Assembly: GCA_022795445.1 (NCBI GenBank)
Contig: JAAWGR010000004.1
Coordinates: 21,180-85,179 of the forward strand
Origin: Oscillibacter sp.
Lineage (GTDB): Bacteria > Bacillota > Clostridia > Oscillospirales > Oscillospiraceae
DNA length: 64,000 bases
Reading direction: 5' to 3'
Below, piece by piece: positions 1 to 64,000 of the stretch. The notes under the pieces are model-generated. The model had not been told where the DNA came from and searched no databases. It saw only the letters and a list, made by a program, of their open reading frames with translations. Within the stretch, counting starts at the first letter, position 1. Every line of letters starts with the position of its first letter. The translations under genes were made by a program, and so were the position numbers.

Positions 1-359
1 GAGTTCTTCGCGGATTTATCCTTGAACTGGGTCATTCGGCTAAGCTCTCCAAACATGGTGTAGCAGTCCAGCACCCACCCCAACTGGCTGTGGGCTGGAA
101 CATGGGACTGGATAAACAATACGCACTTCTCCGGGTCCAACCCACAGGCAATATACTGAGCCAGCAGGGTCAGGGTACGCTTACGCAGCTCCGCTGGTTC
201 CTGGCGCACCGTGATAGTATGCAAATCCGCCAAGAAAAAATAGCAGTCAAACATATCAATCATCTCCGGCCAGTGGCACAGGGGCCCTAGGTAGTTCCCC
301 AGGTGAAGCTGCCCACTGGGCTGGATGCCGCTTAACATTCTTTTCTTCGTATTTTCCAT
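1..359 (-). CDS. trpS: Tryptophanyl-tRNA synthetase, N-terminal part (runs off window start)
   Basis: Minus-strand translation [33 protein letters not shown]... carries the class I GIQPSG..HLGNY signature of TrpRS. Confidence 0.9.
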
Positions 360-412
360 TTTGTATACCCCAATCTTCTGCCCCGGCAAACCGGGACGCA
401 ATTAACCCTTTT

Positions 413-441
413 ATCGTAGCACAAACAATGGAAAAGTGCAA
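413..441 (-). promoter_or_regulatory. Putative sigma-A promoter for trpS (TTGCAC-N17-TACGAT)
   Basis: Minus-strand TTGCAC, 17-nt spacer, TACGAT located 54-82 nt upstream of trpS ATG. Confidence 0.5.
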
Positions 442-497
442 TCCACAATCTTTGCTCCGTCTTGAGATTTTCTTGCAGCTGCTTCCCCTGATAATCA

Positions 498-535
498 AAA
501 GGGCAGTTACCCATTCCTGGATAACTGCCTGCTTA
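498..535 (-). terminator. Hairpin terminator after the GtrA-type cassette
   Basis: Minus strand GGCAGTTATCC-aggaat-GGGTAACTGCC followed by CTTTTG. Confidence 0.5.
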
Positions 536-679
536 TATCAATTTTAGCCGCTCCTCTAGCATACTTCTTGGATGTTTGAGAAAATAGAATGGGGCGGCTT
601 TTTCTTACAATACATAATTTTATCAATGAAAACCAGTCCATCCAAAATCCCGGTTTTGCGCTGATTATAGTCCAACGCG

Positions 680-1084
680 TCAGTGTTTGCTTTTGCGGAA
701 TGCGAAAAAACGCTGGCCCATGTAGTTCAGCGTTGTATACAGCACCATGCCGCACAGTTTGCTTGCCCGTTCAAACCAAATCAGCGGCACCGCCGTATGC
801 TCTGGCGGACGAATCAGCAGGCGGGCAATGCCGTAACCCAGAACGTAACAAACTACTACATTAACGGCAAATTTCCCCGCCGATTTCCAAAAATCCTCCT
901 CACTGCGGAAAGTAAAGTAGCGGTTCAGGAAGAAACTCATAACGGCACCTGCTACATAAGCGATTGCTGTGGAAGGCCAATAACCCAGCCCCTCCAGCAA
1001 AAACATCAGCGCCATAGATAGCAAGGTGTTTCCTACGCCGACTACCAAAAACCGTACCAGGCTGCTGTTAAGAATCTGTTTCAT
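680..1084 (-). CDS. GtrA family membrane protein
   Basis: 134 aa, four predicted TM segments, RFLVVGVGNTLLSMALMFLL and FFLNRYFTFR motifs typical of the GtrA family; overlaps upstream GT2 gene by 17 nt. Confidence 0.85.
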   Translation of the reverse strand: MKQILNSSLVRFLVVGVGNTLLSMALMFLLEGLGYWPSTAIAYVAGAVMSFFLNRYFTFRSEEDFWKSAGKFAVNVVVCYVLGYGIARLLIRPPEHTAVPLIWFERASKLCGMVLYTTLNYMGQRFFAFRKSKH

Positions 1085-2033
1085 CCGTATCCTCCAAAAG
1101 CTCCTGGATCAAAAACCGGGGCCGTGCTTTCGTCTCCAGATAGATTTTTCCCACGTATTCGCCAATCACGCCCAGAGACAACAGAATCAGCCCTCCAATA
1201 GCCCATACAGAGCATATCACGCTGGCCCAACCGATAATCGTTGCCCCCGTGGCCCAGCGATAGATGCTGTAAATCAGCATCAGGATAGAGATCAGGAAAA
1301 TCAGGAACCCCAAACCTGTCACCATCCGGATGGGCCGGGTGGAAAGACTCGTAATGCCTTCCAGGGCAAATGCCAACATTTTCTTTAAGGGATACTTGCT
1401 CTCCCCTGCGAATCGTTCGCCGCGCTCATACTCCACTACGCCAGTGTTGTAGCCGATCATTGGCACAATGCCCCGCAAAAACAGGTTGACTTCCCGGAAT
1501 TCCGCCAGCCCCTCCAAGGCACGGCGAGACATCAAACGGTAATCCGCGTGGTTGAACACCGTCTCTGCACCCATACAATCCATCATCCGGTAAAATGCTT
1601 CCGCAGTGAAGCGTTTAAAAAAGGTATCCTTTTTCCGCGATGACCGCACACCATATACGATGTCGCACCCCTCTGCATAACGTTCCAGCATCCCGTCCAC
1701 TGCGTCGATGTCGTCCTGGAGATCCGCGTCCATGGAAACCGCTGCGTCACAACGGTCCTTGGCTGTCATTAAACCTGCCAGCAGAGCGTTTTGGTGCCCC
1801 CGGTTCCGGGAGAGATTCGCACCTAAGAACCGGGAATCTTTTTCATGCAGCTCCTGGATCAGCGCCCAAGTTTTATCCTTTGAACCATCGTTGACAAACA
1901 ACACCCGGCTCTCCGGGGTAATCTTTCCCGCTGCCGTCAGAGCCGACAGCTTGTCCCCCAGACGGCGGGATGTCTCCGGCAATACAGCCTCTTCATTATA
2001 GCAGGGAACAACAATATATAATGTATCCGCCAT
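1068..2033 (-). CDS. Glycosyltransferase family 2 (polyprenyl-phosphate sugar transferase, GtrB-like)
   Basis: VVPCYNEEAVLPE, DADLQDD, two C-terminal TM helices. Confidence 0.9.
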   Translation of the reverse strand: MADTLYIVVPCYNEEAVLPETSRRLGDKLSALTAAGKITPESRVLFVNDGSKDKTWALIQELHEKDSRFLGANLSRNRGHQNALLAGLMTAKDRCDAAVSMDADLQDDIDAVDGMLERYAEGCDIVYGVRSSRKKDTFFKRFTAEAFYRMMDCMGAETVFNHADYRLMSRRALEGLAEFREVNLFLRGIVPMIGYNTGVVEYERGERFAGESKYPLKKMLAFALEGITSLSTRPIRMVTGLGFLIFLISILMLIYSIYRWATGATIIGWASVICSVWAIGGLILLSLGVIGEYVGKIYLETKARPRFLIQELLEDTDETDS

Positions 2034-2036
2034 TCT

Positions 2037-3470
2037 TTAACATCCTCTTTTCTCTGCCACGTTTCGGTACAAGGCAAACTGTCCAATCAAAATGAACATT
2101 GGTATCAGGGAATAATGGTATCGCGGGGCTACTTCTACCAGCATTTGGGCCAGCGTCAACCCCAGCACATACAGCGGAAGCAACAGGGCAATATTCCCCT
2201 CGCTTCGCATACACAGACACAATCCCCCTAACACTGCCAGAAGCAGAAGCAGGTAATAATAAGCATTGCAAAGGAAGGTAAACAATGCCTGATGGTTCAA
2301 TACAGTCGCAGAATATCGCACACAAGCCGCGTCGCTGCCCAGGAACGTCCGCAGCTTTTGCACCATCAAACTGGGAATACGCACCTCCCCAGAGGTGATA
2401 CGCGTTTTAGCTTCCGACAGCATCTGCTCTTGCGCCCACTGCGCCGTAGCACCCGGCTGGTCACTGTAGTAGTACAGCAAATCGCTGTCCGCCTGGTTCC
2501 ACGTCCCGGCTGATTCCGGATTGAAACCTACCAAGATATTATATCCCGGCGTACTGGACGGTTCCTGCCCAATGCGATGGGCAAGATTCGCGTTCCAAAG
2601 CGGAGCTGTGCCAAAGTAAACCGCGAGAAGAAGCACCAGACAAGGAAACCAGCAAACGATACCCTTGCGGCCCTTCAGTCCGCCCAGGGCGAACAGCCAG
2701 ATCAACAGGGCAATGATTGGAATTGCTGCAATCGGACGGCTTCCGTTGATGAACCGCAGAAGCAGGCCGCCTATAACCCCCACCGCAGCTCCCCATACCG
2801 CCGGCCAGCTCATCGCCTGGCAGGTACAGGAAAATTCCGTCATCAACAACAGGAATCCCAACAGCATCGTCGTATAATAGGGTTCGGAGAGAACCATGCT
2901 GTTATAGATGGTTTGAGAAGGGCAGAATGTCCAGAGCAGAAATGCTGAAATCCCCGCCTCCAAGTTCAGCCACCGCCAACCGAGGCGGAACAATAACACC
3001 CCTGAACAGACCGACAACAGAACATTGATCCATGGCGCCAACAACTCCCCCGAGCCGAACAGCCGCACAAACCAGCTCAGAAAGCTGGCATAGCCGAAGA
3101 TATGGGGAAATAAGGCAATATATCGCCCGTTGTATATGGTTTCCCGCGCTGCAAGGGAGTTTGCACACTGCCAGAAGGTAGCATAGTCTCCAGCGGGCTC
3201 CAAACGCACCAGAACTATCCATGCGGCTTTCACAAGGGCGCAGAGCAGCACCAACAGCAATCCAGCGCGGAGCACCCCCTGCTTGGAAAGAAGTTTTGTA
3301 ATGCGTGGCAGCACCAAAAACGCTAACACCCCAACTGCAACCGCGACACCTAAAGCAGCAAGATTTTTCAGTCCGGCAGTTGCCCCAAGCAGCAGACCAC
3401 AGGATGTTATGCCGATGTATAGGGCCAGCATACACCGCCCCAGCAAAGCGAAAACGCCGTCAAACCTCAA
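2037..3470 (-). CDS. Polytopic membrane glycosyltransferase (GT39/PMT-like)
   Basis: 477 aa multi-TM protein; co-directional with GT2 and GtrA, as in Gtr cassettes. Confidence 0.6.
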   Translation of the reverse strand: MRFDGVFALLGRCMLALYIGITSCGLLLGATAGLKNLAALGVAVAVGVLAFLVLPRITKLLSKQGVLRAGLLLVLLCALVKAAWIVLVRLEPAGDYATFWQCANSLAARETIYNGRYIALFPHIFGYASFLSWFVRLFGSGELLAPWINVLLSVCSGVLLFRLGWRWLNLEAGISAFLLWTFCPSQTIYNSMVLSEPYYTTMLLGFLLLMTEFSCTCQAMSWPAVWGAAVGVIGGLLLRFINGSRPIAAIPIIALLIWLFALGGLKGRKGIVCWFPCLVLLLAVYFGTAPLWNANLAHRIGQEPSSTPGYNILVGFNPESAGTWNQADSDLLYYYSDQPGATAQWAQEQMLSEAKTRITSGEVRIPSLMVQKLRTFLGSDAACVRYSATVLNHQALFTFLCNAYYYLLLLLAVLGGLCLCMRSEGNIALLLPLYVLGLTLAQMLVEVAPRYHYSLIPMFILIGQFALYRNVAEKRGC

Positions 3471-3670
3471 CGCTTATTCCCCTCCTTTATTGGTTGAATA
3501 TGGCTATTATAGCCCCTTTCTCGCAGAATTGCAATGCCTACAAGCAGGTGTTCCTTTTAACTTTTATGTTGTTGAAACTGGATACTGGCGATTTAGCCGA
3601 CGGCTCCTTGTCTTTCCAAACGGTCCATGCTATAATCTGAACCATACATTGGGTTTATGGGGGAATCATT

Positions 3671-4321
3671 ATGCTTGAGAAAATGGCTGCGTTTTTTGAA
3701 AACAGGCTTACAGGTTATGATGAACACATGTTGACCGTAATTGAAGGGGCGGTAGAATTCTACAAATTCACAGCAGCACAATTACCTTCCACAGAACGCT
3801 GCGCCATCCTGGATTTAGGCTGCGGGACGGGGCTTGAGTTAGAAGAGTATTTTGCTTTGAATCCTTCCGCGAACATTACGGGAATCGATCTATCGGACGG
3901 AATGCTGTCTGCGCTTGAAAATAAATTTCCGTATCAGAAGCTGGATTTGATCTGTGGCTCTTACTTTGATGTACCATTCGGGAAGAACCGGTTTGATGCC
4001 GCGGTTTCTGTTGAATCACTTCACCACTTTCCAGCTGAGCAAAAACGGTCTCTTTATAAAAAGCTTTGTGATTCCCTGAAAGCAGGCAGCTATTTTATCC
4101 TCACAGATTATTTTGCAGAAAGTGAATCGCTTGAACGGGAATATTTCGAAAATCTTCGGCAGTTAAAATCTGAGCAAGGCATCTTCGATCACGAATTTTA
4201 TCATTTTGATACGCCGCTTACTGTTGAACATGAAAGAATGGTTTTGAAATCGGCTGGTTTTTCACAGTGTGAAATATTGAAAAAATGGGGGACAACACAT
4301 ACGATAAAAGCAATTAAATAA
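3671..4321 (+). CDS. Class I SAM-dependent methyltransferase
   Basis: ILDLGCGTGLELEEY motif I, GIDLSDGMLSAL, FDAAVSVESLHHF. Confidence 0.85.
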   Translation: MLEKMAAFFENRLTGYDEHMLTVIEGAVEFYKFTAAQLPSTERCAILDLGCGTGLELEEYFALNPSANITGIDLSDGMLSALENKFPYQKLDLICGSYFDVPFGKNRFDAAVSVESLHHFPAEQKRSLYKKLCDSLKAGSYFILTDYFAESESLEREYFENLRQLKSEQGIFDHEFYHFDTPLTVEHERMVLKSAGFSQCEILKKWGTTHTIKAIK

Positions 4322-4364
4322 AATTATAATGGATAACTACCTATTTCGCCAAGAACTATAGAAT

Positions 4365-4389
4365 GGCCCGGCAGCAAAACTGCCGGGCT
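4365..4389. terminator. Strong GC hairpin between converging genes
   Basis: GCCCGGCAGcaaaaCTGCCGGGC, weak T-tract. Confidence 0.4.
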
Positions 4390-4398
4390 ATAAGTGTT

Positions 4399-7113
4399 TT
4401 ATAGGGATTCTTCTTCATTGGGAGGGTCTATCTCCTCCCGGCTGCCCATTTGCATCTCCTGCCATTGGGCACGGGTAATCAGCACATCCCGCGCCTTGGA
4501 ACCGACATAAGGTCCAATGTAGCCCTTTTGCTCCAATTGATCGATCAGGCGGCCTGCGCGGTTATAGTGGATGCGCAGCCTCCGCATCAGCATAGATACT
4601 GATGCGCTCCCTGCCTCCAAAATCACCTCTACCGCCGCATCCAACAGTTCATCGTGGGGCTCTTTATCCGATTCTGCCGCGGGACTCTTGCTGCCGCCCC
4701 CCTTCTCTTGTACAGATTCCTCAATCTTCGCAATCACTTCATCGGAATAATGGGTCTCGCCGGACTGTTTCACAAAAGCAACCACCCGGTCAATCTCCTC
4801 CGGTGAGATAAAGCAGCCCTGTACACGGGTATGGCGGCCAGCTCCCAGGGGCGCATACAACATATCGCCGCGGCCTACCAGCTTTTCCGCGCCGGTTTCA
4901 TCCAGGATAATTCGGGAATCAATAGACGATGCCACCGCAAATGCAATCCGGCTGGGGATGTTACCCTTGATGACGCCGGTGATAACGTCCGTAGACGGCC
5001 GCTGGGTCGCGATGACCAGGTGAATTCCAGCGGCACGCCCCATCTGTGCTACACGGTAGATGGAATCTTCCACTTCTTTCCCAGCCACAATCATCAAGTC
5101 CGCCAGCTCGTCGATGACTACCACAATGGCAGGCATGTGCTCCATATCTTCCCGGCTGTCCGCAATACGGTTGTACTCCTCCAGTTTTTTGACGCTCAGT
5201 TCCTTGAAGGTAGAATACCGCTTGTTCATCTCATAAACCGCCCATTGCAGTGCACCGGCAGCTTTCTTTGCGTCCGTCACCACAGGGATAAGCAGATGCG
5301 GAATGCCATTGTACGGCGCCAGCTCCACCTGCTTCGGGTCTACCATGATGAAGCGCACTTCCTCTGGTGTAGACTTGTACAAAAGGCTGATGATCAGCGA
5401 GTTTGTGCAGACGGATTTGCCGGAACCCGTCGTACCTGCGATCAGCACATGGGGCAATGCATTGATGTCCCCTACAATGTTCCGCCCGCCGATGTCCCGC
5501 CCCAACGCAAATGCCGTTTGGGAGGGGTGCTCGATGAACTCCCGAGACTCGATCACATCCCGGATCAAAACCGGCGTCACCTGCTTGTTCGGCACCTCAA
5601 TGCCCACCACGGAACTCTTGTCCGGAACTGGCGCAATCCGCACGCCTGCTGCGCCCAGCGCCAGGGCAATATCGTCGGACAAGTTGGTGATTTTTGACAG
5701 CTTCACACCACGGCTTAACACAAATTCATAACGTGTGATGGACGGGCCATGGATCACATCCCCAGGCGTTGCATCTACATTGAAACTTGCCAACGTTTCT
5801 GCCAGCCGCCGGGAATTGTTGCGCAGCTCTGCGCCTGCCTCAATGTGGTTCTCCCCACGGTTTTCCTTCAGCAGGGTTATGGTTGGGAATTGATAGTCAC
5901 CGTCGCTGCTGGCTAGTTTCTGCCGGATTTCCGCCTCCACCTCGGCAGTCTGCTTCGCCACCTCCCGCGCAGTTTCAGCCTTGCTGCCCCGCAAACTGGC
6001 TGGCTCTGGAATGATAATCCTCGGTTCCGGTGCAGGAGCGGGTTCTGGCTCTGGAATGGGAGTAGGTTCTGGTTCCGGCTCTTGTTCTGTCACTGCTACA
6101 GGTATGGACGGTTCCGGAGTGGGCAATTCCGGAATATCGTATTCCGTTCCGTCTGTCTTCGGTGCTGGAGGCCACACAACCTCCGGCTTTGGCGCAGGAG
6201 GAAACCATGGGTCATGTTGGGGCACCGGTATCTTTGCCGCAGGCTCCGCCGGAGCTGGAATGGAAGCAGAACGCTCCGGCTTCTTCGGCGGCGGTTCCGG
6301 GATGGATGGCTCCGGCATCGGGGCAAGAAGGACTTCATCTGGTGTACGCTGCTGGTCCGATTTGTGTTTAAAGAAGCTGGTGAAGCGGCCAGGTTCCTTC
6401 TTTTGCGGCTTGGGCGGCTCCTCGCCGTCCAGGGGAATGTCGATCTGCGGCTTTGCTGCAGTGCGGCGTTTTGGAGGGTCGGTCTGCGTGACATGGATAC
6501 TGGCGCGGGACGGCTCCTCCTCATCATATTCATACGGCACACGCTGACGGTGTTTCTCTGCCAGGAGGGCCAATGCAAGCCGTAGGGCAATCAGCAGCAG
6601 CACCACAAAAAGGACGGTAAACAAAATTACCGATGCCAGCTTGGAGAACACAGCTACGCAGGCGTTTGCCAGCACACCCGAGATTGCTCCGCCAGACTTC
6701 AGCGCAATACCATCGCCCCAGATGCTGCCCAGCATGGTAAAAAAGGATGGTTCATAGATTTCCTTGCAGAACGCCATATGCACCAGAGAGCCAAACAGCA
6801 CTGGCAGCAGCAGTGAACAGGTGACACGAAGCTGGACGGGCCGTCCACGGTGGAACAACAGGATCATCCCAGCAATCAGCAGGGATGGGCCCGCAATCCA
6901 GTAGCCATAGCCGAAGAGGCCTTTGATCAGCTTGGCTAACCAGTCGATAAACAAAGCGTTGATGCCAAAGTAACTAACCAGGACGCACAACGTCAGCACA
7001 AATAAAACACCTGCTCCGACTTCCCGGCGGATGGGCTGCTTTTGTGGCGCTTTTCTTGCACCGCCGGATTTCGATTTTCCAGCGGCAGATTTCTTACGTG
7101 ATGAGGAAGCCAC
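4399..7113 (-). CDS. ftsK: DNA translocase FtsK/SpoIIIE
   Basis: N-terminal TM segments, Pro/Glu-rich linker, HVLIAGTTGSGKSVCTNSLIISLLY Walker A, RGDMLY, C-terminal gamma winged helix. Confidence 0.95.
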   Translation of the reverse strand: MASSSRKKSAAGKSKSGGARKAPQKQPIRREVGAGVLFVLTLCVLVSYFGINALFIDWLAKLIKGLFGYGYWIAGPSLLIAGMILLFHRGRPVQLRVTCSLLLPVLFGSLVHMAFCKEIYEPSFFTMLGSIWGDGIALKSGGAISGVLANACVAVFSKLASVILFTVLFVVLLLIALRLALALLAEKHRQRVPYEYDEEEPSRASIHVTQTDPPKRRTAAKPQIDIPLDGEEPPKPQKKEPGRFTSFFKHKSDQQRTPDEVLLAPMPEPSIPEPPPKKPERSASIPAPAEPAAKIPVPQHDPWFPPAPKPEVVWPPAPKTDGTEYDIPELPTPEPSIPVAVTEQEPEPEPTPIPEPEPAPAPEPRIIIPEPASLRGSKAETAREVAKQTAEVEAEIRQKLASSDGDYQFPTITLLKENRGENHIEAGAELRNNSRRLAETLASFNVDATPGDVIHGPSITRYEFVLSRGVKLSKITNLSDDIALALGAAGVRIAPVPDKSSVVGIEVPNKQVTPVLIRDVIESREFIEHPSQTAFALGRDIGGRNIVGDINALPHVLIAGTTGSGKSVCTNSLIISLLYKSTPEEVRFIMVDPKQVELAPYNGIPHLLIPVVTDAKKAAGALQWAVYEMNKRYSTFKELSVKKLEEYNRIADSREDMEHMPAIVVVIDELADLMIVAGKEVEDSIYRVAQMGRAAGIHLVIATQRPSTDVITGVIKGNIPSRIAFAVASSIDSRIILDETGAEKLVGRGDMLYAPLGAGRHTRVQGCFISPEEIDRVVAFVKQSGETHYSDEVIAKIEESVQEKGGGSKSPAAESDKEPHDELLDAAVEVILEAGSASVSMLMRRLRIHYNRAGRLIDQLEQKGYIGPYVGSKARDVLITRAQWQEMQMGSREEIDPPNEEESL

Positions 7114-7162
7114 GGTACGTACCTCCTGAATGTAAATGGTATAAAGTGAAACAGGGGCCGGA

Positions 7163-8008
7163 TTATTTCTGGGTGAAAATCAAGGCCATTGTAATGATTC
7201 CAGCAAGCCAGCAGTAGTAGGCGAAGAAACCAAACTTTCCCTTGCTGGCCACAAACTTCAAAAGCCAAATGCAGGCATAACCCACAACCGCGGATACCAG
7301 CACGCCCACCAGATAAACAGGGACCTCTTCCCAAAGGATGCCAGCCTCCAGTGCATCCTTGAGGCTCAGAAGATTCGCACCCAGGATGGCCGGGATGGAC
7401 ATCAGGAAGGAATAGCGGACGGCAAACTTCCGGTCAAAGCCCATGAAGCAGCCCGCTGTAATGGTGGTGCCAGAGCGGGAGATGCCAGGACAGGTGGCAA
7501 TCGCCTGGCCGACGCCTACAACCAGCACATCCAGCAGGGATGCAGACTTTTCCGTCTTGCGGCCCCGGCCCACATGGTCGCTGGCAAACAGCAAACAGCC
7601 TGTTACCAGCAGAGCGCCTGCTACAAAATACATATTGTCACCCAAACCAGATACGGCGTCTTTGATAGGCAGTACCGCAAAAAGCGGCAGAGTGCCGACG
7701 ATAATCAGGATAATCATGCGGCGGGCCGCCGGAACCGGCGTCGGCGTTGTCCGGTGGATCAAATCGCTCACACCCATGAAAAATTCCAGGATCATATCCC
7801 GGATATCCGCCCAATAGGCGGCAAACACCGCCGCCAAGGTTCCCAAGTGCAGCAGGACATCGAAAAACTCCGGGACCTTCGATGCGTCGGAAATGTTCAG
7901 CAAATGTTCGGCAATCGCCAAATGTCCAGAACTGGAGACTGGCAGGAATTCTGTCACGCCCTGGATAATCCCCAGCAGAATGGATGAAAGCAGCGTCAAC
8001 CTTCTCAC
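7163..8008 (-). CDS. uppP: Undecaprenyl-diphosphatase UppP/BacA
   Basis: GIIQGVTEFLPVSSSGHL and PGISRSGTTITAG motifs. Confidence 0.95.
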   Translation of the reverse strand: MRRLTLLSSILLGIIQGVTEFLPVSSSGHLAIAEHLLNISDASKVPEFFDVLLHLGTLAAVFAAYWADIRDMILEFFMGVSDLIHRTTPTPVPAARRMIILIIVGTLPLFAVLPIKDAVSGLGDNMYFVAGALLVTGCLLFASDHVGRGRKTEKSASLLDVLVVGVGQAIATCPGISRSGTTITAGCFMGFDRKFAVRYSFLMSIPAILGANLLSLKDALEAGILWEEVPVYLVGVLVSAVVGYACIWLLKFVASKGKFGFFAYYCWLAGIITMALIFTQK

Positions 8009-8159
8009 GCTCCTAAAATGAATTGGTTTTGTCCAAAGACAAACCTATCTAAAAAGTATACCATAGACAAGCTGTAAATTCCAGTCATTTTCTCACTTTC
8101 CATGAAACCCCTGTGGGGAAGGCGCACAGCAGGGCAGGCTCATCCGCCCGCCCTGCTGT

Positions 8160-8534
8160 TCATATCTGTCCGTCCCGGCTAATAAAATCACAAATACGGC
8201 CAAATGTTTCGTCGCTCAAATCGTGTTCCACTTTACATGCATCCACTGCCGCCTGTTCCGGCGACACACCGAGAAGCTCAAATAATTTTGTAATCATCTT
8301 ATGGCGCCCATAAATCCGGCTGGCAATTTCCATACCGCTCTCGTTCAGCGTAATCGTGCCGTCTCCGGCCATGGCGATATACCCACTCTCCCGCAGCTTT
8401 TTCATCGCAATGCTCACGCTGGGTTTGGAGAAGCCCAGGCGGTTTACAATGTCAATGGAACGAACCTGACCGATTTGCTCCTGTAAAATCAGGATGGATT
8501 CCAGGTAATCCTCCGCGGATTCATGAATGACCAA
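8160..8534 (-). CDS. DtxR/MntR-family metal-dependent transcriptional regulator
   Basis: HESAEDYLESILILQE, HTH, SGMEIASRIYGRHKMITKLFELLGVSPEQAAVDACKVEHDLSDET. Confidence 0.9.
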   Translation of the reverse strand: MVIHESAEDYLESILILQEQIGQVRSIDIVNRLGFSKPSVSIAMKKLRESGYIAMAGDGTITLNESGMEIASRIYGRHKMITKLFELLGVSPEQAAVDACKVEHDLSDETFGRICDFISRDGQI

Positions 8535-8690
8535 GGCTGCCGCCTCCTTCCGTTAAACGAGACCATCATACTAAATCTTGGGAGAAAAAGCAAGAATTTT
8601 TCATAAACATTTACAACTCTCTCACAATTCAGCGGGCATATTAAACTGGGAGACGACAAACTCCCGATTGATTTTGCAGGAGGAGCCATC

Positions 8691-9128
8691 ATGGACAAAC
8701 TGAAATTAGGCTGTGCCGTCCTGACAGCTGGGAACAGCCGCCATAACCGGGATGACCGTCCCGAGGACCAGTGCAGGATCCTCCATGCACTGGCGGCAGT
8801 TCCGGCACGTATATTCGAGTCTGTAGTTGTTGTTACACCGTATCCGGAAATTATGCGGCGGGCCAGGGATTTCCGATTTGCCGCCCTGTGCAGCGCCGGA
8901 CCGGAACAGGGCGTACGGCGGGCGGTCGTTTTAGGGCTGACTGGCCTGCGGGACTGTGACGGTGTGATGTTCCTCTCTGGCGGAGGGCTTGCACCTCAAC
9001 CGGAGAATGTCGCCGCACTCGCGGAAATATGGCGGAACAGTCCGCAGGAGTTTCATGAACCAGAGGAAAACGGCCCTTGGCTCTTTCCCGCCTGGTTCTA
9101 CCAGGAGCTTTTACAAGCAGTGCTTTAA
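8691..9128 (+). CDS. MobA-like NTP-transferase-related protein (divergent)
   Basis: Weak GCAVLTAGNSRHNR start resembling nucleotidyltransferase AGxSxRxG; good RBS (GGAGGAGCC); 145 aa. Confidence 0.45.
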   Translation: MDKLKLGCAVLTAGNSRHNRDDRPEDQCRILHALAAVPARIFESVVVVTPYPEIMRRARDFRFAALCSAGPEQGVRRAVVLGLTGLRDCDGVMFLSGGGLAPQPENVAALAEIWRNSPQEFHEPEENGPWLFPAWFYQELLQAVL

Positions 9129-9757
9129 CCAAGCGGAGGCAGCTCCCAGCCAATCGCCAAAGCCCCTTTGCGGACGGTAATGCAGACCTCCGGCTCTATA
9201 ATGTGGTTGCTGACCCCAAGCGGAAAATCTGGGGTCAGCACTGCATCTTTCAAAGGGTACTGGAACCCAATTTCGTCGATCCCCTCCGCCTGGTCTCCCA
9301 AACAAAAAGCTGAAAACAGGCCCCACTCTACTTCACGGCGAATTGTAAAGGATTCGTTTTCAATGGCTGTCCAAACAAAATCGTCATCATACAAAAAGCC
9401 TCTAGCGTTGCGACGGCGGATAAACAACAGCATTTGAAGGTTTGCAAGGGTATGATCCAGTCGTTTGCCGCCAGTGCCGCCATAAATATAAATGGTATCA
9501 CATCTTTGTTCCAGAGCCATCCGAACAGCCGCTAATGCGTCCGTATCATCTTTTTCCACGGGAAGTCGAACAAGCGGAACTGTGCAATCTGTTGGAAAAT
9601 GCATAGAATCGAAGTCACCAACTAAAAGGTTCGGTGTAATGCCTGCTAGGAAACAAGCATGTTCTCCCGCGTCAGCGGCAATGATAATGTCGTCAGGGGC
9701 TGGATGTTCGCGGATACCATAGAAACTGCCAGCAGCAAAGATAAACGCACGTTTCAT
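9125..9757 (-). CDS. thiN: Thiamine diphosphokinase
   Basis: IIAADAGEHACFLAGITPNLLVGDFDSM, EKDDTDALAAVRMAL, GGTGGKRLDHTLANLQML. Confidence 0.93.
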   Translation of the reverse strand: MKRAFIFAAGSFYGIREHPAPDDIIIAADAGEHACFLAGITPNLLVGDFDSMHFPTDCTVPLVRLPVEKDDTDALAAVRMALEQRCDTIYIYGGTGGKRLDHTLANLQMLLFIRRRNARGFLYDDDFVWTAIENESFTIRREVEWGLFSAFCLGDQAEGIDEIGFQYPLKDAVLTPDFPLGVSNHIIEPEVCITVRKGALAIGWELPPLG

Positions 9758-10101
9758 GTAAACCTCCTATGTGATGTGATTTTCTTTCGAATTTCTTTTA
9801 TTATACACGGTTCTGTCAAGTCAGAACTCCCAAAAGAACCATACATCGCCGACAGCCCACCGCAGCCACAACAGCAGCGATAGACGCGCAAATTCCCTCC
9901 AACCACCGCACCAGCGGCAGCAGAAGCAGCCGCAGAGTCAAGTCAGTGTGAACTCCTCATGTACAGAAGTACCATCTGACAGCAAGCGCGGTACCTAACA
10001 GCGCTCTTTTCTCTTTGGGCCGTTCAAATCTCCCAGCTATGGAATCGCTCAAAAGAAAGCTCCGCAGGACTTTGGTGGGAAGCGGCTGAGAAAAGTTTTC
10101 C

Positions 10102-10130
10102 TTGACAGGAAATCTTGTTCGATGTATAAT
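10102..10130 (+). promoter_or_regulatory. Perfect consensus promoter TTGACA-N17-TATAAT
   Basis: TTGACA 10102-10107, 17-nt spacer, TATAAT 10125-10130. Confidence 0.8.
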
Positions 10131-10141
10131 GAATATCGAAC
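10117..10141. promoter_or_regulatory. Operator-like inverted repeat overlapping the -10 box
   Basis: GTTCGAT (10117-10123) - 11 nt - ATCGAAC (10135-10141), symmetric about the -10 hexamer. Confidence 0.6.
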
Positions 10142-10192
10142 ACAAGAGCTATATAGCGTCGTGATTCTTCCGGCGGCTAGGAGGTTATTTCT

Positions 10193-10366
10193 ATGACAAA
10201 TTGGACCCTCTTCTTCACTTTTACCGGCGTGGCCGTTGCTACTGCACAGCTCTTTCGTTTTATCGATTTTATCGAACGTCCGTCCAAATCCCATGTCGTT
10301 TTCCAACACAAGGCGCAGCTTTGGCCTGCGTTGAAAGAAAAATTATGGATGTTCTGGAAAAGCTGA
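10193..10366 (+). CDS. Small ORF, 57 aa, one predicted hydrophobic segment (unknown)
   Basis: AGGAGG RBS before ATG; MTNWTLFFTFTGVAVATAQLFRFIDFIERPSKSHVVFQHKAQLWPALKEKLWMFWKS*; first ORF after the consensus promoter, overlaps start of next gene; absent from supplied ORF track (below 60 aa). Confidence 0.55.
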   Translation: MTNWTLFFTFTGVAVATAQLFRFIDFIERPSKSHVVFQHKAQLWPALKEKLWMFWKS

Positions 10367-11619
10367 CAATCCTCACCGACGCCGCTAAATACGACGCTGC
10401 CTGCACCTCCAGCGGCGCACGGCGAAACGCTAAAAAAGGCGCCATCGGCAACACCTCCTCCGCTCCAGCAGGCTGCTGCCACTCCTTTTCCGCCGATGGG
10501 CGGTGCGTTACACTGCTGAAAGTTCTGCTAACAAATTGCTGTGTCTACGACTGCAAATACTGTGTTAACCGACGCAGCAACGACATGAAACGCACAGCTT
10601 TCACCCCGGAAGAGCTGGCTGATCTCACCATAGGATTCTACCGTCGAAATTATATCGATGGCTTGTTCCTCTCCTCCGGCGTCTTCCGCAGCCCCGATTA
10701 CACTACCGAACTTATGATCCGTACTCTTTCCCTTCTGCGGGAACAGTATCGCTTTAATGGGTATATTCACGCAAAAGCTATCCCCGGCACGTCGTCAGAA
10801 CTGGTCGAGCAGCTGGGGTTTCTTGCAGACAGACTGAGCGTCAATATCGAACTTCCATCCGAATCCGGACTAAAAGCCCTTGCACCAAACAAAACCAAAG
10901 AGTCGATCTTGACTCCCATGCGACAGATTCAAAACCGGAATCGGCAGAGCCGGGAAGAATTGGTCAAGTACCGTCACGCGCCGCGCTTTGCGCCCGCCGG
11001 ACAAAGCACCCAGCTCATTGTTGGGGCTACCGCTGATACCGACTTCCACATCCTCCGGCTGACCCAAGGGCTGTATGACCGTTATCAGCTCAAGCGCGTG
11101 TTCTACTCCGCCTATGTACCAGTCGTGGAACACGCCCTCCTCCCTGCCAAGAATGTCAAACCGCCTTTACTGCGGGAACACCGGCTTTACCAGGCCGACT
11201 GGCTTTTGCGGTTCTATGGCTTTCGGGCGGAAGAGTTGCTGGATGAAAACAACCAGGACTTCGACACCCGTGTCGACCCTAAATGCAGCTGGGCACTGGC
11301 ACATTTGGACTTCTTTCCAGTAGAACTCAATACGGCCGATTATGAGACCCTTTTGAGAATTCCTGGCGTGGGTGTCACGTCCGCTAAACGGATCTTGTCT
11401 GCCCGGCGGTACGGTTCCCTCCGGACAGAACAGCTGCGAAAGTTGGGCGTCGTCATGAAACGGGCACAATACTTCCTCACTGCCTCCGGACGCATGGCAG
11501 ACGGCTTACGCTTTACACCCGACAGCCTCTTGCGGGGGCTGATCGCTGCCGAACAACCACTTTTGCCAGAACCGGAAATAGTACAGCTCTCCTTGTTTGA
11601 TCAAGCAGGCGTAGGCTGA
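10345..11619 (+). CDS. Putative DNA modification/repair radical SAM protein (TIGR03916-like)
   Basis: CCVYDCKYC gives the CxxxCxxC cluster motif; C-terminal helix-hairpin-helix LNTADYETLLRIPGVGVTSAKRILSARR; start chosen at MDVLEKLTILTDAAKYDAACTSSG. Confidence 0.9.
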   Translation: MDVLEKLTILTDAAKYDAACTSSGARRNAKKGAIGNTSSAPAGCCHSFSADGRCVTLLKVLLTNCCVYDCKYCVNRRSNDMKRTAFTPEELADLTIGFYRRNYIDGLFLSSGVFRSPDYTTELMIRTLSLLREQYRFNGYIHAKAIPGTSSELVEQLGFLADRLSVNIELPSESGLKALAPNKTKESILTPMRQIQNRNRQSREELVKYRHAPRFAPAGQSTQLIVGATADTDFHILRLTQGLYDRYQLKRVFYSAYVPVVEHALLPAKNVKPPLLREHRLYQADWLLRFYGFRAEELLDENNQDFDTRVDPKCSWALAHLDFFPVELNTADYETLLRIPGVGVTSAKRILSARRYGSLRTEQLRKLGVVMKRAQYFLTASGRMADGLRFTPDSLLRGLIAAEQPLLPEPEIVQLSLFDQAGVG

Positions 11620-11641
11620 CCCTTTCGCTTGGAGGTTTTTT

Positions 11642-12496
11642 ATGGAAGTCATCTATTATTATGACAGCAGTTTCGAGGGATTCCTCTGCTGTATTTTCGA
11701 CAGCTACCTATGTAAAGAAATCCCCGCCGCAATCCAATGCGGTGGGGACGCTGTGTTGTCCTTATTCAGTTCCCGTACCGTCCAGACCGACCGCAGCCAC
11801 GCCGCCCGCGTCCTGCGAAAGGTTTCGCTTATCGCGCCAGAAGCCGGTACCCTCCTTTGGCACGGCTTCCTCTCCTGCCTGCCAGAGAAAGAAATGCACC
11901 TCTATCGCTTTGTGGCAAAGCTTCTGCGGGAAGGGCCTGGGTTTCTGCGCGACCGCTCCAACGAAACACTATTCCCTATCGCCAGAGCTGTGCAGCACCT
12001 GCGCGAAGAAGCACATCTGCTCAAAGGCTTTGTTCGCTTCTCCGATCTGGGCGGCGTGCTGGGCGGCGAGATCGAACCTAAAAACCGTGTCCTGCCTCTT
12101 CTTCGCAGCCACTTCTGCGCACGGTGCCATAACGAACGGTTTTTTCTCTATGACCGAACCAACAAAGAAGCGCTCTTTTATGCCAATGGAAAGGCCGTCA
12201 TCCAGCCTTTGGACTATTTCCAAATGGCCCCGCCTGACGAAACCGAAGCCCGCTTTCGCATCCTCTGGAAACGCTTTTATGATACAATTGCCATCAAGGA
12301 GCGATACAACCCCCGCTGCCGTATGACCCATATGCCAAAACGTTACTGGAACACTATGACCGAGTTCCAGTGCGAGGACTATTTTAAGGCACAAACGCCT
12401 CCCGCAAACGCTGCAATCCCCGGCGCTCCAGCCGTGAGACCTGCACCTGCGACACCCCTAGAATCCGGGCTGTCTGCTCCTGCGTCAACCCCTTGA
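11642..12496 (+). CDS. Putative DNA metabolism protein (DUF4130/TIGR03915-like)
   Basis: YYYDSSFEGFLCCIFDSY N-terminus and ERYNPRCRMTHMPKRYWNTMTEFQ C-terminal motif, adjacent to the radical SAM gene. Confidence 0.85.
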   Translation: MEVIYYYDSSFEGFLCCIFDSYLCKEIPAAIQCGGDAVLSLFSSRTVQTDRSHAARVLRKVSLIAPEAGTLLWHGFLSCLPEKEMHLYRFVAKLLREGPGFLRDRSNETLFPIARAVQHLREEAHLLKGFVRFSDLGGVLGGEIEPKNRVLPLLRSHFCARCHNERFFLYDRTNKEALFYANGKAVIQPLDYFQMAPPDETEARFRILWKRFYDTIAIKERYNPRCRMTHMPKRYWNTMTEFQCEDYFKAQTPPANAAIPGAPAVRPAPATPLESGLSAPASTP

Positions 12497-13088
12497 AATA
12501 CCGCAGGAGCACCGTCATGCGCTCTTTTTCCGGCAGCTTGTCAATGGCTTCCCGCAGGGCGATACGCTCTACAAGACTTTCCTCCGGCGCGTCCGTGCCA
12601 AGAACGCCCTCTAGCGTCAAACCGTCCGCCGTTTCCTGCTGTAAGGATTCCGGTGCATCCGTTGCCAGGTCCGTCTGGGCAATTTCCTCCGGCGTCAGGC
12701 CTGTGGCCTCCGACAACTCCGACAAGGCTGGCTCTCGGCCTAATGTGTGGCGCAGACGCTCTCGGGCACTATACAGCATTTGTGCCTGCTCGCGGATACT
12801 GCGGCCTACCTTCAACGCCCCGTCATCTCGGAGGAAACGCCGAATCTCTCCCGCAATCTTCGGCACAGCGTAGGTCGAAAAACATGTGCCGTAATCAAAG
12901 TCAAAGCCCTGCACCGCCTTCAGAAAACCTAAACAGCCCAGTTGGTACAAATCGTCCGGCTCTACCCCCCGGCCATAGTAACGGCGTACAACACTCCAAA
13001 TCAGGCCGTTGTTCTCAATCACGGCCTGTTCGCACGCATCCCGGTCCCCTTGCTGCGCCGCCCGGAGCAGCTCCAATGTGGCGCTCAT
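12384..13088 (-). CDS. sigF: RNA polymerase sporulation sigma factor SigF
   Basis: Sigma-70 regions 2-4 and position after spoIIAA-spoIIAB. Confidence 0.93.
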   Translation of the reverse strand: MSATLELLRAAQQGDRDACEQAVIENNGLIWSVVRRYYGRGVEPDDLYQLGCLGFLKAVQGFDFDYGTCFSTYAVPKIAGEIRRFLRDDGALKVGRSIREQAQMLYSARERLRHTLGREPALSELSEATGLTPEEIAQTDLATDAPESLQQETADGLTLEGVLGTDAPEESLVERIALREAIDKLPEKERMTVLLRYFKGLTQEQTARILGVSQVQVSRLERRGLQRLREAFVP

Positions 13089-13534
13089 TTCGGCGCTTTT
13101 ATACGGGACGCCAGCTTCTTTTTCATCACAACCGTCGTCCCTCTGCCAACCGCTGAGCGAACCACCACTTTGTCCATAAAACTTTCCATGATCGTAAAGC
13201 CCATACCGCTCCGCTCCTCGCCGCCGGTGGTATACATCGGCTGCCGGGCCTTGTCAATATCCGGAATGCCCCGACCATAGTCCCTGATGGTCAGTTCTAA
13301 AACATTGTCTGGACATATCCGGATTTTTAGCTGCACCTTTCCAATATTGTCCGGATAAGCATGGACAATTGCATTCGTAACCGCCTCGCTGACTGCGGTT
13401 TTAACATCCTCCAGCTCATTGAGCGTCGGGTCCATCTGAGCGGCGAAACAGGCCGCAGCAGACCGCACAAAGCCTTCGTTCCGGCTGTGGCTGGGGAACT
13501 CCATCGCCACCTCGTTTATTGCCCTGGTTTTCAT
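13085..13534 (-). CDS. spoIIAB: Anti-sigma F factor SpoIIAB
   Basis: GHKL ATPase: VKTAVSEAVTNAIVHAY, DYGRGIPDIDKARQPMYT, ERSGMGFTIMESFMD; ATGA overlap with sigF. Confidence 0.95.
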   Translation of the reverse strand: MKTRAINEVAMEFPSHSRNEGFVRSAAACFAAQMDPTLNELEDVKTAVSEAVTNAIVHAYPDNIGKVQLKIRICPDNVLELTIRDYGRGIPDIDKARQPMYTTGGEERSGMGFTIMESFMDKVVVRSAVGRGTTVVMKKKLASRIKAPK

Positions 13535-13547
13535 TATGTAAACCTCC

Positions 13548-13853
13548 TTATTTGATCGTCACTAGCCGGCTGACACCGGCTGCGTCCAGGACACGCTTGG
13601 CCTGGGGCGGGATGTTCCGCACTAGAAGGCTGCCGTCCAAAAGCTGCATTCGCTGCTGCGCCCGCAAAATCAAGGCAATACCCGAGCTGTCCATGAAGGT
13701 CACGCCTTCCATATCTAACACCAGCTTCCGCGGCAGAGCCGCGTCCAAAGCCATTTCCAGCTCCCGGAGAGCACTGCGGGCACCATGATGGTCCAATTCT
13801 CCACGGAGTTCCAGGAGCAGGTTCCGGTCTGCACTTTTTGCCAGAATTTCCAT
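13548..13853 (-). CDS. spoIIAA: Anti-sigma F factor antagonist SpoIIAA
   Basis: STAS domain, VTFMDSSGIALILRA phosphoserine motif; start MEILAKSADRN with GAGGGGGAG RBS. Confidence 0.93.
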   Translation of the reverse strand: MEILAKSADRNLLLELRGELDHHGARSALRELEMALDAALPRKLVLDMEGVTFMDSSGIALILRAQQRMQLLDGSLLVRNIPPQAKRVLDAAGVSRLVTIK

Positions 13854-14143
13854 ATGTCTCCCCCTCTTTTCCAGATGACGGCCTCTCTGCCAGGCTTGTC
13901 CGAGAGCGTACGCCCCGGTTTCCACTTTCTTGTATCATACCATTTTCCGCTAAGGTTTTCTGTCGAATTTTTAGCCGCTTCCTATATTTTTCACAAAAAA
14001 ACCGACGCAGATTTTACTATTCTTTTTCCCTATTTGCAGTAGTTTTTATTTTTCCATTTGCAAACGATCAAAAATATGATACAATACCTTTCGCAGAATG
14101 TCGGTTTGAGGCAATTTCTTTGGGGAAAAACGGAGGTTATAAT

Positions 14144-15166
14144 ATGGAAAAAGTCAGATTGGGCCGCTCGGAACTGTTGGTTACCAAAACCGCATTTGGT
14201 GCGCTGCCTATCCAGCGTATCTCGAAAGAAGACGCGGCGCGTTTGGTTCGCCGTGCATATGAAGCAGGCATCAACTATTTTGATACCGCAAACTCATATA
14301 CAGACAGTGAAGAGAAGCTGGGTTATGCATTTGAAGGTATCCGGCAAAATGTGGTGATTTCTACAAAAAGCGCCGGCACAGACCGGAAAACTGTACAGGC
14401 ACATATTGAGAATAGCCTGCGGATGCTGAAGACCGATTATATCGATTTATTGCAGTTCCATAACCCAGAAAAAATGCCGGATATCAACGATCCAGAAGGG
14501 CCGTTTGCCGCTGCTCTTGCGATGAAACAGAAAGGTTATGTGCGCCACATCGGCATTACAAACCATCGTTTAAATGTAGCAAAAGAGGCCATTGCATCCG
14601 GAAATTTTGAGACATTACAGTTTCCATTTTGCTATCTTGCGACGGAAAAAGACATCGAATTAGTAGAAGCATGCAAGGCGGCAGATATGGGTTTTATCGC
14701 AATGAAGGGACTTTCCGGCGGTATTTTAAATAATGCAGCGGCATGTTATGCGTTTATGCAGAAGTACGAAAATGTGGTGCCAATTTGGGGAATCCAGCGC
14801 GAGGAAGAGTTAGAGCAATGGCTGGAACTGACAGAAAAAAAGGTAACGATGACGCCAGAGCTTCAGGCGGTGATTGACGCGGACCGGAAAGAATTGTCGG
14901 GTACATTTTGCAGAGGCTGCGGATATTGTTTACCATGTGCGGCGAACATTGATATTCCGATGTCGGCACGTATGACACCGCTGATGAATCGCTCGCCGTA
15001 TGAACCATATTTGAGCGATGAGTGGTATGAGAAGATGCATCGTATTGAGAATTGTGTGCATTGCAATGCGTGCAGGAGCCGCTGTCCATATGGCTTGGAT
15101 ACGCCTGCACTTTTGGCAGAAATGCTGAAAGATTATGATGCATTTTACGCAGAACATCATAAGTAA
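14144..15166 (+). CDS. Aldo/keto reductase with C-terminal 4Fe-4S ferredoxin-like domain
   Basis: AKR fold motifs plus CRGCGYCLPC and CVHCNACRSRCPYGLDTP; GGAGG RBS before MEKVRLGRSELL. Confidence 0.9.
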   Translation: MEKVRLGRSELLVTKTAFGALPIQRISKEDAARLVRRAYEAGINYFDTANSYTDSEEKLGYAFEGIRQNVVISTKSAGTDRKTVQAHIENSLRMLKTDYIDLLQFHNPEKMPDINDPEGPFAAALAMKQKGYVRHIGITNHRLNVAKEAIASGNFETLQFPFCYLATEKDIELVEACKAADMGFIAMKGLSGGILNNAAACYAFMQKYENVVPIWGIQREEELEQWLELTEKKVTMTPELQAVIDADRKELSGTFCRGCGYCLPCAANIDIPMSARMTPLMNRSPYEPYLSDEWYEKMHRIENCVHCNACRSRCPYGLDTPALLAEMLKDYDAFYAEHHK

Positions 15167-15226
15167 TTTGACCAGATAACTACACAAAGTAACTATTTAG
15201 CAAGGCTTTTTCGCTGATAAAATACA

Positions 15227-15268
15227 AGAGCGTATTCAGGATACTGCACCTGAATACGCTCTTTTTCC
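15227..15268 (+). terminator. Rho-independent terminator
   Basis: AAGAGCGTATTCAGG-atactgca-CCTGAATACGCTCTTTTT. Confidence 0.85.
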
Positions 15269-15348
15269 TCGGGGAGAAAATTGGACAAATCCGCCAGCTA
15301 TAAAATAGCCAAATGGAACGCTCTGTACGGTCGGACTCGTCCATTGTA

Positions 15349-15948
15349 TTATGGGATCACCTCAATTCCGAGGATTGTGGCCACCACAGCAGCTTGGGAG
15401 CTGTGAATTTTCGCGCCCCGCAGCTCTTTGCAGGTTTCCGAAAGGGTAATTTTATCGAGGATACAGTCCGATAAATCAATGCCTTTCAGCTCCGATTTGA
15501 AGAAATCAACATGCGTAAAATTCACTTTTTTAAGCTCCATTTTCAAAAAGCGGTTTTCTTGAAAAGTCGTTTCTGTAAAATCAGTTTCCTCAATTTTATT
15601 GCGCTCCCAAACGCAATTTGTAAAATTTGCATAGCGCAGAAGCGCGTTATTTATAATACTGTCTTTAAAACGGCTTCTGCGAAAATCGCTGCCGTCTCCT
15701 TTGCTGCCAGTCCATTCGGAATCCTTCCAAAAGCTCCGTTGAAACCGGCAGTTTATAAACGCGCAATCTTTAAAAATACATTCGTAAAACGCTGTTTCAC
15801 TGAAATCACAGTCTGAAAAAATACACTTATCAAAATCCGCTTTCTTAAAAGTTATCTCGCTCAGATCTAAGCCCTCCACGCTCTCGCGCTCGAACCTTTT
15901 AAGCGTTAAAAAGGCTTCTTCTTTGGCTTCAGCCAGAGCGTCTCTCAT
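15349..15948 (-). CDS. Pentapeptide repeat protein, Qnr/gyrase-protection-like
   Basis: Tandem pentapeptides (DLSEITFKKADFDKCIFSDCDFSETAFYECIF...), C-term ELRGAKIHSSQAAVVATILGIEVIP resembling Qnr C-termini; start MRDALAEAKEE. Confidence 0.75.
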   Translation of the reverse strand: MRDALAEAKEEAFLTLKRFERESVEGLDLSEITFKKADFDKCIFSDCDFSETAFYECIFKDCAFINCRFQRSFWKDSEWTGSKGDGSDFRRSRFKDSIINNALLRYANFTNCVWERNKIEETDFTETTFQENRFLKMELKKVNFTHVDFFKSELKGIDLSDCILDKITLSETCKELRGAKIHSSQAAVVATILGIEVIP

Positions 15949-16715
15949 GCCCGAAATGTATCTACCATCTGTCGATACGCGTCGATCAGCGCAACCGTAT
16001 CCACGCCCATCGTCATGCTGTCGAATCCCTGGCTTGCCCGTCTCTTCGCTTCTTCTGCACTGTTGCAATATATAAACGCCATTTTGTGATTTTTCTTGCA
16101 GGCACTTTGCACACGTTCTAACGCACTGCACATCCGTTCACTGTCAAACTCCAGCGGGCAGCCCAGTGCAATCGACAGGTCAAACGGTCCCACAAAAATA
16201 CCATCTACACCTTCCATGGCAGCGATTTCTTCAATGTGCTCCAAACAACCTACCGTCTCGCACTGCGGTATCAACAGCGTCTCCCGGTTGCACTGCGCAA
16301 AATATGCCTCCGTCCCTTGCAGCGATACTTCGTCATAACCCCAGCCGCCGTCTCTGGTGGGGCAAAAGCCGCGGTTCCCTACCGGCTGGAATTTCGCAAA
16401 TTTTACCAACTTCTGCACTTGCTCCACCGTCTCAACCGCGGGGATAATCAGGCCCTTTGCACCGTAATCCAGCGCCTGCAAAACAACGCTTCTCGTAATC
16501 TCATTGATCCGGACAAGCGGTGTCAAACCCGCCGCGTCAGCTGCCGTGATGGAGGCCGAAACCACACCCGGATACGCCATGCAATGCTCTGTGTCAATCA
16601 GCACATAATCCAGCCCTGTGCGTCCTAAACATTCCACCACTTGCGCACTGTTTAACTGCGCAAATGTGCCGATTGACGGCTCGCCTTTTTCAAATTTCTC
16701 CAATAACTTATTCAT
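15945..16715 (-). CDS. HpcH/HpaI family aldolase
   Basis: GLDYVLIDTEHC, MEGVDGIFVGPFDLSIALG, PLVRINEITRSVVLQALDYGAKGLIIPAVETVEQ. Confidence 0.9.
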   Translation of the reverse strand: MNKLLEKFEKGEPSIGTFAQLNSAQVVECLGRTGLDYVLIDTEHCMAYPGVVSASITAADAAGLTPLVRINEITRSVVLQALDYGAKGLIIPAVETVEQVQKLVKFAKFQPVGNRGFCPTRDGGWGYDEVSLQGTEAYFAQCNRETLLIPQCETVGCLEHIEEIAAMEGVDGIFVGPFDLSIALGCPLEFDSERMCSALERVQSACKKNHKMAFIYCNSAEEAKRRASQGFDSMTMGVDTVALIDAYRQMVDTFRA

Positions 16716-16738
16716 CTTTCTGCACTCCTTACTTTTTC

Positions 16739-17371
16739 TTATTTCCTATATAAAAGCTCTTCAAAACTTCGAATATACACATCACAGAAACTCCGCATTT
16801 CCGGTTCATCTTGAGCAAAATACCGGTCATAAACACCAATCACCCGCATCCTCGCCGCCCGCGCCCCGCGGCAAGCTGACAGGCTGTCGTCAAAGATTGT
16901 GCAGTCCTCCGGGACCACACCTGCTGCCGCTGCCGCCGCCTGCCAAATTTCCGGCTGCTTCTTCTCCATTCCCAAGTCTTGGGCAAACGTCACACGGTCA
17001 AAATATTTTTCCAAATCCAAATGCTCCAGCGCTGTGTGGCAGTGCTCTGGCACACTGGAGGTTACCACTGCCAGCGTCCGGCCTTCTGCCTTGCACTGCT
17101 TCAGGTAAGCCCGTACGCCCGGCTTGACCGGCACATTGGCATAGGCATCCTTTGCCAACTCCATCCACTCCGCCATAATCTCCTCGCAGGATTCTTCCAA
17201 ACGGCAAAATTCCTTTGTAAATTTTGCCGCTAATGGGAAAATCGTGTGGGAAACGCCCTCATAATAGGCATGTGTATAGGACATCCCACGGCGGGACAGG
17301 AATTCCCGGTCTACATTTTTCCATACGCCGTTTGAATCAATCAACGTCCCATCCAAATCAAAGAAATACAA
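16739..17371 (-). CDS. HAD family hydrolase (phosphatase/phosphoglucomutase-like)
   Basis: MYFFDLDGTLIDSNGVW, VVTSS, DDSLSACRGARAARM. Confidence 0.88.
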   Translation of the reverse strand: MYFFDLDGTLIDSNGVWKNVDREFLSRRGMSYTHAYYEGVSHTIFPLAAKFTKEFCRLEESCEEIMAEWMELAKDAYANVPVKPGVRAYLKQCKAEGRTLAVVTSSVPEHCHTALEHLDLEKYFDRVTFAQDLGMEKKQPEIWQAAAAAAGVVPEDCTIFDDSLSACRGARAARMRVIGVYDRYFAQDEPEMRSFCDVYIRSFEELLYRK

Positions 17372-17374
17372 CGC

Positions 17375-17992
17375 TCAATCCTCCTCTTCCAGCCAGAAGC
17401 GCCAAGGGAAATCCTTGGCCTCCTCCGCATAATCTACGCCGATCCGCGGTCCCGTTTTGACCTGCTCTTCCGGAACCGGCGGCGTAGTCATCCCAATGTC
17501 TTCCAAACAGTCACAAACAAATAATACATCGGCCGTCAGGTCTAAGCCGTTCTCCGCCTTTGTCAACGACAAGGCGCGGCAGACCTTTCCCGGGCCATTT
17601 AGAAAATTCTTCTTCCGGTAAGGCGTCAAGGGCTTATCCCCATAACGCAGACGCTTCATGGTTCCCTCTCCCACTAACGGCGACAAGCCGCGAATCAAAA
17701 CGGCAGCTGGCTCGCCTTCCGGCTCGGTGACAAAATTCAGACAGTTGTACATCCCATATATTAGATAAATGTAAGCGTAACCCGGCGGAAAGAACAGCGT
17801 GGCTGTCCGAGCTGTTTTGCGGTAATTGTATGCATGGCACGCCTTGTCGCAGCGGCCAATATAGGCCTCTGTTTCCACGATGCGGCCCGCCAGAAACTGC
17901 CCGTTCAGACGGCGAACCAGCACTTTGCCCAATAATTGGCGCGCCGCCTCCAATGTATCCTGGTTATAGAATTCCCGGGAAAGCCTTGCCAT
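17375..17992 (-). CDS. DNA-3-methyladenine glycosylase (AAG/MPG family)
   Basis: RIVETEAYIGRCDKACHAY, GYAYIYLIYGMYNCLNFVTEPEGEPAAVLIRGL, NGPGKVCRAL. Confidence 0.95.
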   Translation of the reverse strand: MARLSREFYNQDTLEAARQLLGKVLVRRLNGQFLAGRIVETEAYIGRCDKACHAYNYRKTARTATLFFPPGYAYIYLIYGMYNCLNFVTEPEGEPAAVLIRGLSPLVGEGTMKRLRYGDKPLTPYRKKNFLNGPGKVCRALSLTKAENGLDLTADVLFVCDCLEDIGMTTPPVPEEQVKTGPRIGVDYAEEAKDFPWRFWLEEED

Positions 17993-18170
17993 TTTCTCAC
18001 CTCAGTGTTACAATATCGATTTATGCAGCGGCTTGCTTTCCGCCATAGTATAACCATCATTTTAATTCAAAAAAGAAGAGCGCAGAATCTAACCGCCGCT
18101 GTGCGGCTATTATATCATGAACGACGGTGGGACACAAGAGAAAACCCACCCAGTAAAGAGAGGAATCGAT

Positions 18171-19076
18171 ATGAAAGTAAACCGTATCCGTCAAAACGTA
18201 CTGCCGCTGATTACAGCGTTGATTTGGGGTACCGCGTTCGTTGCCCAAAGCGTGGGCGCAGACTACATGGGCCCCTTCACCTTCAATGGCCTCCGAGCTG
18301 TGATCGCCTTTTTCTTCCTGCTGGCCCTATGCGCCTTGCGGCGTTCTATGCGCCGGAACGTACAAACCGAAACCGCGCCTGCCTCCCGGCGGGATTTGGC
18401 TTTGGGCGGCCTGTGCTGCGGCTCCGCGCTGGCAATTGCCAGTTTCTTTCAGCAAAAGGGAATCGAAACCACCACCTCCGGCAAAGCCGGCTTTATTACT
18501 GCGCTGTACATCGTTCTGGTACCGATTATGGGCCTTTTCCTGCACAAGCGGGTCCCCAAAACTGTGTGGGGCAGCGTTGTTTTGGCTGTGGCAGGGCTTT
18601 ATTGCCTCTGCATTACAGAAAATTTCTCCATCACCAGCGGCGACTTTTACATTTTGCTCTGTGCGTTCTGCTTTGCAGTACAGATTATGGTTGTTGACCA
18701 TTTCACCCAGAAAGTCGACGGCGTTGAACTTTCCTGCGCACAATTCCTGGTGATGACCGTCATCTCTATCCTTGGGATGCTGACGGAACCGTTCCCGCCG
18801 GCAGAGACTTTGAGCGCCTGGATTTGGCCGGTGCTGTACGTGGGCGTTTTTTCCAGCGGCGTGGCATATACGCTGCAAATCCTGGCGCAAAAGGATTCCG
18901 ACCCGGCGGTGGTGTCCTTGCTGATGAGCATGGAATCTGTGTTTGCCACCATTGCAGGGGCCATTATTTTGGGGGACCGCATGAGTGGTAAGGAGTATTT
19001 TGGCTGTGTGCTGATGCTTGCGGCAGTGATTTTGGCACAGCTTCCAGAACCAAAGCAGAAAACTGCGCAGGATTAG
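18171..19076 (+). CDS. EamA/DMT family transporter
   Basis: Ten-TM EamA repeat; ALIWGTAFVAQ, start MKVNRIRQN with GAGAGG RBS. Confidence 0.9.
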   Translation: MKVNRIRQNVLPLITALIWGTAFVAQSVGADYMGPFTFNGLRAVIAFFFLLALCALRRSMRRNVQTETAPASRRDLALGGLCCGSALAIASFFQQKGIETTTSGKAGFITALYIVLVPIMGLFLHKRVPKTVWGSVVLAVAGLYCLCITENFSITSGDFYILLCAFCFAVQIMVVDHFTQKVDGVELSCAQFLVMTVISILGMLTEPFPPAETLSAWIWPVLYVGVFSSGVAYTLQILAQKDSDPAVVSLLMSMESVFATIAGAIILGDRMSGKEYFGCVLMLAAVILAQLPEPKQKTAQD

Positions 19077-19209
19077 AGCGTATAGGCTCTGTACATCCCC
19101 GTTGAGTGTCGAAGCAGCGACGCAGGCAGCTATGCAAGGGTGTCGCTGGACAAAAATGGATTTGTGTGTTATGATAAGGAGGTATCCTGTTTATGATTGA
19201 GGTGATTCC

Positions 19210-19935
19210 GTGCGAGTTGACGTTCTAGGCGTTGGCTTTGATAATTTGACCATGATGGAAGCCGTTGAACAGGGCATGGCCCTGCTGAACAGCCCTGGAG
19301 CACACTACGTCGCTACCCCAAACCCGGAAATCGTGGAACTTTGCCGGGAAAATCCGGCGGCCCGGCAGGCCGTCAACGGTGCGGACCTGGTCCTTGCCGA
19401 CGGCATTGGCGTAATCAAAGGGGCCGCTATGTTGGGTACCCCCCTGCGAGACCGTGTTCCTGGTATTGAATTCGCCACTGGACTGATGGCCCGTATGGCA
19501 AAGGATCACCGCTCCCTCTACCTGTTGGGTGCAAAGCCCGGCGTTGCAGAAGCTGCCGCGAAAAACCTCAAGGAACGTTACTTCGGCTTGAAAATCGCCG
19601 GAACCCACGATGGCTACTTTCAGGATGACATCCCCGTTGTCAACGCCATCCGAGCCAGCGGCGCGGATGTAGTGTTTGTATGCCTGGGAGCGCCAAAGCA
19701 GGAACTTTGGATGGCCAAGTACGGCGCAGAAACCGGCGCGCACCTGCTCTGCGGCCTTGGCGGAAGCCTGAACGTATTCGCAGGCGTCGCAGAACGCGCC
19801 CCAAAATTCTGGCGTGACCATGGACTGGAATGGTTCTACCGCTTATGCAAAGAACCCTCCCGTTTGGGCCGTATGATGAAATTGCCGCTGTTTCTCATCC
19901 ATGTGCAGCAGGAGAAAAAGAAAAATGAAGGGTAA
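19210..19935 (+). CDS. WecB/TagA/CpsF family glycosyltransferase
   Basis: TPNPEIVELCRENPAARQAVNGADLVLADGIGVI, VCLGAPKQELWMAK. Confidence 0.93.
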   Translation: MRVDVLGVGFDNLTMMEAVEQGMALLNSPGAHYVATPNPEIVELCRENPAARQAVNGADLVLADGIGVIKGAAMLGTPLRDRVPGIEFATGLMARMAKDHRSLYLLGAKPGVAEAAAKNLKERYFGLKIAGTHDGYFQDDIPVVNAIRASGADVVFVCLGAPKQELWMAKYGAETGAHLLCGLGGSLNVFAGVAERAPKFWRDHGLEWFYRLCKEPSRLGRMMKLPLFLIHVQQEKKKNEG

Positions 19936-20602
19936 ACTCATCGTATTCGAGGGCACTGATGGCTCCGGTAAGGCCACACAGGCCAAACTGCTTTTCCAGC
20001 GCATGTTTGCACGAGGGTTGTCCTGCCGGGAAATTGATTTCCCGCGCTATGGCAACCCCTTTGCCGCCCCCGTGGAACGTTATCTGCGCGGCGCACTTGG
20101 AAACCATCCTGGTGATATAAGCGCCTATGCTTCCTCCACCTTCTTCGCTGTGGACCGCTTTGCGTCCTATAAGGAAGATTGGGGCTCGTTTTATGAGGCG
20201 GGCGGCATTGTCGTTGCAAACCGCTATACCACCTCCAATGCCGTTCATCAGGCCCCGAAACTGCCTGCGTCAGAACGGCTGGAATATTTGGATTGGCTTT
20301 TTGACCTGGAATACCACCGCTTGGGCCTGCCTGCACCGGACCTGGTGCTCTATCTGGACATGCCTTACGAGGTATCCGAAAAAATGCTCCGGCACCGGGA
20401 ACAAGAGACCGGCGCTAACGCCGACATCCATGAACAGGACGGCGGATACCTCCGCCGCTGCCGGGAGGCTGCACGGGATATCGCCCTGCGGTATGGCTGG
20501 AACGTTGTGGACTGCGCCGCCGGGGATGCTCCCCGTCTACCAGACGATATCCACCGTCAGGTGGCCGCATTGGTAAAAAACACCTTGGGGTTGTCCATTT
20601 GA
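19925..20602 (+). CDS. tmk: Thymidylate kinase
   Basis: LIVFEGTDGSGKATQAKLL P-loop, FFAVDRFASYKE; start MKGKLIVFEG. Confidence 0.92.
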   Translation: MKGKLIVFEGTDGSGKATQAKLLFQRMFARGLSCREIDFPRYGNPFAAPVERYLRGALGNHPGDISAYASSTFFAVDRFASYKEDWGSFYEAGGIVVANRYTTSNAVHQAPKLPASERLEYLDWLFDLEYHRLGLPAPDLVLYLDMPYEVSEKMLRHREQETGANADIHEQDGGYLRRCREAARDIALRYGWNVVDCAAGDAPRLPDDIHRQVAALVKNTLGLSI

Positions 20603-20648
20603 CGACCGGAAAAACGGGACGCTTTCGCGCCCCGCTTCGTCCTGCATC

Positions 20649-20879
20649 TTAGCAGCAGCTGTCGTTGTTGCAGCAGCAGTTGTTATTGTTGCAGCCACAG
20701 CCGCAGCCACAACCGCAGTTACAGCCGCAGCCGCAATTGTTTCCACAACCGCAGCCGCAGTTGTTACCGCCGCCACAGCCACAGCTGCCGCCGGTTCCGC
20801 CGCAGCAGCAGCACAGCAGAATGACGATGAGAATGAGCCACATGCAGGAGCCGTCGTTGTTACCATTGTTGAACCACAT
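20649..20879 (-). CDS. Cys/Gly/Asn-rich small protein with N-terminal hydrophobic segment
   Basis: 76 aa MWFNNGNNDGSCMWLILIVILLCCCCGGTGGSCGCGGGNNCGCGCGNNCGCGCNCGCGCGCGCNNNNCCCNNDSCC; RBS AGAGGTG upstream of ATG; 23 Cys, 19 Gly and 15 Asn counted by hand. Confidence 0.75.
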   Translation of the reverse strand: MWFNNGNNDGSCMWLILIVILLCCCCGGTGGSCGCGGGNNCGCGCGNNCGCGCNCGCGCGCGCNNNNCCCNNDSCC

Positions 20880-21003
20880 AAATATGTCACCTCTTGTTTT
20901 GTTGTAACACATTCTATGCACCAGGTTCCTCGCAGGAGCCTGGCCGTTTAAAATCTACCCCGTCCTTTTTTGGGACCCCGCGAGACACAAGGAGGTTTTT
21001 GTC

Positions 21004-22176
21004 ATGGCAGACCACAAAAACGGCGATACCGCCAGCTGGGACAAAGAACAGGTCCGCCGCGCCCAGCCGCCTCAGAAGCGGCCCCGGCGCAAGCGCCGCC
21101 ACCGGTTTGCATTCGCCTTGCTGAAACTTGTACTGCACATCGTGTTCGTGCTGCTGGCATCGGCACTGCTGGCGGAGATTGGATGGCTGCTGTTCTCTGA
21201 TTTCTGCTCCCTCAACAACGGCGGACAAAAGGCAACGGAAAATATTTCCGTTCAGATCACCGCAGACGACACCGTCAGCTCTATCGCAGAGAAACTGGGT
21301 GAGGCAGGGTTGGTCGATTACCCCTGGTTCTTCCGCCTTTACGCTCAGTTCTCCCACGCGGAGGAAAAAATCGGAATCGGCACCTACAACCTCAATAATG
21401 ATATGGATTACCATGCCCTGATTGCCGGTATGCACAGCTCCTCTGGCAGCATGAATGAGGATACTGTACGCGTAACGATCCCCGAGGGCTACACCGTTGC
21501 CCAAACCATTTCTCTGCTGGCAAAAAACGGCGTTAATACGGAAACTGCCTTGCTGGAAGCCGCTAAGACCGCCAATTTTAATTACGACTTTATAGACAAC
21601 GATTCTGAGGAGATCAGCCGGCTGGAAGGCTATCTGTTTCCCGACACCTATGACTTCTATGTCAACGAAAAACCTGCCAGCGCTCTTAACCGCTTGATCT
21701 CCAACTTCAACAGCAAAATCGACGATGAGCTCCTTACCGCTGCAGAGGCCCGAGGATATAACCTCCACAAGATTATTACCATCGCCTCTCTCATTGAAAA
21801 GGAAACCGACGGCTCTGACCAAGACCGCATTGCCTCTGTCATCTACAACCGCCTGGACGGTCCGGGCGACAAAGCCGGAACTTATGGGATGCTCCAGGTC
21901 GACGCCTCCCTCCTCTACGGCCTGCCTGACAACCATGAGGGTCCTATTACCCAGACCGACATGCAGCTGGATTCGCCCTACAATCTTTATAAAAACGCTG
22001 GGCTTCCGCCGACACCCATCGCAAACCCTGGCCTCGCGGCTATCAGCGCCGCCTTGGACCCGGAACACACCGACTACTATTATTACGCCCTCGGCAAGGA
22101 TTCGCGGCACCACTTCTTCACAAACTACAACGACCATATCAACTTCGTCAACAGCAGTGAATATTATGGGAACTAA
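21004..22176 (+). CDS. mltG: Endolytic transglycosylase MltG
   Basis: IIPEGYTVAQ-like LysM subdomain, ASLIEKET, GMLQVDASLLYGL, YNLYKNAGLPPTPIANPGLAAISAAL. Confidence 0.95.
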   Translation: MADHKNGDTASWDKEQVRRAQPPQKRPRRKRRHRFAFALLKLVLHIVFVLLASALLAEIGWLLFSDFCSLNNGGQKATENISVQITADDTVSSIAEKLGEAGLVDYPWFFRLYAQFSHAEEKIGIGTYNLNNDMDYHALIAGMHSSSGSMNEDTVRVTIPEGYTVAQTISLLAKNGVNTETALLEAAKTANFNYDFIDNDSEEISRLEGYLFPDTYDFYVNEKPASALNRLISNFNSKIDDELLTAAEARGYNLHKIITIASLIEKETDGSDQDRIASVIYNRLDGPGDKAGTYGMLQVDASLLYGLPDNHEGPITQTDMQLDSPYNLYKNAGLPPTPIANPGLAAISAALDPEHTDYYYYALGKDSRHHFFTNYNDHINFVNSSEYYGN

Positions 22177-23383
22177 ACCGGAACTGCTAGCCCCGGCGGG
22201 GGATATGGAACGCCTGCGGATGGCTGTGCTTTACGGTGCGGACGCCGTATATCTGGCGGGAGCCAGCTTTGGGATGCGGGCTTTTGCCGGAAACTTCACC
22301 ACCCCAGAGGAATTGCGGGAGGCCGTTGCGTTCGCTCACGGGCACGGCGTGCGTGTTCACTGCACCGTCAACACCATGCCCCGAAACGATGAGGCCGACT
22401 ACCTCCCCGCTTACCTGGAACTGCTGGAAGATATCGGCGTCGACGCCGTGATCGTGGCCGACCTGGGCGCGTTCGCTCTGGCGGGAAAACATGCGCCCCG
22501 TTTGGAACGCCATGTTTCCACCCAGGCTGGGATCACCAACTATCAGGCGGCACGGGCTTGGTACGATGCAGGCGCAAAGCGCGTTATCCTCGCCCGGGAA
22601 CTGAGCTTGGAAGAAATCCGCACAATTCGGGACAAAACGCCCCCTGCCTTGCAAATCGAAGTCTTTATCCATGGGGCTATGTGCGTCAGCTATTCCGGAC
22701 GATGCCTCCTCAGCAACTATATGACCGGACGGGATTCCAGCCGCGGCGCCTGCGCCCAGCCCTGCCGTTACCGTTATGCTCTGATGGAGGAAAAACGCCC
22801 AGGCGAATATTTTCCCATTGAAGAAGACGCCGACGGAAGCTATATCATGAATTCCCGCGATATGTGCATGATCGACCACCTGTCGGACCTTTTGGGGCTG
22901 GACAGCTTGAAAATTGAGGGCCGGGCTAAGTCTGCCTACTACGCCGCCATTATAACCGGCGCCTACCGCCACTGTCTGGACGCGGTAGCGGCGGGCCTGC
23001 CGCCTGACCCCGTGTGGCGGGATGAAGTCAACCATGTCAGCCACCGGCCTTATGCTACTGGATTCTTCTACGGTCAGCCAGGGCAGTATTATGCCAATTC
23101 CCGCTACATTCGGGAATGGCAGGTCGCCGCTGTTGTTACGGACTGCGACGAGGCAGGGAATGCCCTGCTATCCCTGCGGAACAAGTTCCATCAGGGAGAT
23201 ACCGTAGAACTGGTGGGTCCGGACCTGCGGCCCTTCGCTATTACTGTTCCGGAGATGACCGATTTGGATGGACAGCCGCTGGAAGAACCCCGAACGCCGC
23301 AGATGCTTTTTAAGATGCAGCTCCCCAAACCTGTGCCGCCGTGGACGCTGGTGCGTCGGGCAGTGGAGTTGTCCGCAAAGTAA
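22166..23383 (+). CDS. Peptidase U32 family protein
   Basis: MGTKPELLAPAGDMERLRMAVLYGADAVYLAG, EVFIHGAMCVSYSGRCLLSNY; start overlaps mltG end by 11 nt. Confidence 0.93.
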   Translation: MGTKPELLAPAGDMERLRMAVLYGADAVYLAGASFGMRAFAGNFTTPEELREAVAFAHGHGVRVHCTVNTMPRNDEADYLPAYLELLEDIGVDAVIVADLGAFALAGKHAPRLERHVSTQAGITNYQAARAWYDAGAKRVILARELSLEEIRTIRDKTPPALQIEVFIHGAMCVSYSGRCLLSNYMTGRDSSRGACAQPCRYRYALMEEKRPGEYFPIEEDADGSYIMNSRDMCMIDHLSDLLGLDSLKIEGRAKSAYYAAIITGAYRHCLDAVAAGLPPDPVWRDEVNHVSHRPYATGFFYGQPGQYYANSRYIREWQVAAVVTDCDEAGNALLSLRNKFHQGDTVELVGPDLRPFAITVPEMTDLDGQPLEEPRTPQMLFKMQLPKPVPPWTLVRRAVELSAK

Positions 23384-23398
23384 ATAGGAGTGTATGCT

Positions 23399-24796
23399 AT
23401 GAACAGCGATGTCGTCATCGTAGGGGCTGGCCCCGCTGGTATCTTCACGGCTTTGGAGATGCTGAAAAAAGGCTGCCGGAAAAAAATTATACTGGTGGAA
23501 AAAGGACAGCGCGTAGAAAACCGTCGCTGTCCCAAGAGCCAAACCCACAAGTGCATGAACTGCAAACCCTACTGCCATATCACAACCGGCTTTTCCGGCG
23601 CAGGGGCATTCTCCGACGGCAAACTGTCCCTCAGCTATGAGGTGGGCGGCGACCTGCCGACCCTCGTCGGTCCGGAACTGGCCCAGGAGACCATCCACTA
23701 CGCCGACCAGATCTACCTGGATTTCGGCGCGGATACACACATTGAGGGTCTGGAACATGAGGAAGAACGGCGGGAAATCCGCAAGCGGGCCATCCAGGCT
23801 GGGCTGAAGCTGGTGGACTGTCCTATCCGCCACATGGGCACCGAAAAAGCGCAGGGCATCTACCTTGCCATTCAGCAGCACCTGCTGGAATCCGGTGTGG
23901 AGATCCTGTTCGGCTGCGAGTGCCGGGACTTGATTTTGGAAGATCATATCTGTAAAGGCGTGCGGGTCTTCGACGGCCATCAGGAACTGGACATCTTCGC
24001 GAAGCACACCATCGTGGCTACCGGACGCCGGGGAGCGGATTGGCTGGAGAAACTTTGCAGCGAATATGGCATTGCCCATGGGCCTGGAACCGTTGACATC
24101 GGCGTACGGGTAGAGGTCCGCAATGAGGTCATGGAGACCGTTAACCGCGTGCTGTATGAGTCCAAACTGGTGGGTTATCCCAAGCCCTTTAAAAACAAAG
24201 TGCGGACGTTCTGCCAGAATCCCGGCGGCTTCGTCAGCCAGGAGAACTACGACAACGACCTCGCTGTCGTCAACGGCCACTCCTACAAAGAGGTTAAAAG
24301 CGACAACACAAACCTCTCCATCCTCTGCTCCCACAACTTCAGCACCCCCTTCAACCAGCCGATCGCTTATGCGCAGAAGGTGGGTGAACTGACGAATATG
24401 CTGGGCGCAGGGCACATCCTTGTTCAGCGTTTCGGCGACATCCTGGACGGTAAACGGACCTGGCAGAAAGAATTGGCACAGTCTAACATCCGTCCTACGC
24501 TGCCAGATGTTGTGGCGGGGGACATCACCGCCGCTATGCCCTACCGGGCTATGATCAACATCATTGGCTTCATCCAAGCCATGGATTACGTCGTTCCTGG
24601 CTTCGCCTCTTATGAGACACTGCTCTATTCCCCAGAACTCAAATTTTACTCGAACCGGGTGAAGATGGATGACGCATTCAACACCAGCCTCCAGGGACTC
24701 CACTGTCTGGGGGATTCCTCCGGATGGACACGGGGATTGATGATGTCCTCTGTGATGGGCGTCCTCATGGGGCGCAGGCTGGCGGAAGAAGTGTGA
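23399..24796 (+). CDS. NAD(P)/FAD-dependent oxidoreductase (COG2509-like)
   Basis: VVIVGAGPAGIFTALEMLKKG dinucleotide-binding motif; CPKSQTHKCMNCKPYCHITTGFSGAGAFSDGKLSL. Confidence 0.88.
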   Translation: MNSDVVIVGAGPAGIFTALEMLKKGCRKKIILVEKGQRVENRRCPKSQTHKCMNCKPYCHITTGFSGAGAFSDGKLSLSYEVGGDLPTLVGPELAQETIHYADQIYLDFGADTHIEGLEHEEERREIRKRAIQAGLKLVDCPIRHMGTEKAQGIYLAIQQHLLESGVEILFGCECRDLILEDHICKGVRVFDGHQELDIFAKHTIVATGRRGADWLEKLCSEYGIAHGPGTVDIGVRVEVRNEVMETVNRVLYESKLVGYPKPFKNKVRTFCQNPGGFVSQENYDNDLAVVNGHSYKEVKSDNTNLSILCSHNFSTPFNQPIAYAQKVGELTNMLGAGHILVQRFGDILDGKRTWQKELAQSNIRPTLPDVVAGDITAAMPYRAMINIIGFIQAMDYVVPGFASYETLLYSPELKFYSNRVKMDDAFNTSLQGLHCLGDSSGWTRGLMMSSVMGVLMGRRLAEEV

Positions 24797-24854
24797 CCAA
24801 CAGCGGTACCAGGCAAAAATAAACTCTTTGTATAAAAGCTTGCAGTTATTGCAA

Positions 24855-24891
24855 AAAGAACGGTCTTGCCCGAGCAGGACCGTTCTTTTTT
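24855..24891. terminator. Rho-independent terminator (probably bidirectional)
   Basis: AAAGAACGGTCTTGC-ccga-GCAGGACCGTTCTTTTTT. Confidence 0.85.
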
Positions 24892-24899
24892 ACAAGCAC

Positions 24900-25568
24900 T
24901 CAGGAAATGGATGTGACATTCAACATCTCTATAACCGTCTGTCCGCTGCACTCCAGCATAATTTCCAAGTGTCCCATCAAACCCTGGGGAATGTCGAACG
25001 CGAACAAGGCAAATTTTCGGTCGTATACCGACTGTACCGCTAGTTGTTCCCGCTGATCGAACGTCTCTGTCCCAGTGGGTGTCAAGTAAACGGAGACAGC
25101 ATGAACTTCTTTCTCCAAAAAATCCTGAAAAGATACAACCAGCAAGACCTGCGTATCTGGCTCGAACAAACACCAGCCGTCTCCCAAATCCGGATGCAGG
25201 GGTGTACCCTCCCCTGTGAACCAATAAACGCCAGTCACTTCAACACTTTCATCTTCCCCTTTATCCCACTTGATTGTAAGATACAAAACAATGGAACACA
25301 GCGCCGCAAGCATTAAAACCCCCAACGTGATAGCAGCGGTTTTCCAAAACAACGGCTTAACGCTTCCTCTGGTGGTTCCTTCCTCCCCTGTTGGAAACAC
25401 AATATCCAGCACCTCTGCCAAGGTCTCCAACTTCTCCGGGCTGGGAACCGACGCCCCCAGCTCCCACTTCGACACCGCCTGACGGCTGACTTCCAGTTTC
25501 TCTGCCAAATCCTCCTGTGTCATGCCTAACGCCTCCCGGGCAGTTTTGATGGACTCTGCAACCTTCAT
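24900..25568 (-). CDS. XRE-family HTH regulator with TM segment and extracytoplasmic domain
   Basis: REALGMTQEDLAEKLEVSRQAVSKWELGASVPSPEKLETLAEVL; TM AAITLGVLMLAALCSIVLYLTI. Confidence 0.88.
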   Translation of the reverse strand: MKVAESIKTAREALGMTQEDLAEKLEVSRQAVSKWELGASVPSPEKLETLAEVLDIVFPTGEEGTTRGSVKPLFWKTAAITLGVLMLAALCSIVLYLTIKWDKGEDESVEVTGVYWFTGEGTPLHPDLGDGWCLFEPDTQVLLVVSFQDFLEKEVHAVSVYLTPTGTETFDQREQLAVQSVYDRKFALFAFDIPQGLMGHLEIMLECSGQTVIEMLNVTSIS

Positions 25569-25709
25569 GCGCCATACCTCCTTTTGATTTGATTGGTGTC
25601 AGTATAGCAGACTGCGCCGGTTGCTTCCACCAACTCCAGGCGCAACCGGACGGTTGCGCGGTATTTTTTCGACAACTGACAGATTCCCATCCTCTGTTTC
25701 GTTTTATCA

Positions 25710-26252
25710 GTGAACGGCCGCTCAAAAGGAGATGATTATACGGAACAAATTCTATTTTCTCGCCAGGAGGCGGAAGAACTGACCAACCGCTGGGCCGATA
25801 CCATCCTGCGGGTGGGGTACACCTGGACGGGCAGTCCTCAGGATGCCCAGGACGTGTGCCAGACAGTCCTGCTCAAGCTGCTCACCCATCCGGAACACTT
25901 CCCCAACGCAGAACGGGAACGTGCCTGGGTTCTGCGGGTCACGATCAATTGCTGTAAGGATTTGAAAAAATCCGCCTGGTACCGGCGACGTGTCCCCCTA
26001 GAGGCTGCCTCCAGCCGGATGGTCTGCCTGCCAGACTTGGAAGAAAGCCCTGTGCTGACGGCAGTGCAGGCGCTGCCGGAAAAATATCGGCAGGCTGTGT
26101 ACCTGCGCTACTATGAAGAATACGACGTGAACGAAATTGCCGCAGTTATGGGCTGCAAACCTTCACAGGTCAGCACCTATCTCTACCGCGGCAAAGCAAA
26201 ACTGAAAAACATGCTGGGAGGTATTTATGGACAAGAATGCATATCAGAATGA
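25710..26252 (+). CDS. ECF-type RNA polymerase sigma factor (start uncertain, GTG used in track)
   Basis: Sigma region 2 (DAQDVCQTVLLKLL) and region 4 (ALPEKYRQAVYLRYYEEYDVNEIAAVMGCKPSQVSTYLYRGKAKL). Confidence 0.88.
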   Translation: MNGRSKGDDYTEQILFSRQEAEELTNRWADTILRVGYTWTGSPQDAQDVCQTVLLKLLTHPEHFPNAERERAWVLRVTINCCKDLKKSAWYRRRVPLEAASSRMVCLPDLEESPVLTAVQALPEKYRQAVYLRYYEEYDVNEIAAVMGCKPSQVSTYLYRGKAKLKNMLGGIYGQECISE

Positions 26253-27222
26253 ATTGGATATGGTACGCTTCACCGCCGCAGGCCGTGCAGCCCTTACGGA
26301 GCAACTGATGCAGCCCCAGGCACAGCCCCGGCAGAGGATACGTCCGCGAATCGCTGTTGCGGCGGCGCTGGCAGCGGTGCTCCTGATCGGTTCAGTAGCC
26401 GCAGCCGCTGGACCCTTATGGGAACGGTACTTCGGACAGCTGGATGAATCCCAGCAAGCCATTATTGACACCCTCAGTAAGCAGCTTCCCCCTGATGAGT
26501 GCAACGGCACAGTCATGACGCCGCTGGCCGCCTTCGGCGACGAAGATTTCTACTACCTCATGCTGGAAATCCGAGCTCCTGAAGGTACGATTCTTCCAAA
26601 CTATAGTAAAGATGAGGGTTATTATCAGCTTTTTAACGACGAAGGAGAAGATATGACTCTCACAGACGCCAATGGTCAGAATATCCGCGGCAACTTGGAA
26701 TTCGAGTGGATGCCACGCACAGGGGAGGACAATGTGCTCACTGCTGTCATCCGCCTCTGGCCCTCGGAAAAAGCGGATTACTCGGACGGTACTGATAAAA
26801 TCCTCCGCCTCCCTGGACTCTGGGTACAGTTGCCGGACAAGGAATATGTCCCTGTTCTCACCGGAAACTGGGAATTCAACATTGGTGCACATACCGGTGG
26901 CATCCAAAGACATACGCTGGACGTTTCCAATGTAACTATAGAAGATGAACTATGTGGCACAATGACGCTGGAAACCTTACAGATTTCCCCCTTGGGGATG
27001 CGCTGGCGCTATCATTGGGAAACCGCCCAAGAGGGCATTTGGCCAGGAGCGGAGATTGCAGTCGTAATGGCCGACGGTAGCGAGCTTTATCTATCCAGTA
27101 TCATGGGAAGCTGTGATGAAGCAGAACAATGGAACGAGTCCTATGGCCCCTTCGAAGCTCCGATTGATCTGGACCAAGCAGCAGCTATCCGCTGGGGCGA
27201 TGCGGAAATCCCCTTGAACTAA
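26227..27222 (+). CDS. Putative membrane anti-sigma/DUF4179-like protein
   Basis: 26-nt overlap with sigma gene; single TM IAVAAALAAVLLIGSVAAAAG and large extracytoplasmic domain. Confidence 0.6.
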   Translation: MDKNAYQNELDMVRFTAAGRAALTEQLMQPQAQPRQRIRPRIAVAAALAAVLLIGSVAAAAGPLWERYFGQLDESQQAIIDTLSKQLPPDECNGTVMTPLAAFGDEDFYYLMLEIRAPEGTILPNYSKDEGYYQLFNDEGEDMTLTDANGQNIRGNLEFEWMPRTGEDNVLTAVIRLWPSEKADYSDGTDKILRLPGLWVQLPDKEYVPVLTGNWEFNIGAHTGGIQRHTLDVSNVTIEDELCGTMTLETLQISPLGMRWRYHWETAQEGIWPGAEIAVVMADGSELYLSSIMGSCDEAEQWNESYGPFEAPIDLDQAAAIRWGDAEIPLN

Positions 27223-27229
27223 GATAAGA

Positions 27230-27267
27230 AAAAAACAGACGCTGTTAAAACAGCGTCTGTTTTTTAT
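27230..27267. terminator. Rho-independent terminator between converging genes
   Basis: AAAAAACAGACGCTGTTAAAACAGCGTCTGTTTTTT. Confidence 0.9.
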
Positions 27268-27285
27268 AAAATTCATTCCTGTTTT

Positions 27286-28221
27286 TTAGCCAATGTGAAT
27301 ACCACCGACAAAGTATGTAGCATAATAACCACTGGTCAGGTCACTGTAAATCACGCCGCCGCTGCGGGAAGAAGAACAGTGGATAATTTGTCCATTACCC
27401 GCATAGATACCAGCATGGGAGCACGCCTTACCGGCATTACGGGCGGGATCATTGAAGAACACCAAGTCGCCGACCTGAAGTGCGCTAGTGCTATACACAC
27501 GGGTACCGATGCCGCTCTGCCACTGGCTGGTAGCGCTATGGGGCAGGGAGATGCCCAACTGCTTGTACACATACATGGTAAATCCGGAGCAGTCGAAGCC
27601 GCTGGGGGACGCGCCGCCATAGACATAACGGGTGCCCAAATACTTACGGGCGATATCCAGAACACTGCTGTTGCCGCTGCTGGCGGCGGCGGAGGTCTTG
27701 CTATTGGTCAGATCCACGAAATCACTGCGAATATAGCCGGTGCCATATGTATCCGTGCTCACGCTGTACCAGCCGTCGATCAGCCCAGTCACATCCACGA
27801 AAGTGCCTTCGCTCAGGGAACCGATAGCTGCACTTTCTGTAGAAGCGCTGTCCCGGAGGTTCACGCTCTGGCCGTTGATACGACCGTAGCTCTTGAACTC
27901 AATCGCCTGGTTCACTTCCAAGTAATCAGCGGAAACATAGCCAGCGTTGCCGTTATAAGAAATCTCATACCAACCTTCAATGGCATCGTCCAGGATGGCA
28001 ACAACTACGTCCTTTTCCAGGCTTACAACGATGGAAGCATCGGTCGAAGGCTCGGAACGCATCCGCAAGCCAGCGCCAGTGGTAACACCGGTAGAGATAG
28101 CCACCTCTCCCTCCGCCGCAAAGGCGGAGACGGTGAAAAGCAGTATAGTGATGATGAAAAACACCACAAATTTCGCGGTCTTTCCCGTAGCGTGTATCAT
28201 TGGAATATACATCCTTTCCAT
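27286..28221 (-). CDS. Secreted SH3-domain NlpC/P60 (C40) peptidase
   Basis: Signal/TM, two SH3b-type repeats, GGASPSGFDCSGFTMYVYKQLGISLPHSATSQ, HAGIYAGNGQIIH. Confidence 0.93.
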   Translation of the reverse strand: MERMYIPMIHATGKTAKFVVFFIITILLFTVSAFAAEGEVAISTGVTTGAGLRMRSEPSTDASIVVSLEKDVVVAILDDAIEGWYEISYNGNAGYVSADYLEVNQAIEFKSYGRINGQSVNLRDSASTESAAIGSLSEGTFVDVTGLIDGWYSVSTDTYGTGYIRSDFVDLTNSKTSAAASSGNSSVLDIARKYLGTRYVYGGASPSGFDCSGFTMYVYKQLGISLPHSATSQWQSGIGTRVYSTSALQVGDLVFFNDPARNAGKACSHAGIYAGNGQIIHCSSSRSGGVIYSDLTSGYYATYFVGGIHIG

Positions 28222-28248
28222 ATCTTTTGTATTAGGCGCGGGGCGGGC

Positions 28249-28557
28249 TCATTTCTCTTTACCAGCCAGCGCCCGGTTCAGCCAGACTTCCGCAAAATCC
28301 ATCGCGGCATAGAGGCTGTCTTTTTCGCCCTTCTTAACGATCCGGTCCCGAGAACGGAGCTCCGGGTCCGTCAGCTGCAATTGAATGGAAACTTTCGTTG
28401 CAAGCTCCAAGTCCTGCACTTTCTTTGTCTCCAGGACCTGCATCATGATGATATATTTCTCTGCCATCGTGCCGTAGTAAATCAGGTTGCCTGCCCGGCG
28501 AAGCGGATGGCCGCGATACACAAGGCCTTCAGTTTTACTGTTTTTAGTTCCTGCCAT
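28249..28557 (-). CDS. Conserved hypothetical protein, 102 aa
   Basis: Start MAGTKNSKTEGLVYRGHPLRR with GGAAGGGGGG RBS and an upstream consensus-like promoter. Confidence 0.65.
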   Translation of the reverse strand: MAGTKNSKTEGLVYRGHPLRRAGNLIYYGTMAEKYIIMMQVLETKKVQDLELATKVSIQLQLTDPELRSRDRIVKKGEKDSLYAAMDFAEVWLNRALAGKEK

Positions 28558-28587
28558 GAAATCCCCCCTTCCGAAGTTTGTAACCAA

Positions 28588-28616
28588 ATTGTAACATCTT
28601 TTTTTCGTTTTGTCAA
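28588..28616 (-). promoter_or_regulatory. Promoter TTGACA-N17-TACAAT for the 102-aa ORF
   Basis: Minus-strand hexamers with 17-nt spacer, about 31 nt upstream of ATG. Confidence 0.7.
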
Positions 28617-28776
28617 CAAAATCCATTGGGCATTTTCATGGAAAAATCCCTCTTTTTTCTCCGCTCTTCACAAAACTGCACAAAAACCGACGGAAAACCA
28701 CCTCTGCGCCCAATCGCGCAGAACGGTTCCCCGCCGGTTTGCTTTGGAAAAAAGATTACAAACTGTAACTTTTTTG

Positions 28777-29022
28777 TTACTGACCCAGATATTTCCGTAC
28801 CAACACCTGTAACAATTCGTCCCGGTCGATCTTCCGGATCAGCGTCCGGGCACTGTTATGGTTGGTGATATAGGTGGGGTCTTCGGACAAGATATAGCCC
28901 ACAATCTGGTTGATCGGGTTATACCCTTTTTCTTCCAAGGCCCGATAGACGGTGGAGAGAATCTGGTGGATCTCCGCATCCTTTTCCATCGCAATACTGA
29001 ACTTCCTGGTGAAATCGTCCAT
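28777..29022 (-). CDS. IreB family regulatory phosphoprotein (UPF0297)
   Basis: [72 protein letters not shown]. Confidence 0.93.
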
Positions 29023-29129
29023 CCGGACACCACCTGCCTTTTTCAACATTCTTGGATCTAGTATACTCGTTTTTTGCGGAACTGTAAAGGGTTAAACGTG
29101 GAATTTAACGAAAGATTTTTACTTTCACC

Positions 29130-31859
29130 TCATCGCAACGCTGCGCCAAGCTCGGTTTTCAGCAATTCCAGGATCCCCTTCACATCTTCGTCAGCCTCCT
29201 GGGCGGTCAGGCTCCGGTCATCGGCCCGCAGCTCCAGACTGAATGCAACGCTCTTTTTGTCCTCTGGAATGCCCTTGCCGGTGTATACGTCGAACAACTC
29301 CACATGACGCAGCAACCCCTTTGCGCCGCGGCGGATGCAGTCTTCCAGCGTCCCGGCAGGGATGCTCTTGCTGCACACCAGGGCAATATCCCGGGTCACT
29401 GCCGGGAACCGGGGCAGCGGCTGGTACTGGGGCTGAGGGCCCATGCTCTGGTACAGCGCATCGAAGCTCAGCTCTGCTGCGTACAGTGGACAATCTACAT
29501 CGTAGTGCTCTGCCACCTTAGGATGGATCTGTCCCAGAACACCCAGCAGCTGCTTGCCGGAATAAACCTTTGCACAGCGGCCAGGATGGTACGAGGGATT
29601 TCCCCCCTCTGCCTCATAGCGAACTTCAGGAGTCCGCAAACCTTCCAACACAGTTTCCACAATGCCTTTGAAAGAGAAGAAATCCTCATCCTGGCCATAT
29701 GCCCCCAAGGAAAGCACCTTCGGCTCATCCGCCATGCCAGAGCCGTCGTCCTTTGCAAAGTATGTCCGGCCCAACTCGTATAGCCGGACAGACTTGTTGC
29801 GATAGTGGCAGTTACGGGCCAAAATTTCCAACATCGAGGGCAGGGTCGTCGTCCGCATGATGGAGGTATCTTCTCCCAGAGGGTTCAGGATTTTCATGGA
29901 ATTCCGCAGGGGAGAATCGGCGGGCAGGTTGATCTTATCATAATAAGTGGGACTGATGAAGGAGTAGGTGATGATCTCGTGGCAGCCTGCGCTGCGGCAG
30001 AGGGCGCCTAGGGTGTTTTCTGCCTTCTGCACCGGCGTCCAGCCGCCCCGGACCGTGTCGCCCCGCATGAGCGTGTCGGGAATCCGGTTGTAGCCATAGA
30101 ACCGAGCTACTTCTTCCGCCAAGTCTGCCATGCCCTCCACATCGGCCCGCCAGGAGGGAACTTTCATCATGCCCCGCTCCATGGTGGTCTCAAAGCCCAC
30201 CTTTTGCAGGATAGTGTACATCACGTTCTCCGACACATCCGTACCCAGCAGGGCGTTGATTTTATCAGGCTCCAGCTTGAGAATTTTGTCATTCGGAACA
30301 TAATTCAGTATATCGATCATGCCCTCTACCACTTCTCCAGCGTCCATCAACTCCACAAGCTCGCAGGCACGGTTAACAGCGGGCAGTGTATTCAGGATGT
30401 CTAAGCCCTTTTCAAACTTTGCAGAGGCCTCCGTCCGCATCCCCAGCGCCAGGGCAGTCTTACGGATGCATGCACCGTCGAAGTTTGCGGACTCAAACAC
30501 CACATCCACCGTATCATCCACGATCTCACTGTTCTCACCGCCCATAATACCCGCCAATCCAACGGCCCGGGTATCGTCAGCGATAACCAGCATGTTTTCT
30601 GTCAGCTTTCGGACATTACCATCCAAGGTGGTCAGCTTCTCGCCAGCATGGGCACGGCGGACAATGATTTTGCCGCCTTTCACATAACGGTAGTCGAAAG
30701 CATGCATTGGCTGGCCATATTCCAGCATCACATAGTTGGTGATATCTACAATATTATTGATCGGACGCACACCCATGTTCCGCAGACGCTCCCGCATCCA
30801 TTTGGGAGAGGGCCCAATCTTCACGTTCCGCACCATCCGGGCCGTGTAGCGGGGACACAGCTCTGGGTCGGGTGTCTCCACATCCAAAAGCTCCGCGATA
30901 GACCGGGCCAAAGGATTGTCCGCATCCTCAGGACAACCCTTCACCACAGGCTGATGGAAGTAGCAGGGTTTATCAAAAGTAGCGGACACCTCACGGGCCA
31001 AGCCGATGACGCTGAGGCAGTCAGGCCGGTTGGGGGTGATCTCAAACTCAACCACATGGTCATCCGCGCCGATGATGGGGCGGATGTCGTCGCCAGGTTT
31101 GCAGTTCTCATACATGACAAAGATGCCATCGGGGATGCAATGGGGGAACTCCTGCTGCTCCGCGTGGAGATCCGCTAGGGTGCAGATGGATTGGGATTTG
31201 GTGTTGTAAGCCACCAAATCCCCCTGGTGGATATTCTGAAGGCGAACATTGTGGACGTTGCCGCTGCCTTCACCCCAGTCCAGGGCAAAGGTCCAGTGTC
31301 CGCCGCCGTTGTGTACCACCAGTTCCACCTGGGCGCAGACCACCGGCCCGAAAATTTGATGTCCCGGCTGGATATCCGCCGGAATGGAGGGGTTTTTCGG
31401 GTCAATGGGTTTATAATCGTTCAGCAGCGCAGCGGCCTCGATGGCGGCATAGGGAAAATCCCGCTCATCCAGGCCCAACTCCTTCAAAGAACAGAGCATA
31501 CCGTTGGACAAAACACCCCGAAGCTTGCCTTTGGTAATCTTCTTATCACCTGGAAGGGTGGAGTTGTGCAGAGCCACGGGGACGAGATCTCCTTTGTGGA
31601 TGTTCCAGGCCCCGGTGACGATCTGGACGAGTTCGTCCTGTCCCACATCGATCTGGCAGACCCACATATGGTCGCTGTCGGGGTGGCGCTCCATCTCTTT
31701 GATGCGGCCCGCAACGACGTTTTTGATCTCCGCTCCCAGGTCCTCGGTGACCTCCACTTTGGAACCGGAGATGGTCATGGCCTCAGCGAACTCCCGGTCA
31801 CTCACCGGACCCACATCTACAAATTCTTGTAACCATTTTCTGCTTAGTTTCATATACAA
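29130..31859 (-). CDS. pheT: Phenylalanyl-tRNA synthetase beta subunit (with internal insertion)
   Basis: MKLSRKWLQEFVD, EITPNRPDCLSVIGLAREVS, C-terminal FDX-ACB (FPAVTRDIALV); 909 aa. Confidence 0.97.
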   Translation of the reverse strand: MYMKLSRKWLQEFVDVGPVSDREFAEAMTISGSKVEVTEDLGAEIKNVVAGRIKEMERHPDSDHMWVCQIDVGQDELVQIVTGAWNIHKGDLVPVALHNSTLPGDKKITKGKLRGVLSNGMLCSLKELGLDERDFPYAAIEAAALLNDYKPIDPKNPSIPADIQPGHQIFGPVVCAQVELVVHNGGGHWTFALDWGEGSGNVHNVRLQNIHQGDLVAYNTKSQSICTLADLHAEQQEFPHCIPDGIFVMYENCKPGDDIRPIIGADDHVVEFEITPNRPDCLSVIGLAREVSATFDKPCYFHQPVVKGCPEDADNPLARSIAELLDVETPDPELCPRYTARMVRNVKIGPSPKWMRERLRNMGVRPINNIVDITNYVMLEYGQPMHAFDYRYVKGGKIIVRRAHAGEKLTTLDGNVRKLTENMLVIADDTRAVGLAGIMGGENSEIVDDTVDVVFESANFDGACIRKTALALGMRTEASAKFEKGLDILNTLPAVNRACELVELMDAGEVVEGMIDILNYVPNDKILKLEPDKINALLGTDVSENVMYTILQKVGFETTMERGMMKVPSWRADVEGMADLAEEVARFYGYNRIPDTLMRGDTVRGGWTPVQKAENTLGALCRSAGCHEIITYSFISPTYYDKINLPADSPLRNSMKILNPLGEDTSIMRTTTLPSMLEILARNCHYRNKSVRLYELGRTYFAKDDGSGMADEPKVLSLGAYGQDEDFFSFKGIVETVLEGLRTPEVRYEAEGGNPSYHPGRCAKVYSGKQLLGVLGQIHPKVAEHYDVDCPLYAAELSFDALYQSMGPQPQYQPLPRFPAVTRDIALVCSKSIPAGTLEDCIRRGAKGLLRHVELFDVYTGKGIPEDKKSVAFSLELRADDRSLTAQEADEDVKGILELLKTELGAALR

Positions 31860-31888
31860 AACTCCTCATTCTATCGAAAAGTAACCAA

Positions 31889-32248
31889 TCAATCCCACTC
31901 AATTGCGCTGCCTTCCTCTCGGACGATGCGGCAGAGTTCTTCCTCTTGCTCCACCAAGGAGCGGATGATTGCTTCAAACCGTTTTGCCCGCGCCTCACTT
32001 TCCGGGGACAGGGACCAGTGGGCCTCATACATATCCGCTTCTGGGTCCGTGTCCATTCCAATCAGTATATCCGGGTTGTTTTTCTCCAAATAGTACCGAA
32101 GAAGCGCCTCCCAGTTGTAGCCGTTCATATAGGCTTCCGGGCAGACAGCTTCCAGCTTTTGTCCAAGGGAGAAAACCGGTCCTGCCGCTGCTTGGAGGAT
32201 AAGGCCCACTTTGTTCTCATATTGGAATACCGTTACATAATCTGCCAT
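31889..32248 (-). CDS. Hypothetical protein, immunity-protein-like (possibly Imm51-type), between pheS and pheT
   Basis: 119 aa MADYVTVFQYENKVGLIL...NGYNWEALLRYYLEKNNPDILIGMDTDPEADMYEAHW; GGAGCG RBS. Confidence 0.5.
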   Translation of the reverse strand: MADYVTVFQYENKVGLILQAAAGPVFSLGQKLEAVCPEAYMNGYNWEALLRYYLEKNNPDILIGMDTDPEADMYEAHWSLSPESEARAKRFEAIIRSLVEQEEELCRIVREEGSAIEWD

Positions 32249-32262
32249 ATTTCGCTCCTTCT

Positions 32263-33288
32263 TTAGAACTGCTCCAAGAACCGCACATCGTTCTCAAAAA
32301 TCAAGCGCATATCGCTGATCTTATACTGTCCCAGCGCCAGCCGTTCCAAGCCAAAGCCGAACGCAAAGCCGGAATACTCCTCCGGGTCCACACCGCAGTT
32401 CCGCAGCACCTTCGGGTGTACCATACCCGCGCCCAGCAGTTCAATCCAGCCCTCGCCTTTGCACGTCGGGCAGCCCGCTCCGCCGCACTTGTGGCACTGG
32501 ATATCCATCTCACAGCTCGGCTCCGTGAACGGGAAGTGGTGGGGGCGAAAACGGGTCTGCGTGTTGGAACCATAGATTTCCCGGATGATCGTATTCAGCG
32601 TACCCTTCAAATCTGCCATGGTGATGCCCTTGTCCACCACCAAGCCCTCAATCTGGTGGAACATGGGGGAGTGGGTGGCATCCACCTCGTCCTTGCGGTA
32701 CACCCGTCCGGGGGAGATCATACGGATGGGCACGCCATGGGTTTCCATGGCTCGAATCTGTACTGGCGAGGTCTGAGAACGCAGCAAGACAGTAGAATCC
32801 TTCGTCAAATAAAAGGTATCTGTCCAGTCCCGGGAGGGATGGTCCTCCGGCGCGTTGAGCTTTGTAAAATTGTACTCCGCCTGCTCCACTTCCGGGCCAT
32901 CGAAGATTTCAAAGCCCATGCCGATAAAAATTTCTTTGATCTCATCCAGCACAGCGTACATCGGGTGCTTATGCCCCAACGGGATTTTTTTGCCCGGGAC
33001 GGTCACATCCACTGTTTCCGCCTCCAACCGCGCCGCCAAAGCACGTTCCGACACAATGGCAGACTGCGCTTCAATGGCTTTCTCCACGCTGGCCCGCACC
33101 TCATTCGCCAGCTGCCCAATCACCGGCCGCAGTTCAGCGGAGAGACCGCCCATCTGCTTCAAAACGGCGGTCAGCTCGCCTTTTTTGCCCAGGTATTTGA
33201 CACGCAGACTCTCCAGGTCCGCCGCACCCTGTGCGCCGCTGATCGCCTCTAAGGCGCCTTTCCGAATGATTTCCAATTGTTCTTTCAT
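32263..33288 (-). CDS. pheS: Phenylalanyl-tRNA synthetase alpha subunit
   Basis: GHKHPMYAVLDEIKEIFIGMGFEI, HTSPVQIRAM-like SQTSPVQIRAMETHGVPIRMISPGRVYRKDEVDATHSPMFHQIEGLVV, GFGLERLALGQY. Confidence 0.97.
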   Translation of the reverse strand: MKEQLEIIRKGALEAISGAQGAADLESLRVKYLGKKGELTAVLKQMGGLSAELRPVIGQLANEVRASVEKAIEAQSAIVSERALAARLEAETVDVTVPGKKIPLGHKHPMYAVLDEIKEIFIGMGFEIFDGPEVEQAEYNFTKLNAPEDHPSRDWTDTFYLTKDSTVLLRSQTSPVQIRAMETHGVPIRMISPGRVYRKDEVDATHSPMFHQIEGLVVDKGITMADLKGTLNTIIREIYGSNTQTRFRPHHFPFTEPSCEMDIQCHKCGGAGCPTCKGEGWIELLGAGMVHPKVLRNCGVDPEEYSGFAFGFGLERLALGQYKISDMRLIFENDVRFLEQF

Positions 33289-33336
33289 TTTATAAAAACT
33301 CCTTTTTGGATAATAAATGACACCGTTTCCATTTGG

Positions 33337-33966
33337 TCAATCAAACCAGGTTTCCCAATGCTCCACCTGCTCTGCCGCAAAACACATGGCAACCTGCTCC
33401 TTGGTATTTTTCTCCTCTGCAAGCTCCGGAAGTTCCTCCAAGGCAAAATATCCGCTGCCTTTTGTCTCTGTATTCGGCTGAAAGCTTCCTCCCAGCACCG
33501 TACACCGTATAAACGTCTTGCATACCTTCCAAGCGTATGGCGGCAGGTTATGCTTGTCTCGGTCTTGGATGGCGATGACAAAATCCGCCGACACATCCAG
33601 CCCCGCTTCCTCTTTCACTTCCTTGACAGCGTTCTCTTTTACCGACTTATGGACCTCCACCCAGCCGCCGGGAAGGGACCATCGGCCGTCGTTCTCCTGT
33701 ACCAGAAGAATTTTACCATCTTGGAAAACAGCAGCTCGGGTGTCTACCTTAGGGGTCTGGTAGCCAGTTTCACTGCAAAACAGCTCTTTGACCTTCTCTA
33801 CCGGAAATTCCGACTGGTTTGCAAGCATTTCCGCCGAAATCTCACGAATTCGCTGATAACGCTCTAAATCAAAGGGGTTTTCTGCGTAATGCAGCCCCGC
33901 TTGTGCCAGGCTTTGCAGTTCCACCGCCCATTGCAGCCACATTTCATTCCGCTCTAACCGTTCCAT
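33337..33966 (-). CDS. NUDIX hydrolase with N-terminal NUDIX-associated domain
   Basis: LPGGWVEVHKSVKENAVKEVKEEAGLD NUDIX box; start MERLERNEMWLQW just after T-box terminator. Confidence 0.88.
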   Translation of the reverse strand: MERLERNEMWLQWAVELQSLAQAGLHYAENPFDLERYQRIREISAEMLANQSEFPVEKVKELFCSETGYQTPKVDTRAAVFQDGKILLVQENDGRWSLPGGWVEVHKSVKENAVKEVKEEAGLDVSADFVIAIQDRDKHNLPPYAWKVCKTFIRCTVLGGSFQPNTETKGSGYFALEELPELAEEKNTKEQVAMCFAAEQVEHWETWFD

Positions 33967-33987
33967 ATCCCGCCTGCCTTTCCAAAA

Positions 33988-34235
33988 TAAAAACCTTCCG
34001 CCCCAACAAACGCTGGGACGAAAGGCAATCCTTCCGCGGTACCACCCAAATTCGCGCCCATGTACAATCAGCGCGCACTCGCAAACCCCTCTAACGGTGG
34101 GCCACCGGCCATGTCTCCATGGCGGCTCCGGGGCGAACCAAACGGCGCACCGCAGACAAGCTTTCAGCCGGTGGCCTGTCCTCTCTTGGCGGTGTAAACC
34201 CGTTATTTTCCCGTTCATCGCTACTTTCAATCTTT
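33988..34235 (-). promoter_or_regulatory. T-box leader (riboswitch) upstream of NUDIX-pheS-orf-pheT
   Basis: Minus strand TGGGTGGTACCGCGG T-box (34034-34048), upstream AGAGAG stem I element, CGTTA near stem III, followed by terminator CCTTTCGTCCCAGC-gttt-GTTGGGGCGGAAGGTTTTT. Confidence 0.9.
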
Positions 34236-34329
34236 ATTTATAACACACCAGCCACCGGATTGCAAGAGGGAATTTGCCTTCCCAAATCCATACGTCTGTG
34301 TGTTGCGCATAGAGGCGGGCCGCAGGTTT

Positions 34330-35460
34330 TCATTTCGTGCAAGAAATGCCGCTGTTTTTATCGATTGATGCATAAAGCACCGTATCCGCAGTTCCAACAC
34401 TGTAATGACGAAGCCAGAAGCGATATTCCGGCACCAAACCACGCAAATAATCCATAATTGCAAGCATATCGCCTATGCGGTGATATGCGGAAATCGCCAG
34501 CAGGGGCTTGTCCCGAACAATCACGCCCTTAGCGCCATGCAGCGCATCAAACTCAGCGCCTTCAATATCCATTTTGATAAAACCAACCGTCTCTTCTCCC
34601 ACCGTATGATCAATCGTCGTAACTGGGATTGCCACTATATTTTCCTCTTTGCTATCCTCTTGCACAATATGGCTGCAATTATAAAGGCCAGTCCGAAACA
34701 TCACTTCCCCTTCATGGTCTGACAATCCAGCTTGAATTAAGTGAAAGTTTTTAATTTTTTTGATCGATAGATTTTCCTCGCATATAGAAGCTGAAATTGG
34801 ATCTGGTTCAAAGGCAAATATTTTTGAATATTCGCCTTCACACCAATCAACAAAGAGGTAAGATGTACGGCAATTCAAACAGCCGCCATCTACAAGCGCA
34901 GTGCCGCGGCGAAACAGGGACGGAAAATCAAAATATTGATAATCCTCCATATTTTCGGGTTTGAAATTAAACAAAATTTGTTCTTCAGGGAAATGATTTT
35001 CTTTCAAGATATTTGTGATTTCATCAGCGGATTCACATGCCGAAACGATGACATAGAACGCATCGGAACTTTGAAACAGGTACTCCGGCAATATTACCGG
35101 TTTTCCCATAAGTCCATTAGGAAACTCTTTCGCACGCCGTCCGCAAAAACCGTAAAATTCAACCCCCTTTTCTAAAAGACACTCAGCAATCGTTCGCCCG
35201 GTCACATTCGTTCCGTACAGCACCAACTTTTTAGGGTCTTCTTTCATTTTACGGGTAATTGAAAAAATGCTCTCTTCCATAGCATCCATCCATGTTTGCT
35301 GTTCAGATAGTGCAACGAGTTTTTTCACATTTTCCCTGGAAGCATTATAATCAAGGACAAGTCTGATTTCAAAAATTTTCCTAGAGAGATCATCTTGTAA
35401 GAGTTGATAACATTGCCTGCCTCGCTCAATATAATCATACATTTCCGCCCTTTTTTCCAT
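34330..35460 (-). CDS. FkbM family methyltransferase
   Basis: AFEPDPISASICEENL, FIKMDIEGAEFDALHGAKGVI, AISAYHRIGDML. Confidence 0.85.
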   Translation of the reverse strand: MEKRAEMYDYIERGRQCYQLLQDDLSRKIFEIRLVLDYNASRENVKKLVALSEQQTWMDAMEESIFSITRKMKEDPKKLVLYGTNVTGRTIAECLLEKGVEFYGFCGRRAKEFPNGLMGKPVILPEYLFQSSDAFYVIVSACESADEITNILKENHFPEEQILFNFKPENMEDYQYFDFPSLFRRGTALVDGGCLNCRTSYLFVDWCEGEYSKIFAFEPDPISASICEENLSIKKIKNFHLIQAGLSDHEGEVMFRTGLYNCSHIVQEDSKEENIVAIPVTTIDHTVGEETVGFIKMDIEGAEFDALHGAKGVIVRDKPLLAISAYHRIGDMLAIMDYLRGLVPEYRFWLRHYSVGTADTVLYASIDKNSGISCTK

Positions 35461-35494
35461 CTGTTTGTCCCTCCCAAATGATTAACAAAGTTCT

Positions 35495-35534
35495 TTTTGT
35501 TTTGCATTGCAAAACAAAAGAAGTGTACACTTCT
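35495..35534. repeat. Two back-to-back perfect palindromes
   Basis: TTTTGTTTTGCA-T-TGCAAAACAAAA (35495-35519) directly followed by AGAAGTGTACACTTCT (35519-35534). Confidence 0.8.
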
Positions 35535-35551
35535 GAAAATTTTCGCTTTTT

Positions 35552-35594
35552 TAACAGAGGCTGCCTAAGATTTCTCCCAGGCAGTCTCTGTACG
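35552..35594 (-). terminator. Hairpin after ntpD (no clear U-tract)
   Basis: Minus strand ACAGAGACTGCCT-gggagaaatctt-AGGCAGCCTCTGT. Confidence 0.4.
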
Positions 35595-35637
35595 CTTTCT
35601 TATGCCCATTTGAAGGACACTCCTAAAACTGTGGCCT

Positions 35638-36351
35638 TTAAACCTCTGCCGGAGCCTCGTCCCCAGAGCTGAACGCCTTCACTGCCTTAGCAGTCTCGGC
35701 CCGCTTCTCTTCCAAGGATTCCTTCAAAATCATGTCCTTCACCTTCATGAGCCGGATCGTTGTCGCACGGTCATTCTCATCCAGCTTCATGTTGATATAC
35801 CGGATTGCCTCCTGCGTGTTCGGGATCATGACATATTCCAACGCGTTGACCCGGCGGCGAGTCTTCTCGATCTCCTCCGCCATCAGCTGCGCCGACTTCT
35901 CAATCTCCGCCAGCTTCAGCATCTTCCGAAACACCTTGCCCAGCGCGTCCACAGCAGTATCCAGTTCCCCGGAGGTAGCCGCGAAACCATAGGGATAAAT
36001 GTCTGAATCCGACCGCGTCTGGGTCTGGAAGTCATACACCGGCACGTTGACCGACATGATATTCTGAAAAGTCATCGTCAGTTCCACACTCTGCTTCGGA
36101 TATAGCAGGGCTTGCTCCAGCGCCTCAGAACTCATCAGTGCAGAAGCAACTGTGAAAGCCCCATGGACCGTCATCAGCTCTTCCTCCACCTCGGCCCGCA
36201 GCGCACGAACCTCCCGCACCGTGTCCAGGAACTGCTTCATCAGCTCATCCCGCTTATCCTTCAGCAGCTTGTGGCCCCGCTGGGCGGTCCGCAGCTTTCC
36301 TTTTAGACGGGTGAGCTCCATTCGGGTAGGGCTTACCGTGATGTTTGCCAT
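35638..36351 (-). CDS. ntpD: V-type ATP synthase subunit D
   Basis: PTRMELTRLKGKLRTAQRGHKLLKDKRDEL, TRRRVNALEYVMIPNTQEAIRYI. Confidence 0.95.
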   Translation of the reverse strand: MANITVSPTRMELTRLKGKLRTAQRGHKLLKDKRDELMKQFLDTVREVRALRAEVEEELMTVHGAFTVASALMSSEALEQALLYPKQSVELTMTFQNIMSVNVPVYDFQTQTRSDSDIYPYGFAATSGELDTAVDALGKVFRKMLKLAEIEKSAQLMAEEIEKTRRRVNALEYVMIPNTQEAIRYINMKLDENDRATTIRLMKVKDMILKESLEEKRAETAKAVKAFSSGDEAPAEV

Positions 36352-36364
36352 GGCTCACCCCTCC

Positions 36365-37750
36365 TTACTGTTCATCTTTTTTCGGCCAATACCGCTCAAT
36401 CAGCTCCGGTTTGATACGTTTCAGCTCCGCCTTCGGCAGAATGCTCAACAGTTCCCAGCCCAGGTTGAGGGTCTCCTCAATCGACCGGTTCTCCTCATAG
36501 CCCTGATTGACATAACGGCGCTCGAACTCATCCGCGAACTTCGCATACAGTAAATCTGTCGGTGTCAAGGCCGCCTCGCCCAGGATGCTCATCAGCTCCT
36601 TGTTGTCCTTACCAGTGGAGTACGCGGCAAAGAGCTGGTTCATGGTGTCGGCATGGTCCTCGCGGGTCTTGCCCTTGCCAACGCCCTTGTCCTTCAGACG
36701 GCTCAGGCTTGGCAGAACATCTACCGGCGGATGAATGCCCTGGCGGTACAGCGCACGGCTCAGGATGATCTGGCCCTCCGTGATATAACCCGTCAGGTCA
36801 GGGATGGGGTGAGTCTTATCGTCTTCCGGCATGGTCAGAATGGGGATCATAGTGATCGAACCTTTCTTGCCCAGCTGTCGTCCGGCACGCTCGTACATCT
36901 GCGCAAGGTCCGTATACAGGTAGCCAGGGAAGCCGCGGCGGCCCGGAACTTCCTTCTTTGCAGCGGAAACTTCACGAAGGGCCTCCGCATAGTTGGTGAT
37001 ATCGGTCATGATAACCAGGACGTGCATATCCTTCTCAAACGCCAGGTACTCTGCGGCAGTCAGCGCCATGCGGGGCGTAGAGATACGTTCAACCGCCGGG
37101 TCATTGGCAAGGTTGGAGAACAGGACGGTACGGTCAATAGCGCCCGTGCGGCGGAACTCCTGCACGAAGAACTCGGATTCCTCGAAGGTAATACCAATCG
37201 CCGCAAAGACGACGGCGAAGTTGCCCGCGTCATCGCCCAGCACCTTTGCCTGACGGGCGATCTGCGCCGCCAGGTTGGCGTGGGGCAGGCCGGAGCCGGA
37301 GAAGATCGGCAGCTTCTGGCCACGGACCAGGGTGTTCAGGCCATCAATGGTCGAAACGCCGGTCTGGATGAATTCGTTGGGGTAGTCCCGGGCAGCAGGG
37401 TTCATCGGCAAGCCGTTGATATCCCGATACTCTTCCGCCAGAATGTCGGGGCCGCCATCGATGGGCTGACCCATACCGTTGAACACGCGGCCCAGCATGT
37501 CGCCGGACACGCCCAATTGCAGCGGGTGGCCCAGGAACCGGACTTTCGCATCCGCCAGATTAATGCCGGCTGCGGCTTCAAATAGCTGGACGACAGCTGT
37601 ATCGCCATTGACTTCCAGCACCTTGCCCCGGCGGACGGAGCCGTTGCCCAGCTCTACTTCTACCAGTTCATCGTAGGTGACGTTTTCCACCATGCGGACC
37701 ATCATCAGCGGGCTGACGATTTCCTCTACGGTTCTATATTCACGAATCAT
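36365..37750 (-). CDS. ntpB: V-type ATP synthase subunit B
   Basis: [52 protein letters not shown]. Confidence 0.97.
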
Positions 37751-39519
37751 CAGTTCTCACCTCCCTGGGCTGCAACGTCCGCAATCTCCTGCTCCATCTC
37801 ACCCTCGATCTGCTCGTAGACCTTGACGTACTCCTCTGCGGGTACGCTCTTGGCACGGCCGATCTTTTCACGGGCAGGAATGTCAAACAGCTTCATCACG
37901 TCCGCGCCCTTGGTAATGGCGCCGCGGCACAAATCCTCGTAGTGCAGAATCATCGCCAGCAGCTTGCCCTGCCGGTCATAGCTGGAATAGCCGTCGATGT
38001 CGGTAAAGGCGTTCTGCTGCAGGAAGTCCTCACGGACCATACGGGCCACTTCCAACGTCAGCTGGTCAGCGGGGGACAGAGCGTCCTTACCAACCAACTG
38101 CACAATTTCGTTCAGGCTTGCCTCGCTTTGCAGGATACTCATTGCGCGGCTCCGGTCCTGCATGAACTTCTCGCCGAAGTTCTCGTCGAACCAGGGCTTG
38201 AGGGTGTCCAAGTACAGGGAGTAGGAGTTCAGCCAGTTGATAGCTGGGAAATGGCGCTTATAGGCAAGGGAGGCGTCCAACGCCCAGAACACCTTGACAA
38301 TACGCATGGTTGCCTGGGAGACCGGCTCGGACAGGTCGCCGCCCGGAGGCGACACTGCGCCCACAGCGGTCAGGCTGCCCCGGCGCTCGTCGCTGCCCAG
38401 GCATTCTACAGAACCGGCGCGCTCATAGAACTGCGCCAAGCGGGATGCCAGATAAGCAGGATAACCTTCTTCGCCGGGCATCTCTTCCAAACGGCCGGAC
38501 ATCTCACGCAGAGCTTCTGCCCAGCGGGAAGTGGAGTCAGCGATAACAGCCACATCATAGCCCATATCGCGGAAATACTCTGCAATCGTAATGCCGGTGT
38601 AGACAGACGCCTCACGAGCCGCAACGGGCATATCAGAGGTGTTTGCGATCAGTACGGTCCGCTTCATCAGGGACTCGCCGGTACGGGGATCCTTCAGTTC
38701 AGGGAATTCACGCAGAACGTCGGTCATCTCATTGCCGCGCTCACCGCAGCCGATATAGACCACGATATCCACATCCGACCACTTTGCCAGCTGGTGCTGC
38801 ACCACCGTTTTACCGGAACCGAACGGGCCAGGGACGGCGGCTGTGCCGCCTTTGGCGATGGGGAACATCGTGTCAATGATCCGCTGGCCGGAGCAAAGCG
38901 GCTTGACAGGAGGATACTTCTTTTGATAGGGACGGCCTACACGGACAGGCCATTTCTGAGTCATCGTCAGAGGAACGTCCTTGCCATCCTCCGTTGTCAG
39001 GGTGGCGATGGTTTCTGTCACGTTATAGGAACCGCTTTTGATGTTTTTGATGGTGCCCTTCATGTTGGGAGGCACCATGATTTTATGCAGCACGACGGGG
39101 GTTTCGGGTACGGTACCGATCACGTCGCCGCCCACGACCTTGTCGCCTGCTTTTGCAGTGGCTGTGAACTCCCACTTTTTCTCATGGTCCACGGCGGAGA
39201 CTTCTACGCCGCGGGTGATGTTCGCGCCGACTTTTTCCACGATCTTTTCCAGCGGGCGCTGGATGCCGTCGTAGATGCCTTCGATCATGCCCGGCCCGAG
39301 CTCCACGCTCATCGGTGCGCCGGTGGTTTCGACCACTGCACCGGGACCTAGGCCTGAGGTTTCTTCGTAAACCTGGATGGAGGCCGCATCGCCCTTCATG
39401 GTCAGGATTTCACCGATCAAACGCTGAGGGCCGACGCGCACCACGTCGGACATATTGGCGTCCGACAGGCCCGTAGCGACCACCAGCGGCCCGGAAACTT
39501 TAACTACTTTGCCGCTCAA
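37750..39519 (-). CDS. ntpA: V-type ATP synthase subunit A (TTG start proposed)
   Basis: [34 protein letters not shown] Walker A; RBS GGAAAGAAGGG precedes TTG at 39519; the track ORF extends into a repeat. Confidence 0.95.
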
Positions 39520-39540
39520 TACATAACCCTTCTTTCCGGT

Positions 39541-39680
39541 ATATTCGCTATGCCCTGGTTTGGGGCTTTGCCCCAAACCCCAGCAGGGGCCCTGCCCCTG
39601 CACCCCGCCAGGGGCGCGACGCCCCTGGACCCCTCATTTGCGGCTTGCGCCGCTGCGGGGGATTCTGGGTTTGGCTTCTT
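39541..39680. repeat. GC-rich multi-hairpin palindromic element inside V-ATPase operon
   Basis: Successive stem-loops TTTGGGGCTTTGCCCCAAACCCC / AGCAGGGGCCCTGCCCCTGCACCCC / GCCAGGGGCGCGACGCCCCTGGACCCC / TGCGGCTTGCGCCGCTGCGGGGG. Confidence 0.85.
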
Positions 39681-39998
39681 TTACAGAATGTCTGCGCCTA
39701 CTGCGCGTTCTATGGCCCGTTGGATATTGTTTTTTCCAATGCCTAGGGAACCTTGACGGCCCGGGATCAGGATGATGGCCGGCCGCAGCTCGTCCTTGTA
39801 GCGGGACAGTACGTCGTCCATACCTTGGGCTAACTGCTCGGTTAGGTAGATTACTGCACAGTCGCCCTTTGCCAGTTCCCGAATCGTCTCCTTTGCCTCC
39901 GTTATGTCGGAAACCGGATACGTATCCAGCCCCAGCGCACGAAAGCCCATGACTGATTCCCAGTCGCCTACTGCGGCGATTTGATAGGTTGTTGCCAT
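39681..39998 (-). CDS. V-type ATP synthase subunit F
   Basis: IAAVGDWESVMGFRALGLDTYPV, CAVIYLTEQLA, PAIILIPG. Confidence 0.92.
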   Translation of the reverse strand: MATTYQIAAVGDWESVMGFRALGLDTYPVSDITEAKETIRELAKGDCAVIYLTEQLAQGMDDVLSRYKDELRPAIILIPGRQGSLGIGKNNIQRAIERAVGADIL

Positions 39999-40010
39999 AT
40001 GCTCACCGCC

Positions 40011-41024
40011 TTACACATATCCGGCCCGCAGCCGGGAACGAATCACCTCGGCGGGCAGCCCCGCGCTCCGGCCCATGAGAAGAATCCGGATATTGGTATA
40101 TTCCGTTTCCCGTGCGGCCAGATAGCCCAGCAGCGGCGCTTCCCCGAAAGGCACGAACTGTGCCCCTCCCAGGTAGTCGCTTACTGCATCGTCGCAGAGC
40201 TTCTCAAATTCGGTCATTGACCCACCCCGCAGCGCTTCCGCGCCAGCTTCCGCCGCCGCCTGTAAGCCTGTGGGGCCATACAGCTCCGCAAGGCCGCTGC
40301 CGCCAGACATTCCGGCCGCCAGCACCGCATCCGCGTCAATTTCACCGCCAGACAGCAACACGGTCCGCAAGAAATCTGTGCTCTTGCCCATCCGCAGCGT
40401 CCGCACTAAGGCACGGAGGTTCGTTGCGTCGATCTGGATGCGCACATAGCCTGCCAGGAAAGCACTGCCTGTGGTTTCCGCCACACCTGCCATCTCCTGA
40501 TAGCACCAGCGGTCCAGCACGATATCGCTCAGCTGTGGGTCGCGGGTGGTATCCAGAGTTTCCTTGGCTTCTGCCGCTGCCGCTGCCAGACCAGCAGGCA
40601 AGTTTTCGGTCCGTCCCGTCTGCACAGCCTCTTTCAGTTCCGTTGCTGGAACCCGGCCCATGTCCATCAGCATCCGGTCAGCGCTGGTGTTCATGGCTTC
40701 GGCCTTCAGGATGGCCTTTACATTATGATAATCATACTTCAGTTTGAAAATGTCGATATACCTGGGGTCCGGCGCGCCTCCGGCAAGATCCGAAAGGGTT
40801 GCCTCCCGCGCCGCAGACAACGCCTCGTCCATAGCCTCCGGGTCTTTTGGGTTCAGCTCTGGATAGCCGCATTCTTGAAGAATCTTTACAGCCTCTTCAT
40901 CGCTGCGGGCTTCCAGGATCTGTTCCATTCGTTCCCGGCTCAGCAATCCGGTCTCCATTGCCTTGATGCGGGCGGAGATGGCCAGGTAATCAGTGTCCTT
41001 GATCTTCTTAGACAAACGTGACAC
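40011..41024 (-). CDS. ntpC: V-type ATP synthase subunit C
   Basis: V-ATPase C/d-type: DYLAISARIKAMETGLLSRERMEQIL, VPFGEAPLLGYLAARETEYTNIRILLMGRSAGLPAEVIRSRLR. Confidence 0.93.
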   Translation of the reverse strand: MSRLSKKIKDTDYLAISARIKAMETGLLSRERMEQILEARSDEEAVKILQECGYPELNPKDPEAMDEALSAAREATLSDLAGGAPDPRYIDIFKLKYDYHNVKAILKAEAMNTSADRMLMDMGRVPATELKEAVQTGRTENLPAGLAAAAAEAKETLDTTRDPQLSDIVLDRWCYQEMAGVAETTGSAFLAGYVRIQIDATNLRALVRTLRMGKSTDFLRTVLLSGGEIDADAVLAAGMSGGSGLAELYGPTGLQAAAEAGAEALRGGSMTEFEKLCDDAVSDYLGGAQFVPFGEAPLLGYLAARETEYTNIRILLMGRSAGLPAEVIRSRLRAGYV

Positions 41025-41036
41025 GCTCCCTCCTCG

Positions 41037-41627
41037 TCATCCCTCCGGGAACAGTTTTTTGGCCACCGCTCCCGCAGTCTCCGCTTTTTGCAGGCGGACC
41101 AGGGTATCGAAAGCACAGTTAACTTCCACATTGCCGTCCCGCAGGATGAAACCGCCTTTAATTGGCCGCGTTTCCTTGGAGAGGGTCAGTTTCTTTCCGC
41201 CGTCCTTGTTGGCTTTTTCTACAGCGGCCTTGCCAACCTTCTTCTGGTCCTTGGGGGAGAAGATAACCTCCTCTTTCCCGCTGGAGCAAGCCTCTGCCAA
41301 CAGTCCGGCCAGTACATCCATGTACTTCTCTGCAGGCATGGCGCACAGCTTCTCCAGCGCCAAGGCATAAGCCTTTTCCACCATCTCCTGCTTCGCTGCG
41401 AGAGTGGCTTTCCGTGCTTCCATCTGGGCGGTGCCCGCCAGACGCTCCTCCCGCTCCGCAGCGGCCTTTTGGTTCTTTGCTGCCAGGTCGGCAGCTTCCG
41501 TGTCGGACTGGGATTTGTATTTTGCGGCAATCTTCGCGGCCTCAGCATTGGCGTCCGCTAATACACGGTCGATCTCCGCCTGGGCGTCCGCGCTGATGCG
41601 CTGGGTGATTTTATCAATTCCGTTCAT
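41037..41627 (-). CDS. ntpE: V-type ATP synthase subunit E
   Basis: MNGIDKITQRISADAQAEIDRVLADANAEAAKI; IKGGFILRDGNVEVNCAFDTLV. Confidence 0.92.
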   Translation of the reverse strand: MNGIDKITQRISADAQAEIDRVLADANAEAAKIAAKYKSQSDTEAADLAAKNQKAAAEREERLAGTAQMEARKATLAAKQEMVEKAYALALEKLCAMPAEKYMDVLAGLLAEACSSGKEEVIFSPKDQKKVGKAAVEKANKDGGKKLTLSKETRPIKGGFILRDGNVEVNCAFDTLVRLQKAETAGAVAKKLFPEG

Positions 41628-41653
41628 GGTTGAATCCCCTTTCTTCGGGGCGA

Positions 41654-42187
<534 letters not shown>

Positions 42188-42198
42188 CTAAAAGTTAT

Positions 42199-44133
42199 TT
42201 ACCGTTGGATGTCAACAAATTTTGTATCGATTGCCAGGGGACGGAAGGGCTTGCCGCCGTCCTCATAGAACTTGCCAAAGTATTCCAGGCATTGCAGACG
42301 CAGGTCGTGGACATAGCAGCCCAGGAGGTTCAGCGCAAAGTTCAGCGCATTGCCTGCCAGGGAGATGATCAGGAAGATCGGGAAAATGCCCGGAATCGCG
42401 CCCAAGGTGTTGAACACCTGAGCAATGACGCTGCCCGCCAGCATCAAAGCCATCAGACGGGCGTAAGACAGGATGTCGCCGAAGTAGCCAGTCACGTGGT
42501 TATACAGCGAGCCGAAAATGCCCATGATCTTGCCAAGGCCCTGCCCGGTGATCAGCGGCCCTGCCACGATCAGAACGATGCCCGCATACAGCACAAGATT
42601 CGTAATGCCTGCGGCCATCAGGCCGATGCCCACGAACACGACCCACCATGTCACTTCCTCAAAGACGGCATCCAGCACCTTCCCAGCTTTGACCTTCCGA
42701 ACAAAGCTGATGGCCATGCCAGTAATGATCTGTACCAGGCCCAAGGCCATAGAGCCAACGAGGATCATGAGGGTATCATTCAGCGGCGTGAACAAAGACG
42801 GGAGCTCGAATGTGCTCTGTCCCTTAGTGAGAATACTTACCGCCTGTGTCAGGAAGTCGCCGAAGAAGCCGCCTGTGATTGCGCCCCAGATGAACGTTGA
42901 GACGCCGCACAACTGCAACAGCCCCATCATGTGTCCCATTGTTCCCTTGGGACGGTACTTTTTCGCGACGACAGTTCCTGCCAGGAACATCAGTAAACCA
43001 TAACCCATATCTGCCATCATGATACCATAGAACAACACAAAGAATGGAGCCATGAGAGGGTTCGGGTCCACATTGTCATAAGACGGCAGGGAGTACATCT
43101 CCGTTACCATGTTCAATGGCTTGGTAAACCAGTTGTTTTTCAACTTCACCGGCACGTTGGGAGTATCTTCCTCTGTAGGATCGCTGGCCTCCCAAGCGCA
43201 GTCATACTGCTCCAGCAGCGTCTGTACCTGGCTAAGGTTTTCTTCCGGCGCCCAGCCCTCAAAAAAGAGGATCGTGCCGTCCGTCATCAGCCGTTCTGCG
43301 TTGGCGTGCTTGGCGTTTTCCGTGGCCAGACGGTCCACATACACCTGCAACGCTTCCTTTTCTGGCCCACAGGCGGCAATCGAGGCTTCCGTCTCCTGGC
43401 GGAGCTTCCGGTTTGCGGCCAGCTCTTGGTCCAGCGCAGCCACATTCTGGGCGGCAGTTCCTTCCAATCCCTGGAAAGCTGTCACGCTAAAGCCGTAAGG
43501 CCGCAGCAGTTCCAGTGTTTTCTCCTCATCCGCCCGGTGGCAGATCAGCAGGCAGTATTTCTGCTGCTTGTCCCCGCTGACCTCATAGAGCTCTGCCGCG
43601 GCGTCCGCGCCTGCCAGCGCATTGCTGACCGGACCGATCTCCACAGCTCCGGGGAATACCCCCTGCCGGAAGACCACATGAGCGGTCCTGTTCAGCTCCA
43701 AGGGCATATCCAAGGAAACCCAAGGTTCCAGCCCAGCCTTGCGGGACAGAAGGCGGTTTTCCTCACCCTGAAGGCGGGAAATCTCCTGCAAGGCGGCGTT
43801 GATCCGCCCGCTGACCTCCTGCGCTTTGGTCACGGTGCCATCCCCCAGAAATTCTTCCTGTTGGATGGGACGACGTTGGATGAAAAGCCCATCCTTGGCC
43901 CCAGCATAGCGCTTGAGTGCGTCCAGTGCCGTGTTGGCGGCAGCCAGCTCGCTCTTCGCCTCTGCCAAGGCGGAGGTATCCCGCCGGAGCAGAGCGGACC
44001 AGGCGGGATCTGCGAGCTTTTCGTCGGGTTCGCTGATTTCCACGCAGCCCAGCCGCAGCATCTGGTCCAGCAGCGTATCCCGACGGTTGGCCATCGCCAT
44101 AACGCGGAGTTTTTTCATTTTTACAATGGCCAT
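42199..44133 (-). CDS. ntpI: V-type ATP synthase subunit I
   Basis: N-terminal coiled coil and C-terminal multi-TM domain: PFFVLFYGIMMADMGYGLLMFLAG, FGDILSYARLMALMLAGSVIAQVFN. Confidence 0.95.
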   Translation of the reverse strand: MAIVKMKKLRVMAMANRRDTLLDQMLRLGCVEISEPDEKLADPAWSALLRRDTSALAEAKSELAAANTALDALKRYAGAKDGLFIQRRPIQQEEFLGDGTVTKAQEVSGRINAALQEISRLQGEENRLLSRKAGLEPWVSLDMPLELNRTAHVVFRQGVFPGAVEIGPVSNALAGADAAAELYEVSGDKQQKYCLLICHRADEEKTLELLRPYGFSVTAFQGLEGTAAQNVAALDQELAANRKLRQETEASIAACGPEKEALQVYVDRLATENAKHANAERLMTDGTILFFEGWAPEENLSQVQTLLEQYDCAWEASDPTEEDTPNVPVKLKNNWFTKPLNMVTEMYSLPSYDNVDPNPLMAPFFVLFYGIMMADMGYGLLMFLAGTVVAKKYRPKGTMGHMMGLLQLCGVSTFIWGAITGGFFGDFLTQAVSILTKGQSTFELPSLFTPLNDTLMILVGSMALGLVQIITGMAISFVRKVKAGKVLDAVFEEVTWWVVFVGIGLMAAGITNLVLYAGIVLIVAGPLITGQGLGKIMGIFGSLYNHVTGYFGDILSYARLMALMLAGSVIAQVFNTLGAIPGIFPIFLIISLAGNALNFALNLLGCYVHDLRLQCLEYFGKFYEDGGKPFRPLAIDTKFVDIQR

Positions 44134-44134
44134 T

Positions 44135-44449
44135 TCAGTGCTTCACAACCCTTCCGACGATAAACTCTGCGGCCTCCTCCAGGTGGCGTTCCGCCGTCTT
44201 TCGCAGGTCCGCGGCAGCGGCCTCCGCGGCGCGGCCGGTTTCCGCGGCATGGGCAGCAGCTTTTTCTTCCGCCTGCCGCAGAAGGTTTTTACCCTCCTCG
44301 GCAGCATCCGCCCGTGTCCGCTGCAAGAGCGCAAGGCCGTCGCGTTCCGCGTCGGAGACGATCTGGCGCGCCTCCGCCTCGGCTGCAGCTCTGCGCTCCT
44401 GGGTTTCACGTTCGACCTGTGTGACCTTTTCGATTGCTTCTAGGGACAT
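44135..44449 (-). CDS. V-type ATPase subunit G/H-like peripheral stalk protein
   Basis: 104 aa Ala/Glu-rich coiled coil, first gene of the V-ATPase operon. Confidence 0.8.
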   Translation of the reverse strand: MSLEAIEKVTQVERETQERRAAAEAEARQIVSDAERDGLALLQRTRADAAEEGKNLLRQAEEKAAAHAAETGRAAEAAAADLRKTAERHLEEAAEFIVGRVVKH

Positions 44450-44851
44450 CCATTTTCACCTTCTCTCTTACTTCAGAAACCAAGCCGTTCCAGCCCAGCC
44501 ATGCCGCTCCAGCGGATGGCTCTGCCTTCTTTTGAACAGCGAGGCTATTCCTTCTTATATTATATCCTAGCTATTCCCTCTTTGCAAGGAGTTTTTCATT
44601 TATTTCCAGTGTCCAGGCACGAATTTACCCATTTGTCAAACAGTTTTTCGGTTGGCGGCATCCGTGTTTCCGGTCCATTTTTTCAAAAAAACACGCGGAT
44701 AGCGTTTCCATGTGCAAATCAAGGTATACAATCCGTAATAGTAAACCGGTTAATTCCAATTCGTAAACAATTTGCACTTCCTCCAAATGGCTCCATCCAC
44801 TTTGAGATCCCAAATTTTTTCCGTGCTTTGCGCAAATCATATAAAACAGAG

Positions 44852-44879
44852 TTGACAAACCGGGGATTTTTGTTAAACT
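44852..44879 (+). promoter_or_regulatory. Putative promoter TTGACA-N16-TAAACT for pepD
   Basis: Hexamers upstream of a roughly 120-nt leader with a GCGGTG-CACCGC hairpin. Confidence 0.5.
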
Positions 44880-44998
44880 AGATAAAGTTTAAGCCTTGTC
44901 ATTCCAACCTCCGCGGTGCCAGACACCGCAGTTCCTGCAATCCATTCATTCCACAGCTCATGCTTCCAGCATAGGTTGTCAATACTAGGAGGAAATTT

Positions 44999-46453
44999 AT
45001 GGCAGTTTTATCCGCATTGGAACCCAAGAACGTATTTGCCTATTTTGAAAAGCTCTGTTCCGTTCCCCACGGCAGTGGCAACACCAAGCAAATCAGCGAC
45101 CTGTGCATCAGCTTCGCCAAAGAGCTGGGCCTTGCCTGCCGGCAAGATGCCGCTAACAATGTCATTATCTGGAAGCCTGCTTCCCCTGGTTACGAAAACG
45201 CCGCCCCCGTCATTCTCCAAGGCCACATGGACATGGTTTGCGCCAAAGAGGAAGGGTGCGCCAAAGACATGGCTGCGGAGGGTCTGGACCTCCAAACCGA
45301 CGGCGAGTGGGTCTGGGCAAACCAGACTTCCCTGGGCGCAGACAACTGTATCGCTGTGGCAATCGCGTTGGCCATTCTGGCGGACAACGCCCTCCCTCAT
45401 CCACCGCTGGAAGCCATTTTTACAACGGAGGAAGAAACCGGCATGGACGGTGCAAAGGCGCTGGACTGCTCCGATTTGAAGGGACGGCAGTTCCTGAACC
45501 TTGACTCCGAGGGGGAAGGTGTTTTTACGGTCTCCTGCGCAGGCGGGCTGCGGGCGGATTGCACTTTGCCTGGCTCGCTGGAACCGGTGGACAGCGGTGC
45601 GGCAGGCTTCGCTGTAACAATTTCCGGTCTGAAAGGCGGCCATTCCGGCGGCGAAATCCACAAAGGCCGCGGCTCTGCAAACCAGCTTATGGTCCGGACG
45701 CTTTTCAGTGCCATGGAACGGATTCCAGGGCTGCGTCTGGCGGATATCCAGGGCGGGCAATTTGATAACGTGATCTGCACGCAAAACGAGGCAAAAGTTT
45801 CGGTCCCGTCGGAAAAAGCGGCGAAATTCACGGCATTTATCCATGAATTTAACGGTATCCTACGGAACGAATACACAGGCTGCGACGACGGTGTTACCCT
45901 TACCTGCGCCCCAGCGGCAGTAGAACAGGCGCTGCCGGAAAAAACCACTTCTGACATCCTGCATACGCTCCTGGCACTCCCCCAGGGCGTTCTGGCAATG
46001 AGTGCGGATTTCCCGGACCTGGTGCAGACTTCGCTGAATTTCGGTATGATATCCTTGGACAGCGTCGGTCTGCAATTCACCTTCTCCGTCCGCTCCAGCA
46101 TGGAGTCGCAAAAAGAAATGGTTCTCCAGCGCATCCGTGCCACCGTGGAATTCGGCGGCGGAACGGTCTCCGTCCGGAGCAGCTATCCCAGCTGGCAGTT
46201 CGTACGGGATTCCGCTATGCGGGACCGGCTTGTGGCCGTCTACCACAGCCTTACCGGAAAAGAGGCCGTCGTTCAGGGTATCCATGGCGGACTGGAGTGC
46301 GGTTTGTTCGTTGAAAAAATGCCAGGCCTGGACGCAGTTTCTTTCGGACCGGAAATGCACGATATTCACTCTCCACAGGAGCGGCTTAGCGTGGCCTCCA
46401 CTCATAGAACCTATGCGCTCGTTTGTGAGTTCCTGAAGCAGAGCGGCGTATAA
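44999..46453 (+). CDS. pepD: Aminoacyl-histidine dipeptidase (M20 family)
   Basis: VILQGHMDMVCAKEEG, TTEEETGMDGAKAL, GLKGGHSGGEIHKGRGSANQL; GGAGG RBS. Confidence 0.95.
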   Translation: MAVLSALEPKNVFAYFEKLCSVPHGSGNTKQISDLCISFAKELGLACRQDAANNVIIWKPASPGYENAAPVILQGHMDMVCAKEEGCAKDMAAEGLDLQTDGEWVWANQTSLGADNCIAVAIALAILADNALPHPPLEAIFTTEEETGMDGAKALDCSDLKGRQFLNLDSEGEGVFTVSCAGGLRADCTLPGSLEPVDSGAAGFAVTISGLKGGHSGGEIHKGRGSANQLMVRTLFSAMERIPGLRLADIQGGQFDNVICTQNEAKVSVPSEKAAKFTAFIHEFNGILRNEYTGCDDGVTLTCAPAAVEQALPEKTTSDILHTLLALPQGVLAMSADFPDLVQTSLNFGMISLDSVGLQFTFSVRSSMESQKEMVLQRIRATVEFGGGTVSVRSSYPSWQFVRDSAMRDRLVAVYHSLTGKEAVVQGIHGGLECGLFVEKMPGLDAVSFGPEMHDIHSPQERLSVASTHRTYALVCEFLKQSGV

Positions 46454-46464
46454 CTCCTATTAAC

Positions 46465-46502
46465 AAACTACAGGCCATCCTTTCGGGTGGCCTGTAGTTT
46501 TG
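46465..46502 (+). terminator. Rho-independent terminator
   Basis: AAACTACAGGCCATCC-tttc-GGGTGGCCTGTAGTTTT. Confidence 0.85.
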
Positions 46503-46605
46503 CACCTAACGGAAGATACTGGAAAAATTTAAAAGAAATTTCTCGACGAATGCGGATTTTTATGTTACAATAGCTTAACTTTATAATTAGAAAGGAAATG
46601 TTTCT

Positions 46606-47919
46606 ATGTGGGCTGAACACAGCGTGTTTTATCAAATCTATCCCTTGGGATTCTGCGGTGCGCCGCTGGAAAATGACGGTGTCCTGACGAACCGGATCGA
46701 AAAAATCGCCGGCTGGGCCGGACATATCCAAAAACTTGGTGCGGATGCCCTCTACCTCTCCCCTATCTTTGAGAGCGACCGCCATGGCTATGATACAAGA
46801 GATTACCGAAAAATTGACTGCCGTTTGGGCAGCAACGAGGACTTCGCTAATGTCTGCAAAGTGCTCCATGACCACGGCATCCGCGTTGTGCTGGACGGCG
46901 TGTTCAACCATGTGGGCCGGGGCTTCTGGGCCTTCCAGGATGTGCAGGAGAAAAAGTGGGAATCCCCTTATAAAGATTGGTTCCACATCAATTTCGACGG
47001 CAATTCCGGCTATAACGACGGCTTTTGGTACGAGGGCTGGGAAGGCCACTTCGAACTGGTAAAGCTCAACCTCCGCAACCCCGCTGTGGTGGATTATCTG
47101 CTGGAGTGCGTGCGGTTCTGGGTGGAGGCTTTCCACATTGACGGCCTGCGGCTGGATGTGGCCTACTGCCTAGATAAAGATTTCCTCCACCGTCTCCGTC
47201 AATTTACCGACAGCCTGAAGCCGGATTTCTTCTTGGTCGGCGAAACCCTCCATGGCGACTACAACCAGTGGACTGGCGACGGCCTTCTCCACAGCTGTAC
47301 CAACTACGAGTGCTATAAGGGACTGTATTCCAGCTTCAATTCCATGAACATGTTTGAAATCGTCCACAGCCTCAAGCGGCAGTTTGGCCCAGAGCCTTGG
47401 ACGCTCTATAAAGGCAAGCATCTCCTGTGCTTCGTCGACAACCACGATGTTACCAGGGTTGCCAGCATCCTGCAAAATTCAAACCATCTGCCGCTGATTT
47501 ACGGCTTGCTGTTCGGTATGCCGGGAATCCCCTGCCTGTACTACGGCAGTGAGTGGGGCGCCCTGGGCGAAAAGGCAAAGGGAAGCGACGACGCCCTCCG
47601 CCCCGCTTTTGCGCAGCCGGAGTGGACAGAACTGACCAGCCAAATCGCCGCCATGGCAAAGGCTCACCGGGAGAGCGAAGCCCTCTGCATGGGCGATTTC
47701 AAGGATCTGGTTCTCACGAACCATCAGACGGTTTTCCAGCGCCGGACAGACAGCGAACGGGTTTTGGTGGCCATCAATGCCTCGGATGCACCCTACACCG
47801 CCCACTTCGACGCGGGCTGCGGACAGGCGGTGGATCTTCTCACTGGAAACCACCACGACTTCGGCGGAGGCAGCGAACTGCCGCCGTACAGTGTCGCGTT
47901 CTGGAAGTGTGAACGCTGA
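46606..47919 (+). CDS. Alpha-amylase family glycosyl hydrolase (GH13)
   Basis: GADALYLSPIFESDRHGYDTRDY, VVLDGVFNHVGRGFWAFQDV, IDGLRLDVAYCL, FLVGETL, FVDNHDVTR. Confidence 0.95.
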   Translation: MWAEHSVFYQIYPLGFCGAPLENDGVLTNRIEKIAGWAGHIQKLGADALYLSPIFESDRHGYDTRDYRKIDCRLGSNEDFANVCKVLHDHGIRVVLDGVFNHVGRGFWAFQDVQEKKWESPYKDWFHINFDGNSGYNDGFWYEGWEGHFELVKLNLRNPAVVDYLLECVRFWVEAFHIDGLRLDVAYCLDKDFLHRLRQFTDSLKPDFFLVGETLHGDYNQWTGDGLLHSCTNYECYKGLYSSFNSMNMFEIVHSLKRQFGPEPWTLYKGKHLLCFVDNHDVTRVASILQNSNHLPLIYGLLFGMPGIPCLYYGSEWGALGEKAKGSDDALRPAFAQPEWTELTSQIAAMAKAHRESEALCMGDFKDLVLTNHQTVFQRRTDSERVLVAINASDAPYTAHFDAGCGQAVDLLTGNHHDFGGGSELPPYSVAFWKCER

Positions 47920-48087
47920 GGCATTCCTTTCCTAAAACCTGATGGCGGGCGGTAATCGGACTAACCAAAATCCCAATTTGGCTTCGTGTTCCCAATTGAA
48001 TGGAATGAATAAAAATTCCGCTTTGGAATGGCACACCTTATAGTACACTTCTGTGTGTATAAATCGAAGGCTGTGGGGTGAACTTAA

Positions 48088-48594
48088 ATGGGAAAATTTC
48101 GGATTGATGCAACGGAGTTGTGTTGGATTGATGGAAGTGCAGACAATGCTGATGATTTATGCCTGCATGGTCACGCTATCGTTTATATTGGAAAGGAACG
48201 GCTTGAATATGATGCTACTGTGAGTGCAACCGCACTTTATTTGTTAAAGACACTGACAGAAGAACATATTATCTATGAAGATAATCAAATGCTGCCTTGC
48301 TGCGGACACTGGATTGTTCCGGATGAAAATCTTGAAAATGTTACGATATGCGGCTGTAACGAGGGAATTGACTGGACCGTAAAACATAGCGGCAGCGATG
48401 TCATTTTGATTTTGGAAAGCGAAACAGAAACAGCAGTCCCTTTGGAGGAGTATCGACAAGAAGTATATCAGTTTGCAGACAAAATCGAGGATTATTATAA
48501 ACGGTGTTCTCCTAAAAATGTGTCAAGCGGCGAGTTTGAGTATGATGGGTATCTTGCGTTTTGGAATGAATGGCACAGACGAAGAAATGCCTAA
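48088..48594 (+). CDS. Hypothetical protein (168 aa)
   Basis: Open frame with upstream GGGGTG; no recognised motif; appears AT-richer than flanks. Confidence 0.55.
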   Translation: MGKFRIDATELCWIDGSADNADDLCLHGHAIVYIGKERLEYDATVSATALYLLKTLTEEHIIYEDNQMLPCCGHWIVPDENLENVTICGCNEGIDWTVKHSGSDVILILESETETAVPLEEYRQEVYQFADKIEDYYKRCSPKNVSSGEFEYDGYLAFWNEWHRRRNA

Positions 48595-48790
48595 TGCCCA
48601 GTTTGCAGAGGAAATCTACAAATTATCTCAGGGACGGGGATTTATAAATATTCGCCAGCTTTGGGTTTCAAAACATCGGGAACTTGAAAGTGAGTAAGAT
48701 TTCATACGCAGTTCCCTGCTTGCCCCTGCTGCAAATCTATTAGTGTGGTATGATGTGGAATATACAGCTGCTCGAATGGGAGGCAGATGA

Positions 48791-49201
48791 ATGGTTCGCG
48801 AAATCATGAAGGATGAGGCTTTCCTCTCCCAAAAGGCGGAACCTGCCACGCCGAAGGACCTCGCCATCGCCCAGGATCTGTTGGACACCCTGGCCGCCCA
48901 TAAGGACGGCTGTGTCGGCATGGCAGCCAACATGATCGGCGTAAACAAACGCATCATTGTTTTTGACAATGACAGTTCCTACATGGTTATGTTCAATCCG
49001 GAAATCGTCAAAAAATCCGGGCCGTATAAGACAGAAGAAGGATGCCTCTCCCTTTCTGGCATTCGCAGCGCCCAGCGGTGGAATTCGATTAAGGTGCGGT
49101 ATCAGAATGAAAAATTCCAAATCCGCCTCAAGACGTTTACGGGTTGGACCGCACAGATTATCCAGCATGAAATCGATCACTGCAACGGCGTATTGATTTA
49201 G
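48791..49201 (+). CDS. def: Peptide deformylase (variant motif 1)
   Basis: GCVGMAANMIGV, EEGCLSL, QHEIDHCNGVLI. Confidence 0.88.
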   Translation: MVREIMKDEAFLSQKAEPATPKDLAIAQDLLDTLAAHKDGCVGMAANMIGVNKRIIVFDNDSSYMVMFNPEIVKKSGPYKTEEGCLSLSGIRSAQRWNSIKVRYQNEKFQIRLKTFTGWTAQIIQHEIDHCNGVLI

Positions 49202-49213
49202 CGCCCAACTATG

Positions 49214-49252
49214 CAAAACGTCCTGCCGCAGCTACGGCAGGACGTTTTATAA
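49214..49252 (+). terminator. Rho-independent terminator
   Basis: AAAACGTCCTGCCG-cagcta-CGGCAGGACGTTTT. Confidence 0.85.
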
Positions 49253-49258
49253 ATTCCA

Positions 49259-50539
49259 TCAATCGGCTTGAAAACCCACAAACGCACCTTCTTCATCAAA
49301 TACCGCCTGATACACCCTGCCGTCAATCGAAAGGGCTGGGTTGGCTTTGATTTCCTCTATGAGGCTTTCCGACGCATAAAACTCTCCCATGTGAAGAGTA
49401 TCCTTGATCCACACAACTTTGAACGGTTCGCCCAGGTATGGGATGGCCTTGAGGCAAAGCTGTACACACAATTTGTCTGTCTCCATCACAACCGGTATCC
49501 GAACATACTCCATGATCAAAGATGTGATTGCGTTGGGGTACGTCTCCTCAAAGGAGCTTTTGTCAAACACCCGACGGGTGGTCACATCTGCTGCACCCAC
49601 ACCGTTGAAATTGGAACCGGTTTTCGGCGACAGGTCCAGTACGCCGATTCGGTCAACAAACGGCCGCTCCCGGCCATTGTAAGTTCGGCCGATAACATTA
49701 GGGTCCATACCATTGCCGCTGATTTCCTTGCCAATCTGCTCCACAATCAGAACATTCACCTTCTCAAACGGCACCGTAGCCATCAGGCTCTTTGCCAACA
49801 GCAAGAGTTCCGGTTCTTCCGCTTCTATACACGCGTTGGGAATGGCCCGAATGGTATGGGTCTGGTGCAGAGCATTCTCCACGATACCAATGGCAAATGG
49901 GATATTGCAGTTCTTCAGCGCCGTGCGCCCGAAAGACGGTATGTTAACCGGCATATTGGCAAAGCCCCGCTGGTGACAGATACTTGCGCCGTACTGCTTC
50001 CCCAAGCCAATGGCCATCATCTTCATGATGCCGCTCTCGAAGGGACCATGGAAATCGGTGTGGGGTTTGATGCGGCCCACAGGGACGATATAGTCGCAAG
50101 AAAGCGCAAAGGCATCCAGGCACACATCCAGGCCCTCAGCGGAAACGCCAACCTTTTTGGTCTCCATAGTTGCGTGGATTTCACAGCCGCAGGCCTCTTC
50201 TGTAATGCCATAGTGTTCCAAGATGGCTCGCTGTCCCTCGGCAGTCGCGCCGCCGTGACTGCCCATAGCTGGTACGATATACGGCGTTGCACCCACTCGC
50301 CGGAGTTCCTCTGCAAACGTCCGCAGGATCAACACGCTATTGGCAATCTCACGGCTGGAAGCAGTAAAACAAACGGTACTGCCAGACTTGATCTGGTCAA
50401 GCGTCCCCTCCCGCTTCAAAGCGTCCCGTACCGCTTGGGGAATGTCTTGAATATGGGTATCGTCCAGTTTGTAGGAGACTTTGTAAAACCTTGGAATTGC
50501 AACATCTTGCAGCAGATCTTTTACTACGCCCATAACCAT
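49259..50539 (-). CDS. LarA-like (DUF2088) nickel-dependent racemase-family protein
   Basis: PAMGSHGGATAEGQRAILEHYGITEE, VPVGRIKPHTDFHGPFESGIMKMMAIGLGKQ. Confidence 0.8.
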   Translation of the reverse strand: MVMGVVKDLLQDVAIPRFYKVSYKLDDTHIQDIPQAVRDALKREGTLDQIKSGSTVCFTASSREIANSVLILRTFAEELRRVGATPYIVPAMGSHGGATAEGQRAILEHYGITEEACGCEIHATMETKKVGVSAEGLDVCLDAFALSCDYIVPVGRIKPHTDFHGPFESGIMKMMAIGLGKQYGASICHQRGFANMPVNIPSFGRTALKNCNIPFAIGIVENALHQTHTIRAIPNACIEAEEPELLLLAKSLMATVPFEKVNVLIVEQIGKEISGNGMDPNVIGRTYNGRERPFVDRIGVLDLSPKTGSNFNGVGAADVTTRRVFDKSSFEETYPNAITSLIMEYVRIPVVMETDKLCVQLCLKAIPYLGEPFKVVWIKDTLHMGEFYASESLIEEIKANPALSIDGRVYQAVFDEEGAFVGFQAD

Positions 50540-50575
50540 CCTCCTGCCGGTTTTTTCCCTCTAAAAATAGTCCTT

Positions 50576-51940
50576 TTAACGTCCCTTCCGTCCCCGATAG
50601 CCAGAACGCCCGGAACTAACACTCTTACCGTAACGGTAGCGCCGCTTGCTGAAAAACACTTTCCAAATTGCAAACAGAGCAATCAGCACGCCCACAACAC
50701 CTGCCGCAATCTGCACGCTGGTTTTCGAGCAAAACACCTTAACGTCCCGCCACAGCACCAGCAGCCGCGACGCTTCCACATCTGTAAACGCTAACAGCTC
50801 CACCTTCGCATATTCCTGCCCATCAATCTGTACGGACAGCTCTCCCAGCTTGTCCCCTTCGGTAATCGGAGCCTCTACGGGATCGTTGTCCAGTGTAATC
50901 ACACGCTCAATGCTCTCCATATCCAAATCCCGCGGCACCAGGATTTCTACCGACTCTGAAGGCCGCAGCGTCACATGGTCCTCATGTGAGAGCGATACCG
51001 GAGCCTCTCCAGCTACATCGGATTCTTCCAGGATTGTCTGGTATGTAAAGTTCGAAAACGCCCAGTCATACAGACGGTTCGTCTCGCCAAAGCTGTACGT
51101 CCACCAGGTTACACCATCTTCCAGCTTTACACGCTCTGTCCCCAGAACCACACAGATGAAACTGAGGCTTCCCCGCCGCGCCGAAGAAATCAGACAATGC
51201 CCTGCCTGGGAGTGGGAACCGGTCTTAATCCCATGGGCGTCCGGATTCAGATAGTCCTTTGAACGACCGGAGATCAAATAATTCGTGTTCCGCAGAACCC
51301 GTTCCTCGGAGAGGTTTGTTGCCGGAACCGTGATGGAAGCAGTGTCGCAAATTGTCATAAACGTCGGGTATTCCATCGCCGCCTTGGTGATCAAATATAG
51401 ATCCCAAGCCGTGGAATAGTGCTGGTCATCATGCAGGCCGTGCGGATTCATGAAGTGCGTGTTTTCGCATCCCAGCTCTTTTGCCGTTGCGTTCATCATA
51501 TCCACGAAGCCGCTCACAGAACCTGCGATCTTTTCGCCCAAGATATTGCATGCCTCGTTTGCTGATACCACCAGCATGCAGTACAGCAGATTTTCTACGC
51601 TCATGATCTCACCCGCCTTGATCTCGGCGGTACTACCGTCCTCTGCAAGCCCCTCCATGGCCGTTGCTGTTACGGTAATTTCTTGATTTAGTGAAAGCTG
51701 TCCTGCATCAACTGCACGCAAAACCAAAAGCGCTGTCATTACTTTTGTTAGGCTCGCTGGGTACATCTCCTGATGCTCATTCTTCGCGTACACGATTGCC
51801 CCGGTTTTTTCGTCCACCAGCAGCGCCGCCTTCGCCTGAACATCCGGTGCGTCGATTGCTGACGCCGGGATGCTCAAGATACTCAGCATCAAAACGACTG
51901 CGAAAAAAACGGAAAAAAAGCGTCTAGTTTTCATACCCAA
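50576..51940 (-). CDS. D-alanyl-D-alanine carboxypeptidase (DacF/PBP5-like)
   Basis: YPASLTKVMTALL SxxK motif, SANEA, HGIKTGSHSQAGHCLISSARR KTG motif. Confidence 0.95.
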   Translation of the reverse strand: MGMKTRRFFSVFFAVVLMLSILSIPASAIDAPDVQAKAALLVDEKTGAIVYAKNEHQEMYPASLTKVMTALLVLRAVDAGQLSLNQEITVTATAMEGLAEDGSTAEIKAGEIMSVENLLYCMLVVSANEACNILGEKIAGSVSGFVDMMNATAKELGCENTHFMNPHGLHDDQHYSTAWDLYLITKAAMEYPTFMTICDTASITVPATNLSEERVLRNTNYLISGRSKDYLNPDAHGIKTGSHSQAGHCLISSARRGSLSFICVVLGTERVKLEDGVTWWTYSFGETNRLYDWAFSNFTYQTILEESDVAGEAPVSLSHEDHVTLRPSESVEILVPRDLDMESIERVITLDNDPVEAPITEGDKLGELSVQIDGQEYAKVELLAFTDVEASRLLVLWRDVKVFCSKTSVQIAAGVVGVLIALFAIWKVFFSKRRYRYGKSVSSGRSGYRGRKGR

Positions 51941-51978
51941 CCCCCGTAAAATATGTTATACTGTTTTTGCTGCGTCTG

Positions 51979-52062
51979 CCTGCTTTTTTGAGGCTCCCGC
52001 CTCAAGCTTCGGCGTGGGGCTCCGCCCCACACCCCGCCGCCTTTGAATAGGCGGGCGAAACT
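51979..52062. repeat. Second GC-rich multi-hairpin element
   Basis: TTTTTTGAGGCTCCCGCCTCAAG / GTGGGGCTCCGCCCCACACCCCG / CCCGCCgcctttgaataGGCGGGCG. Confidence 0.75.
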
Positions 52063-52100
52063 TTTATCAAGTATACCAAAAAAAACAAGGAAGTGCAACC

Positions 52101-52490
52101 ATGTACCCTCAAAGAAAAATTGCCAGAGCCGAATGGCTCCTTCTGGCCTTTACCGCTCTCTTTTTATGCTTCCTTGCCGGACTTTTCTTCCGCGACCGCA
52201 ACGCTATGGATGTTCCCGTTGGCATTGAGACGGAGGTCACTGTCCCACAAGAGGAAATCCAGCCCGACGTATCTCCTTTGAACCTGAACACAGCCTCTGT
52301 GGAAGAACTGACCACCCTTCCTGGAATTGGCGAAGCCTTGGCCCAGAGGATTATTGCATACCGTATGGAAAATGGCCCCTTTCAAACAGTTGAGGATATT
52401 GTGAATGTCTCTGGCATCGGCGAGTCGAAGCTGGCCGGTTTAGAGGGCCTTGTGACTGTGGAGGAATTGAATGAAGATTTTGGTAGTTGA
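52101..52490 (+). CDS. ComEA-like helix-hairpin-helix protein with TM anchor
   Basis: [52 protein letters not shown]. Confidence 0.9.
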
Positions 52491-53148
52491 TGATGAACGT
52501 ACTCTGGTGAAGGGGATTAAGTTTAACCTGGAAAATGAGGGTTACGAGGTGGAATGTGCCTATGATGGCCTTGCCGCTGTGGACCTCACCCGAGAAGGCC
52601 GGTTTGATTTGATTATTTTGGATTTGATGATGCCTGAGCTGGATGGCCTGGAGGCCTGTATGCGCATCCGGGAGTTTTCCAATGTCCCGATTATTATGCT
52701 GACCGCAAAAAGCGAGGACACGGATAAGTTGATGGGCTTTGAGTGCGGCGCGGATGATTACTTGACAAAGCCGTTTAATATTCTGGAGCTGAAAGCCCGT
52801 GCCCGCGCCCTTCTCCGCCGTGCTGCAGGCGTCCAGCGGAACCGCGGAAGTATCCTGACAGCAGGCGATCTCTCGTTGGATACAGAAGCCCGTGTAGCTG
52901 TCCGCGATGGAAAAACGGTTGACCTCACTGCCAAGGAGTATGACCTGATCGAACTGCTTATGCGTAACCCCCGGCGCGTTTATAGCCGGGAAAATTTGAT
53001 GAATGTTGTTTGGGGCTACAGCTATGCCGGAGACTACCGGACGGTTGATGTACACATTCGCCGTCTTCGGGAGAAGCTGGAACAAAACCCAGCGGAGCCG
53101 GATCATATTATGACCAAATGGGGGGTTGGGTACTATTTCAAAGAATAA
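52471..53148 (+). CDS. OmpR-family response regulator
   Basis: [71 protein letters not shown]. Confidence 0.95.
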
Positions 53149-54571
53149 ACGAACGCTCTGGGACAGCTTGCAGTTCCGTTTTGGCCTAAGCTATATCTTG
53201 GTTATTGTCGGCGTCCTGCTCCTGCTGAACACTTATCCCCTTTTGGCCTCTGAAGATCTGGTGTTCCGCTCAAAAACCGCCACCATGCAAAGCGGCATTT
53301 CCGTCATGATCAACTCCCTCTCCGGCCTGGACCGCCTTACGGAAGAAAATGTTGCCTCCGTTATGGCCATCGCCCAGGATACGCCCTTTTCCCGCATTAT
53401 GGTCACCGACGGCACTGGGCTGGTCCTCTTTGACTCTCGGGAAACTGGCAGCGCCGTGGGGGATTACGCCCTGTTTGCCGAAATCGTACAAGCCCTCCTG
53501 GGATTCGACGCTTCCAGCTGCACCTACCAGGGAGGAGCCTTCCGTAGCCGCGCCGCTTCTCCGGTCTTGTATCAGAATCAGATCATCGGCGCAGTCTATG
53601 CCTATGAGTATGACACCGAACAAGCCGCCCTGCTGTCAGACCTGCAAAGCAACCTCCTCCGCCTCTCCGGCGTGATTGGCGTGGTCGTCCTTGTATTGAG
53701 TCTAATCCTTTCCAAAGCCCTCACCCAGAAGATCGGACTCCTCCTGACGGCCATCCGGGAAGTGCGAGAAGGAGCTTACAGCCACCGGGCGGAAATCCGC
53801 GGCCGGGATGAGATCGCCCAAATCGGCCAGGAATTCAACAGCCTGACCGACCGTCTCCAAACGACGGAGACTGCCCGCCGCCGCTTTGTCTCCGACGCCT
53901 CCCATGAACTGAAAACTCCCCTTGCGGCTATCCGCCTCCTGTCAGATTCCATTTTGCAGACGGAGAACATTGACCCAGAGACCACCCGGGAATTTGTCTC
54001 CGACATCGGCCGCGAGGCAGAACGCCTCTCCCGCATCACGGAAGACCTCCTACGCCTCACCCGCCTGGACAGCGGTATCTTGGAAGCGGCAACTGAAGTG
54101 GACGTTTTGCCGGTTTTAGAGCAGGTTATGCGTATGATGAGCCTTGTGGCGCAGGAGAAGGAGGTCGACCTCACTTATTCTGCCGCTGAGGACTGTACAG
54201 TCATGGCAACGAAAGATGAAATCCATCAGGTGATTTACAACCTCACGGACAACGCTATCAAATACTCTGCCTCCGGCGGAGCCGTTCAGGTGTCCCTTTC
54301 GTTAGAAGATAAGCAGGTTGTGCTGTCCGTAGCAGATCACGGCGTTGGGATTCCTGAGGCCGACCTTCCCCGGATTTTTGAACGCTTTTACCGGGTAGAC
54401 AAGGCCCGTTCCAGAGCCGCAGGCGGCACAGGCTTGGGACTGTCAATTGTCAGCGATACCGTAAAACGCCGCGGCGGCACTGTAGAGGCTGCAAACCGTC
54501 CCGAAGGCGGCGCGGTATTCACGGTCCGCTGGCCCCAGCTGCTCCATCCGGAAGGGGGCGAGATGGTATGA
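53126..54571 (+). CDS. Sensor histidine kinase (HAMP-HisKA-HATPase_c)
   Basis: SDASHELKTPLAAIRLL, NLTDNAIKYS, VADHGVGIPEADLPRIFERFYRVDKARSRAAGGTGLGLSIV; TTG start. Confidence 0.95.
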   Translation: MGTISKNKRTLWDSLQFRFGLSYILVIVGVLLLLNTYPLLASEDLVFRSKTATMQSGISVMINSLSGLDRLTEENVASVMAIAQDTPFSRIMVTDGTGLVLFDSRETGSAVGDYALFAEIVQALLGFDASSCTYQGGAFRSRAASPVLYQNQIIGAVYAYEYDTEQAALLSDLQSNLLRLSGVIGVVVLVLSLILSKALTQKIGLLLTAIREVREGAYSHRAEIRGRDEIAQIGQEFNSLTDRLQTTETARRRFVSDASHELKTPLAAIRLLSDSILQTENIDPETTREFVSDIGREAERLSRITEDLLRLTRLDSGILEAATEVDVLPVLEQVMRMMSLVAQEKEVDLTYSAAEDCTVMATKDEIHQVIYNLTDNAIKYSASGGAVQVSLSLEDKQVVLSVADHGVGIPEADLPRIFERFYRVDKARSRAAGGTGLGLSIVSDTVKRRGGTVEAANRPEGGAVFTVRWPQLLHPEGGEMV

Positions 54572-55452
54572 GTGGTAAAAAACGCTTACTCTGCGGTGGA
54601 TTGCTTTTGGTTCTGCTGGTACCATTACTGTTTGCCTGCACTGCTGAGGAAATTGGCGATGGCGGCTACGACCTCTATTTCCAAGAATCGAACCTGAACC
54701 TCGCAGCAGGCGGCGGCGCATTTCAGACGGAACGCGTCTACCTAAGTGCGGAGGATGACCCGCAGAAGCTGGCGGAGGCCTTGATAGCGGAATTGCTGAA
54801 GGGTCCCCGGGACGAGACGCTAAAAAATACAATCCCTGCCGGGACAACTTTACAATCCTTAGAACTGACGGGCCACCGGGCAGTGGTGGATTTGTCGGGG
54901 ACTTACAGCAACCTATCCGGCGTAGCGCTGACTATGGCGGACTACGCCATCACCTTGACGTTGACGCAGATTCCCGAGATTCTGGCTGTACAGATCACTG
55001 TCTGGGGCAGGAGCTTGGCATATCGGGAAAAACAGGTGTTTATGAGTCGGGAAGTATTGCTGTCCCAGGAGGAGGATGTCCTTCGGACGATTCCGGCGAC
55101 CCTGTATTTTCTCAACGCTGATGGCGTTCTGACGCCGGAGGAACGACTTTTGGACCTCTATGAAGGCGATACGCAGGTGGGAGCAGCGGCGCGGGCCTTG
55201 CAGCGCGGGCCGGAGAACCGGAATTTGTCCCCTGTCCTGCCGGAAAGCTTTCATCTGAATTCCGTGTGGCAGGAGGACGATATTTGTTATATCAATTTTT
55301 CTACCGCCCAATTGGAAGAAGGGATCGAAGGGCTGGAAACTGCCGCCTACGCCTTGGGGCTAACGATGTGCTCTCTGGAAAACATAGAGGAAACCTGGTT
55401 CTTGGTAGACGGCGAGTTTAATGACAGCTTTGCCCCCATCCACGGAGAATGA
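54568..55452 (+). CDS. GerMN-domain lipoprotein
   Basis: Lipobox LLFAC; paired GerMN repeats (LIAELLKGPRDETLKNTIPAGTTLQSLELTGHRAVVDLSGTY; INFSTAQLEEG); ATGA overlap with HK. Confidence 0.85.
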   Translation: MSGKKRLLCGGLLLVLLVPLLFACTAEEIGDGGYDLYFQESNLNLAAGGGAFQTERVYLSAEDDPQKLAEALIAELLKGPRDETLKNTIPAGTTLQSLELTGHRAVVDLSGTYSNLSGVALTMADYAITLTLTQIPEILAVQITVWGRSLAYREKQVFMSREVLLSQEEDVLRTIPATLYFLNADGVLTPEERLLDLYEGDTQVGAAARALQRGPENRNLSPVLPESFHLNSVWQEDDICYINFSTAQLEEGIEGLETAAYALGLTMCSLENIEETWFLVDGEFNDSFAPIHGE

Positions 55453-55454
55453 CA

Positions 55455-55492
55455 AAAAGCGGAAGGATATTCGTCCTCCCGCTTTTTTCCTC
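55455..55492. terminator. Rho-independent terminator between converging genes
   Basis: AAAAAGCGGaAGGA-tattcg-TCCTcCCGCTTTTTT. Confidence 0.85.
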
Positions 55493-55916
55493 AAATTACA
55501 TAGTTATCGCCAGCCTGCCCGGCATCCATTAAGTCCGCCAGCGTAATACTGTCCAAATATTCACGAATCACCTTATCAAGCCCCTGCCAGACCCATAACG
55601 TTGAGCATTCCGCCATGCGTGAGCATCCGCCCTGTTCCAAGCAGCTCACCGGTGCAAGGCTGTCCTCCGTCAAGCGCAGGATGCTGCCTACGGTGTACGT
55701 CTCCGGCGCTCTCGTCAAGCGATAACCACCACCCTTTCCACGCAGTCCGGTCAGCAGGCTGTTCTTTACCAGAATCTTCAAAATGCTTTCCAAGTACTTT
55801 TCCGAAATTTCCTGTCGCTCCGCCACTTCTTTCAGCGGCACCCAGCCCTCTGGCTGATGTTCTGCCAAATCCACCAGAACCCGCAGGGCATAGCGCCCTT
55901 TTGTTGAAATCAGCAT
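55491..55916 (-). CDS. Rrf2 family transcriptional regulator (CymR/IscR-like)
   Basis: MLISTKGRYALRVLVDLAEHQ, ISEKYLESILKILVKNSLLTGLRGKGGGYRL. Confidence 0.93.
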   Translation of the reverse strand: MLISTKGRYALRVLVDLAEHQPEGWVPLKEVAERQEISEKYLESILKILVKNSLLTGLRGKGGGYRLTRAPETYTVGSILRLTEDSLAPVSCLEQGGCSRMAECSTLWVWQGLDKVIREYLDSITLADLMDAGQAGDNYVI

Positions 55917-55999
55917 AACACCCTCCTTTATTTACCTATTATACAACATGGTATATAGGATTTCAATGCTCTTTTGGGAAACTTTTTCTCCGCCTCCCC

Positions 56000-56028
56000 T
56001 TGACATCTGGAACGGAAGCCATTATAAT
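56000..56028 (+). promoter_or_regulatory. Perfect consensus promoter TTGACA-N17-TATAAT for cysK
   Basis: TTGACA 56000-56005, TATAAT 56023-56028. Confidence 0.8.
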
Positions 56029-56035
56029 CCATATA

Positions 56036-56056
56036 TACCTACCTGATAAGTTGGTA
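56036..56056. promoter_or_regulatory. Operator-like dyad downstream of cysK -10, candidate Rrf2 site
   Basis: TACCTAC-ctgataa-GTTGGTA dyad. Confidence 0.5.
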
Positions 56057-56118
56057 ATTAAACCATCCGCCGCCTTGCAAAATACCGCGGCAGCCTATTT
56101 TTAAGGAGGAAGCAAATT

Positions 56119-57048
56119 ATGGCCATCTACACTTCTGCCGAACAGCTTATCGGCGGAACCCCACTGTTGGAATTGACCCACATCGAAAAGCAGGAAAACC
56201 TCCCCGCCCGCATCCTGGGCAAGTTGGAATACCTGAATCCTGCTGGGTCCGTTAAGGACCGTATCGCCAAAGCTATGCTGGACGACGCGCAAGCTAAGGG
56301 CTTTCTGAAGCCTGATTCTGTCATCATCGAACCCACTTCCGGCAACACCGGCATCGGCCTCGCCTCTGTTGCGGCGGCGCGAGGGCTGCGGATCATCATC
56401 GTCATGCCAGAGACCATGAGTGTAGAACGCCGCCAGCTGATGAAAGCGTACGGCGCGGAGTTGGTCCTCACGGAAGGCGCTAAAGGTATGAAAGGCGCTA
56501 TCGCAAAGGCAGAGGAACTGGCAAAGGAAATACCCAACAGCTTCATCCCCGGCCAGTTTGTAAACCCGGCCAATCCCGCCATCCATCAGGCAACAACCGG
56601 CCCTGAGATTTGGGAAGATACCAACGGCGAAGTCGACATTTTCGTCGCAGGCGTAGGCACTGGCGGTACGATCACTGGCGTCGGCTCGTACTTAAAGGGC
56701 AAAAAGCCCGGCGTCAAAATCGTAGCTGTGGAGCCCGCTGCCTCTCCTGTCTTGAGTAAGGGCACGGCTGGTTCCCATAAAATCCAGGGCATCGGCGCAG
56801 GCTTTGTCCCTGATGTGCTGGATACCAGCGTCTATGATGAAATTATCACCGTTGAAAACGACGACGCTTTCGCCGCCGGCCGCCTGGTCGGGCACTCCGA
56901 AGGCATCTTGGTCGGTATTTCCTCCGGCGCAGCGGTTTGGGCCGCTATCCAGCTGGCAAATCGTCCAGAAAACAAGGGCAAAACCATTGTCGCCCTCCTC
57001 CCCGACACCGGCGACCGTTACCTCTCTACCCCGCTGTTTGCAGACTGA
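56119..57048 (+). CDS. cysK: Cysteine synthase A
   Basis: [22 protein letters not shown]-lysine motif, [33 protein letters not shown]. Confidence 0.97.
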
Positions 57049-57052
57049 CTGG

Positions 57053-57090
57053 AAAAGGCTTCACAGATTCAAATCTGTGAAGCCTTTCCT
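57053..57090. terminator. Rho-independent terminator between converging genes
   Basis: AAAGGCTTCACAGATT-ca-AATCTGTGAAGCCTTT. Confidence 0.85.
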
Positions 57091-57096
57091 TTCAGT

Positions 57097-58227
57097 TTAT
57101 GGGTTCCACTGGCTCGCCGTAAGGTCTACCGTCCCATCTGGACGGAAAACCACTCCCTCTGCCTCCAGCCATGCCCGCTGTGTGCCAGGACTATAGGTAT
57201 CAAAGGCTGCTTTTGTCCCGCCGCCGCGGTCCACGACCCGGTGGCACGGAACACTCTCATCCCGGCAGGACGCCATCGCATTACCAACTGTTATGGAAAA
57301 ATGAGGCATCCCGATCATCCGGGCAATCTGACCGTAAGTCATCACCTTTCCTGCTGGGATTTGCCGCACGATGTCGTAAATCGCCGCAAATGTGCCGCCT
57401 GCCGGACGTTTTCCCGCAGCCGCCTCCTGCAGCTCATATAGGTCGGTCCGCCTCGCAGAGAGGATGGGCAGCTGTTTTCGGACAGCCTCCAGCCGCGCAA
57501 AATCCAGCTCAGCAAAGAGTGTCGCCTCCTCCGCCCCAGCCCGGCAAAGGATGTTACCCCATGGGTCTACTGCCAAAGAGTTGCCATAGGCAACATAAGA
57601 CGCCTCCTCATCCCATGCTGGAGAAACGCCTACCGTAAAGCACTGGTTATCTACAGCCCTTTGGCGAAATAACAGCTCCCAATGGGCAGGGCCTGTGGTC
57701 ATATTAAACGCCGCTGGAACGAAAATGCACTGTGCTCCCCGCAGGCACATACAGCGGGCCAACTCTTCAAACCGCAAATCAAAGCAGATGCAGACGCCCA
57801 TCATCCCAAATTCTGTCTCAAACGTAGTAATTGCCCCACCTGGAGATAGGGTATCGGACTCAAAAAAACGCTGCCCTCCTGCAACATCAATGTCAAACAG
57901 GTGCGCCTTACGGTGCTTTGCCAACCGCTCCCCATTTCGTCCAAACACGTAACAAGTATTGTATACATGTTCTCCGTCCAGCTCCGGTAATGATCCTCCT
58001 ACAATGTATATGCCCAGCTCTGCCGCTAGGGCTGACAAGGCTCTTTGTGCCTCCCCGCCGTCTTTTTCTCCGTAAGCACGGAAGCAGGCATTGTCGTATG
58101 GACAGCAGAACATCTCCGGCAAAACCACTAGATCAGTCTCCCGCGCCTCCTTAATTTTTAAGCAGGCGCATCGAATGTCCTCCTGTTTATTGCCCGTTAC
58201 TTTCATTTGTATTAAAGCGACTCGCAC
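57097..58227 (-). CDS. Fusion: carbon-nitrogen hydrolase (nitrilase superfamily) + MGMT/ATL-type alkyltransferase domain
   Basis: Nitrilase E-K-C (LPEMF, HRKAHLFD, CICFDLRF) then IPAGKVMTYGQIARMIG...SVPCHRVVDRGGG in the same 376-aa frame. Confidence 0.9.
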   Translation of the reverse strand: MRVALIQMKVTGNKQEDIRCACLKIKEARETDLVVLPEMFCCPYDNACFRAYGEKDGGEAQRALSALAAELGIYIVGGSLPELDGEHVYNTCYVFGRNGERLAKHRKAHLFDIDVAGGQRFFESDTLSPGGAITTFETEFGMMGVCICFDLRFEELARCMCLRGAQCIFVPAAFNMTTGPAHWELLFRQRAVDNQCFTVGVSPAWDEEASYVAYGNSLAVDPWGNILCRAGAEEATLFAELDFARLEAVRKQLPILSARRTDLYELQEAAAGKRPAGGTFAAIYDIVRQIPAGKVMTYGQIARMIGMPHFSITVGNAMASCRDESVPCHRVVDRGGGTKAAFDTYSPGTQRAWLEAEGVVFRPDGTVDLTASQWNP

Positions 58228-58307
58228 AACAGCATACCTCCTTTTTCGGGTGCTCGACAGTGCATGGAAACTTTGATATAATATATTGCAAAAAAGGGGG
58301 ATTTTTT

Positions 58308-58517
58308 GTGGGCTTGGTTACTGGTATCGGCTTTATGACTGCCATTGGCGGCATTGCTTTCGCCATCCTGTTTTTCCAGGAGGGACAACGGCTCCGCCGG
58401 CTTTTTAACCGTCCTTACACCGCTGTGTTTTTTTACATTCTTGCTGTCGTCAGCGTGGTTTTCGCTGTCGGCGGCTTCCTCCTGGGCATGGCGATTCTCA
58501 AGGCATTTGTATTCTGA
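58308..58517 (+). CDS. Small membrane protein, 69 aa (GTG start)
   Basis: AAAGGGGG RBS upstream of GTG; MGLVTGIGFMTAIGGIAFAILFFQEGQRLRRLFNRPYTAVFFYILAVVSVVFAVGGFLLGMAILKAFVF, two TM segments. Confidence 0.6.
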   Translation: MGLVTGIGFMTAIGGIAFAILFFQEGQRLRRLFNRPYTAVFFYILAVVSVVFAVGGFLLGMAILKAFVF

Positions 58518-58527
58518 TTTTTGTAAA

Positions 58528-59607
58528 TCACGCTTTCTGGGAAAACCGGAATACCGTTGTATGTTCCCAGGTCTCACCCGCACGCAGGAGACAGTTCTCA
58601 AAATTGGCCTTATTCGGCGCGTCCGGAAAAAACTGCGTCTCCAGACAAAACGCCCAACGCTTGTCATACGGCGTGCCGCTCTTTCCTTTCGGGCAGTTAT
58701 CCAAATAATTTCCAGTATAGAACTGGACACCAGGCAAGGTCGTTTCTACATCCAGCACAATCCCTGTTTTCGGAGACATCGCCCGTGCTGCTGGATGTAA
58801 GACCCCAGTCTTCCCGCGCAGTGCCCAGTTGTGGTCATACCCGCCTGCTTGGACCAGCTGGATAAATGCATCGCTGATATGTGCTCCGATAGCCTTTGGC
58901 TCCCGCAGGTCCATTGGCGTCCCTGCTACGTCCGCCAGCTCGCCGGTTGGGATCGAGGCCGCGTCTGTAGGCGTGTATTGGTCGGCAAAAATTTGGATTG
59001 TCTGCCCCAGCACCGTCCCAGAGGCGTGCCCCGCCAAGTTGAAATACGCATGGTTCGTCAAGTTGCACAGGGTATCTTGATCACTTTTTGCAAAATATTC
59101 GATTTTTAAACCTTCTTCTGACAACGTGTACGTCACACGAACATCCAGGTTTCCTGGGTAGTTCTCCTGCTGGTGTGTGCTGCGCAATGTCAGCGTCAGA
59201 GAGGCTTCGCCGGCCTCCTCTACCTTCCAAACCTTTTTGTCAAACCCCTCAAGCCCGCCATGCAGATGATTTGGCTCAGCATTGGCGGCAAGGGGGTATT
59301 CATGGCCATTTAGTTCAAAAGCGGGCACATAATACTCTTTACCATCCATCATACGCCGTCTTCCACTGATCCGGTTCGCCACCCGTCCAACCAATGCGCC
59401 CATATATTTATCCTGCTCCCGGTAAGCGTCCAGGCTGTCAAACCCAAGCAGAACATCCACCGGCTTTCCGTTCCGGTCTGGAACTTGCAAGGCACGCAGT
59501 GCGCCGCCATAAGTAATGATATCACAGGACAGCGCTCCTGCCCGCAGGGTGTACTGTTCTACTAATGTGCTGTCTGGCATTACGCCAAAAGGGATTTTTT
59601 CGATCAT
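58528..59607 (-). CDS. galM: Aldose 1-epimerase
   Basis: LTNHAYFNLAGH, GGYDHNWAL, VETTLPGVQFYTGNYLD. Confidence 0.95.
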   Translation of the reverse strand: MIEKIPFGVMPDSTLVEQYTLRAGALSCDIITYGGALRALQVPDRNGKPVDVLLGFDSLDAYREQDKYMGALVGRVANRISGRRRMMDGKEYYVPAFELNGHEYPLAANAEPNHLHGGLEGFDKKVWKVEEAGEASLTLTLRSTHQQENYPGNLDVRVTYTLSEEGLKIEYFAKSDQDTLCNLTNHAYFNLAGHASGTVLGQTIQIFADQYTPTDAASIPTGELADVAGTPMDLREPKAIGAHISDAFIQLVQAGGYDHNWALRGKTGVLHPAARAMSPKTGIVLDVETTLPGVQFYTGNYLDNCPKGKSGTPYDKRWAFCLETQFFPDAPNKANFENCLLRAGETWEHTTVFRFSQKA

Positions 59608-59639
59608 GATAACTGTTCTCTCCTTTGTATGATTTTCGA

Positions 59640-60152
59640 TCAGCCCTCCAGCAGGACGCCTAACTCCCGCAAGGCTTCGTGTACACGCTTCCAGACCGCC
59701 TCGTTCGGACAGGCCAGGGTGTGCAGATGGATACCCCCTGTCAGGTCAGACAACGGACGTGCTTCCGCTTCTTCACAGTGCCGCAGAAACTGTTGGACAT
59801 CATAGCGGCTCGCAAGCTGGAGCGGTCCCGTCAGCTGCCCGTAAATTGGGTGCTCCACGATGACATCCAGCACTGTGCAGCCATAATCCACCATTGTGTT
59901 CAGCTCCGCTTCCATCCCTGCCGCGTTGTGCCGGCACGGCACCTTTCGGACGAGCCCAGCGGCAGCTTTCATGATCACATAGCCCCTAGGTGTTGCAGAG
60001 ATGTCCGCACCTCCGGCCCGCAGCAACGCCACATCCCCAACGATAATCTGTCGGCTCACGGAAAATTGCTCCGCCAAATATCCGGCGCTGATGGCCCGGT
60101 TGGACTGCTGGAGAATCTCTAAAATGGCCTGCCGCCGCTCTTCTGCCGCCAT
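59640..60152 (-). CDS. niaR: NiaR-type transcriptional repressor (HTH_11 + 3H domain)
   Basis: RRQAILEILQQSNRAISAGYLAEQFSVSRQIIVGDVALLRA; conserved 3H histidines (VPCRHNAAG, IVEHPIYGQLTG, GIHLHTLACP); start after GGAGGGG RBS. Confidence 0.9.
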   Translation of the reverse strand: MAAEERRQAILEILQQSNRAISAGYLAEQFSVSRQIIVGDVALLRAGGADISATPRGYVIMKAAAGLVRKVPCRHNAAGMEAELNTMVDYGCTVLDVIVEHPIYGQLTGPLQLASRYDVQQFLRHCEEAEARPLSDLTGGIHLHTLACPNEAVWKRVHEALRELGVLLEG

Positions 60153-60248
60153 AACGGTCCCCTCCATCTGTATATTTTCCAACAGTATACCACAAATGGA
60201 GGAAAAATCCTACCCTTGCCTTTTCCTTTTTCAAAACAGTAAGCGGCA

Positions 60249-60287
60249 AAAAAGTCCGGCGCGGTTTTACCGCGCCGGAACTTTTTA
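60249..60287 (-). terminator. Rho-independent terminator for PFOR gene
   Basis: Minus strand AAAGTTCCGGCGCGGT-aaa-ACCGCGCCGGACTTTTTT. Confidence 0.88.
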
Positions 60288-60300
60288 TCGGAAGGAAAAC

Positions 60301-63300
60301 TTATTCGGCGTACATCTCTTTCAGCTTCAGCAGGTGCTGATAGCGTTCCATAGCCGACTTCTCGTTGCGCTGGAACAACTCGCTGGCCCGATCGGGGAAC
60401 TCACGAGTCAGGCGGCTGTAACGAGCCTCGTTCATCAGGAACTCCTGATACCCACCGGCGGGTTCCTTGGAATCCAGGGTGAACTTGCCGCCCTCAGCAG
60501 CTGGGTTGAAGCGGAACAGGTTCCAATAACCGCACTCTACGGCCTTCTTCATCTCGACCTGGCAGTTGGCCATGCCGCCCTTGATGCTGTGCATCTCGCA
60601 GGGAGAATAGGCAATGATCAGAGACGGACCATTGTAAGCCTCAGCCTCCTGGATGGCCTTCAGGGTCTGGGCCGGGTTCGCGCCCATGGCAATCTGGGCA
60701 ACGTAGATATAGCCATAGCTCATGGCAATCTCAGCAAGAGATTTCTTCTTAATCTCCTTGCCGGCTGCCGCAAACTGCGCCACCTGGCCGATGTTGGAAG
60801 CCTTGGAAGCCTGGCCGCCGGTGTTGGAGTAAACCTCGGTATCGAACACGAAGATGTTCACATCGTTGCCAGAAGCAAGAACGTGATCCACGCCGCCGAA
60901 GCCAATGTCGTAGGCCCAACCGTCGCCGCCGAAAATCCACAGGGACTTCTTGGAGAGGTATTCCTTCTGGCCCAGGATCTCTTCCACCAGCTTGCAGGCG
61001 TCACAGTCGCAGTATTTCGCGCCGGAAGCCTTCAGCTCCTGGGCATGGGCCAGCATCTCGCCCTTCTTCTCACCGAAAATCTTGTCGGCCTCGGGGCTGG
61101 AGAGGAAGTTGATGTTATCGTCAGGAGTCAGGATCGCTTCTTCCATTGCGGCGATATATGCTTTTGTGGCCTCGGCGTTGGTCTTGCCGTCTTCCATGGT
61201 ATCCAGCCACTTCTGCGCAGCGTCCTTGAGGGGCTGATAGGCCCACTCCACCGCGATCAGAGCGCGGGTCTTATCGGCCAGGGAATCCCGGATGGCCTTC
61301 TGACCCAGATACATACCCAGACCATGCTCGGCGTTGTCCTCGAACAGGGAGTTGGACCATGCGGGGCCGCGGCCTTCCTTGGTAGCGGCGTAGGGAGAAG
61401 TCGCCGCAGGGCCGCCCCAGATGGAGGAACAACCGGTGGCATTGGAGATATACATCCGGTCGCCGAAGAGCTGGGTCACGAGGCGGGCATAGCTGGTCTC
61501 GGCGCAGCCTGCGCAGGAGCCGGAGAACTCAAGCAGCGGCTTGTGGAACTGGCTTCCCTTTACGCCGGGGAGCGCCTGCATGTCCTTCTTTTCGGCAACC
61601 TCGGCCACGCAGTAGTTGAACACATCCTGCTGAGCCGCTTCCTGCTCCTGGGAAACCATCTTGAGGGCCTTTTCGCCCTTCTTGCCCGGGCAGACGCCCA
61701 CGCACACGCCGCAGCCCATGCAGTCCAGTGGGGAGACGGCGATGGTAAATTTATAGTCGTTCTTGCCGATGGCATCCACGGTCTTGGCAGCGGCAGGAGC
61801 CTTGGAAGCTTCCTCCTTCGTCAGCGCGTAAGGACGGATGGTAGCATGGGGGCAGACATAAGCGCACTGGTTGCACTGGATGCAGTTCTCAGGAATCCAG
61901 GTCGGGACGCTGACAGCTACGCCGCGCTTTTCGTAAGCAGCAGCGCCCAGCTCGAACTGGCCGTCGACGTGCTTGACGAATGCGGACACGGGCAGGCTGT
62001 CGCCGTCCATCTTGCCCACGGGGTTGAGGATGGTTTTGACCTGTTCGACCAGTTCCGGCTTGCCTGCGAGGACGGTGTTGTCAGGAGTATCCTGAGCGTC
62101 GGCCCAATCGGCAGGAACTTCAAACTTGTGATAGGCAGTCGCACCAGCGTCGATGGCCTTGTGGTTCATGTCAACCACATCCTGGCCCTTCTTCAGGTAG
62201 GAATGGGTAGCAGCATCCTTCATATACTGGATGGCCTCAGACTCAGGCATAACCTTTGCCAGAGAGAAGAACGCAGATTGGAGGATGGTATTGGTACGCT
62301 TACCCATGCCGATTTCCTTCGCCAAGTCGATGGCGTTGATGGTATAGACCTGGATGTTGTTCTTGGCAATATAGCGTTTAGCAACGGCGGGCATGTGCTT
62401 GTTAACTTCTTCGTCGCTCCACTGGCAGTTAATCAGGAAAGTGCCGCCGGGCTTTACGTCGCGGACCATCGGGAACGCCTTGATGATATAGGCGGGCACA
62501 TGGCAGGCCACAAAGTCCGCTTTATTGATATAATAGGGGCTGCGGATGGGCTTGTCGCCGAAACGCAGGTGGCTGACGGTGACGCCGCCGGTTTTCTTGG
62601 AGTCATACTGGAAATACGCCTGGACGTATTTGTCGGTATGGTCGCCGATGATCTTGATGGAGTTCTTGTTGGCGCCCACGGTACCGTCGCCGCCCAGACC
62701 CCAGAACTTGCACTCGATGGTGCCTTCCGCGGCGGTGTTGGGGGCGGGATGCTCCTCCAGGCTCAGGTTGGTCACATCGTCCACGATGCCGATGGTGAAC
62801 TGGCGCTTCGGCTCAGCCTTGGACAACTCCTCATAAACAGCAAACACGCTCCGGGGCGGGGTATCCTTGCTGCCTAGGCCATAGCGGCCGCCGATGACCT
62901 TGATGTCGTTCTTGCCGGCATTGGCCAGGGCGGTAACCACATCCATATACAGAGGCTCTCCCTGAGAGCCAGGCTCCTTGGTGCGGTCCAGAACCGCGAT
63001 CTTCTTGCAGGTGCTGGGGATGGCTTCGATCAGCTTATCTGCACGCCAGGGCCGGTACAGGCGGACCTTAATCAGGCCAACCTTTTCACCCTGGGCGGTC
63101 ATATAATCGATTACTTCCTCGGCAACATCACAGATGGAACCCATTGCAATGATTACCCGCTCTGCGTCGGGAGCGCCGTAGTAGTTGAACAGTTTATAGT
63201 CTGTGCCCAGCTTGGCATTAACCTTGTCCATGTACTTCTCAACCACGGCGGGCAGAGCGTCATAGTAAGGATTGCAGGCCTCGCGGTGCTGGAAGAAGAT

Positions 63301-63969
63301 GTCGCCATTCTCGTGGGAGCCGCGCATACTGGGACGTTCAGGGTTCAGGGAGTGCTTGCGGAACGCGTCCACAGCGTCCATATCGCACATTTCTTTCAGA
63401 TCGTCGTAATCCCAAACGGCAACCTTCTGGATCTCGTGGGAAGTACGGAAACCATCGAAGAAGTTCACGAAGGGAACACGGCCCTCAATGGAGGCCAGAT
63501 GTGCTACAGGACCCAGGTCCATGACCTCCTGGACGTTGCCCTCGCAGAGCATGGCGAAGCCGGTCTGGCGGCAGGCCATGACGTCGGAGTGGTCGCCGAA
63601 GATATTCAGCGCGTGGCTGGACACGGTGCGGGCGGACACATGGAACACGCAGGGCAGCAACTCGCCGGCGATCTTATACATATTGGGGATCATCAGCAGC
63701 AGGCCCTGGGATGCGGTGTAGGTGGTCGTCAGAGCGCCAGCGGCGAGGGAACCGTGGACAGTGCCGGATGCGCCGGCTTCGGACTGCATTTCCACGACCT
63801 TCACAGTGGTGCCGAAAATGTTTTTTTGACCGGCGGCGGACCACTGGTCGACCAAGTCTGCCATGGGCGAAGACGGGGTGATGGGGTAAATGCCCGCCAC
63901 CTCGGTAAACGCGTAGCTGACATATGCAGCGGCGTTGTTACCGTCCATGGACTTGAACTTTCTTGCCAT
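60301..63969 (-). CDS. nifJ: Pyruvate:ferredoxin (flavodoxin) oxidoreductase
   Basis: Single 1222-aa chain: YPITPSSPMADLVDQW, two ferredoxin clusters (CIQCNQCAYVCPH, CMGCGVCVGVCP), GDGWAYDIGFGGVDHVLASG TPP motif. Confidence 0.97.
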   Translation of the reverse strand: MARKFKSMDGNNAAAYVSYAFTEVAGIYPITPSSPMADLVDQWSAAGQKNIFGTTVKVVEMQSEAGASGTVHGSLAAGALTTTYTASQGLLLMIPNMYKIAGELLPCVFHVSARTVSSHALNIFGDHSDVMACRQTGFAMLCEGNVQEVMDLGPVAHLASIEGRVPFVNFFDGFRTSHEIQKVAVWDYDDLKEMCDMDAVDAFRKHSLNPERPSMRGSHENGDIFFQHREACNPYYDALPAVVEKYMDKVNAKLGTDYKLFNYYGAPDAERVIIAMGSICDVAEEVIDYMTAQGEKVGLIKVRLYRPWRADKLIEAIPSTCKKIAVLDRTKEPGSQGEPLYMDVVTALANAGKNDIKVIGGRYGLGSKDTPPRSVFAVYEELSKAEPKRQFTIGIVDDVTNLSLEEHPAPNTAAEGTIECKFWGLGGDGTVGANKNSIKIIGDHTDKYVQAYFQYDSKKTGGVTVSHLRFGDKPIRSPYYINKADFVACHVPAYIIKAFPMVRDVKPGGTFLINCQWSDEEVNKHMPAVAKRYIAKNNIQVYTINAIDLAKEIGMGKRTNTILQSAFFSLAKVMPESEAIQYMKDAATHSYLKKGQDVVDMNHKAIDAGATAYHKFEVPADWADAQDTPDNTVLAGKPELVEQVKTILNPVGKMDGDSLPVSAFVKHVDGQFELGAAAYEKRGVAVSVPTWIPENCIQCNQCAYVCPHATIRPYALTKEEASKAPAAAKTVDAIGKNDYKFTIAVSPLDCMGCGVCVGVCPGKKGEKALKMVSQEQEAAQQDVFNYCVAEVAEKKDMQALPGVKGSQFHKPLLEFSGSCAGCAETSYARLVTQLFGDRMYISNATGCSSIWGGPAATSPYAATKEGRGPAWSNSLFEDNAEHGLGMYLGQKAIRDSLADKTRALIAVEWAYQPLKDAAQKWLDTMEDGKTNAEATKAYIAAMEEAILTPDDNINFLSSPEADKIFGEKKGEMLAHAQELKASGAKYCDCDACKLVEEILGQKEYLSKKSLWIFGGDGWAYDIGFGGVDHVLASGNDVNIFVFDTEVYSNTGGQASKASNIGQVAQFAAAGKEIKKKSLAEIAMSYGYIYVAQIAMGANPAQTLKAIQEAEAYNGPSLIIAYSPCEMHSIKGGMANCQVEMKKAVECGYWNLFRFNPAAEGGKFTLDSKEPAGGYQEFLMNEARYSRLTREFPDRASELFQRNEKSAMERYQHLLKLKEMYAE

Positions 63970-64000
63970 ATACTTACCTCCTATAAATCGCTGCCCCAGG

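Follow-up and report, generated by a model that had tools for sequence, protein, structure and literature searches.

Tiny Cysteine-Capped Proteins of Oscillospirales: A Family Probably Linked to Late Sporulation

Does a short, extremely cysteine-rich open reading frame in the genome of Oscillibacter sp. encode a functional protein, and what role could such a protein play? The frame lies in a 64,000-nucleotide stretch of DNA analysed here as a whole (the window). The first-pass annotation of this DNA considered it to be a sporulation-expressed gene for a membrane-anchored, thiol-rich protein. The gene itself, its promoter, its relatives in the order and the functions that may be proposed for them are described below.

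The Cysteine-Rich Reading Frame Is a Conserved Gene

The coding sequence occupies positions 20649..20879 of the minus strand, stop codon included, with the start codon ATG at 20879 and the stop codon TAA at 20649-20651. Its 76-aa product, MWFNNGNNDGSCMWLILIVILLCCCCGGTGGSCGCGGGNNCGCGCGNNCGCGCNCGCGCGCGCNNNNCCCNNDSCC, contains 23 Cys, 19 Gly and 15 Asn, the same composition as counted before. Two parts can be distinguished: a hydrophobic core with a Cys cap, CMWLILIVILLCCCC (residues 12-26, codons 20802..20846, minus strand), recognised from alignments, hydropathy and a low-confidence AlphaFold helix, and a Cys/Gly/Asn tail (residues 27-76; 20649..20801 of the minus strand with the stop codon), the length of which varies across 68 members of the family. 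The gene has a ribosome-binding site of its own, as had been claimed: the Shine-Dalgarno sequence GAGGTGA (20887..20893, minus strand) is located 7 nt upstream of the ATG and is kept in the orthologues. An alternative upstream start at 20921 was rejected, as it would precede the -10 element of the promoter and the ribosome-binding site belongs to the ATG at 20879.

Low-complexity repeats leave several frames open, and antisense frames are also open at the 76-aa ORF, as could be the case if the frame had arisen spuriously in a GC-rich repeat. This explanation has practically no chance of being correct and is refuted by comparative data, namely the conserved core, the constraint at second codon positions, synteny, and the invariant promoter and ribosome-binding site. 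The gene or a relative was found by protein search in 43 of 80 related genomes, mostly of the same genus. Alignment of the Oscillibacter orthologues revealed a near-fixed N-terminal core, M[CW]FNNGNNxCSCLWLIIIVILICCCCG, followed by a hypervariable Cys/Gly/Asn tail ending in CC. Over the first 24 codons of 18 orthologues, mismatches occurred at fractions of 0.153 (first codon position), 0.045 (second) and 0.260 (third), indicating selection on the minus-strand reading frame. In the six-frame distribution calculated for the whole window, 50-residue open-frame stretches with 11-20 Cys are far outliers.

The gene is flanked by the convergent tmk gene coding for thymidylate kinase (19925..20602, plus strand; PF02223) and by a divergent mltG/YceG-like gene (21004..22176, plus strand; PF02618), both syntenic, and this tmk-mltG location is common to the gene in seven other genomes examined. 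The first-pass annotation had proposed a check of homologues and synteny and regarded loss of the repeat frame among close relatives as evidence against its interpretation; orthologues were found in a preserved tmk-mltG region, and dozens of genomes keep the frame with no decay. Together with the conserved core, the frame constraint and the ribosome-binding site, this indicates a real gene.

The Promoter Is Conserved and Resembles That of cotJ

A -10 box of the CATAnnnT type, characteristic of mother-cell sigma factors (E/K), had been noticed upstream of the gene. It is present as CATAGAAT (20911..20918, minus strand) and is conserved at promoter distance in all 28 aligned Oscillibacter orthologues with the consensus CATA[AG][AG][AC]T (CATARRMT), in which GCATA and the last T are invariant (28/28). 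Further upstream is another conserved element, GGCCAGGCTCC (20935..20945, minus strand). The GGYCAGG part of its consensus GGYCAGGCYCC lies 20-21 nt 5' of CATA in 28/28 orthologues and also occurs in front of cotJ in several genomes, while the GGCTCC part is located 16 nt before CATA, that is, at the -35 position.

In C. difficile, AC is found at -35 in sigma-K promoters and ATA in sigma-E promoters, and the -10 boxes of the two classes are near-identical (PMC3789822). The window gene and its orthologues carry a GGCYCC-like element in the -35 region without the AC of sigma-K promoters, and because this region of the window gene reads GGCTCC rather than AC, either sigma-K or sigma-E may direct its transcription. 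The spoIVA promoters, read as a sigma-E yardstick, gave no clear rule for telling sigma-E from sigma-K.

The dyad that the first-pass annotation placed in the same region does exist as an inverted repeat (20921..20943), but orthologues keep its left arm, GGCCAGGCTCC, alone. The repeat is judged incidental, and a role as operator or terminator was rejected because it is not conserved. The GGYCAGGCYCC element resembles the GerE consensus; assignment as a GerE site was tried and set aside as unproven. According to published reports, Clostridium and C. difficile lack GerE (PMC517825; PMC3789822). Assignment of GGYCAGGC as a SpoIIID-like site is equally unproven.

A promoter profile, applied to 15 genomes by sequence only, gave a strong top match at the orthologue of the window gene in 12 of them and recovered one orthologue missed by the protein search. 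The strict promoter pattern had the window gene as its sole match in its own genome. The next matches of the profile were found upstream of a CotJA-CotJB fusion gene in three genomes, and further cotJ genes of the genus have the same or a similar promoter arrangement. CotJA and CotJB are spore coat proteins unrelated to the 76-aa protein, so that the promoter architecture, seen at the cotJ fusion gene in several Oscillibacter genomes, represents shared regulation alone.

Oscillibacter encodes CotJA and CotJB as a single fusion protein of 160-170 aa matching PF11007 and PF12652 (L057-L059, L123-L133). No cotJ or CotJB match was found in the genome containing the window, the assembly of which is 93% complete. 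In two genomes with no window orthologue detected (G009 and G003), the best promoter match, GGTCGGGCCTG...GCATAGACT (loci L054 and L055), precedes a gene whose 454-487 aa product has an Arg/Pro/Thr-rich N terminus and one hydrophobic segment.

The Protein Family Is Defined by Its Core

The same genome carries a second copy of the gene (contig C127), coding for a 64-aa protein, MCNNGFGGGNCCWIIILLIIIWCCCGN...NNNPCC. In other Oscillibacter, nearly all loci of this second group with recognised flanks have the gene behind rex, an SLH-protein gene or both. The redox-sensing repressor gene rex and a gene for an SLH-domain protein are located upstream of the second paralogue in most Oscillibacter loci examined (L079-L090).

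With the core profile, the family was detected in 92 of the 299 genomes sampled from the order, representing 55 of 151 genera. About two thirds of the sampled genomes, mostly encoding SpoIVA, had no match at the profile threshold used, and therefore the protein is not a universal part of the spore envelope. When 299 genomes drawn across the phylum were searched with the profile, only 4 gave matches; two of these genomes belong to the same taxonomic family, and the two from outside the order gave weak short matches of similar shape.

The 68 collected sequences are 28 to 92 aa long and extend 1 to 68 aa beyond the Cys cap; the shortest, of 28-31 aa, are nearly tailless. The constant part of the family is C-x-W-(I/L/V)8-9-CCC(C), with an optional tail. 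Since conservation is lowest in the tail, which the 28-31 aa members lack, the core W-(I/L/V)8-9-CCCC, represented in the window by CMWLILIVILLCCCC, is on sequence comparison the family-defining element. The tail, on which the first-pass annotation placed its emphasis, is not what defines the family.

Searches of Pfam, NCBIfam, PHROGs, PDB and Rfam returned no matching entry for the protein family. For 24 members compared with NCBIfam at E<=1, there was no match besides a chance-level one to TatA/E, and weak Pfam matches (E 0.12-0.36) to small membrane proteins of viruses were dismissed as being at chance level. No description of the family was found in the open-access literature searched. The database name "chorion class high-cysteine" refers to a similar Cys/Gly low complexity; it is a compositional name derived from insect eggshell proteins, with no bacterial function attached, and in the open-access literature searched the phrase was found only in a silkworm paper (PMC11944354). 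The earlier remark that no function had been assigned to such proteins is consistent with the lack of library matches. The sequence comparisons thus delineate a family that previously had neither a name nor a library entry and spans many genera of the order.

Hydropathy analysis revealed a hydrophobic run of about 10 residues in the 76-aa protein, or 14-15 if the Cys cap is counted. In the AlphaFold model (mean pLDDT 46), residues 11-25 form a helix, but with low confidence, so the predicted membrane insertion rests on hydrophobicity. The 76-aa protein belongs to a family of tiny, probable membrane proteins.

Two functions suggested by the tails and by gene organization may be considered here. 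The pooled tails contain 28% Cys, a few of them also include His and Asp, as in HDHDRDCDR and CGCEHHCGCG, and the second group is located near the redox regulator gene rex; such features could belong to a metallothionein-like thiol buffer or metal store that, in a strict anaerobe, binds metal or removes oxidants at the surface of the spore. This function appears unlikely in view of the number and spacing of Cys residues, which vary freely among orthologues, unlike those of a fixed metal site, and of the existence of tail-less members and the sporulation class of the promoter. The conserved N terminus and hypervariable Cys-rich C terminus also fit the outline of a ribosomally made, modified peptide precursor, in which a conserved leader precedes a Cys-rich core peptide. 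Such a precursor is highly improbable: no maturation enzyme or exporter was seen within about 5 kb in either group, where the neighbours are tmk, mltG, rex, the SLH-protein gene, and other housekeeping genes, and the conserved part is a hydrophobic anchor rather than a charged leader.

Promoters of the Wider Family Point to Sporulation

Genes of the second group have AC-N16-CATANNATR upstream in 11 of 11 cases examined. Among members outside both groups, the pattern AC-N15-17-CATANN[ACT]T occurs within 120 bp upstream of 18 of 23 genes, with 0.29 of 23 expected by chance (first-order Markov shuffles); these 23 sequences are related and not independent, yet they come from many genera and different loci. 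SpoIVA is encoded in 279 of the 299 genomes of the order, and the family is present in 91 of the 279 SpoIVA-positive genomes and in 1 of the 20 SpoIVA-negative ones (Fisher p=0.010, ignoring phylogeny), which represents a modest association.

Expression during sporulation had earlier been proposed from a single CATAGAAT box. It is now favoured by the conservation of the promoter, its sharing with cotJ, the sigma-K-type promoters of the family and the association with SpoIVA. The assignment of the window gene to sporulation, although predicted from sequence, is strongly supported.

The genome containing the window (G000) encodes SpoIVA and a SigE-like factor, and SigK is encoded in separated pieces. 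The latter are located on different contigs, C134:18161-18337 (L154) and C29:47191-47544 (L151), and correspond to the N-terminal (model positions 9-67) and C-terminal (109-226) parts of the protein, the model stretch 68-108 being missing. Each piece adjoins a long serine-recombinase-like frame. In two other genomes, the sigK halves lie on one contig each, about 36 kb apart in G017 (C28) and about 23 kb apart in G024 (C108). This organization looks like a skin-type element interrupting sigK.

A Possible Role in the Spore Envelope

Among known proteins, a close parallel in design is YjcZ of Bacillus (tiny_TM_bacill, TIGR01732), which is likewise very small, has one hydrophobic segment and is encoded by a sporulation gene; in B. 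subtilis, the sigma-K regulon is reported to include yjcZ (PMC517825). The members of the new family, 28-92 aa in length, similarly have one hydrophobic run. The Cys cap and Cys-rich tail set this family apart from YjcZ, with no detectable homology, as evidenced by the lack of NCBIfam matches for 24 members; a search of 59 genomes of the order with the TIGR01732 model also gave nothing above the cut-off. By analogy, the 76-aa protein may work like tiny sigma-K proteins such as YjcZ, without being their detectable homologue.

The clostridial exosporium proteins CdeC and CsxA are likewise very Cys-rich and linked to sporulation (PMC7677010). CdeC is large, contains 37 Cys and has repeats of its own, NPC and CCRQGKGK, and its ordered self-assembly is redox-sensitive and thiol-dependent (PMC7677010). 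The sections of that source considered here describe no hydrophobic anchor-plus-cap plan for these proteins, and comparison through the family libraries gave no similarity to them. As described there, CdeC and CsxA may serve as an earlier example of spore layers in clostridia being assembled through thiols.

Taken as a whole, the data are best explained if the gene encodes a spore-envelope microprotein expressed in the mother cell late in sporulation, the core being inserted into a membrane and the thiols serving to assemble or cross-link the coat; we consider this explanation probable. RNA polymerase with sigma-K (or sigma-E) would produce the protein in the mother cell after engulfment, and the hydrophobic core would insert into the outer forespore membrane or the mother-cell membrane. 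The CCCC cap thiols, together with those of the tail where present, would associate with each other and with Cys-rich coat or exosporium proteins and would later be oxidised to disulfides. Such contacts could join the membrane to the protein shell or nucleate its assembly, with the core acting as the functional unit and the tail as a species-tuned, thiol-rich extension. Late synthesis in the mother cell, insertion into the membrane, thiol-based assembly with the coat or exosporium and location in the spore are thus what we infer for this protein.

A role in assembly rather than in structure is a less likely, though credible, alternative. The protein could be a tiny membrane-embedded helper that positions coat proteins or alters the activity of a membrane enzyme in the mother cell, its Cys cluster binding a partner or metal and its tail being largely dispensable. 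The core indeed stays constant while the tail dwindles to almost nothing in members of 28-31 aa, and tiny sigma-K genes such as yjcZ are known in B. subtilis (PMC517825). On the other hand, most members keep a Cys-rich tail and those of Oscillibacter keep its CC ending, which suggests that the tail is used.

For the order as a whole, the explanation as a spore-envelope protein can be extended, more tentatively, to a family of Cys-capped membrane microproteins dedicated to linking membrane and coat late in sporulation, in which species-tuned thiol tails would set the cross-linking of the envelope and the oxygen tolerance of the spore. Many gut anaerobes travel between hosts as spores, and family libraries miss most of the envelope genes of this order. 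A family of tiny proteins that about one in three of the genomes sampled encodes may offer a genetically simple target for studying how anaerobes seal their spores and survive oxygen, and the conserved promoter of the window gene can readily be used to probe the mother-cell regulon of the order.
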